Positions 1 through 41,224 of a stretch of 41,224 nucleotides of DNA are shown here, one piece after another. A model generated the notes under the pieces. That model ran no database searches. It had not been told where the DNA came from and saw only the letters and a program-made list of their open reading frames with translations. The translations under genes and the position numbers were made by a program. The DNA lies in contig CANQVW010000003.1 of NCBI GenBank assembly GCA_947627395.1, positions 1-41,224 of the forward strand, written 5' to 3'. Each line of letters begins with the position of its first letter. Within the stretch, counting starts at the first letter, position 1. The stretch comes from an uncultured Bacilli bacterium. Lineage in GTDB: Bacteria; Bacillota_I; Bacilli_A; ML615J-28; CAG-698.

Positions 1-1
1 A

Positions 2-1225
2 GAGACCTCCAATATAGAAAATGTTGATGTTTTAATTTTTAATACATGTGCAATTCGAGCGAATGCGGAAAACAGAATTTATGGAGAATTAGGACGATTA
101 AAGGGATTAAAAAATCAACATCCAGGAATGCTCATTTGTTTATGTGGTTGTATGCCACAAGAAGAAGTTACTGTTCAATTATTACAAAATAAATATAAAC
201 AAGTAGATATTGTATTTGGAACACATAATATTCATATGCTTCCCTCCTATTTATACGAAGCATATCAAACCAAAGAAAGAGTTTTAGAAGTTTATAGCGT
301 TGAAGGAAATATTATTGAAGGGGTACCCATGAAAAGAGCCCATCAAAAAAAGGCATGGGTGGATATCATGTATGGATGTGATGAATTTTGTACCTATTGT
401 ATTGTACCTTATACAAGAGGAAAAGAAAGAAGTAGAAACCCTCAAGATATATTAAAAGAAGTAGAAATACTTAAAGAACAAGGATATCTTGAAGTCACTT
501 TATTGGGACAAAACGTCAATGCTTATCAAGTTGAAACATCAGAAGGAATATTTGGATTTGCTAGATTGTTAGAAATGCTTGCAAAAACCCATATTCCAAG
601 AATTCGTTTTACAACAAGTCATCCTAAAGATTTAGATAAAGCTACGATGGATGTCATGGCAAAATATCCAAACATTATGCCCCATTTACATTTACCTGTT
701 CAATCTGGTAGCAATACCATTTTAAAGAAAATGAATCGTAAGTATACGAAAGAAGAATATCTAGAAAAAGTATCTTATTTAAAATCTCTCATTCCAGATT
801 TAGCATTAACCACAGACATCATTGTTGGTTTTCCATATGAAACGGACGATGATTTTAAGGAAACATTAGATTTAGTTGAAAAAGCTCAATTTGAAGGTGC
901 GTATACTTTTATTTATTCTCCAAGAGAAGGAACTCCAGCTGCCAAGTATGATTCACAAATTGATCCAAAAATAAGTAAAGAAAGACTCCTTTTATTAAAC
1001 AAAAGGATTAATGAAGGATTCTTAAGAGGAAATGCGCGCTTTGAAGGAAAAATTGTGGAAGTACTTGTGGAAGGAGTGAGTGAAAAAAATCCTCACCTAT
1101 TAACAGGGTATACAAGACATAATAAACTTGTTAACTTTGAAGGTTCAGTTGAAAATATTGGAAAAATTGTTCCTGTTCAAATTGAAAAAGCTTATACATG
1201 GCATTTAAAAGGAAAAAAAATATAA
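2..1225 (+). CDS. miaB: tRNA-2-methylthio-N6-dimethylallyladenosine synthase MiaB (5'-truncated at window edge)
   Basis: Frame is open from base 2 (ETSNIENVDVLIFNTCAIRANAENRIYGELGRLKGLK), upstream of the ORF-track Met at 128. Radical SAM motif CDEFCTYCIVPYTRGKERSR and a C-terminal TRAM-like region. Lies just upstream of cotE, as in Bacillus. Confidence 0.95.
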   Translation, partial: ETSNIENVDVLIFNTCAIRANAENRIYGELGRLKGLKNQHPGMLICLCGCMPQEEVTVQLLQNKYKQVDIVFGTHNIHMLPSYLYEAYQTKERVLEVYSVEGNIIEGVPMKRAHQKKAWVDIMYGCDEFCTYCIVPYTRGKERSRNPQDILKEVEILKEQGYLEVTLLGQNVNAYQVETSEGIFGFARLLEMLAKTHIPRIRFTTSHPKDLDKATMDVMAKYPNIMPHLHLPVQSGSNTILKKMNRKYTKEEYLEKVSYLKSLIPDLALTTDIIVGFPYETDDDFKETLDLVEKAQFEGAYTFIYSPREGTPAAKYDSQIDPKISKERLLLLNKRINEGFLRGNARFEGKIVEVLVEGVSEKNPHLLTGYTRHNKLVNFEGSVENIGKIVPVQIEKAYTWHLKGKKI

Positions 1226-1236
1226 TCAAAGTTTAG

Positions 1237-1620
1237 GATAGAAGTTTTATCATTCATGAAGCATCTTTAGAAAAGTTTTATACAAATGATGGTAAATTCA
1301 TTGTAAAAATAGATGATACAAATATAAGAAGAAAAAGAGTAATTTTTGATTGGTAGGGTAGAATTCAACTTACTCCAAGAGATTATATAAAATCCTCACA
1401 TTATGATTGCGAAGATTTAAAATATGAGGAACATAATAAAGCTATCAGGGTAGATGAGGATTCAAAATGGTGTAAAGAAATGGAAGAAACAACAAAAGAA
1501 AATCACCATACTTTTAACAATGTTCATCCTGGAAAAACACTATATAAACATTTCATAATGTTTATGGGTGATTTTGTTTTTGAAATTCTTTCTTATGGTT
1601 GTACTGTAGAAGATATTTAA
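1237..1620 (+). pseudogene. Decayed ORF with in-frame TAG at 1354-1356 (product unknown)
   Basis: One reading frame is open on both sides of a single TAG: RSFIIHEASLEKFYTNDGKFIVKIDDTNIRRKRVIFDW*GRIQLTPRDYIKSSHYDCEDLKYEEHNKAIRVDEDSKWCKEMEETTKENHHTFNNVHPGKTLYKHFIMFMGDFVFEILSYGCTVEDI*. Confidence 0.5.
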
Positions 1621-1638
1621 TTATACATGAATGTAAAC

Positions 1639-1675
1639 AAGAACTCATTGAAATTATCTCAGTGAGTTCTTTTAT
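1639..1675 (+). terminator. Putative rho-independent terminator
   Basis: AAGAACTCA ... TGAGTTCTT stem followed by a T-rich tract. Confidence 0.55.
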
Positions 1676-1863
1676 AAAAATTAGATAAAATATTTTAATT
1701 TCTATAAAAATTCTATTTAAACAATCTTTTCGCGATTTCTTTTTTGTTCTTTTTTTTGATCTTTTTTCATACAATAATATAGAGAAATATAAAAGTAAGA
1801 TTGCATATGCCTAGTAGCAAGTGAAGACATTTTTGAATATATTGTTACTGAGGAGGGATTAAA

Positions 1864-2385
1864 ATGAATGAGATTCGTGAAATTGTTACCAAAGCTGTCG
1901 TGGCAAAAGGCAGAAAAACCATCCGTTTAAAAGATGTTGTTTCTCCGGAAAATGATACATTTAGTATATTAGGTTGCTGGGTCATTAATCATGAGTTTAG
2001 TGCTGATTTAAATGACAAAACGGTTTGTATCAATGGATGTCTTGAAGTAAACATTTGGTATGCATATGATGATAATAGTCGTACTGAAATTGCAAGAAAA
2101 GTCATAGAATATACAGAAAATATAAAAACAAGACAAATTGTGAAAGACGTTCAAGGAGATCAAGATGTAATCGCCAGAGTTACACAACAACCAAGTTGCA
2201 CCAATGCAAGTATTGTTGATGATGGAATTGAAGTAGAAATTGTCTTAGAAATCGTCGTTGAAACGATAGGAGAAACAAAAATACTTGTGACAGCATTTAC
2301 GAATGTAGATTCCATGGATGCTGATGATGATTTTGAAAATGAAATCAATGAAAATTTCATTGATGAAAATAAAATAATTCATTAA
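1864..2385 (+). CDS. cotE: Outer spore coat morphogenetic protein CotE
   Basis: REIVTKAVVAKGRK...SILGCWVINHEF...VNIWYAY...VIARVTQQPSC...VVETIGETKI matches the CotE family pattern, including an acidic C-terminus. Follows miaB as in Bacillus. Confidence 0.93.
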   Translation: MNEIREIVTKAVVAKGRKTIRLKDVVSPENDTFSILGCWVINHEFSADLNDKTVCINGCLEVNIWYAYDDNSRTEIARKVIEYTENIKTRQIVKDVQGDQDVIARVTQQPSCTNASIVDDGIEVEIVLEIVVETIGETKILVTAFTNVDSMDADDDFENEINENFIDENKIIH

Positions 2386-2407
2386 AATCATAATAGAAAG
2401 GATAAGT

Positions 2408-2929
2408 ATGAAATTTCATATTGTAAGTGATCAAGAAACTTTAAAAGAAATTGCTTTTAAATATGATTTAACGGAAGAAGAAATTAAAAAAGAAAACAAA
2501 CATATTCGTATGTGGAATCGTTTAATTCCAGGGACAAAACTTAAAATTCCTGTGATTAGTGAAGCAATGAATCAAGATTTAAATGATATGGAACCTTTTA
2601 TTGAAGATTATTACCCAAAATTAAAAATAGAACCGGAAGATACGGCTATCCCAACAATGAAAGAAGAACCTTTCAATGAAGAAGAAATCATAGAAAAAGA
2701 AGATATTATTTTAGAACCTAGCATCATTCAAGAAACGGCTCCGAAAGAGGTTCCAAAAGAAGAAATACCAGAACTTGTGAAAATGAAGGAATTTAAGAAA
2801 AAAGCCATTCAAGATGGGCAAAATCTAAGACCCACTTATTTTCCAAAACAAGTCATTTTTCCATTTCCCTGCGTTGCTCCTCCCATGATTTACGTATATC
2901 CACATCCTTATTATAAGACTAAACTTTAG
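2408..2929 (+). CDS. LysM-domain protein, SafA/SpoVID-like coat/cortex-interface candidate
   Basis: N-terminal LysM (MKFHIVSDQETLKEIAFKYDLTEEEIKKENKHI...IPGTKLKIPV), no signal peptide, acidic middle, Pro/Tyr-rich C-terminus (PFPCVAPPMIYVYPHPYYKTKL). Directly downstream of cotE. Confidence 0.75.
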   Translation: MKFHIVSDQETLKEIAFKYDLTEEEIKKENKHIRMWNRLIPGTKLKIPVISEAMNQDLNDMEPFIEDYYPKLKIEPEDTAIPTMKEEPFNEEEIIEKEDIILEPSIIQETAPKEVPKEEIPELVKMKEFKKKAIQDGQNLRPTYFPKQVIFPFPCVAPPMIYVYPHPYYKTKL

Positions 2930-2931
2930 AT

Positions 2932-2960
2932 GAAGACAGCAAATTATCGCTGTCTTTTTA
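2932..2960 (+). terminator. Rho-independent terminator after the cotE/LysM unit
   Basis: AGACAGC AAATTATC GCTGTCT followed by a T tract. Confidence 0.8.
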
Positions 2961-2986
2961 CGATTTAAAACAAAAAAATAAACTTA

Positions 2987-3015
2987 TTGCCTTTTTTATG
3001 CAAAAGTGATACAAT
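2987..3015 (+). promoter_or_regulatory. Sigma-A-type promoter
   Basis: TTGCCT (2987-2992), 17-nt spacer, TACAAT (3010-3015). Confidence 0.6.
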
Positions 3016-3043
3016 AGAAATGTCTAATAAGGAGAAAAATGAT

Positions 3044-4897
3044 ATGAAGAAAAAAATTATATTTTTATTATTTTTATTTGCTTTACTTTTATTTACTGGA
3101 TGCAACAAGGAAACAGTAACCGTTACTTTTGATGGAAATGGTGGAAATTATATCAGTGGTGAATTAACTCAAACCATTACCAAAGGAAAAAAAGCAAAAG
3201 CACCTAAATTTGAACTTGAAGGGTTTGATTTATCTTGGGATCAAAGTCTTTCTTCTATTCAAGAAGATGTAACCATTCATGCCGTATGGAAGAAAAATGG
3301 TTATGGATTAAAAGGATTCAGTGTTGTTGAAGATAATGAAACACATCAAAAAATGTGGAGTATTCGCTTACCCAATGTTTTAGGAGCTATTGTCTTAGAA
3401 GAATATGAAGACTTATCTGAAGGAGTTCGTGTTACTTATTATCAAGATGAGGAAGGGCAAAAACCACTAGATTCTTCAGTTGCAATGCTTTCGATAGGAG
3501 ATAATTATGTTTATGTGCAAATTACAAAAGATCAAGAAACAACGATGGCAACGATTCATATTAGAAGAAGAAAAATTTATCAAGTCTTCTTTGAAACATT
3601 TTGTGACACACATATAGATTATGTTGAAGTTGAAGAGGATCAATTATTAGAAGAACCTAAAGTGGAATTAAAAAGAGATGGATTTCAATTTCAAGGATGG
3701 AATTATGATTTTTCAAAGCCTGTAACTTCTACTTTAAAAGTTCAAGCCAAATGGAAAGGGAATACTTATGAAGTGACTCTAGATCCAAATGAGGGAGAGA
3801 TTTCTAACACTAAGGCTTATGTGACTTGTGGTGAAGAAGCTGATTTAGAAACGCCAACCAGGGAAGGTTATGATTTTATGGGGTGGATGTATGACGGAAA
3901 ACTTGTCAATACATCTTCATGGAACATTCCTCAAAATGTAGCTCTAACAGCTCAATGGGAAAGAAGTGAAATGACATTTGAAATTGATTATGTTATTGTA
4001 GGAGCTGTTGGTCCTAATTTAGATCGCACGTATAGCAATAAACAAGAATTAAAATTAAAAAAACCATACAAGAGTGGATATGAATTTTTAGGTTGGTATT
4101 ACGATAGTAATTTTAATGGAGAACCTGTTACCGTTATCCCAAAGGGAACAGAAGGGAATATCAGGTTATACTCTAAATGGCAAGAATATGTCTTAAAAGG
4201 AAAAAAGGTTTCTTTTTTAGGAGATAGTATTACTACATTTTATGCGGAAAATAGTCCTGTCAATAGTTATTATCATGGTAATAATCAATACTATTATCCA
4301 ATTTATTCAACTTCAGTAAAAAATGTTGATCAAACTTGGTGGAAGATTTTTGTTGATCAAACAGAAACTACATTAGTGACCAATGAGGCTTATAGTGGAT
4401 CTATGGTTACAGGTACTGGAGAAAGTGTTGGAACCAATATCACTCGAATTAAACATCTAAGAAATGATACTTTAGGGGATCCTGATTTAATTATTGTCTA
4501 TTTAGGAACCAACGATTTCATTTATTCCAATCGTGAAACATATCAAGTTAGTTTAACAGAATTTGAAGATGCATATCGATTAATGGTTGAGCGTATTTGT
4601 GAAAATTATCCAATGGCAGATATATTCCTTGGAACATTAGCCTATGAATCAAACTCAGAACACAATCATAAAGATCATAATAGTCCACAAGAAATTGATG
4701 AAAAACGTAATGAGTTTAATCAAATCATTCGTAAAATTGCAATGGAAAATTATGTACAAATCATTGATTTAGCATCTACGATTACAAGAGCAAATTATGC
4801 AACTTATTTAGGAGATTCTGTTCATCCAAATGCGGAAGGAATGAAATTATTTGCCCAAAAAACCATTGAAGATGTAAAATCTTATTTAGGTATCTAA
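3044..4897 (+). CDS. Lipoprotein with InlB B-type repeats and C-terminal SGNH/GDSL hydrolase domain
   Basis: MKKKIIFLLFLFALLLFTGC lipobox. About four repeats (VTVTFDGNGG...AVW; FQFQGWNYDF..AKW; YDFMGWMYDG..AQW; YEFLGWYYDSNFNG..SKW). SGNH motifs FLGDSIT, GTNDF and DSVHPN. The ORF-track start at 2987 overlaps the promoter; 3044 fits better. Confidence 0.88.
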   Translation: MKKKIIFLLFLFALLLFTGCNKETVTVTFDGNGGNYISGELTQTITKGKKAKAPKFELEGFDLSWDQSLSSIQEDVTIHAVWKKNGYGLKGFSVVEDNETHQKMWSIRLPNVLGAIVLEEYEDLSEGVRVTYYQDEEGQKPLDSSVAMLSIGDNYVYVQITKDQETTMATIHIRRRKIYQVFFETFCDTHIDYVEVEEDQLLEEPKVELKRDGFQFQGWNYDFSKPVTSTLKVQAKWKGNTYEVTLDPNEGEISNTKAYVTCGEEADLETPTREGYDFMGWMYDGKLVNTSSWNIPQNVALTAQWERSEMTFEIDYVIVGAVGPNLDRTYSNKQELKLKKPYKSGYEFLGWYYDSNFNGEPVTVIPKGTEGNIRLYSKWQEYVLKGKKVSFLGDSITTFYAENSPVNSYYHGNNQYYYPIYSTSVKNVDQTWWKIFVDQTETTLVTNEAYSGSMVTGTGESVGTNITRIKHLRNDTLGDPDLIIVYLGTNDFIYSNRETYQVSLTEFEDAYRLMVERICENYPMADIFLGTLAYESNSEHNHKDHNSPQEIDEKRNEFNQIIRKIAMENYVQIIDLASTITRANYATYLGDSVHPNAEGMKLFAQKTIEDVKSYLGI

Positions 4898-4911
4898 TTT
4901 AATATAAAATA

Positions 4912-4947
4912 TAAAAATCCTAATCTTATTAGACTAGGATTTTTTAT
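4912..4947. terminator. Bidirectional terminator between convergent genes
   Basis: AAAAATCCTAATC TTATTA GACTAGGATTTTTT. Confidence 0.75.
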
Positions 4948-6112
4948 TTTTGTCTTGTTTAATGAGTATTTTTCCAATGAATGGACGATGGGATTTTTGA
5001 ATAGCATTTTGTGGACAAACTTCACCACAACACCAACAACGAATACAAGAAGTATTTTTAAGATGCGGGTAATTTCCTTTTTTTATTGTCATCGCTTTTG
5101 GCGGACAAATTTTAGAACATTCACCACAGCGTATGCAAATCTTTTTATTAATTTTTGGATGTTCTAATAAAATATTTTTCATCCATTTTATTTTAAGAAG
5201 TTTTAGACCAAAAATGGATAAAGAATTTTTAGGAGGCTTAAAATGAACATTTTGAAAGGATTCTATTTTTTCTCCACATAGTTCAATCTCATTAGGATTA
5301 TAAGTACCATAATGACGATTTCTTGCAATTTCATTGATAAAAAATTTATGCATATCTAAATCCATAACACGGCAAGCAATATAATCTAAAGCGACAGCAT
5401 CCAAAGAACAAAGTAGAGCACCAGACCAAATCGCACTTCCAGCACTACTTGGACCATCTCCTTCTAAACCTAATATACCATCACATAAATGAATGACAGT
5501 TTTATCTTGTGTTGCTTCCAAGAAGGCACCATATAAATCATTCATCGCTTCTCCAAAGGCAAGTGGAGTACTTGCTTTTACATGCCAAGCAGATTTATTG
5601 AGTCCATAAATCAAACCAAATAAATTTTTTTCTGCACAAGTGATGTAAGCAAGAGTGTGTGTCTTTAGTTTGGGCAAATTAATAAATACATCATGATTTA
5701 TCATCTCTTGCGATACTTCAAAAGAACTATAAATTTTTGGATTAGAATTTGTAATTTTAACAAAATCTTTTCCTTCAAATACACGAATATTTTCTTCTTG
5801 AATCATTTCTTCAAAGCCACATTTTTTCAGAACGTAACGAAAATCTCTTGTTGCTGGATTATCTCCTATTGTAAGTTTAATTGTTTTTCCTAATGTTTCC
5901 TTTAAAACTTGGACTAATGCCTTTACAAATATTGGATGAGTTGTAATTCCAAAATCAGGAGAAAACGGACCAACACAATTCACTTTCAAAAATATGCTAG
6001 AATTCGCAGTCATTTTCTGAAATGCTCCAATTTCTTGCAAAGAATATTTTATTTTTTCTTTCAACTCATTTAAATTATACTGAGAACACTTTTGTAATAC
6101 AACCTTCATCAT
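4934..6112 (-). CDS. DUF362 domain protein with C-terminal double [4Fe-4S] ferredoxin domain
   Basis: DUF362-like N-terminus (FLKVNCVGPFSPDFGITTHP, FINLPKLKTHTLAYITCAEKNLFG) and CIRCGECSKICPPKA...CIRCWCCGEVCPQNA. Confidence 0.88.
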   Translation of the reverse strand: MMKVVLQKCSQYNLNELKEKIKYSLQEIGAFQKMTANSSIFLKVNCVGPFSPDFGITTHPIFVKALVQVLKETLGKTIKLTIGDNPATRDFRYVLKKCGFEEMIQEENIRVFEGKDFVKITNSNPKIYSSFEVSQEMINHDVFINLPKLKTHTLAYITCAEKNLFGLIYGLNKSAWHVKASTPLAFGEAMNDLYGAFLEATQDKTVIHLCDGILGLEGDGPSSAGSAIWSGALLCSLDAVALDYIACRVMDLDMHKFFINEIARNRHYGTYNPNEIELCGEKIESFQNVHFKPPKNSLSIFGLKLLKIKWMKNILLEHPKINKKICIRCGECSKICPPKAMTIKKGNYPHLKNTSCIRCWCCGEVCPQNAIQKSHRPFIGKILIKQDKNKKS

Positions 6113-6261
6113 TTATCTCCTAATAAATTCATTATACTACAAAAAATGAGGAAAGGCAAATAAAGAAAAAAAATAAAGTTTTTTTCCCTTCATTCTTTTA
6201 CATTTTTCTTACCTCAAAAAGAATATAGTAGGAGTACTCTTAAAAAAGGAAGGTAGTTTTT

Positions 6262-6303
6262 ATGAATCTATTTTTAATTAAAGATATGGGACAAGCACCA
6301 TAA
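6262..6303 (+). CDS. Possible 13-aa leader/small ORF (MNLFLIKDMGQAP)
   Basis: ATG...TAA preceded by AAGGAAGG at plausible Shine-Dalgarno spacing, in the leader of the 6389 operon. Confidence 0.3.
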   Translation: MNLFLIKDMGQAP

Positions 6304-6388
6304 AAAATAAACCATACAGGGGTTCTTTATATTTATATATATGAGATGAGTTTGTAAAATATTCCAAAAAAAGAAAGAAGGCGATAAA

Positions 6389-7237
6389 ATGAAAAAATAT
6401 AATAATATTTTAATAGATGAAAATCAAGAAATCGATCATCCAAAGACATATTATACAAAAATATATAATCAAAGTCATGAAATTATTGGTTCAGTTTATC
6501 AACATGTCATTTATAATTTAAATAAAGAACCATGGGGAACTATTTCAAGTACACAAACTGATAAAGTTAGAGAAGTTTTTAGAGATCAACAAGTGATTGC
6601 GAAAATATATGATAATCGCATGTTACTCATTGAACAAGATGAAAAAAATACTCAAGATTTAGACGCTTATGTTTATGTCGGAACGATTCAAAAGTTTACA
6701 CCCGTTCTTTATTGGAGTCTTGGTGGCATCCTGTTAGGAGTGATAGCTGTTCTCATTCTTTTACTTTGCTATCTACCTAGGTGTCCAAAACAAAGGATTC
6801 CTAATATTTCTTTAGAAGCAAGTTCTTCTTTGGATCAATGGAAAGAAACGGAGGATCATCAAATCTCTTTATTTAGAGTAAAAAATCAAAATGAAGAAAG
6901 TATTTTGTATCCTGGAATGGTAGGATCCTATCAAATGACAATTAAAAATAAAGGAAATGAAGATTTAATTTACGAATTTGAATGGAAAGAAAATAATGAT
7001 TGCGAGTTACCCATTGGATATACCATTCAAATTGATGATGAATATATCATTGGAAATGAAAAAGAATTTGTGAAAATAAAAGATTTTTCCAATGTTCAAT
7101 TAGAACTAAAAAAGAAAAAAACTAGTACTATCATGATTACGTATTGTTGGATAGAAGAAGATGAAAAAGATATTACTTATGCAAATCAGGACAATACTTA
7201 TAAAGTCATCTTCGCTATTTTATATCAAGCAAAATAA
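6389..7237 (+). CDS. Single-pass membrane protein with extracellular TasA/camelysin-like domain
   Basis: Cytosolic N-terminus, TM (VLYWSLGGILLGVIAVLILLLCYL), then YPGMVGSYQMTIKNKGNEDLIYEFEWKE...ITYCWIEEDEKDITYANQDNTYKVIFAILYQ, resembling TasA-like secreted domains of Bacillota. Confidence 0.6.
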   Translation: MKKYNNILIDENQEIDHPKTYYTKIYNQSHEIIGSVYQHVIYNLNKEPWGTISSTQTDKVREVFRDQQVIAKIYDNRMLLIEQDEKNTQDLDAYVYVGTIQKFTPVLYWSLGGILLGVIAVLILLLCYLPRCPKQRIPNISLEASSSLDQWKETEDHQISLFRVKNQNEESILYPGMVGSYQMTIKNKGNEDLIYEFEWKENNDCELPIGYTIQIDDEYIIGNEKEFVKIKDFSNVQLELKKKKTSTIMITYCWIEEDEKDITYANQDNTYKVIFAILYQAK

Positions 7238-7254
7238 AAAAGGAGGAATTTAAA

Positions 7255-7821
7255 ATGCGTAAAAAAGTATTTCATAGTTTAGGAATGATTCTAGGATGTA
7301 TGTTATGTATTCTTGCTTTGGTTAGTGGAACAACTTATGCGAAGTATGTTCAAAAGATGAGTGGGCACGATCAAGCAAAAGTAGCATCCTTTATCAATAA
7401 CGTATCAACAGATCATGAAACATTAACTCAAGACACAAATCTTACTTTATGGGAAGATATTATAGCACCAGGAAGCCAGGGTGAGTTTGTTCTTCATGTT
7501 GTGGATCAAAGTGAAGTTCAAGTTCAAGCACTGATGACATTAGAATTAGATAATCCTCAAGAAATTCCACTTCGATTTTCTTATCAAGGAACGACATACG
7601 AAGATCTTGCTTTACTAAATCAAAGATTAAATCAAGTATTGGAGGAAGAATTTAAAAAGGGTCCAACATCGAATATTGATATTGAACTTTCTATTGGATG
7701 GGAATGGCCATTCTTTATTAGTGATGAGCAAGATGAAAAAGACACTCAAATTGCTTCATCCACTTCAACAGTCACCTTACATGTATCCTGCACCTTTATG
7801 CAAGTTGTAAGTGAATCTTGA
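7255..7821 (+). CDS. Secreted TasA/camelysin-like protein with AKY-type (SipW-dependent-like) signal peptide
   Basis: MRKKVFHSLGMILGCMLCILALVSGTTYAKYVQKMSGHDQAKVASFINNV, the typical TYAKY...A-VA-F pattern of these signal sequences. Confidence 0.65.
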   Translation: MRKKVFHSLGMILGCMLCILALVSGTTYAKYVQKMSGHDQAKVASFINNVSTDHETLTQDTNLTLWEDIIAPGSQGEFVLHVVDQSEVQVQALMTLELDNPQEIPLRFSYQGTTYEDLALLNQRLNQVLEEEFKKGPTSNIDIELSIGWEWPFFISDEQDEKDTQIASSTSTVTLHVSCTFMQVVSES

Positions 7822-7832
7822 GGAAGAAAGGT

Positions 7833-8879
7833 ATGAGTTCATCTACTCCTTTTAAAATTATTTTTCAACAAAGCAAGAAGAAAAATAAGGAACCTATTTT
7901 ATTAAGAGAAGAAGAAAAAAACAAAATGTTATTCTTGCTTCTTGGACAAACGGCAATTTATGCATGTTCAAAAATAAAAGATCTTGTTTTTGAATTAAAA
8001 ATACAAGAACAAGAAGTCGTGGTAAAAGTAAAAAGAAATGAAAAAATAGGTATCTATCATGTTCAAAATATGGTAGATTATCGACGTTTTATTGATGAAT
8101 TTTCTTTACAAGAAAATCTAAGTTTATCCTATTTTCCCAATATGTATGCAAAAAAGAAATTAGAAGATGCTTATCAAAATCCATCTCATATTGGATCATA
8201 TACTTTTTATATTTACCAAAATCAAAAAGAAAATAAGGAAGAAAAAACAATGAATGAAGAAATTATAGTTCAAGAATCCATAGAAGAAAAGAAAAATAAA
8301 GAACATACTTCCAAAGAATCTACTTCTTTTAGAACCCATAAGAAAATCAAAAAAAAGAAACGTTATTTTTTATTATTTCTTTTCTTATTCTGTTTAAGCC
8401 CCTACGTGGTTTTAGGAGTATTTGCGAAAAACATGACACGTAAAAGTGGATTATCCACTACGAAGATAGCCGAGTGGCATGATCAATATATCTTGTTAGA
8501 TCATGAAGAAGAAGTAGAGTTTACTTTGGATGAAATTAAAAGCCAAGAAGATCAAAAAGTTTTTCATGTGAAAGTATGTCATTTTGATCAAGATCAAGAA
8601 ACAGAAGTAAAAACAAAGTATCAACTCTTTTTGACAACAACCAATAATATTCCTTTAAATGTTCAAGTATCAGAAGAGGAAAATACAACTTCTTTTTCAT
8701 CAAAAGGGAATGGAGAAATGGAAAAACTTCTTTTATTAGAAGGTACATTAGAACAACAAAAGGAAAGTCATACTTATACATTAATATTTTCTATTGCAAC
8801 TTCTAGTCAATCTTTTATAGAACTAGTGGATGAAATTGATCAAGTAAAGATTTGTATGACTTTTGTGCAAATTGAATAG
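7833..8879 (+). CDS. Membrane-anchored TasA-like operon protein
   Basis: Cytosolic N-terminus, TM (YFLLFLFLFCLSPYVVLGVFA), then TRKSGLSTTKIAEWHD, which echoes the motif seen after AKY signals. ATG at 7833 fits better than the TTG at 7818. Confidence 0.55.
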   Translation: MSSSTPFKIIFQQSKKKNKEPILLREEEKNKMLFLLLGQTAIYACSKIKDLVFELKIQEQEVVVKVKRNEKIGIYHVQNMVDYRRFIDEFSLQENLSLSYFPNMYAKKKLEDAYQNPSHIGSYTFYIYQNQKENKEEKTMNEEIIVQESIEEKKNKEHTSKESTSFRTHKKIKKKKRYFLLFLFLFCLSPYVVLGVFAKNMTRKSGLSTTKIAEWHDQYILLDHEEEVEFTLDEIKSQEDQKVFHVKVCHFDQDQETEVKTKYQLFLTTTNNIPLNVQVSEEENTTSFSSKGNGEMEKLLLLEGTLEQQKESHTYTLIFSIATSSQSFIELVDEIDQVKICMTFVQIE

Positions 8880-8881
8880 AA

Positions 8882-9643
8882 ATGAGGAAAATTATGAAAA
8901 AGAAACTCTCCTATATTATTACGTTAAGTTTATTTTTATTATGTAGTTTTGCTTTAGGTAGTTTTTGTATTTATGCAAAATATAAACAAGAAAAAGAACA
9001 AAGTACTTCTTTATCCTTTCAAAAAAGTTATTTAAATATATCTAATCCTCAAACAAAAGAGTTTATATTAGATGAGAATCAAAGATTTTCTATTGAAGTA
9101 TCGAATACACTTTATGGAAATATGACTCCTTTTGATTTAATTTATGACATTGAAATTGTAGATGAAGTTCATGGGATAGAAAACACATTGCTTCAAAAAA
9201 GTGAGGAAGAACTGAAAGCAACAGGAACAGAAAATAAAAATATTTATAGTGATCTTTTACTGAGTAGTGGAGGAAATGAAATTCACCATGTTACTGTCAC
9301 TTTGACATCTACTTCAGGATATCATCAATTCATTCAAAACACATTTGATGTATCTATAGCAACCAATTTACAAGAAAAAATATCCTACGAACTTTTAGAT
9401 ATGCCTGGAAATATTGCTAGTATTTTTAAAATTACCATTCCAGATTTATATCGTAAGAGGGACGTTACTTTTAATATTCAATTTCCAGCTACTCTTGTTT
9501 TACAAGAAAATTCATTGGTGGATTCTTTAACCAACGAAAACTTAAAGACAACTTTAGAAAGAGGTGGAAATTATACTTTTTATTTTTTTAAAGAGGATAT
9601 CAATCAAATCTATACATTAGATCAATTTCAAATAAGGTGGTAA
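8882..9643 (+). CDS. Secreted TasA-like protein with AKY-type signal peptide
   Basis: KKKLSYIITLSLFLLCSFALGSFCIYAKYKQEKEQSTSLSFQKSYLNI. Alternate ATG at 8894. Confidence 0.55.
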   Translation: MRKIMKKKLSYIITLSLFLLCSFALGSFCIYAKYKQEKEQSTSLSFQKSYLNISNPQTKEFILDENQRFSIEVSNTLYGNMTPFDLIYDIEIVDEVHGIENTLLQKSEEELKATGTENKNIYSDLLLSSGGNEIHHVTVTLTSTSGYHQFIQNTFDVSIATNLQEKISYELLDMPGNIASIFKITIPDLYRKRDVTFNIQFPATLVLQENSLVDSLTNENLKTTLERGGNYTFYFFKEDINQIYTLDQFQIRW

Positions 9644-9647
9644 ATAA

Positions 9648-12600
9648 ATGAAAACACGTCAAACTTTAAGAAAAATTCTTTTTTTAGGAATTTTATTTAG
9701 CCTACTCAGTGTATCTTTTTTTGTTCCAAATACATATGCATCGATATGGGATCAAGAAGTTAATACACAGTGGTATCAAAAAGCAAAGAAAGAATATCAT
9801 ATTACAAGTCCAGCCGAGTTCGCTGGTTTATCTACAATTGTTTCTGGTGTGGGAGAAATTCAAGATTCTTTTCTTGGAAAAACCATTTATATAGAAGAAG
9901 ATCTTCTTATCAATGATTTATCCTTTCCAACCATCGGAACAGAAGAATATTCTTTTGAAGGGACATTGGATGGAAAAAATCATTTTCTTGAAGGAGTTCT
10001 TTTTGAGGATGGATTTGGTTTATTTCCCATTCTAAAAGGAACTATTAAAAATGTGAAAATAAAACAAGTTACACTTTCAAATTATAAAGATTCTTTTGGA
10101 ATTATAACCAATATCAATCAAGGAACCATTCGAAATTGTTCCATTGAAGAGATTACACTTCTACCTGAAGAAGATATAGAGATTTCTTCTTTTGGAATTG
10201 TTTCAGGAATCAATGAAGGAATCATCGACCAAGTAAAAGTCCATGGTTTTATGGAAATTGCTTTAAAAAACATGTATGTAGGTGGGATTAGTGGTATCAA
10301 TCATGGAGAAATCAAGGAATGTCAAAACGATATTGAAATTACGTCAAACAATGATTATTTAGGTGGAATTGTTGGAAAAAATGAAGGATTTATTAGTGAC
10401 TGTTTGAATCAAGGAAATATGATTTCTTCAGGTTCTTATATTGGTGGAATTGTTGGAATAAATGAGGGTGGAAGAATACAATATGTGACCAATACAGGAA
10501 CTATCACGGGTGAAAAAGATTCTATTGGTGGTCTTGTTGGAGAAATGATAGAAGGTACTTTATCTTCATCACTCAATCAAGGGGAAGTTTTAGGAGCAAT
10601 AAATAGTTCATATATAGGTGGTCTTGTTGGAAAAATGACATCCTCTCATCTTGAGTTATGTTCTAATGAAGCCAATATCAATTTAACAAGCGATTTATCT
10701 ACGAATCAAGGAAAATATGTAGGTGGTCTTATTGGATATATGACTTCAAGTACATTATCTAATTCAGTCCAAAAAGAAAATAAAGTTCAAGGAGAAGATT
10801 ACGTTGGAGGTGTTATTGGATATCTAGAATCAGGGGATGTTGAATATGTTTTAACATCCGCTATCACGCAAAATATAGAAGATAAAAACTGTTCATCCAT
10901 CGCAAACATTTTATCTCCCAACATTGCAAAGTTTCTTTACACATTTACAACAGAAGACACCCCACCTACTTTAGTGGGATCTTTCATTGCAAAAGAAAGA
11001 ATTACAAAAGAAGTATTTTTATTATTCACATCATTATCCAATACCAAGAGGGATTCATGGAGTATTGATCAAGAAACGATAGAGCTTTCCTATATTGGTG
11101 CTAAAGATATTTTACCAATTTTTAAAACTTGGGTGGATGTTGCTCTTTATATGGAAAGAGGAAAAGAAACGAATGGAGTATTAAGAGATGATATTTTAAA
11201 AGAATGTCAAACTAAGAAGTCTTTTACCATTACAAAGCCAGAACAACTTGCATGGATTATGTATCAAATGAATCAAAACGCTTCTTTTCAAAATCTTCAT
11301 CTTCAATTAGGAAATGATATTGATATGAGTGGAAAAACTTATCAAAATGGACAACCATTAGAATGGTATCCGATATCCGATTCCCCTGTGAATGCATTTC
11401 AAGGAATTTTTGATGGAAGAAATTATGCAATTTTAAATCTTGTGATGAATCAAAACACTCCTTATACAGGGCTTTTTGGATATACTTCGGAACAAGCTTT
11501 GATTCAAAACCTTATTTTAGAGGCAGAAATTACGGGAAATATGTATGTTGGATCTGTAGTTGGATATCATTGGGGAACCATTACAAACTGCAAGATCAAA
11601 CAAGTAAGTATTCATAAATCAAGTGGATATACGGGAGGAATTGTTGGGTACAACGAAGGAATCATCACTCATTCTATCGTTCAAAGAATTGATGTAGTTG
11701 ATGGAGGATATTATTTAGGTGGTCTTGTTGGAATGAATACAGGAAAAATCGAAGATTGTAAAACCCAAAATGGAACGCTTCAAGGTGCATATTATGTGGG
11801 CGGCATTGTTGGTGGAAATATGAACAATATTACACAGTGTAGTAATGCTTGTAGCATCACATCATGTGATAAAGGAAGCTTTCATGGAACAGGAGGAATT
11901 GTTGGAATACATCAATTAGGTCAAATTACTTCTTGTTATAACCAAGGAAATATTGAAGGATCTATTTCAATTGGTGGGATTGTTGGATATCTTAAAAGTG
12001 GTCAAGTCAAAACTTGTTACAATATCGGAAAAGTTCAAGGAATGGAAAGCATAGGAGGAATTGTTGGAAAAGGAAGTGGATGTATTGAAGAAGCGTTCAA
12101 TACAGAAGAAATCACATTTTTAAACACAATGGCGGGTGGAATTGCTGGTACATTTGATGGAACCATCGAAAATTGTTACAACACAGGAATTGTAAACGCA
12201 AAACAGTTCTTTGCTGGAATTGTAGGTAAATTAGAAAAAGGATTTTTACGTACTTGTTATGTTAGAATTTTAGATGAAGAATATTTACCTTCATTCATTG
12301 TCGGATATTTCAATGGAACGATGGAGAATTGTTACACTTTATCCCAAGATTTAGATTCTTCAAATTCTTTCTTATATCAAGATAAAACAAACACATCAGA
12401 AGTCATTTCATCATCTTCACTCATTCTATCGCAGATGACATGCACAAGTTTAGAAGATCCATTATTTGTTATGGAAGGTTTTTCCTCTTCACCATGGACA
12501 ATATTTTTATCAAAAGAGAATCAATATTATTTTCCAGTATTAACTTCCTTTTTGGATTCTTCAATATATCAAGTAAGAAAAGATGCTATGCAAAGTACAA

Positions 12601-13679
12601 GCTATTTTCTTTTCTCAATTCCTACACTTGGAATCGAAAGCTTTGCTTCTAATCAATGGAATTATCAATTATCAGAAATTCTTCCAAGAGAGGAAATAAA
12701 AGAGGATTTAAAAGGATTTTTATGTTTTCATTTATATAGTTATTCATCTAGTTCTACCTTAACTTCTTTTTCACTTCAAGCAACAAATGAAGAACTTTGT
12801 TTACCAGTAAATACTTTCATTTCTTGTGTTGTCCTAGACCATCAAGGAAAAAGAATTTATGTAAAACAAAACAAAGTTCAAAATGAAAATATGATTTGGG
12901 AATTACCAAATTCATGTATCATTGAAGAAGATACATTTATTACGATTTTATTTTATCTAACTTTTCCAGAAGAAATATCAACTTTCTCATGTTCTGTTCA
13001 ATTGCAAGGAACATTTGAAAATCAGTATCAAGAAATTCCATCTCATCCTGTTACATTATCTTATGAAAAAGAAGAAGATGAAATCTTTCATTCCTTAGAT
13101 TTATGTGATAATGGCATGATTATTCATATCTTAGAAGATTTAAAACAAAATGTGCAAGGAAAAATACTTCTTTATGTACTTTTAGAAGATGAAGAAGGTT
13201 TCCATTTAGCACTTTCTTCTAATGAGAAAGAAATTTATCTAAGCGATTTACCTGTTGGAAAGTATACATTGACCATCAAAAAATATTGGGTGTCTTTAGA
13301 GGACTCATACGCCCTAGGAGGACAATATATTTCTAGTTTTACAGAGGAAGTATCCATCACCGGAAAAGATATTTTTAAACTTCCAGAAGAGGAAGAGCAC
13401 TCAAAAACAGTTTTAGTAATCGATCAAAATCAAAAAAGAATATTTCAAGAAGAAGAAGATATTCAAATTCAATTTACTTATCCAATAGAAAAAGAAACAC
13501 TTTATTATGAATTATATCAAAAACAAAATCAAAACTATGAACAACTGATTGAAAAAACACCAGTAACATTGTTATCAAATACCATCTTTAATTATAATAA
13601 TACCTTAGAAAAAGGAACTTATCGTTTTATCTTTTATCTAAAAGATGCGAAAATGATTTATAATATTTTAGTTGTATAA
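9648..13679 (+). CDS. Large secreted GLUG-repeat surface protein
   Basis: Signal peptide (ILFLGILFSLLSVSFFVPNTYASIWD). About 16-17 GLUG-type repeats (GGIVGxNEGxI...) in two arrays. Confidence 0.85.
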   Translation: MKTRQTLRKILFLGILFSLLSVSFFVPNTYASIWDQEVNTQWYQKAKKEYHITSPAEFAGLSTIVSGVGEIQDSFLGKTIYIEEDLLINDLSFPTIGTEEYSFEGTLDGKNHFLEGVLFEDGFGLFPILKGTIKNVKIKQVTLSNYKDSFGIITNINQGTIRNCSIEEITLLPEEDIEISSFGIVSGINEGIIDQVKVHGFMEIALKNMYVGGISGINHGEIKECQNDIEITSNNDYLGGIVGKNEGFISDCLNQGNMISSGSYIGGIVGINEGGRIQYVTNTGTITGEKDSIGGLVGEMIEGTLSSSLNQGEVLGAINSSYIGGLVGKMTSSHLELCSNEANINLTSDLSTNQGKYVGGLIGYMTSSTLSNSVQKENKVQGEDYVGGVIGYLESGDVEYVLTSAITQNIEDKNCSSIANILSPNIAKFLYTFTTEDTPPTLVGSFIAKERITKEVFLLFTSLSNTKRDSWSIDQETIELSYIGAKDILPIFKTWVDVALYMERGKETNGVLRDDILKECQTKKSFTITKPEQLAWIMYQMNQNASFQNLHLQLGNDIDMSGKTYQNGQPLEWYPISDSPVNAFQGIFDGRNYAILNLVMNQNTPYTGLFGYTSEQALIQNLILEAEITGNMYVGSVVGYHWGTITNCKIKQVSIHKSSGYTGGIVGYNEGIITHSIVQRIDVVDGGYYLGGLVGMNTGKIEDCKTQNGTLQGAYYVGGIVGGNMNNITQCSNACSITSCDKGSFHGTGGIVGIHQLGQITSCYNQGNIEGSISIGGIVGYLKSGQVKTCYNIGKVQGMESIGGIVGKGSGCIEEAFNTEEITFLNTMAGGIAGTFDGTIENCYNTGIVNAKQFFAGIVGKLEKGFLRTCYVRILDEEYLPSFIVGYFNGTMENCYTLSQDLDSSNSFLYQDKTNTSEVISSSSLILSQMTCTSLEDPLFVMEGFSSSPWTIFLSKENQYYFPVLTSFLDSSIYQVRKDAMQSTSYFLFSIPTLGIESFASNQWNYQLSEILPREEIKEDLKGFLCFHLYSYSSSSTLTSFSLQATNEELCLPVNTFISCVVLDHQGKRIYVKQNKVQNENMIWELPNSCIIEEDTFITILFYLTFPEEISTFSCSVQLQGTFENQYQEIPSHPVTLSYEKEEDEIFHSLDLCDNGMIIHILEDLKQNVQGKILLYVLLEDEEGFHLALSSNEKEIYLSDLPVGKYTLTIKKYWVSLEDSYALGGQYISSFTEEVSITGKDIFKLPEEEEHSKTVLVIDQNQKRIFQEEEDIQIQFTYPIEKETLYYELYQKQNQNYEQLIEKTPVTLLSNTIFNYNNTLEKGTYRFIFYLKDAKMIYNILVV

Positions 13680-13795
13680 CAAAATTGATCGATATTTATT
13701 AACCTTGAATCGAAAAATCTTGTAAATAGAATCCAAATATTATATAATGAATGCAAAGTATTTCATATATAATAGAGCCTCTATAGCTTTAAAAT

Positions 13796-13833
13796 AAAAA
13801 AACTCTCTTGTATATAGATATAAGGGAGTTTTT
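13796..13833 (+). terminator. Rho-independent terminator of the GLUG operon
   Basis: AACTCTCTT...AAGGGAGTT followed by T tract. Confidence 0.7.
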
Positions 13834-13863
13834 CGTTTACTACCTATTTAAGAGGTGCATGAA

Positions 13864-14117
13864 ATGAAAATTGTAAAATATATTCGTGTATATTTGCATT
13901 TTTTGATGCAATAGTAGGAAATGGCAGTAATGTTGGATTTAAAGAAGTCATGAGTGGGATAGCTTCAGTGTTATTTATTGTTTTAATATATTTTACTTCA
14001 TTAAACGTATTAGAAAGATAGACAAAGCAAAAATATAAAATTAATAGTTTATGTTCCATAGGAATAACAATTTTGTTCATATCTTTGATAGTTTTGGGGT
14101 TAATAATTATTGAATAA
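13864..14117 (+). pseudogene. Decayed small membrane-protein gene
   Basis: ATGAAAATTGTAAAATATATTCG start is frameshifted into CIFAFFDAIVGNGSNVGFKEVMSGIASVLFIVLIYFTSLNVLER*TKQKYKINSLCSIGITILFISLIVLGLIIIE*, which has an in-frame TAG. Confidence 0.4.
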
Positions 14118-14257
14118 TTATTTTAAAGAACATAAACTTATAGGTGTATACTATCTCATTTTACGATGTTGAATTTGAAATAGATAGATTTGATTGTGAT
14201 ATTTTAGATATTTAAATATAAATTTAAATCATCTACTAGCATGATGCGATTGAATAA

Positions 14258-14593
14258 ATGAAAGAGGTAAATATGATTTATACTGACAAGGAAAAGCAAA
14301 TTGCAAAAGAATTTATTGATTGTAAGATCCCAAATTATATGTATGATTATGATGAAGAATTTAAAAAAACACATCATTTAGATATGGATACTATGGAATA
14401 TTATGAAGCATTATTTGATTATGCTCATTGTATTTTAGATGATTATAAACTTGAATCTAATTTTTCAAAAGCCTTAAGAAACAAAGAATTATACTTTTTG
14501 ATTATGAAGCAAAAGAAAAACATTATTCAAAAACATTTTTCTAATAAAGTAAGTATGTTATTTGAAGTAATAAAAAAATATATAGAAATTTAA
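14258..14593 (+). CDS. Hypothetical protein (111 aa)
   Basis: Open ORF with plausible composition. ATGAAAGAGG/ATGATTTATACTG alternate starts. No recognised domain. Confidence 0.5.
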   Translation: MKEVNMIYTDKEKQIAKEFIDCKIPNYMYDYDEEFKKTHHLDMDTMEYYEALFDYAHCILDDYKLESNFSKALRNKELYFLIMKQKKNIIQKHFSNKVSMLFEVIKKYIEI

Positions 14594-14677
14594 ATAGAAT
14601 ATTTCTTTATTTATATTTCAATGAAGTTTTTACTATGTGATTACCTTAGATAGAAATTTTTGAATTCTAAAATTGTC

Positions 14678-14706
14678 TTGACTTTCACGATGTTTTTTGA
14701 TAAAAT
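14678..14706 (+). promoter_or_regulatory. Sigma-A-type promoter of the MATE transcript
   Basis: TTGACT (14678-14683), 17-nt spacer, TAAAAT (14701-14706). Confidence 0.65.
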
Positions 14707-14730
14707 ATCAATGTAAAAATAATAGAGCTT

Positions 14731-14834
14731 AACGACACATGTGGCGCTTTCCAGCGTGTAAATCTGATTACGGTACGGAAGCGGTCGCAAGTGTCTTTTT
14801 TTATGAACGACACAAGTTTTTTGTGTCGTTTTGC
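14731..14834 (+). ncRNA. Riboswitch-like leader plus intrinsic terminator upstream of MATE gene; candidate guanidine-IV (mepA motif)
   Basis: GACAC(14734-14738)/GTGTC(14791-14795) closing stem, with inner helices TGTGGC/GTCGCA, CGCTT(T)CC/GGAAGCG and GTAA/TTAC. Then AACGACAC..GTGTCGTTTT terminator (14806-14834), whose 3' arm is also complementary to the leader 5' strand. Confidence 0.6.
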
Positions 14835-14852
14835 TCTTATTTGGAGGGATTT

Positions 14853-16247
14853 ATGGAAAATAATGATTATCTTGGCAAAGAAAAAATAGGAAAACTTCTT
14901 TTAAAGTTTGCGATACCCTGTATTCTTTCTTTGATTATTTCTTGCCTTTACAATATCGTCAATCAAATATTTGTAGGGAATAGTAAAGTTGGATATTTAG
15001 GAAATGCAGCAACAGGGGTCATTTTTCCCATTACGGTCATTGGATGGGGACTTTCCTTATTTTTTGGAGATGGTGCTGCTGCGTGGCTATCTGTTTCTTT
15101 AGGTGAGGGAAAAGGTGAAAAAATTCATCAATGTGTTGGAAATGCACTTCTTGCTTCATTTTTATCAGGATGTATTGTCATACTCATTGCTTATCTATGG
15201 GGTGATTCTCTATTAATGCTTTTAGGTGGAACAGAGGCAAATCTTTCTCTTGCTCATGATTATGGAATCATTATTTATGCCATGATGCCCCTTGCACTTG
15301 TACAAAATTCTCTTGCCGCAATTATTCGTGCTGATGGAGCACCCAAATATGCTATGTTTGCCATGGCTATGGGGGCAGTTATAAATATTATTGGGGATCC
15401 CATTGCAATTTATGCACTTGATCTTGGAATAAAGGGAGCTGCTTATGCAACAATTTTGGGTCAGTTTACTAGCTTTATCATTTGCATCTTTTATTTAAGA
15501 AAAAGTAAAACTTTTAAAATTAAATTAAAAAGTTTTCTTCCAGATTTAAAAATTTTAGTAAAAATTATGACACTAGGTGCATCAAGCTTTTTCACCCAAC
15601 TATGTATTGTTGCTACAACAGTCGTTAATAATATCTTATTTGTACAATATGGAATGAAAAGTGAGTTTGGTGCAGACATACCTCTTGCAGCATTTGTTGT
15701 CATCATGAAATTATTTCAGATTGTTTTAAACATTGCCTTTGGAATTGCAGCAGGAAGTCAGCCGATTATTGGTTATAATTATGGTGCAAAACACTATGAG
15801 AGAGTAAAACAAATTTTTAAACTTATGTTGATATCAACAACAGTAATTTGTCTTGTGTTTACCATGTTATTTGAACTATTCCCACGTGCATTTATATCTA
15901 TGTTTGGCGCAGGTGGAGGACAAGAGGGACTTGATATTGAACTTTACATGAAATTTGCAATTCCATGTATTAGAATTTATTTAATGTTCATTGTGTTTAC
16001 TTGTTTGCAAAAGACCGTTTCCATCTTTTTACAATCTATTGGACAGGCAAAACTTGCTACACCACTCTCATTCCTTCGAGATATTTTATTGATTCTATTC
16101 GCGTTTCTTGTTCCTATTAAACTGGGTGTTATGGGTGTTGCATGGGCTGCACCAATTGCTGATGCAGTGGCAATGCTCATCACTTTACCTATAATCCTAT
16201 GGATAATATCCAATAGATATAAATATCTAATGGACAATATCAAATAG
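14853..16247 (+). CDS. MATE family efflux transporter (MepA-like)
   Basis: 12-TM MATE sequence (KLLLKFAIPCILSLIISCLYNIVNQIFVGN, IIRADGAPKYAMFAMAMGAVINIIGDPIAIY, AAGSQPIIGYNYGAKHYERVKQ). ATG 14853 has GGAGGG SD; the ORF-track start at 14739 lies inside the structured leader. Confidence 0.93.
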   Translation: MENNDYLGKEKIGKLLLKFAIPCILSLIISCLYNIVNQIFVGNSKVGYLGNAATGVIFPITVIGWGLSLFFGDGAAAWLSVSLGEGKGEKIHQCVGNALLASFLSGCIVILIAYLWGDSLLMLLGGTEANLSLAHDYGIIIYAMMPLALVQNSLAAIIRADGAPKYAMFAMAMGAVINIIGDPIAIYALDLGIKGAAYATILGQFTSFIICIFYLRKSKTFKIKLKSFLPDLKILVKIMTLGASSFFTQLCIVATTVVNNILFVQYGMKSEFGADIPLAAFVVIMKLFQIVLNIAFGIAAGSQPIIGYNYGAKHYERVKQIFKLMLISTTVICLVFTMLFELFPRAFISMFGAGGGQEGLDIELYMKFAIPCIRIYLMFIVFTCLQKTVSIFLQSIGQAKLATPLSFLRDILLILFAFLVPIKLGVMGVAWAAPIADAVAMLITLPIILWIISNRYKYLMDNIK

Positions 16248-16268
16248 ATATGAATATCTATTTGATAT
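16237..16268. repeat. Perfect 15-bp inverted repeat, 2-nt loop, with an adjacent degenerate copy (about 16206-16236)
   Basis: ATATCAAATAGATAT-GA-ATATCTATTTGATAT. Overlaps the MATE stop codon. Confidence 0.75.
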
Positions 16269-16346
16269 GAAAACTTAAATGACAAAATCTAAATTGATTT
16301 AAAAATTCTTTTTTGAAAGTTTCATTTTTTCGAATAAGAACATAAA

Positions 16347-16383
16347 AAAGTAGAACCTATATTTAAAGTTCTACTCTTTTTTC
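16347..16383. terminator. Rho-independent terminator
   Basis: AGTAGAAC CTATATTTAAA GTTCTACT followed by CTTTTTT. Confidence 0.75.
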
Positions 16384-16421
16384 ATTGTAATGAATTATTT
16401 TATTTCATTTGAATTAAGTAA

Positions 16422-16700
16422 TCAGATATGTCTATAAAATACAGGATAGGATGGATATGGATAGTATTGCACAGGTTGTTGATACTGATATTGATATTGC
16501 ACGGGAGCTTGTTGTTGTGCTTTATTATTACCAGCAACAAACCAGAAAGGTGCTGAAATAGCAGCTCCTGCAATGAACGGAACTAAAAATCCTCCAAAAC
16601 GATCTTCTTGTTCAGGATAGATAGGTTTAGGTGGAGGACAATTTTCATTTCTCCAAACCTGTCTTGGATAAATATTTTTAAACACAGCTTTATTCATCAT
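16422..16700 (-). CDS. Small Tyr/Gln/Pro-rich protein with central hydrophobic segment; spore coat-like candidate
   Basis: GGFLVPFIAGAAISAPFWFVAG hydrophobic segment and C-terminal APVQYQYQYQQPVQYYPYPSYPVFYRHI. GGAG SD before ATG at 16700 (track start is an upstream TTG). Confidence 0.6.
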   Translation of the reverse strand: MMNKAVFKNIYPRQVWRNENCPPPKPIYPEQEDRFGGFLVPFIAGAAISAPFWFVAGNNKAQQQAPVQYQYQYQQPVQYYPYPSYPVFYRHI

Positions 16701-16711
16701 CAAAGACTCCT

Positions 16712-16740
16712 TTCTTTATAAATTATGTTTTGAAAGATGT
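16712..16740 (-). promoter_or_regulatory. Candidate sigma-K promoter for the 16422-16700 gene (approximate span)
   Basis: On the minus strand: CACC, 16-nt spacer (AAAACATCTTTCAAAA), CATAATTTA, matching mACm-N16-CATAnnnTA. Followed by AAAGGAG and the start codon. Confidence 0.45.
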
Positions 16741-16753
16741 TTTGGTGACAAGA

Positions 16754-17551
16754 TTATAATTCAAAGTTTGAAAAAAGATATTCTTCTAGCGTTAAATCAT
16801 TTTTCATAATATCACCTGCTATATTTTTTCCAACGTATCGAAAATGCCATGGTTCATAAGGATATCCAGTAATATTTTCCTTTCCCTTAGGATATCGAAG
16901 AATAAATCCAAATTCAAAAGCATGATTGATCAGTAATTGATATTCTTTTGTATAAGCAAAATGATCCGTTAGACCATGTTCTAATGTTGAGAGATCTAAG
17001 CAAAGCCCTGTTTGATGTTCCGAAAACCCAGGTAAAGCACAATAATCTGGGTGAGTTGCATGCTCATAAATTTCTTCTTGACGCATGTAATCTCTAAAGC
17101 CTGAAAAGACATAAAGACGAGATAGTTCTAAGGTGTCTATCATTTCTAAATAAGCAATTAAAACTTGTTTTTGAATCATAATATCTTTTTTAGTACATAA
17201 AATTGGATACTCTTGTAACGAAACTAGTAAAGGAGTAGCTTCTTTATCTAAATAAAAATGTTTATTTACGAGTGTTAAATAAGAAGAAGGTAAAGCAGCA
17301 GGTTGAATATTAGATAAATAATAATAATTAATTGTTTCTAAATATGTATAATTGTTTTTTTCTCTGAGTTCTTCTAAAGCAAAAAAATCATGTACATCAA
17401 ATCTTTTAAAAGGAAGGTATGAAGCAATATCTTCTGTTGTTAAATGGTTCATTCTTAAAAAAGTTTCAAGTTCATTTTCCTTTTTTTGATGACAAGAAGT
17501 TAAAATGGGAAAACTAAAACAAAATAAAAAGAAAAGCCATATTTTTTTCAT
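16754..17551 (-). CDS. VanY-type D-alanyl-D-alanine carboxypeptidase, lipoprotein
   Basis: Lipobox (FSFPILTSC); YVFSGFRDYMRQEEIYEHA, SEHQTGLCLDLS, EPWHFRYVG motifs. Confidence 0.88.
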   Translation of the reverse strand: MKKIWLFFLFCFSFPILTSCHQKKENELETFLRMNHLTTEDIASYLPFKRFDVHDFFALEELREKNNYTYLETINYYYLSNIQPAALPSSYLTLVNKHFYLDKEATPLLVSLQEYPILCTKKDIMIQKQVLIAYLEMIDTLELSRLYVFSGFRDYMRQEEIYEHATHPDYCALPGFSEHQTGLCLDLSTLEHGLTDHFAYTKEYQLLINHAFEFGFILRYPKGKENITGYPYEPWHFRYVGKNIAGDIMKNDLTLEEYLFSNFEL

Positions 17552-17635
17552 ATTTATAGTATTTGAAAAAAAAGAAAATTAATGTATGAATTTTTTTCCT
17601 TTTGTGTTAAAATGATAGATAAGGAAGGTAATGAT

Positions 17636-20260
17636 ATGAAGAAAATTGTTTTAATTGATGGTAATAGTTTGATGTTTCGCTCTTATTATGCAACAGCATA
17701 TACAGGAAATCTAATGAAAAATAAACAAGGATTATATACCAATGCTTTGTTTGGTTTTTGTAATATGCTTTCAAAAATATTAGAAGATGAAATGGATGCT
17801 ATTTTTGTTGCTTTTGATGCTGGTAAACAAACCTTTCGTCACCAAGCTTATGAAGAGTATAAAGGTGGAAGAAAACCAATGCCAGAAGAATTTCGCATGC
17901 AAATTCCATATATTAAACAATATTTAGATCTTTTAAATATCCGTCATGAAGAAATGCTTTTATATGAAGCAGATGACCTATTAGCTACTGTAGCAACTCT
18001 AGCTTTACAAGAAGGATATGAAGATATCCGTATTATTACAGGGGATAAAGATCTCTTACAAATGGTTCATGATTCTATTCGTGTCTTTTTAACAAAAAAA
18101 GGTGTCGGAGAATTGGAAGAATATAATGAAGATAATTTTAAGGAAAAAATGGGCTTTTTCTCATGGCAAATTCCTGACTATAAAGGACTTGTTGGCGATA
18201 CAAGTGATAACCTTCCTGGGATTAAAGGCATTGGAGAAAAAACAGCATGCAAATTATTAGAAGATTTTAAGACATTAGAAAAGATTGTTGAAAACGCAGG
18301 ATTATTAAAAGGCAAAACACAAACACTTGTGCAAGAAGGAGCAAAAATAGGATTAGAGTGTAAATCATTAGCGACCTTAAAAAAAGATATTGATTTACCA
18401 TTTACATTAAATGATTTACAAAGAAAAGAACCTTCTTATGATGAATTAATGATTTTCTTTAAAGAAATGGAATTTTATAGTTTACTAAAAAGAATGGATA
18501 AAACGCATAGTAAAACAGAAGGTCAAAAAGAAAAGTCTTTAATCTCTTACAAAATTGTCGATGAGAAGTATGACTTTTCATCTTTTCAAGAATCTTTCAT
18601 TATCCCTGAAGTTTTTAAAACAAATGAATACAGAGGATCTTTTTTAGGATTAGGAATGATGGATCAAAATCATCAAGTATTTATTCCTTTAGAATGTATG
18701 ATGAAAAATGAAAGTCTACACGCTTATTTAAAAGGAGATTATCCTAAAAATACATTTGATGCTAAAAAATTATATGTTGTATTAAAAAGATATGATATGA
18801 TGATTCAAAATATTGTTTTTGATGCTTTACTGGCTGTTTATTTAGTTCAGCCTGCTTTCGCAAGCGATGACGTAAAACGTTCATTAGAGCATTTTATTTC
18901 CACTTCTTTAGAATATGAAGAAAATATTTATGGGGCTCATTCTAAAATGAATATACCTACAATAGAAATCTATAGCCATTATTCTATTGAAAAATGTTTA
19001 GCTGTTTATGAATCCAAAGAAGTTCTATTAGAAAAACTAAAGGAAAAAAATCAAGAGTTTTTATTTCAAAAAGAAATTGAACTAAGCTTTGTGTTAGGGG
19101 ATATGGAACTAGATGGATTAAAAGTGGATCGCCAAAAATTAAACCAAGTTCAAATTGATTTAACTCAAAAAATGGAAGAGAAAGCTCATCAAATTTATGA
19201 AATTGCGCAAGAAGAATTTAATATCAATTCTGTGAAAAAGCTAGGAGAAATTTTATTTGAAAAATTAAAATTACCATCCGGAAAGAAAAATAAAACAGGA
19301 TATAGTACAAGTTCTGATGTTTTAGAAAAATTAGCACCAACTTATGAAATTGCGAAGTATATTCTGGAGTATAGGGCAATTTCTAAATTGTTAAGTACGT
19401 ATATTTTAGGTTTATATGAAGTGATGGATGAAGATGATTTTGTTCACCCAATTTATAAGCAAGCGTTGACTCTAACAGGTAGATTATCTAGTGTTGAACC
19501 CAATATTCAAAATATGCCCATTCGTACTGAAATTGGGCAAGTCATCCGTGAAGCTTTTGTTTCTCGATTTGATGGGGGAAGTATTTTAAGTTGTGATTAT
19601 TCGCAAATTGAACTTCGTGTTTTAGCTCACTTATCAAACGATGAAAAAATGATTTCTTCTTTTCAAAGTGGAGAGGATTTTCATAAACAAACAGCTTCTT
19701 GGTTATATGATGTTCCTTTAGAAGAAGTGACAAAAGAAATGAGAAGAACAGCTAAAGCTATCAATTTTGGGATTGTATATGGAATGAGTGCATGGGGATT
19801 AAGTGAAAGTGTCAACATCACGCCACAAGAAGCAAACAATTACATTCAAAAGTATTTTACAACCCATCATCAAATTCGTACATTTTTAGATGAAACCATT
19901 GAAAATGCGAAAAAGAATGGATACACCGAAACCTTGTATCATCGTATTCGTTATATTCCCGAGTTAACCAGTAGCAATCATACATTATATGGGTTTGGTG
20001 AGCGTACAGCGATGAATTCCCCCATCCAAGGAACAGCAGCTGACATCATTAAACTTGCTATGGTTGAAGTGAAAAAACAAATGAAAGGCATGAAAAGTAT
20101 TTTGATTGCCCAAGTACATGACGAGCTTGTTTTTGATGTTTATCCCAATGAATTAGAAAAGTTAACATCTTTAGTTCAAAAAGTAATGGAAGAAATTGTT
20201 GCTTTAAAAGTGCCTTTACTTGTTGGATGTTCTTCTGGGGAAAATTGGTTAAAATCGTAG
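17636..20260 (+). CDS. polA: DNA polymerase I
   Basis: MKKIVLIDGNSLMFRSYYA 5' nuclease domain; polymerase motifs (SCDYSQIELRVLAHLS, RRTAKAINFGIVYGMSAWGLS, AQVHDELVFDV). ATG at 17636 preferred over 17582. Confidence 0.96.
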   Translation: MKKIVLIDGNSLMFRSYYATAYTGNLMKNKQGLYTNALFGFCNMLSKILEDEMDAIFVAFDAGKQTFRHQAYEEYKGGRKPMPEEFRMQIPYIKQYLDLLNIRHEEMLLYEADDLLATVATLALQEGYEDIRIITGDKDLLQMVHDSIRVFLTKKGVGELEEYNEDNFKEKMGFFSWQIPDYKGLVGDTSDNLPGIKGIGEKTACKLLEDFKTLEKIVENAGLLKGKTQTLVQEGAKIGLECKSLATLKKDIDLPFTLNDLQRKEPSYDELMIFFKEMEFYSLLKRMDKTHSKTEGQKEKSLISYKIVDEKYDFSSFQESFIIPEVFKTNEYRGSFLGLGMMDQNHQVFIPLECMMKNESLHAYLKGDYPKNTFDAKKLYVVLKRYDMMIQNIVFDALLAVYLVQPAFASDDVKRSLEHFISTSLEYEENIYGAHSKMNIPTIEIYSHYSIEKCLAVYESKEVLLEKLKEKNQEFLFQKEIELSFVLGDMELDGLKVDRQKLNQVQIDLTQKMEEKAHQIYEIAQEEFNINSVKKLGEILFEKLKLPSGKKNKTGYSTSSDVLEKLAPTYEIAKYILEYRAISKLLSTYILGLYEVMDEDDFVHPIYKQALTLTGRLSSVEPNIQNMPIRTEIGQVIREAFVSRFDGGSILSCDYSQIELRVLAHLSNDEKMISSFQSGEDFHKQTASWLYDVPLEEVTKEMRRTAKAINFGIVYGMSAWGLSESVNITPQEANNYIQKYFTTHHQIRTFLDETIENAKKNGYTETLYHRIRYIPELTSSNHTLYGFGERTAMNSPIQGTAADIIKLAMVEVKKQMKGMKSILIAQVHDELVFDVYPNELEKLTSLVQKVMEEIVALKVPLLVGCSSGENWLKS

Positions 20261-20269
20261 GTTAAGTCT

Positions 20270-21106
20270 ATGCCAGAATTACCTGAAGTAGAAACAGTTC
20301 GTAGATCTTTATCGGAAATTCTTTTAAAACGAAAAATACAATCTGTTATTATAAACTATTCTAAAATCATTTCCAATCAAACAGAAAATGAATTTATGGA
20401 AAAAGTAAAAGGACAGACTTTTCATAAAATCGATAGAAAAGGAAAATATTTAATCTTTTATTTAGATGATTACATTTTGCTTAGCCATTTAAGAATGGAA
20501 GGAAAATATTTTTATATACAAGATATGTGTCTGTCTGAAGAAGAAAGAACAAAACATGACCATGTTATTTTTATATTCGAAGGAGCAGAACTTCGTTATC
20601 ATGACACACGTAAGTTTGGAAGAATGTATTTATATCCCATAGTAGAAGATATCTATCACATACCACCTCTTTCCTCTTTAGGATTTGAACCCTTCGATGA
20701 AAGTTGTACAGTTTCTTATTTGAAAGAAAAAGTAAAACAAAGAAGATCCCCCATAAAAACGATCCTTCTTGATCAAAGTATTATCGCAGGACTTGGAAAT
20801 ATTTATGCCGATGAAGTTCTTTTTATGTGTCATCTTCATCCCCTAGAACTTACTTCCACTTTATCAGATGAAGATTTTCAAAATATTATTTTCTCTTCCA
20901 TCTTGGTTTTAAATAAAGCCATCTCATTAGGAGGAACCACGATTCGAAGTTTTGAAAGTAGTTATCATATTACAGGAAGATTTCAAAATGAATTAAAAGT
21001 TCATGAACAAAAAGTATGTCCAGTATGTAAAAATACCATTCAAAAAATAGTTGTTGGCGGCAGGGGAACTTATTATTGTCCAACTTGTCAAAAACTGAAA
21101 TCTTGA
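20270..21106 (+). CDS. mutM: Formamidopyrimidine-DNA glycosylase
   Basis: MPELPEVETVRRSL N-terminus and C-terminal zinc finger CPVCKN...GRGTYYCPTCQK. Confidence 0.96.
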   Translation: MPELPEVETVRRSLSEILLKRKIQSVIINYSKIISNQTENEFMEKVKGQTFHKIDRKGKYLIFYLDDYILLSHLRMEGKYFYIQDMCLSEEERTKHDHVIFIFEGAELRYHDTRKFGRMYLYPIVEDIYHIPPLSSLGFEPFDESCTVSYLKEKVKQRRSPIKTILLDQSIIAGLGNIYADEVLFMCHLHPLELTSTLSDEDFQNIIFSSILVLNKAISLGGTTIRSFESSYHITGRFQNELKVHEQKVCPVCKNTIQKIVVGGRGTYYCPTCQKLKS

Positions 21107-21131
21107 CAAAATGAAGAATATGAGATAATAT
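21103..21131 (+). promoter_or_regulatory. Sigma-A-type promoter overlapping the mutM stop codon
   Basis: TTGACA (21103-21108), 17-nt spacer, TAATAT (21126-21131). Confidence 0.65.
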
Positions 21132-21155
21132 AGATGAAAAAAGGAAGGATAGGAT

Positions 21156-21719
21156 ATGGTCATTGGAATCACAGGAGGAATTGCATCAGGAAAATCATTT
21201 CTTACCTATTACTTACAAGAGTTAGGATATCCTGTTATTGATTGTGATGTGATTACGCATCAAGCTTATCAAGAGGATACCATTCAAGAAAACATTGTAA
21301 AGTTTTTTCATACTTTAGATCGAAAAGAAATCGGAAACCTTGTTTTTTCTAATCCATCCTTAAAAAAGCAATTAGAAAGTATTCTTCATCCCTATATTCG
21401 CAAGAAAGTTATAGAAGAAATAGAAAAACATGCAACGGAAGAACTTGTTTTTTTAGATGCACCCATTTTAATTGAAGCAGGATTTCAAGATTTAGTTGAC
21501 CGTATTATTGTTGTTGATGCAAAGGATTCTATTCGTCTAGAAAGATTGATCAAAAGAGATCATATCTCAAAATCTTTTGCTTTAAATAAAATGCATCAAC
21601 AAATGTCTACAGAAGAAAAAAAACAATATGCAGATTATATTCTAGATAATAATGGTTCATTAGAGGAAACCAAAATCAATATCAATAAACTTTTAGAAAC
21701 CCTTAGAAAGGAGAAATAG
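21156..21719 (+). CDS. coaE: Dephospho-CoA kinase
   Basis: MVIGITGGIASGKSFLTYYLQELGYPVIDCDVITHQAY; FLDAPILIEAGF. Confidence 0.95.
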   Translation: MVIGITGGIASGKSFLTYYLQELGYPVIDCDVITHQAYQEDTIQENIVKFFHTLDRKEIGNLVFSNPSLKKQLESILHPYIRKKVIEEIEKHATEELVFLDAPILIEAGFQDLVDRIIVVDAKDSIRLERLIKRDHISKSFALNKMHQQMSTEEKKQYADYILDNNGSLEETKININKLLETLRKEK

Positions 21720-21722
21720 AAA

Positions 21723-22079
21723 ATGCGATTAAAATACTATTTTTCAAAAGACTTTGAAACAAGAGATCATCATGAATTAGAACCTCTACGTACAAAGTAT
21801 TATTCTTGCAGAAAAGATGAAGCTATGGATGCTGTAGAAAGAATTGCAAGAGAAATGAAATGTAAAATATGTTATAGAGATAATGAGAGATATGAAGTGA
21901 TGTTTGAAAATGCTTCATTTACCGCAACTGCAACCATTACTTCCACATCCTTTCGCGAAACAGCTGTTGATTTTAAAGTATTGACATATAATATTTTACC
22001 TACTGCTAAAGGAATTAAAGTCATTACAGATCTTTACCAACGTTTAGGAAAGCAAATTCAGTTTAAAGATAAACATTAA
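21723..22079 (+). CDS. Uncharacterised 118-aa cytosolic protein in the coaE-dnaB interval
   Basis: Tightly packed between coaE and dnaB with SD. One CKIC pair; no family recognised. Not NrdR-like by sequence. Confidence 0.75.
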   Translation: MRLKYYFSKDFETRDHHELEPLRTKYYSCRKDEAMDAVERIAREMKCKICYRDNERYEVMFENASFTATATITSTSFRETAVDFKVLTYNILPTAKGIKVITDLYQRLGKQIQFKDKH

Positions 22080-22089
22080 GGAGAAAATC

Positions 22090-23355
22090 ATGCCTGAACT
22101 TATGTACGATACTTTTGTTCTTTCTCATAAGAAACAATTGAATAGTGAAGATCTTTTATCTTTAACTTCTTGTTATTTACCTTTAATTGGTATGGATAGT
22201 TATGTTTTTTATACTCTTCTTTCCACATTACAAGAAAATCAAGAATATTCATTCAAGAAAATATTAGATATATTAAATTTATCGGGGATGAAAAAACTAA
22301 CATCAGCACAAGAAAAATTAGAAGGAATTGGACTTCTTGAAGTATATCATCATGAAGATAAAGGATATATGTACAAAATGAATGCTCCTTTTTCGGAAGA
22401 ACAATTTTTACAAGAAGAAGTATTATTGAGTTTATTAGAATCACAAATTGGACAAATTGAAATTCAAAAAATGAAACAAAAATATCAAACCAATACCAAA
22501 GGGTATCAAAACATTACAAAATCATTTGATGATATTTTTGAAATTAGCACGGAAAATAATCAAACGGTATTAACTAAATTGATTCAACCAACATTATCTT
22601 TTGAAAATCATCATTTTAATTATGTATTATTTAAAATGTTATTTGATTCTTCTTTTATTGGTGAAGAAGTTCTCGAAGAACAGGAATTTAAAAATATGGT
22701 TCTAAAAGTCAGTTTCATTTATAAATTGAATGAAGAAGAAATGAAAGATGTTGTTACAAAAACCATTACTATAGATCAAAGATTTGATTATCCAACTTTA
22801 TCAAAAAATGCGAAAATGGCTTTTCAAAAGAAATATAAAACAACAACACCAAGATTAACAACCCAAAAAGATGATCAATATATTGCAAGCATTCAAGATG
22901 ACCAATTAATTGCCTTATGTAACTCATTAGAATGTATGTCACCGAGTGATGTATTACAAGAACTTTCAGGAATTAAACCAAGTGATGCTGAAGTAAAAAT
23001 GTTTGCTGATTTAATTCACAATACAAATTTAAGTATCAGTGTCATTAATTTAATGATTTTAATTGTCAATCAAGAAAAAGAAGGAGAACTTCCAGGATAT
23101 AGTTACTTTGAAAAAATTGCCAACACTTGGGCAAGAGCTAAATTAAAAACACCATTAGATGTCATTCACTATTTAGAAAAGAAAAAGAAAAAAGAAACAA
23201 CAACTTCTACTTCCAAGAAGAAAACACCAGTGCCAGATTGGTACTCAGAATATGAAAAGTCTTTAGAAGAAAATAAAACAGATCAAACAAACATCAATAC
23301 ATCAGAAGTTGTGGAAGACATCAAAAAAATAGCAAAAAATTTATTTGAGGATTAA
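22090..23355 (+). CDS. dnaB: Replication initiation/membrane attachment protein DnaB (Bacillus-type)
   Basis: N-terminal winged-helix region and C-terminal DnaD-like domain (YSYFEKIANTWARAKLKTPLDVIHYLEK). Immediately upstream of dnaI. Confidence 0.85.
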   Translation: MPELMYDTFVLSHKKQLNSEDLLSLTSCYLPLIGMDSYVFYTLLSTLQENQEYSFKKILDILNLSGMKKLTSAQEKLEGIGLLEVYHHEDKGYMYKMNAPFSEEQFLQEEVLLSLLESQIGQIEIQKMKQKYQTNTKGYQNITKSFDDIFEISTENNQTVLTKLIQPTLSFENHHFNYVLFKMLFDSSFIGEEVLEEQEFKNMVLKVSFIYKLNEEEMKDVVTKTITIDQRFDYPTLSKNAKMAFQKKYKTTTPRLTTQKDDQYIASIQDDQLIALCNSLECMSPSDVLQELSGIKPSDAEVKMFADLIHNTNLSISVINLMILIVNQEKEGELPGYSYFEKIANTWARAKLKTPLDVIHYLEKKKKKETTTSTSKKKTPVPDWYSEYEKSLEENKTDQTNINTSEVVEDIKKIAKNLFED

Positions 23356-23356
23356 T

Positions 23357-24172
23357 ATGGATTACTTAAAAGAAGCATTGAAAGATAAAGAAGTAAATCT
23401 TTTTTCTAAACAATTAACGAAAGAAGAACAAGAAGAAAATGTTCTTATTTTATATCTTCAAGCAAGGATGAATCAAATATGTCATCATTGCCAAGGAAAA
23501 GATGTTTGTCATAGTGATGTAGAATTGATGCAAAGTAGACTTGAAAAAACAAAAGATGTTGTAAGTAGAGTTTATTTTCCATGTACATATAAAGATGTCA
23601 TTGAAGATGGAACTTTAGATATGATGTTTTTTCCTCAATCTTCAATGATGGGTGATGTTTATCCAAGTGAAGGAAGAACTGAGATTTTCCAAGAAATTCA
23701 AAGAGTCAAAGAAAATCCAAATGCGAAAGGAATTTATTTATATGGAGCCTTTGGTACAGGAAAAACATACCTTATGCTCAATTTAGCAAAATACCTTTCA
23801 AAAAAAGGGAAGAGAGTTATTTTTGCTTATTATCCAGAGTTGGTTCGTAAAGTAAAAAGTTCTATTGGCGATGGATCTTTAGAAAGAATGATTCAAAATT
23901 TAAAGAACGTTGATGTTTTAATGTTAGATGATGTTGGCGGAGAAATGAATACAGCCTTCATTCGCGATGAATTTTTAGGAACTGTTTTACAACATCGTAT
24001 GATTCATCAACTTCCGATATTTATGACTTCTAATTATGATTTAAAAACATTAAAAGAACATTTCAGTTTAACAAAAGATGAAAATGATTCACTGAAAGCA
24101 AGTCGTATCATGGAAAGAATTACATTCATGACGAAAGTCGTTTATTTGAAAGATCAAAACTACCGAAGATAG
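23357..24172 (+). CDS. dnaI: Primosomal helicase loader DnaI
   Basis: N-terminal CHHCQGKDVCH; AAA+ Walker A GAFGTGKTYLM; Walker B VLMLDDVGGE; MTSNYDLKTL. ATG at 23357 preferred over 23345. Confidence 0.92.
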   Translation: MDYLKEALKDKEVNLFSKQLTKEEQEENVLILYLQARMNQICHHCQGKDVCHSDVELMQSRLEKTKDVVSRVYFPCTYKDVIEDGTLDMMFFPQSSMMGDVYPSEGRTEIFQEIQRVKENPNAKGIYLYGAFGTGKTYLMLNLAKYLSKKGKRVIFAYYPELVRKVKSSIGDGSLERMIQNLKNVDVLMLDDVGGEMNTAFIRDEFLGTVLQHRMIHQLPIFMTSNYDLKTLKEHFSLTKDENDSLKASRIMERITFMTKVVYLKDQNYRR

Positions 24173-24258
24173 TTTTCTATCGTAGATAGTATGGTATCAA
24201 AGATAGTATGTAACTATAGATAGAGGCAATAAATACAAAATGTTCAAACAAATTAACA

Positions 24259-24287
24259 TTGACAATCAAAAAGTTTAGTGATATAAT
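24259..24287 (+). promoter_or_regulatory. Sigma-A-type promoter of thrS leader
   Basis: TTGACA (24259-24264), 17-nt spacer, TATAAT (24282-24287). Confidence 0.8.
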
Positions 24288-24310
24288 GTTTTTAAATAAA
24301 ACCTTTGTAT

Positions 24311-24535
24311 ATCAAATGCTATGAAGAGGACAAGATATAAGATCAACTCATGATCAGTGATGCAGGATAGTGAGAACTGCAAATGAAGCATCTTATGTTA
24401 CTACCTCAGAGCAGAACCTGAAAAGGAATTTCGCTTCCAGCGTTAACGGAAAATGAAGAGCTTGGTCATCCAAGAATAAAGGTGGTACCGCGGAAAAATT
24501 CGTCCTTTGATGTATTTCAAAGGCTTTTTTTATAT
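24311..24535 (+). ncRNA. T-box leader (threonyl) upstream of thrS
   Basis: Conserved AAAGGTGGTACCGCG (24478-24492), Stem I elements (GAAGAGGACAAG), terminator CCTTTGA..TCAAAGG plus T-run (24504-24530). ACT-ACC (24400-24405), both Thr codons, sit beside the predicted lower Stem I. Confidence 0.93.
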
Positions 24536-24556
24536 TATTTAGAAAAGGAGATTATT

Positions 24557-26464
24557 ATGAAAATTACATTTCCAGACGGAACAAACAAAGAATTTAAAAA
24601 AGGAACTCATGCATATGAAATTGCAAGTTCAATTTCTTCCTCATTAGCTAAAAAAAGTATTTACGCAATTGTGAATGGAAAACCATACGATTTATATCGT
24701 CCCATTGAAGAAGATGCAACTATCGAACTAAAAACAAAGGAAGATAGTTTTGATGTGTTAAACCATTCTTGTAGTCATTTATTAGCTAGTGCTGTTAAAA
24801 AATTATACCCTCAAGCTATGTTTGGTGTAGGACCATCCATTGAAGAAGGATTTTATTATGACATTCAACCAGGAGAAGGAATCAAATTTACAGAAACTGA
24901 TTTAGCAGCCATCGAAAAGGAAATGAAACATATTGCAAGTCAAGATCTTCCTTTTAAAAGAATTGAAACAACAAAAGAAGAAGCACTTGAATTGTTTAAA
25001 AATGATAAGTATAAACAAGAAATTATTCGTGACTTAGAAGATGGTGTTACCATTACTTTATATCAACATGGAGATTATGTTGATTTATGTCGTGGCCCAC
25101 ATGTTCCATCCACAAAATTTTTGAAAAACTTCAAGTTAACAAATGTGAGTGGTGCATACTGGCGAGGGGATTCTAAAAATGAACAACTACAACGTATTTA
25201 TGGAGTTTGCTTCTTTGAAGAAAAAGAATTGCAAGAACATTTGCAACATTTAGAAGAAAGAGCAAAACGGGATCATCGTAAACTTGGAAAAGAATTAGAA
25301 TTATTCATGATCAGTGAATATGGACCAGGATTTCCATTTTGGCTTCCTAAAGGAATGGTATTACGTAAGACATTAGAAAATTATTGGTATAAAGTTCATA
25401 CACGTGAAAATTATCAATTTATTCAAACACCTATTATGTTAAATAGAACTCTGTGGGAAATTTCTGGACATTGGGAAAATTATCGTGAAAACATGTATAC
25501 TTCTAAAATTGATGACCAAGATTTCGCAATTAAACCAATGAATTGTCCAGGAGGATTATTGGTTTATAAAAATAGTATTCATTCTTATAAAGATTTACCA
25601 ATTCGATTAGGTGAACTTGGTTTGGTACATCGTCATGAAGCTAGTGGTGCTTTAAATGGATTATTTAGAGTTCGTAACTTTACACAAGATGATGCTCATA
25701 TTTTCTTAAGAGAAGATCAAATTGTAAGTGAAGTTTCTTCATTGATTCGTTTATATGATGAAGTATATAGCACATTTAATTTATCTTATCATATAGAACT
25801 ATCCACAAGACCAGAAAATAAATACATTGGAAAATTAGAAACATGGAACATTGCGGAAGAAGCATTAGCCAATGCATGTAAATCTGCTGGCAAGGATTTT
25901 AAAGTAAATCCAGGAGATGGTGCATTCTATGGACCAAAGTTAGACTTCAAATTAAGAGATTCTATGAATCGAATTTGGCAATGTGGTACGATTCAATTAG
26001 ATATGAATTTACCAGAGCGTTTTGATATTACTTATGTTGGCAGTGATGGTCAATTAAAAAGACCTGTAATGCTTCATAGAGCTTTATTTGGTTCTATTGA
26101 GCGTTTCATTGGTATACTTACAGAACATTTTGGCGGTGCTTTCCCTGTGTGGTTAGCTCCAGTACAAGTGAAAATCATTCCAGTTCATGTAAAGAATCAT
26201 CAAGAATATGTTGAAAAAATATATGAGAAGTTGAGAGAATTAGACATTCGTCCTGAAATGGATCTTCGTGATGAAAAATTATCTTATAAGATTCGTGATG
26301 CACAAACAAAGAAGATTCCATATCAATTAGTTGTTGGCGACAATGAAGTAGAACATCAACAACTTTCTGTTCGTAAGTATGGATCTACAGAAACAAAGCA
26401 ATTATCGGTTGATGAATTTATTTGCCAAATCATGGACGAAATTAAAACTTTAAAATATAAATAG
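24557..26464 (+). CDS. thrS: Threonyl-tRNA synthetase
   Basis: TGS domain N-terminus, HSCSHLLASAVKKLYP, class II core (FAIKPMNCPGGLLVYK, RVRNFTQDDAHIF). ORF-track start at 24482 is inside the T-box. Confidence 0.97.
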   Translation: MKITFPDGTNKEFKKGTHAYEIASSISSSLAKKSIYAIVNGKPYDLYRPIEEDATIELKTKEDSFDVLNHSCSHLLASAVKKLYPQAMFGVGPSIEEGFYYDIQPGEGIKFTETDLAAIEKEMKHIASQDLPFKRIETTKEEALELFKNDKYKQEIIRDLEDGVTITLYQHGDYVDLCRGPHVPSTKFLKNFKLTNVSGAYWRGDSKNEQLQRIYGVCFFEEKELQEHLQHLEERAKRDHRKLGKELELFMISEYGPGFPFWLPKGMVLRKTLENYWYKVHTRENYQFIQTPIMLNRTLWEISGHWENYRENMYTSKIDDQDFAIKPMNCPGGLLVYKNSIHSYKDLPIRLGELGLVHRHEASGALNGLFRVRNFTQDDAHIFLREDQIVSEVSSLIRLYDEVYSTFNLSYHIELSTRPENKYIGKLETWNIAEEALANACKSAGKDFKVNPGDGAFYGPKLDFKLRDSMNRIWQCGTIQLDMNLPERFDITYVGSDGQLKRPVMLHRALFGSIERFIGILTEHFGGAFPVWLAPVQVKIIPVHVKNHQEYVEKIYEKLRELDIRPEMDLRDEKLSYKIRDAQTKKIPYQLVVGDNEVEHQQLSVRKYGSTETKQLSVDEFICQIMDEIKTLKYK

Positions 26465-26473
26465 GAGAAGTCA

Positions 26474-27193
26474 ATGCAAGACAAATCCAATCCAATCGTT
26501 CAATTAGAATCTAAGTATTTGGTTGCCTTTCTTCTTTCCTTTGCATGGCTACTCGTAGGTCCAGTCTTGTTCATTATCCCTCTAATGATGCAATCACAAA
26601 TCGAAAATGGACAAATTATCATGGATGGTTCTGGAACCTTTGTTTTATCGAATGTAGCTAATTTAATTGCACTCGCTATTATTGTGGGAATTTTTTATCC
26701 AATTTTATTGAATGATTTAAAAAAATGGAAAAAAGATTGGTGGAAAAATATTTTATATATTCTCGTTGCTTTTTTTCTCATTTTAGGATTCAATCAACTA
26801 TTTGGATATCTTTATAAGGTATTTAAAATTGAAGGAACTTCCGATAATCAACAAATCATTGTGGATGCTATGACAGGAAGTAAAGCAATTTATGTCATTC
26901 TTTATTCCGTTTTATTAGCCCCTGTTTTTGAAGAAATTGTTTTTCGTAAGTTCTTATATGGATTTTTACGTATTCGTTTTAAATTACCAGCGTGGTTATG
27001 TGTTCTTCTTACTTCCATTGTTTTTGCTTTGATTCATGTAGTGAGTGATTTTGAAAGTTTGAAGTTTTTCTTTGAATATTTTGCTTTAGCACTTGTGATT
27101 ACTACGGTTTACGCTATTTCTAAAGAAAATGTATTTGCAAGTATAGGAGCCCATTTTCTAAATAATTTATTTGGTGTAATTGAGCTATTATGA
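26474..27193 (+). CDS. CPBP family intramembrane glutamic endopeptidase
   Basis: EEIVFRKFLYG (EExxxR), FALIHV (FxxxH), GAHFLNN; multiple TM segments. Confidence 0.88.
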   Translation: MQDKSNPIVQLESKYLVAFLLSFAWLLVGPVLFIIPLMMQSQIENGQIIMDGSGTFVLSNVANLIALAIIVGIFYPILLNDLKKWKKDWWKNILYILVAFFLILGFNQLFGYLYKVFKIEGTSDNQQIIVDAMTGSKAIYVILYSVLLAPVFEEIVFRKFLYGFLRIRFKLPAWLCVLLTSIVFALIHVVSDFESLKFFFEYFALALVITTVYAISKENVFASIGAHFLNNLFGVIELL

Positions 27194-28116
27194 AAAGAAA
27201 ATATGAAAAACAAATTCAAAAAGCTGAAAAATTATATGAAGCAGGAAAATTAAGTGAAGCCGCTGAAGCTTATGAACAGACATTTAATGAACAAATTTGT
27301 TTGAAAGATTACCTCATGTTAGGATATCTTTATATAGATTTAGAAAATTACCTTCGTGCAGAAGAAATTTTTCAAGACATCCTTTCGCGTCAAGACTGTG
27401 TAGAAGCACTATTTGGATTAGCAAATATTTATGAAAGAACGAAAAGATTTGACCAAGCGATTACTTATTATGAAAAAGTAATTCACGAAGATCATCAAAT
27501 TGTTGATGCATATTTTGCTTGTGCTTATCTATATGATGAAATGGAAAAAGAAATTACATCTATAGAAACACAAAAAGCCATAGAATATTATCAAAAAACA
27601 ATCGAGTTGGAACCAAAACATTTTTGGGCTTACTTAAATTTAGGTTCCATTTATGAAAGAAATAATCAAGATGATCTTGCTTTACAATATTTTTTAAAAG
27701 CTTATGAAATTGATTCTAATATGCCCACAGTTTGTTATAACTTAGGTGTCGTCTATGGAAAGAAAAAAGAAAAAGACTTAGCTCTACAGTATTATTTAGA
27801 AGAATTAACAAAAAAAGATTATTATCCATTTACTTATTTTAATTTAGGAATTTTATATAAAGATCTTTTCCATGATTATGGAAATGCAAAACAAGCATAT
27901 TTAAATGGATTAAAAGTAGATAAGAATAATTTTTCTATTTGGTATAATTTAGGATGTCTTTACTCTTTGATGAATCAATATCAAGATGCATATGAATGTT
28001 TTCTATATCTATATTATAAGAAAAAAGAATATATTTCCTCTCTTAAAGATGATGAAGAGTTAGAAGAATTTCGTAAAACAACTTATTATCAAAAGTTAAT
28101 TCATAATGAAGTATAA
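27190..28116 (+). CDS. Tetratricopeptide repeat protein
   Basis: Multiple TPRs (AITYYEKVIHEDHQIVDAYFACAYLYDE; AIEYYQKTIELEPKHFWAYLNLGSIYERNNQ). Overlaps the CPBP gene by ATGA. Confidence 0.88.
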   Translation: MKRKYEKQIQKAEKLYEAGKLSEAAEAYEQTFNEQICLKDYLMLGYLYIDLENYLRAEEIFQDILSRQDCVEALFGLANIYERTKRFDQAITYYEKVIHEDHQIVDAYFACAYLYDEMEKEITSIETQKAIEYYQKTIELEPKHFWAYLNLGSIYERNNQDDLALQYFLKAYEIDSNMPTVCYNLGVVYGKKKEKDLALQYYLEELTKKDYYPFTYFNLGILYKDLFHDYGNAKQAYLNGLKVDKNNFSIWYNLGCLYSLMNQYQDAYECFLYLYYKKKEYISSLKDDEELEEFRKTTYYQKLIHNEV

Positions 28117-28122
28117 AAATTG

Positions 28123-28156
28123 TTCCCTATCAGTTATTTTGGTAGGGAATGTTTTT
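28123..28156 (+). terminator. Rho-independent terminator
   Basis: TTCCCTATCA ... TGGTAGGGAA followed by T-rich tract. Confidence 0.7.
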
Positions 28157-28219
28157 AATGATGATTTAAAAGTTAATAAGGAAGTTACATATTTTATTGA
28201 AATGAATTATAATGAACTT

Positions 28220-28276
28220 GCTCCTTTCTATGGTTAAAGATAGCCAATTTAAGTACATCATGGAAGGAGCTTTTTT
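28220..28276 (+). terminator. Second hairpin with T-run (terminator or mobile-element remnant)
   Basis: GCTCCTT (28220-28226)/AAGGAGC (28264-28270) then TTTTTT, with nested TGGTTA/TAGCCA hairpin. Confidence 0.5.
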
Positions 28277-28471
28277 ATAAAAAAACGACCTGGCAAGAAC
28301 TCTATTGATAAAAACATCATCAGTAGGATTTTTGATAGGTGGCTAAATCAGTAAAATTTTTAACAATGCCAATATAATCAACAGGATACGAAAAGACCAT
28401 TTCGCAAGAGAACATCATATAAATCCTAAAAAGATGGGAACCCATCGGCTAGTTGCAAGGTTTTATCATGA

Positions 28472-29753
28472 TTACAAAAGGTCTTTTAACTTTCCTGCAA
28501 GATACAGTGGAATGTTGGTAAATGCACCATTCTTATGATATCCGCGCTTAGAGAAGCGAATGGCATTCATTGGATGATGATTGGCACTATATTTTTTGAA
28601 AGATGGTGCAGATTTGTCTTCGCCACCTTTTACTTTCAAGGGAATGATTTCCATACCATGTTGCAATACGAAATCAATTTCCCCTGATTTATCGGCATAA
28701 TACCTTGGTTTTACAGGAAACTGTCCTCCGAGCTGTTGAAGAACATAATTTTCAGTCAAAGAACCCTTGAATTGATAGTTGGCTTTCAAGAAAATTGCAT
28801 TGTTATTAATTCCTGCCATGTGCCTCAATAGTCCTGTATCAAACATAAACAATTTGAACTGATCTAGCTTATCAAATGTTGGAAGAGGATACTCTGTCTT
28901 AGAAACATTGTAGACTCGGTTGAGCATGCCAGCAAAAACAAGCCACTCAATGGCTTCTTCAAAATCACGAGCTCTGCCACCTTCTCGAACAGCGCCGTAC
29001 ACAAACTTCTCGTTTGGCTTGGCAAGTTGAGAAACGATACTTCTAAACACAATCAAGATACGTCCACTATTGACTTTGCCGTTGTGTTTGAAAAAATCAT
29101 TTTCGTAAATCTCTACCAGTTTTTGTTGTATCTTGGATAGCTTTTCTAGATTTTTATATTTGATCCACGATGTAACACCTTCTGGCATTCTTTCAATCAT
29201 CAAATCATAATTGTAAGCATCTGTTAAACGATGGTGAAAGATTTCTTCAATTTGCTGTTTCTTTTCTATGCTCTTGTAAAAGGTATAAAGAGCTGGATCT
29301 GTGGCACTCAGAAATTCATCAAAGGTTAACGGGAAAAGTCACCATACCGACGGGGTAGGATTTTGGCTGTGCAAGTGGTGTACCAAGCAGGCTTTCAGAT
29401 ACGATTACATGATATTCGTTTGCTTTTTCCTTGAAATATTTCAATGTGTTTAGCGCTTCTGGGCATCCCTGTATCTCATCAAAAATAATCAGTGTTTTGC
29501 CAAGTTGAATTTTACTTTCAGAGATCATGAAAAGAAGTTCAATGATTCGTTTAGGGTTTTTGTTTGTTTCAAAAATAGATTTCAGTTCATTATTTTCATC
29601 AAGGTTGAAATAGACAAAATGATCATAGCAGCTCTGTTCGAATTCCTTTATCAGCCAAGTCTTTCTGACTTGTCTTGCACCACGCAACACCCTCGGCTTG
29701 CGCTCAGGATCAAGCTGTCATTTTTTCAGTTCGCTCAATGCATTTCGCTTCAT
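28472..29753 (-). pseudogene. Decayed AAA ATPase (AAA_14/DUF4143 family)
   Basis: MKRNALSELKK*QLDPERKPRVLRGARQVRKTWLIKEF: TGA at 29720-29718 at a likely Trp position. Walker A Gly replaced by Arg. Frameshift near 29330, after which LTFDEFLSATDPALYTFYKS continues. DUF4143-like C-terminus. Confidence 0.88.
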
Positions 29754-29955
29754 AAAATCACCTCTCATGACTTGTTAAAGATAGCATAACACATTTTTCT
29801 GAAAATTATTGATAATAAAACACACATTTTTCCAAGATTTAAGAGAACTTAGTCATAACATTAAAAAAATCACAAAAGATTAAAACAGGATTCTTTTTAT
29901 TTTTTGATTAAATTTCATCTATTAGGCTTCAGTCCATTTATTTTTTTAATTCTTG

Positions 29956-29963
29956 CATACACT
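29956..29963 (+). promoter_or_regulatory. Candidate sigma-E-like -10 element before the triple-LysM gene
   Basis: CATACACT matches CATACAnT; the -35 match is only partial. Confidence 0.3.
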
Positions 29964-29984
29964 ATAGAGAAATGAGGTGAAAGA

Positions 29985-30467
29985 ATGAGATTTGATTTTT
30001 ATGGTCATTTCAAACAAAAAAGACAACAAAAATATGTTGTGAAAAAAGGAGATACATTATATAAGATTGCGAAAGAAAATAATACAACAGTTGCTGAATT
30101 GTTAGAAGCAAACAATTTAGAAAGTGCATTAATTTATCCAGAACAAGTTCTTTTAATTCCAAAGAAAATGGATCAAGGAGCAAATTATTTTATCGAATAT
30201 GTTGTAAAACCTGATGATACTTTAGAATTAATTGCCAAGAAAAATAATACAACGATTGAAGCATTATCAGAATATAATGATATTGGTAAAATCTATTTAG
30301 TTACAGATCAAGTATTAACTATTCCAATGAGTTATGAGATCTATGAAGTTCAAGCAAACGATACATTACAATCTATTGTTGATCAAAGTCATATGACTTT
30401 AGAAGAATTTATGAATGCAAACTTTAAAAACTTACTACCTGAAGGTACAAAGGTCTATGTGAAATAA
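29985..30467 (+). CDS. Triple-LysM protein without signal peptide
   Basis: Three LysM units: YVVKKGDTLYKIAKENNTT..., YVVKPDDTLELIAKKNNTT..., YEVQANDTLQSIVDQSHMT.... Confidence 0.85.
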   Translation: MRFDFYGHFKQKRQQKYVVKKGDTLYKIAKENNTTVAELLEANNLESALIYPEQVLLIPKKMDQGANYFIEYVVKPDDTLELIAKKNNTTIEALSEYNDIGKIYLVTDQVLTIPMSYEIYEVQANDTLQSIVDQSHMTLEEFMNANFKNLLPEGTKVYVK

Positions 30468-30548
30468 ATTTTATTTGCTTCTTTTAAAAAAATTGTATAT
30501 AATATAAGAGGTTAGAAAAATAACTAAAAAATATAAGGAGAAAATAAA

Positions 30549-30986
30549 ATGGGATTTAGAGCAGTGGATCATAGTGTTAACATTGTAAGTTTTGAAAAAA
30601 ATCGTCGATATGGAATGGCTTGTGCTTGGATGATGCAAGTAGATTATGACAAAATTGTCTTTTTAATAGGATCACAAAGTGATACAGGGAAAAATATTTC
30701 TATAAAGGATCATATTGGTGTTAGTTCTTTATCCAAAGACCAAAAGAACATTGCTATTCAATTTGGAAATGGTCATAGTGAAGAAAATGATAAAACAAAA
30801 GGAATACCAATGAAAAAGATGAACACTGCATTGGTTGTTGAAGGGGCTTGTAGAATGATGGAAGTAGAAGTTCTTGCAATATATCATTTAGAAGGAATTG
30901 AAGAAGATCATTTGATTTATGGAAAAATACTTTCCTCAGAAGAACATGGTGATTCTTTCTTACATATGAGTGATATGGATGAATAA
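30549..30986 (+). CDS. Flavin reductase-like (FMN-binding split barrel) protein
   Basis: VNIVSFEKNRRYGMACAWMMQVDYDKIVFLIGSQSDTGKNI..GVSSLSKDQKNIAIQFG resembles the family. Confidence 0.6.
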   Translation: MGFRAVDHSVNIVSFEKNRRYGMACAWMMQVDYDKIVFLIGSQSDTGKNISIKDHIGVSSLSKDQKNIAIQFGNGHSEENDKTKGIPMKKMNTALVVEGACRMMEVEVLAIYHLEGIEEDHLIYGKILSSEEHGDSFLHMSDMDE

Positions 30987-30995
30987 ATATTCATA

Positions 30996-31026
30996 AAGAG
31001 TGTGCTTAGAGTATACTCTTTTTATA
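30996..31026 (+). terminator. Rho-independent terminator
   Basis: AAGAGTGTGC ... GTATACTCTT plus T-run. Confidence 0.7.
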
Positions 31027-31103
31027 TTTTTTTATAAGTCGCAATTTTCACATGACAAAGTGTACAAAATGTGATAAAATGAAATAAAGAAAGGAAGATA
31101 AAT

Positions 31104-32402
31104 ATGAAAACGGTGAATGTTATTGGAGCTGGTCTTGCTGGATCTGAAGCGGCATATCAATTGGCAAAAAGGGGAATTCATGTAAAACTTTATGAAATGA
31201 GAGGAAAGAAAAATACAGAAGCACATACAACAGATCAATTTGCGGAACTCATTTGTAGTAATTCATTGCGTGCTAAATCCCTTGAAAATGCCATTGGATT
31301 ACTGAAAGAAGAAATGAGAAGATTAGATTCTTTAATTATGAGGGCTGCAGATGCAACTGCTATTGAAGCAGGAGGTGCTTTAGCAGTAGATAGAGTGGGA
31401 TTTAGTCAATATGTTACTCATGAATTAAAGATGAATCCAAGAATTGAAGTGGTAAATGAAGAAGTGACGACGATACCTTCTACTCCAACAATTATTGCTA
31501 CAGGTCCATTAACGAGTGAAGCTTTTAGTAGGAAAATTCAAAAGTTTTGTGGAAATGAATATTTATATTTCTATGATTCTGTTGCTCCCATTGTTTTAGA
31601 ATCTTCCATTAATAAGGATATCGCTTATTTAAAATCTCGTTACGATAAAGGGGAAGCATCTTATTATAATTGCCCAATGAATAAAGAACAATTTGAACGC
31701 TTTTATCAAGAGTTGATTCATGCAGAAACGGTGATGCCACACGATTTTGAATTAAAAGTATTTGAAGGATGCATGGCAATTGAGGATATGGCAAAAAGAG
31801 GAGAAAAGACACTTTTATTTGGTCCAATGAAACCTGTTGGATTACGACATCCACAAACTTTAGAACAACCTTATGCTGTTGTTCAATTAAGACAAGATGA
31901 TGCAAGTAAAACAATGTATAATATTGTAGGATTTCAAACTCATTTAAAATGGCCAGAACAAAAAAGAATACTACAAATGATTCCTGGTTTAGAACGTTGT
32001 GAAATTGTTCGATATGGAGTTATGCATCGTAATACCTATATTGAGGGACCTAAAATATTAAATTGTTATTACCAAACAAAGACAAGAAATGATTTATTTT
32101 TTGCGGGTCAAATTACAGGAGTTGAAGGATATTTAGAAAGTGCTTCAAGTGGAATGGTTGCTGGAATTAACATGGCTAAAGTATTAGAAGGTAAAGATCA
32201 AATTGATTTTACTAGAAAGACTTCAATGGGAGCTTTGGCTCATTATGTTAGTCAAGAGAACAAAAATTTTGTTCCTATGAATGCTAATTTTTGTTTAATT
32301 GAACCTCTTAGGGATTTAGCAAAGAAAAAAGAAAGAAAAGCAAACTATGCAAAAAGAAGTTTAGAATGGATTGAAATGATGAGAGGTGAGATTTGTGAAT
32401 GA
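31104..32402 (+). CDS. trmFO: Methylenetetrahydrofolate-tRNA-(uracil-5-)-methyltransferase TrmFO
   Basis: [70 protein letters not shown]. Confidence 0.96.
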
Positions 32403-33324
32403 AATCGATGCAAAAGCAGTCAACGAATTTTTAAGATACATCGAAACTGAAAAGAAATATTCTCAATATACCATTGATAATTATCGAAGAGATATTGAAG
32501 AATTTGAACAATATCTTTCCATAAATAAATTTGGTTCTTTAATGGAATTTCGCCAAAACGCTCAAAGATATTATGTAGCTTATTTAAATCAAGAACATTT
32601 TAAACCAAGAAGTGTTGCCAGAAAATTAAGTAGTTTACGCTCTTTTTATCGCTATTGTTGCCGTGAAGGCAAGGTTCCTGAAACATCTTTTGCGGATGTG
32701 TCTTCTCCTAAATTAGATAAAACCTTACCTAAATTCTTATATACAGAAGAACTAGATGCTTTGTTTGAAAGTATTGATACAAGTGATGCTATTGGTAAAA
32801 GAGACTATGCAATTTTAGAATTTATGTATGGAACTGGTGTTCGTGTCAGTGAACTTTGTAGCATTAAACAACAAGATATTGACTATTTCAATCAACAAGT
32901 CATTGTTTTAGGAAAAGGGAATAAAGAAAGATATTTACCTTTACATGACCTCATTATTTATGCTTTAAAAGAATATGTTCAATATGGAAGAATTGAATTA
33001 CAAGCCAAAAATAAGACAGAAATTACAGATTTTTTGTTTCTAAACTTTCGTGGAAAACCCCTTACACCAAGGGGAGTCCGTGTAATTTTAAATAGTATTG
33101 TGGAAAGAGCGAGTCAAAATTTTCACTTAAGCCCACACATGTTAAGACACTCATTTGCAACTCACCTACTGAATGGTGGAGCTGATTTAATAACTGTCCA
33201 AGAGTTACTAGGGCATGTAAATTTATCTACTACACAAATCTATACTCACATTTCAAAAGAACAATTAAGAGAAGAATATATGAAAAAATTCCCTAGAGCA
33301 CATAAAACCGAAGAAGATAAATAG
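32395..33324 (+). CDS. xerC: Tyrosine recombinase XerC/CodV-like
   Basis: SAM-like N-terminus; catalytic motifs [47 protein letters not shown] 32395 has upstream GAGAGGTGAG; the track start at 32386 is also possible. Confidence 0.92.
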
Positions 33325-33408
33325 GAAATATTTACTAAGTAAAATATAAACTATCTTATACTGTTTACAAAATTCAAAAGAAAATAAAAAACAAAATCCA
33401 AAAAAGAT

Positions 33409-33437
33409 TTGCATATTATGGGTGGCTGTGATATAAT
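33409..33437 (+). promoter_or_regulatory. Sigma-A-type promoter of rpsB transcript
   Basis: TTGCAT (33409-33414), 17-nt spacer with TG motif, TATAAT (33432-33437). Confidence 0.8.
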
Positions 33438-33455
33438 ATTATGGGTAAAAAATAA

Positions 33456-33521
33456 CCACACGATAGGAGAAGGTCGTCAGTTGCACTTTCATAGTGAGGC
33501 GGCATTTGGGGATCATCGTGG
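33456..33521 (+). ncRNA. Structured rpsB 5' leader (candidate ribosomal protein leader)
   Basis: CCAC(AC)GAT/ATCGTGG closing helix, GTCGTC/GGCGGC helix, CACT/AGTG hairpin. Confidence 0.55.
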
Positions 33522-33559
33522 AAGCCAGAACAAAATAAAAAGAAAAAGGAGAAAAAAAC

Positions 33560-34474
33560 ATGGCTGTCATTAGTAAAAAACAATTACTAGAAGCAGGAGT
33601 TCATTTCGGTCACAATACTCGCCGTTGGAACCCTAAAATGAAAGAGTATATCTATGAAGAAAGAAATGGAATTTACATCATCGATTTAACAAAAACAGAA
33701 AAACTTGTTGAAGATTGTTACAAAGAAATGTATACCATTGCTCAAAATGGTGGACAAATTTTATTTGTTGGAACAAGAAAACAAACCCAAGATGTAATTA
33801 AAGAAGAAGCTACAAGATGTAATATGTTCTATGTTGATCAACGCTGGTTAGGTGGAACATTAACAAACTTTAAAACCATTAAGAAATCTATTGCAAAACT
33901 ATTTAAAATTGAAGCAATGGCTACAGATGGAACTTTTGATGTTCTTCCTAAAAAAGAAGTTATTCTTTTAAAGAAAGAACAAGAGAAGTTAGAAAAGAAC
34001 TTAGGTGGAATTAAGAAAATGACAAAATTACCTGATGCTCTTTTTGTTGTAGATCCAAAAACAGAACACAATGCTGTTTTAGAGGCTCGTAAATTACATA
34101 TTCCTGTCTTTGGACTTGTAGATACAAATTGTGATCCAGATGATGTTGATTATATTATTCCAGCAAATGATGATGCAATCCGTAGTGTTAAACTAATTGT
34201 AGCAACAATGGCAAATGCAATTGTTGAAGCGAATGGTGGAACTCCAGTTGAAATTGTCTTTACGGATGAACCAGTTGCTGAAGAACAAAAACCTCGTAAA
34301 GCAAGAGAGGGTAAACCCGATCGTCGTAATCGTGATGGTAAACCTCACCAAGCAAAAGTAAAAGAGAAAAAAGTAGAAGAAGCTGCTCCAGCTGCAGAAG
34401 TTGCTCCAGTTGAAGAAACTACTCTTGTAAAGGAAACTCCTGTTCAAGAAGAAAAAAAAGAAACAGAAGAATAA
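33560..34474 (+). CDS. rpsB: 30S ribosomal protein S2
   Basis: [42 protein letters not shown]; charged, Ala/Glu-rich C-terminal extension. Confidence 0.97.
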
Positions 34475-34492
34475 AACGAAAGGGAGATAAAA

Positions 34493-35383
34493 ATGATTAG
34501 TGCACAACAAGTAAAAGAACTTCGTGAAATGACAGGTGCAGGAATGATGGATTGTAAGAAAGCACTTGTTGAGACAAATGGTAATATGGATGATGCCATC
34601 ACATGGCTTCGTGAAAAAGGTATTGCTAAAGCTGCAAAGAAAGAATCAAGAATTGCTGCTGAAGGTATTTGTGCTTTCGCTATTGACGGAAATAAAGCTG
34701 TTGTTTATGAGTTAAATAGTGAAACTGATTTCGTTGCTAAAAACCCTTTGTTTAAAGAACTTTCAGAAAAAGTAGGTAAAGCATTATTAGCAAATCAAGC
34801 TCAAAATGATGAAATGGCAATGAATGCTCAATATGAAGGTGAAAAAGTCAGTGATATGTTGATTAATGCAACAGCAACTATTGGCGAAAAAATTACTTTA
34901 AGAAGAGTTAGTTTATATGAAAAAACAGATGGACAAGTTTTTGGTGCATACTCCCATATGCAAGGAAAAATCGTTGCCTTTTCAATTTTAAATGGTTCAA
35001 ATGAAGAAGTTGCAAAAGATGTATGTATGCATGTTGCTGCCATGAATCCTTCTTATTTGGATGAAAGCAGTGTGGATGCTGAATTCTTAGCTAAAGAAAC
35101 TGAAATCATCAGACAAGAAGCCTTAAATGAAAATGCTCAAGCTGCAAAACCAAAACCAGAAAACATTGTTGAAAAGATGGTTGAGGGTAGAGTAAAGAAA
35201 ATGTTGAGAGAAATCTGTTTAGTTGATCAAGCTTTTGTTAAAAATCCTGATCAAACTGTTGGACAATATGTAAAAGAAAAAGGTTGTCAAATCGTTTCAT
35301 ATGTACGCCTTGGCGTTGGCGAAGGAATCGAAAAGAAAAAAGACGATTTTGTTGCAGAAGTTATGGCTGCAGTCAACAAATAA
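34493..35383 (+). CDS. tsf: Elongation factor Ts
   Basis: MISAQQVKELREMTGAGMMDCKKALVETNGNMDDAITWLREKG. Confidence 0.97.
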   Translation: MISAQQVKELREMTGAGMMDCKKALVETNGNMDDAITWLREKGIAKAAKKESRIAAEGICAFAIDGNKAVVYELNSETDFVAKNPLFKELSEKVGKALLANQAQNDEMAMNAQYEGEKVSDMLINATATIGEKITLRRVSLYEKTDGQVFGAYSHMQGKIVAFSILNGSNEEVAKDVCMHVAAMNPSYLDESSVDAEFLAKETEIIRQEALNENAQAAKPKPENIVEKMVEGRVKKMLREICLVDQAFVKNPDQTVGQYVKEKGCQIVSYVRLGVGEGIEKKKDDFVAEVMAAVNK

Positions 35384-35385
35384 AA

Positions 35386-35412
35386 AGAAGGCACAGAAGA
35401 TGTGCCTTTTTG
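35386..35412 (+). terminator. Intergenic terminator/attenuator between tsf and pyrH
   Basis: AGGCACA GAAGA TGTGCCT TTTT. Confidence 0.7.
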
Positions 35413-35433
35413 ACTAAAAATAAGGAGGGTTAT

Positions 35434-36150
35434 ATGAAAAGAATCATATTGAAAATTAGTGGTGAAGCATTATCTGGTGGAAAACAATCTTCGACTGGAA
35501 TTAGTGTTGCTAAAGTGAATGAAGTTGCAAAAGAAATCAAAGCATTATATGATTTAGGAGATATACAATTAGGAATCATTTGTGGTGCTGGTAATATTTG
35601 GCGTGGAAGAGATGCAATAGAAAATGGAATGGATCGTACAAGTGCAGATTATATGGGAATGTTAGGAACCATATTGAATGCTGTTGCCCTTCAAAGCTCG
35701 TTAGAAAAACTAGGTTTAGAAACTAGAGTAATGACTTCTCTTTCAATTCCCCAAATTGCCGAACCCTACATTAGAAGAAAAGCAGATTCACATTTAAATA
35801 AAGGAAGAATATGTATTTTTGGTGGGGGAACTGGAAATCCATTCTTTACCACTGATACAACAGCAGCATTAAGAGCTTCTGAACTAGGGTGCAATATGAT
35901 TTTGATGGCTAAAAATGGAACAGATGGTGTATATGATTTAGATCCAAGAAAGCATAAGGATGCAAAAAAATACATCACATTATCTCATCAAGAAGTGATT
36001 GAAAAACAACTTGGTGTTATGGATTTAACAGCTGCAACCTTATGTATGGAAAATCATATTGATATTCTTGTCTTTGATATGAATCAACCTGGAAACATTA
36101 GTAAAGTTGTTGTAAATCCAAGTATTGGAACATTAGTTACAAGTAAATAA
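35434..36150 (+). CDS. pyrH: Uridylate kinase
   Basis: MKRIILKISGEALSGGKQSSTGI; GGTGNPFFTTDTTAALRASELG. ATG 35434 with GGAGGG SD; track start at 35284 overlaps tsf. Confidence 0.97.
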   Translation: MKRIILKISGEALSGGKQSSTGISVAKVNEVAKEIKALYDLGDIQLGIICGAGNIWRGRDAIENGMDRTSADYMGMLGTILNAVALQSSLEKLGLETRVMTSLSIPQIAEPYIRRKADSHLNKGRICIFGGGTGNPFFTTDTTAALRASELGCNMILMAKNGTDGVYDLDPRKHKDAKKYITLSHQEVIEKQLGVMDLTAATLCMENHIDILVFDMNQPGNISKVVVNPSIGTLVTSK

Positions 36151-36164
36151 AGGAGGAAAAGAAT

Positions 36165-36722
36165 ATGTCACAATCCATAATTAATGCAGGCGAAGAAAAA
36201 ATGAGTAAGACCATTGAGTCTTTTAAAAAAGAATTGCAAACAGTGAAAACAGGTCGTGCTAATCCAGCTATTTTAAATAAAGTAGAAGTAGTTTATTATG
36301 GGACACCTACACCACTAAATCAAATTGCTGCTATATCAGCAGCGGATGCTCAAGTTTTAGTAATTAAACCTTATGATAAAAATATCCTAAGAGACATTGA
36401 AAAAGCCATTCTAGTAGCCAATTTAAATTTAACTCCACAAAATGATGGAAGTGTCATTCGCATTGTTTTTCCACCTCTTACAGAACAAACTAGAAAACAA
36501 CTTGTAAAAGAAGTAAAAGCAAATTGCGAACACTTTAAAGTTGCTATTCGTAATGTTCGTCGTGAAATGATTGAGCAATTAAAGAAGCTAGAAAAAGATG
36601 GATTAATTACCGAAGATGAATTGAAAAGAAGAAGTGATGAAGTCCAAAAAATGACAGATAAATATGTTGCTAAAGTAGATGATTTAATGAAGGAAAAAGA
36701 GGCTCAATTAATGGAAATCTAA
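36165..36722 (+). CDS. frr: Ribosome recycling factor
   Basis: ELQTVKTGRANPAILNKVEVVYYGTPTPLNQIA; canonical RRF. Confidence 0.97.
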   Translation: MSQSIINAGEEKMSKTIESFKKELQTVKTGRANPAILNKVEVVYYGTPTPLNQIAAISAADAQVLVIKPYDKNILRDIEKAILVANLNLTPQNDGSVIRIVFPPLTEQTRKQLVKEVKANCEHFKVAIRNVRREMIEQLKKLEKDGLITEDELKRRSDEVQKMTDKYVAKVDDLMKEKEAQLMEI

Positions 36723-36748
36723 TGCTTCATCTTTAAATATAGAAAAAA

Positions 36749-36777
36749 GGTCTAACAAAAAAGTTAGACTTTTTTTA
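36749..36777 (+). terminator. Rho-independent terminator after frr
   Basis: GGTCTAAC AAAAAA GTTAGACT TTTTTTT. Confidence 0.8.
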
Positions 36778-36937
36778 TGGAAGGATCTTAAAATGATTTT
36801 GCACATAAACTTTTTTTTAGGCATATATTGATAGTGGTTTATGACTAAAATCATCATTAAATTTGTAAACGTTCTCTTTTTATTCTCTTTATCAAGAAAG
36901 CGCATACAAAAAAGTTAATCAAAAAAAAGTAAAACGT

Positions 36938-36967
36938 TTGACAAAAATATACATAGGGGTGTATAAT
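36938..36967 (+). promoter_or_regulatory. Strong sigma-A-type promoter
   Basis: TTGACA (36938-36943), 18-nt spacer, TATAAT (36962-36967). Confidence 0.8.
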
Positions 36968-37020
36968 GATAATATAGTCGGATGACTATGAAAAAAAATT
37001 TAATACTAGGAGGAAAAAGT

Positions 37021-40000
37021 ATGAAAAAGCTATTAGCCTTGTTCGTGCTAATGTTAAGTGTATTCGTCTTTGTGGGATGTGATAAAACTAAAAATCCTAC
37101 ACTAGATTTTGATACAAAATCTTATACACTTAAAATTAACGAAGAAGTAACATTAGAACCTAAAGTTACTAACTTTGAAGGCGAACCTACCGTGAATTAC
37201 ACTGTTGCCGATGAAAATGTTGTTCAAGTAACGAATGGTGTAATGAAAGGAATGGCAGAAGGTAGTACAACTGTTACTGCTAGTCTTGAAGGACATAGCA
37301 AAGTAAAAGTTGAATTACAAGTTACTGTCACAAGCGATACTCAAGAAATTCCAGTAACTAGTGTAGCAGTTACAGGTGATAATACAGTTAGAGTAGGTCA
37401 AAAGATTACTCTTACAGCGACCGTTACCCCAGCAAATGCAACAAATGCAGAAGTTACTTGGGAATCTAGCAACGCTGCAGTTGCAACCGTTGAAAATGGT
37501 ACAGTTACTGGTGTTACAGTTGGAACTGTTGATATTACTGCAAAAGCAGGTGGCAAAGAGGGTAAGATGAGCGTTACCGTTGCTGCTCCTCTTGGAACTG
37601 AAATTTCTATTAATGGAACAGCTACAATGAATGCTGGAACTGAGCAAACATTAACTGCAACCGTTTCTCCAGCAACTGCTAGTCAAGAAGTTGCTTGGAC
37701 ATCAAGCGATAACACTAAGGCTACTGTTGATGCAACTGGTAAAGTAAGTGCTCTTGCTGCAGGAGAAGTAACCATCACAGCAACAACTAAAGATGGAAGC
37801 AATGTTAAAAAAGATTTTAAAATAACAATTACAGCTTTAGCAACTAAAGTTGAAGTAACTGGACCAACTGAAATGAAAGTTGGAGAAACAAAAACATTAA
37901 CTGCAGCCGTTACTCCAGCAACTGCAAATCAAAGCGTTAATTGGCAAAGTAGTGATAATACTAAAGCTACTGTCACTCAAAGTGGTGAAGTAACTGCACT
38001 TGTTGCAGGAGAAGTAACCATCACAGCAACCGCTATAGATGGAACTGATATCTCTGGATCAATTACAATTACTATCACTGTTCCACAAGTTGAAGTGATT
38101 TCTGTAACAGGAAATGCCAACATGAATGTAGGAGAATCTCAACAATTGACTGCTGTTGTCGCTCCAGCAAATGCTAATCAAGAAGTAACTTGGACATCAA
38201 GTGCTTCTACTACAGCACAAGTAAGTGAAACAGGTAAAGTTACTGCACTTGCTGCAGGAGAAGTAACCATCACAGCAACCGCTAAAGATGGAAGCAATGT
38301 TTCAGGTACAATTACAATTACAATCGTTGTACCAAAAGTTTCATCTATTGAAATTAAAGGTATTAACAGAATGGCTATCGGTAAATCCCAAACATTAACA
38401 GCAACTGTTTTACCAGCAGGTGCTGAAAAAGGAGTTACATGGTCAGTTAACGACGGTACTAAAGCAGAAATTAATGCTGATACAGGTGAAATTACTGCCA
38501 AAGCTGCAGGCGAAGTTACTGTTACTGCAACAGCAAAAGATGGTAGCAATACAACTGGAACATTTACAATTAAAATTGAACAATATGATATGTCAAAATT
38601 CGTTGTTGATTCCACATTAACTGATGGAGCTACATTCACATACGAAGAAGTTGACTTTAAAGAAGGAGTTAATGCTTTCAAAACTTTAGCTGAAGTATTG
38701 GAAGCTGCTGAAGAAAATTCAACAATTTACTTCAAACCAGGTACATATGAACAATCATTAACTATTTCCACAAACAATTTGACATTCGTTGGTCCTAATG
38801 CAGGTAAAAATCCAAATAAAGATGAGCGTAGTGAAGAAGCTATCCTTAAAGGTGTTATTCGATTTGCTGAAAACACAACAGGAATTACATTTGATGGATT
38901 TGAATTTACTGGATCTACTTCTCTAGAAACAATATCTTATTTCTATGAATTCGTATTTAGAAATAATAATGTTCATGATATTACAAGAACTAGAGGCGAA
39001 GGCGACGACAAAATTAGTGATGCCGTTTATAAACCTGTTAATAGAGTAAGACCATTCTCATTCTTATTGCTTTATGAAGAAGCAATGGGAGGAGCAAATT
39101 TACTTGGAAATATGACCATCCAAAATAATAAATTTGAAAACTTAAATTGTAACGTTATGAGTTTCTCACGTACAAGTCCAGATAAAAATATTATTATTGA
39201 TGGAAATGTCATTAGAAATATGGCTCAAGAAGGAATTCGTTTTGATGGTGGATATAACAATGGTAATTATTACATTACCAACAATGTATTTGAAAACGAT
39301 GAATTAGGAAGCTGTACAGCAATCTTATTCCGTGCTTATAGTGCTAATCAAGGTTTAACTCAAAACATTACTATTCAACACAATTCATTCAAGAATATTG
39401 GTAATCCTGAACTTTATTCTGAGTTACCAGAATATGTTGCCGCAATTGCATTCAATATGTATAATGATGTAAATGCAAGCTTATATATTTCATACAACAC
39501 ATTTGAAGATTGTTATCGTGGAATCAAGTTAAGAAATAATACAAGTTATCCTGATACTTGGTTAGGTGAAATTCATTATAATTACTTCAAAAACATGACT
39601 GCTGAAATCTATATTGAAGGTGATGCAGGAGAAGGAGGTAATTTAGGTTTATTCACTTATAACTACTTCGAAGATGCTGAAGGAAATCCTATCATTGATG
39701 AAACTACTTTATCTTCATTGATATTAAAAGCAAAATCTTATGCAAATTACTTCAAGAATAAATATGATTATTTAAGCGCTATTCAATCTACAGAAGATGA
39801 AGCAACTCTTTATGTTGATGGAAACTGGTCATCTTTAAGTGAAGGTGAAGAAGTTTTATTCCAATCATTAAAGTTAATTGTTGGTGTTAATGCATTTGGA
39901 ACTATTCAAGAAGCATTAGATGCAGCAAAAGATGGCGATGTTATTTATATCTTTGCTGGAACATATGCTGAAGACTTAACAGTTTCTAAGAATGTTCATT

Positions 40001-41224
40001 TCTATGGACCAAACGTATCTATTAATCCTAACTATCAAGAAAGAGTTGCAGAAGCTATGATTGATGGTGAAATTAAAATTGGTGCAGTTACTGATGTTTC
40101 ATTTGTTGGATTAGAATTCTTTAACGATATTCTTTTCCGTTCAGTTGATGCTCAAACAACCATCAAAGGATTAACGATGGATAAATGTTACTTCACAGCA
40201 ACAACATTCCCATCAGGACCAGATGCAATCGTATACTTTGCTGGACCAACTGAAGATTGCACATTTAATGAAAACTTATTTGAAGATACATTAGGTAAAT
40301 TAGGTAGAGTGATTCGTTTTGTTGATTCAAAGAATTTAACTGTCACAAATAATGTATTTAATGGTGGATTCGATATTTTCTACGCTGAAGGAACCAAAGG
40401 TTTATACGGAACAACTACAATCAATTATAATGAGTTCTCAAACTGGAATCAATTTGCCTTGAATATTCGTTTAATTACAGGAACTGACTTTATAGTTAAA
40501 GGAAATAATTTCACTTCAACTGCAGCGTTGGGTGGAGCTAGTGATTATGCAGGTGTTATTAACATTACTTCTTTCGCTGGTGCAGAAAACTGTACAGTAG
40601 ATATCGAATATAATGTTTGGACAGATGTTCGTGGATGGCATGTTATTCGTTTACGAGATCAAGCTGCAAAAGCTACTAATATCCATGTAAATGTTCATCA
40701 TAATGAATTCTTAGGTGATATTATGAACACCACAACTCCTACAACTATTTTGTTTATTCAAAATGATAGTGAAGAAGCAGATGTTGTTAATGCCGATCAA
40801 AACTATTATGAAGGTTCAGATAAACAACCATTTACTCCAGCAGATAATTTATTTACAAATGTTGGTTCACGTACAAATGATTATGTAACAAAAGCTGAAG
40901 TTGACCAAGCAATTAAATTATATTTAATGCAAGGTAAATCTGGTTATGGAGAAACTGTTCTTCCTACTGGAATTACAATTAATAACAAAATTGAAACTTT
41001 GTTATTTGGTGAAGAACATCAAATCAACTATACTCTTACTCCAATGGAAGTAACAAACAAAAAAGTATCTTTCACAAGTAGTGATGAAGATGTTGCTACA
41101 GTTAGTGCAACAGGACTTGTTAAACCTACAGGTACAAAGAGTGGAACTGTAACGATTACAGTTACATGTCTTGCTGATGAAAACATTACAGATAGCATGA
41201 CAATTCAAGTTACTCATCCAACAG
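37021..41224 (+). CDS. Large BIG2 (bacterial Ig-like) repeat lipoprotein with right-handed beta-helix regions (3'-truncated at window edge)
   Basis: MKKLLALFVLMLSVFVFVGCDK lipobox. BIG2 units (TLTATVSPATASQEVAWTSSDNTKATVDATGKVSALAAGEVTITATTKDGS), then beta-helix-like sequence (STIYFKPGTYEQSLTIS.., GDVIYIFAGTYAEDLTVS..), then another BIG2 unit. Frame open to the end; absent from ORF track for lack of an in-window stop. Confidence 0.9.
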   Translation, partial: MKKLLALFVLMLSVFVFVGCDKTKNPTLDFDTKSYTLKINEEVTLEPKVTNFEGEPTVNYTVADENVVQVTNGVMKGMAEGSTTVTASLEGHSKVKVELQVTVTSDTQEIPVTSVAVTGDNTVRVGQKITLTATVTPANATNAEVTWESSNAAVATVENGTVTGVTVGTVDITAKAGGKEGKMSVTVAAPLGTEISINGTATMNAGTEQTLTATVSPATASQEVAWTSSDNTKATVDATGKVSALAAGEVTITATTKDGSNVKKDFKITITALATKVEVTGPTEMKVGETKTLTAAVTPATANQSVNWQSSDNTKATVTQSGEVTALVAGEVTITATAIDGTDISGSITITITVPQVEVISVTGNANMNVGESQQLTAVVAPANANQEVTWTSSASTTAQVSETGKVTALAAGEVTITATAKDGSNVSGTITITIVVPKVSSIEIKGINRMAIGKSQTLTATVLPAGAEKGVTWSVNDGTKAEINADTGEITAKAAGEVTVTATAKDGSNTTGTFTIKIEQYDMSKFVVDSTLTDGATFTYEEVDFKEGVNAFKTLAEVLEAAEENSTIYFKPGTYEQSLTISTNNLTFVGPNAGKNPNKDERSEEAILKGVIRFAENTTGITFDGFEFTGSTSLETISYFYEFVFRNNNVHDITRTRGEGDDKISDAVYKPVNRVRPFSFLLLYEEAMGGANLLGNMTIQNNKFENLNCNVMSFSRTSPDKNIIIDGNVIRNMAQEGIRFDGGYNNGNYYITNNVFENDELGSCTAILFRAYSANQGLTQNITIQHNSFKNIGNPELYSELPEYVAAIAFNMYNDVNASLYISYNTFEDCYRGIKLRNNTSYPDTWLGEIHYNYFKNMTAEIYIEGDAGEGGNLGLFTYNYFEDAEGNPIIDETTLSSLILKAKSYANYFKNKYDYLSAIQSTEDEATLYVDGNWSSLSEGEEVLFQSLKLIVGVNAFGTIQEALDAAKDGDVIYIFAGTYAEDLTVSKNVHFYGPNVSINPNYQERVAEAMIDGEIKIGAVTDVSFVGLEFFNDILFRSVDAQTTIKGLTMDKCYFTATTFPSGPDAIVYFAGPTEDCTFNENLFEDTLGKLGRVIRFVDSKNLTVTNNVFNGGFDIFYAEGTKGLYGTTTINYNEFSNWNQFALNIRLITGTDFIVKGNNFTSTAALGGASDYAGVINITSFAGAENCTVDIEYNVWTDVRGWHVIRLRDQAAKATNIHVNVHHNEFLGDIMNTTTPTTILFIQNDSEEADVVNADQNYYEGSDKQPFTPADNLFTNVGSRTNDYVTKAEVDQAIKLYLMQGKSGYGETVLPTGITINNKIETLLFGEEHQINYTLTPMEVTNKKVSFTSSDEDVATVSATGLVKPTGTKSGTVTITVTCLADENITDSMTIQVTHPT

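Follow-up and report, generated by a model that had tools for sequence, protein, structure and literature searches.

Five open reading frames lie close together on one strand at positions 6389-13679 of the window, by which the whole analysed stretch of 41,224 nucleotides from an uncultured Bacilli bacterium is meant. The locus raises the question of what the secreted and membrane-bound products of these genes build, and of how they would be processed, as no SipW-type peptidase is encoded in the window. In the sequence-only reading, the locus had been taken to assemble matrix fibres or an adhesin, with its membrane proteins as possible anchors.

Layout of the operon

The ORF listing of the window contains all five same-strand ORFs reported earlier (Table 1). 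Their starts were re-judged from ribosome-binding sites and from the proteins of G001, the only other genome of the genus in the comparison (a MAG of an uncultured Bacilli bacterium, isolate Lapin-032__bin111, 98% complete). By these means, ORF3 most likely starts at ATG 7833, giving 348 rather than 353 residues, and ORF4 at ATG 8894, giving 249 rather than 253, which leaves intergenic gaps of 17, 11, 14 and 4 bases. Exactly one hydrophobic stretch is present in each of the five proteins. A divergent DUF362/ferredoxin gene forms the upstream limit of the operon. A short leader ORF, MNLFLIKDMGQAP at 6262, was dropped, as it is not conserved in G001. The single terminator described after the last gene was confirmed as a 16-pair hairpin followed by a U-run (-16.8 kcal/mol, z = -5.3); since an A-run precedes the hairpin and a U-run trails it, this terminator is possibly bidirectional. 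The hairpin was not among the results of a simple terminator scan, presumably because of the limits of that scan on loop and G+C.

Table 1. The operon and its signals, in window coordinates
Feature	Position	Strand	Description
Probable promoter region	6197..6230	+	TTTACA, 21 bases, TATAGT(A); kept in G001; from upstream alignment of the window with L012, and inference
ORF1, 282 aa	6389..7237	+	Cytosolic domain, membrane helix, extracellular TasA-like domain; candidate anchored base
ORF2, 188 aa	7255..7821	+	Secreted TasA-like subunit, TYAKY signal; candidate main fibre subunit
ORF3, 348 aa	7833..8879	+	Cytosolic region, internal SipW-type signal FAKN, TasA-like domain
ORF4, 249 aa	8894..9643	+	Secreted protein, IYAKY signal
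ORF5, 1343 aa	9648..13679	+	Signal peptide, two GLUG-repeat modules; candidate adhesin/cargo
Intrinsic terminator hairpin	13798..13833	.	Closes operon; A-run before, U-run after

TasA-like domains in three of the five proteins

ORF2 and ORF4 both carry a clear AKY-type signal at the N-terminus, as had been noted for the two secreted proteins. The ORF2 family was aligned from seven, later twelve, sequences of the order; the AK at the end of the signal is invariant (12/12), and an APG and DT core is conserved. In a search of the whole genome, the profile of this family recovered the ectodomains of ORF3 (E 1.6e-7) and ORF1 (E 3.4e-6), and it also reached a TasA-family gene (PF12389) adjoining sipW in G001. 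Direct comparison of family profiles by hhalign gave a probability of 99.1% (E 1.6e-18) between the ORF2 and ORF1 families and of 98.1% (E 1e-13) between the ORF2 and ORF3 families, the latter alignment running through the signal. The predicted model of ORF2 is a beta-sandwich (pLDDT 72.5), and its top Foldseek match in the PDB is Bacillus subtilis TasA 5of2 (E 1.2e-3, probability 0.99); 5of1 and 8aur, the TasA fibre, are among the first five matches as well. The E-values are modest, however, and the TM-scores are low at about 0.35. The segment of residues 25-56, which covers the end of the signal and the stretch behind it, is unstructured in the model, as would be expected of a donor strand. 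A TasA-type beta-sandwich is thus indicated for ORF2 by fold match, and for the other two proteins by the homology of their profiles to that of ORF2. The earlier assignment of TasA-like domains holds for these three proteins, whereas ORF4 could not be linked to the family. Folds unrelated to TasA, or genes failing to co-occur in relatives, would have spoken against the earlier proposal as a whole; both points were examined and it was not refuted.

General databases see little of this homology, which emerges from the family profiles. None of the five proteins matches the TasA/camelysin model PF12389 above its cut-off in a Pfam scan, no NCBIfam model matched any of them, including those of TapA/YqxM type, and the repeats of ORF5 are all that Pfam and NCBIfam recognise. 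A paralogue in G001 does match PF12389 at 23.7 bits (cut-off 22.5), and a sequence search of the PDB with the ORF2-family profile returned nothing meaningful. PF12389 is named camelysin metallo-endopeptidase, and the TasA-like proteins could by that name be read as metalloproteases of the cell envelope. This is very improbable, as the five proteins have no direct match to that family and no conserved metal-site motif is present in the family alignments.

ORF1 consists of a beta-rich cytosolic domain of ~100 residues, one membrane helix at about 103-134, and the extracellular TasA-like domain. Since the ORF1-family profile aligns onto ORF2 from the signal helix of ORF2 onward, the membrane helix of ORF1 appears to correspond to a former signal that would no longer be cut and has become a permanent membrane helix; the ORF1 family alignment has no AK cleavage motif. 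On this sequence evidence ORF1 is a real anchor candidate, the predicted membrane-anchored base subunit. The predicted model of ORF1 itself is poor (pTM 0.42), and a fold search with it gave low-confidence matches to unrelated beta proteins and no match to TasA.

ORF3 differs in its helix. About 165 cytosolic residues precede an internal signal with FAKN, which is followed by the TasA-like ectodomain, and AK is invariant in the six sequences of the family, so that a SipW-type signal with a conserved AK(Y/F) end is found in the ORF2 and ORF3 families. The relatives of ORF3 in G025, G033, G037 and G028 have no cytosolic extension at all. Because the aligned helix keeps AK and these relatives lack the extension, ORF3 is better read as a predicted SipW-type substrate with a long cytosolic N-terminus than as a plain anchor. 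The two proteins had been described as single-pass, with cytosolic N-termini and TasA-like ectodomains, and as possible anchors. The ectodomains are indeed TasA-like and ORF1, with its presumably uncut helix, is a probable anchor, but ORF3 does not look like an ordinary anchored protein.

It could be supposed instead that ORF1 and ORF3 are membrane sensors, whose cytosolic domains report on extracellular TasA-like ligand domains, with the AKY proteins as ligands or adhesins that form no long fibres. Their cytosolic regions of 100-165 residues would suit such a role, and in three members of the ORF1 group a beta-flower fold is weakly suggested (Bflower_2, best E 0.011). However, several relatives keep the ectodomain without a cytosolic part, the helix of ORF3 resembles a cleavable signal, and a search for a kinase, cyclase or DNA-binding domain found none; sensors are therefore improbable. 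The cytosolic regions of ORF1 and ORF3 are unrelated to each other, and comparison of the ORF1 region with those of more distant families was not significant.

By its position in the operon, ORF4 corresponds to AKY/RYIK proteins of other genera. By hhalign it gave a probability of 10% against the ORF2 family and 5% against the long AKY/RYIK proteins found in those genera, and a profile search recovered its own two members alone. In ORF5, the GLUG repeats reported for the 1343-aa protein were upheld by the Pfam scan (PF07581, 99.6 bits, eight stretches). Its signal peptide ends in TYA, the GLUG modules lie at about 55-400 and 530-900, and the C-terminal region has no known domain and no obvious anchor; ORF5 is proposed as a putative adhesin or cargo. 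Further GLUG-repeat proteins are encoded elsewhere in the genus, at G001:C1:28905 (a frame of 3221 aa) and, in the window's genome (G000), on contigs C157 and C160.

Relatives, signal peptidases and neighbouring genes

All five genes are present in G001 in identical order, with matching upstream neighbours. Identity between the operon proteins of the two genomes is 34-52%, against 56-84% for those flanking genes that aligned over most of their length, as is typical of surface proteins that evolve rapidly. Downstream, at 14258-16247, a 111-aa ORF without a Pfam match and a transporter that is MATE-like by sequence only separate the operon from the DD-carboxypeptidase-like and polA genes; both are missing at the corresponding place in G001.

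The survey of the order covered 43 genomes, 10 of which encode a strong homologue of ORF2, with E below 1e-30. A sipW gene lies in the same operon in eight of them, the remaining two being this genus, and membrane proteins of ORF1 type accompany the ORF2 homologue in seven. ORF1 is absent in G025, G033 and G037, where the last gene of the operon has leucine-rich DUF285 repeats instead of GLUG. Related membrane-bound TasA-like proteins are also found in four other families of the class, outside the order in f7, f11 and f21. In each of four loci read outside the order, such a protein adjoins a subunit with a SipW-type signal and sipW; the cytosolic domain of the ORF1-type proteins there is variable or missing. 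Co-occurrence of the genes in relatives, which had been put forward as a check, is thus seen for the full order in G001, but outside the genus only for a core. From these comparisons, the full set of five appears to be conserved only within the genus (two genomes), and the wider core to be TasA-like subunits plus sipW, with the adhesin gene varying between genera. An apparent frame of 24,217 aa with an AKY-type TasA-like N-terminus (G031:C9 from 15662, L058 / L088) was discarded as an artefact, 72,000 of 80,000 bases being masked N.

The earlier remark that the window encodes no signal peptidase is correct, but the genome does encode one of SipW type, which the suggested search of its remaining contigs located on C139. 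This protein scores 58 bits (E 7e-16) with NF046067, below the cut-off of 190, and 38.8 bits with TIGR02228, below the cut-off of 51.85; the Ser and His motifs SESM and THR are present, and a TasA-family gene lies downstream. One ordinary signal peptidase I was found, on C66. As the assembly is ~85% complete, more SipW-type genes may exist. G001 has four SipW-type genes on contig C1 and one weak match elsewhere, none of them on the contig of this operon. C139, together with a fragment on C129, corresponds to a second G001 locus that encodes SipW, a TasA-like protein and a 1255-aa protein; in the latter, GLUG-like repeats come after an ALF-type signal and a TasA-like domain, although the protein did not reach the threshold of the GLUG model. 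A third type of SipW locus is found at G001:C1:14000-32000 (L051), with several secreted proteins bearing AWF signals, three sipW-type genes and an AAA-type ATPase; this ATPase was not found in the window's genome. Because sipW lies inside the equivalent operon in other genera and outside it in this genus, the simplest reading is that the substrates of the operon are likely processed by a SipW-type peptidase in trans. In B. cereus, the calY operon is likewise separate from sipW (PMC13082335).

The neighbourhood also contains genes of spore formation. A CotE spore-coat gene (1864-2385) is followed by a SafA-like LysM gene (2408-2929), and the genome also encodes SpoIVA; because all three are present, this small-genome bacterium is probably a spore former. 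The same fibre machinery might accordingly be made during sporulation and form an appendage of the spore surface or a coat layer, not a biofilm matrix. The two coat genes lie ~3.5-4.5 kb upstream of the operon in G001 as well, in genus g21 the operon has a gene for a SigK-type sigma factor at a distance of ~4 kb, and TasA was first named as a spore component (PMC10151520). Of the operon-bearing genomes with a completeness of 84% or more, all nine encode SpoIVA, versus 12 of the 27 others (one-sided Fisher p 0.003), but this association is confounded by relatedness, with p 0.05 and 0.34 within the two families separately. Moreover, the divergent gene and a GDSL lipase gene stand between the coat genes and the operon, coat genes are absent from the neighbourhoods in other genera, and the conserved promoter, judged by hand, misfits the spacing for sigma-E or sigma-K. 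A spore structure is thus considered unlikely, although it is the foremost competing reading and less improbable than sensors. The product of the lipase gene (2987-4897) is probably a lipoprotein, in which Listeria-Bacteroides repeats accompany the GDSL lipase domain; the gene is kept in G001. Elsewhere in the window, a T-box leader (Rfam RF00230, 102.6 bits) occupies 24312-24510 at the start of the gene at 24482, and a surface protein of very large size, containing six or more Big_2 Ig-like domains (36982-41223), runs off the contig end.

A probable TasA-type fibre system with a membrane-embedded TasA-like protein

The operon probably encodes a TasA-type extracellular fibre system (a probability of roughly two in three), in which ORF2 would form the fibre, ORF1 its base, ORF3 and ORF4 minor components, and ORF5 the adhesin. 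The original proposal of a matrix-fibre or adhesin locus is favoured in this form by the TasA-like domains, the SipW-type signals, the GLUG partner and the probable anchor, sipW being missing only locally. After export, a SipW-type peptidase encoded at another locus of the genome would cut ORF2 behind its AKY-type signal. The ORF2 subunits would then polymerise, each donating its free N-terminal strand to its neighbour, as TasA fibres assemble by donor-strand exchange (PMC9674648). ORF1, with the same domain on a presumably uncut membrane helix, may serve as the anchored base at which the fibre starts or stops; in Bacillus, TasA fibres are started by TapA (PMC10151520). ORF3 and ORF4 would act as minor subunits or assembly factors, and ORF5, as a large GLUG adhesin, would be presented on the fibre or attached to it; GLUG or leucine-rich adhesins may be the variable cargo of such fibres.

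With tapA-sipW-tasA of Bacillus subtilis the operon shares the TasA fold, SipW-type signals and several components in one operon, but it has no sipW and does have a membrane-embedded TasA-like protein and a GLUG protein. The Bacillus cereus genes sipW-tasA, capP (bc1280) and calY similarly provide more than one TasA-like subunit, an assembly helper and one subunit gene apart from sipW; however, CapP has DUF4047 and is secreted, and no membrane-anchored TasA-like base is described there (PMC13082335). In sipW-bsaABCRSD of Clostridium perfringens, several secreted proteins of a SipW operon polymerise without sortase, but that operon has its own two-component system and sipW, and no GLUG protein is described (PMC7395162). 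ORF5 resembles other GLUG-repeat surface proteins (PF07581) in its repeats, here in two modules, and differs from them in being encoded with TasA-like proteins; the second locus of the genus even fuses a GLUG-like protein to a TasA-like domain. No literature was found on TasA-like systems in uncultured gut Bacilli, or on such systems together with GLUG proteins. The operon represents a new variant of the TasA/SipW systems, chiefly for its membrane-embedded TasA-like protein.

More tentatively, it may belong to a branch of TasA-type systems that spans the class. In such a branch, fibres would be grown on or ended by a membrane-embedded base, a cytosolic domain would couple assembly to the cell inside, and GLUG or leucine-rich cargo would be interchangeable. 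Even for Bacillus, to our knowledge, the way in which TasA-type fibres are attached to the cell has not been fully worked out. A membrane protein bearing the fibre-subunit domain, found in several families, is a direct candidate for the base of the fibre. These findings indicate that systems of this kind are widespread among uncultured Bacilli with small genomes, and the operon is a case in which the genes of SipW-type substrates lie apart from any sipW gene.
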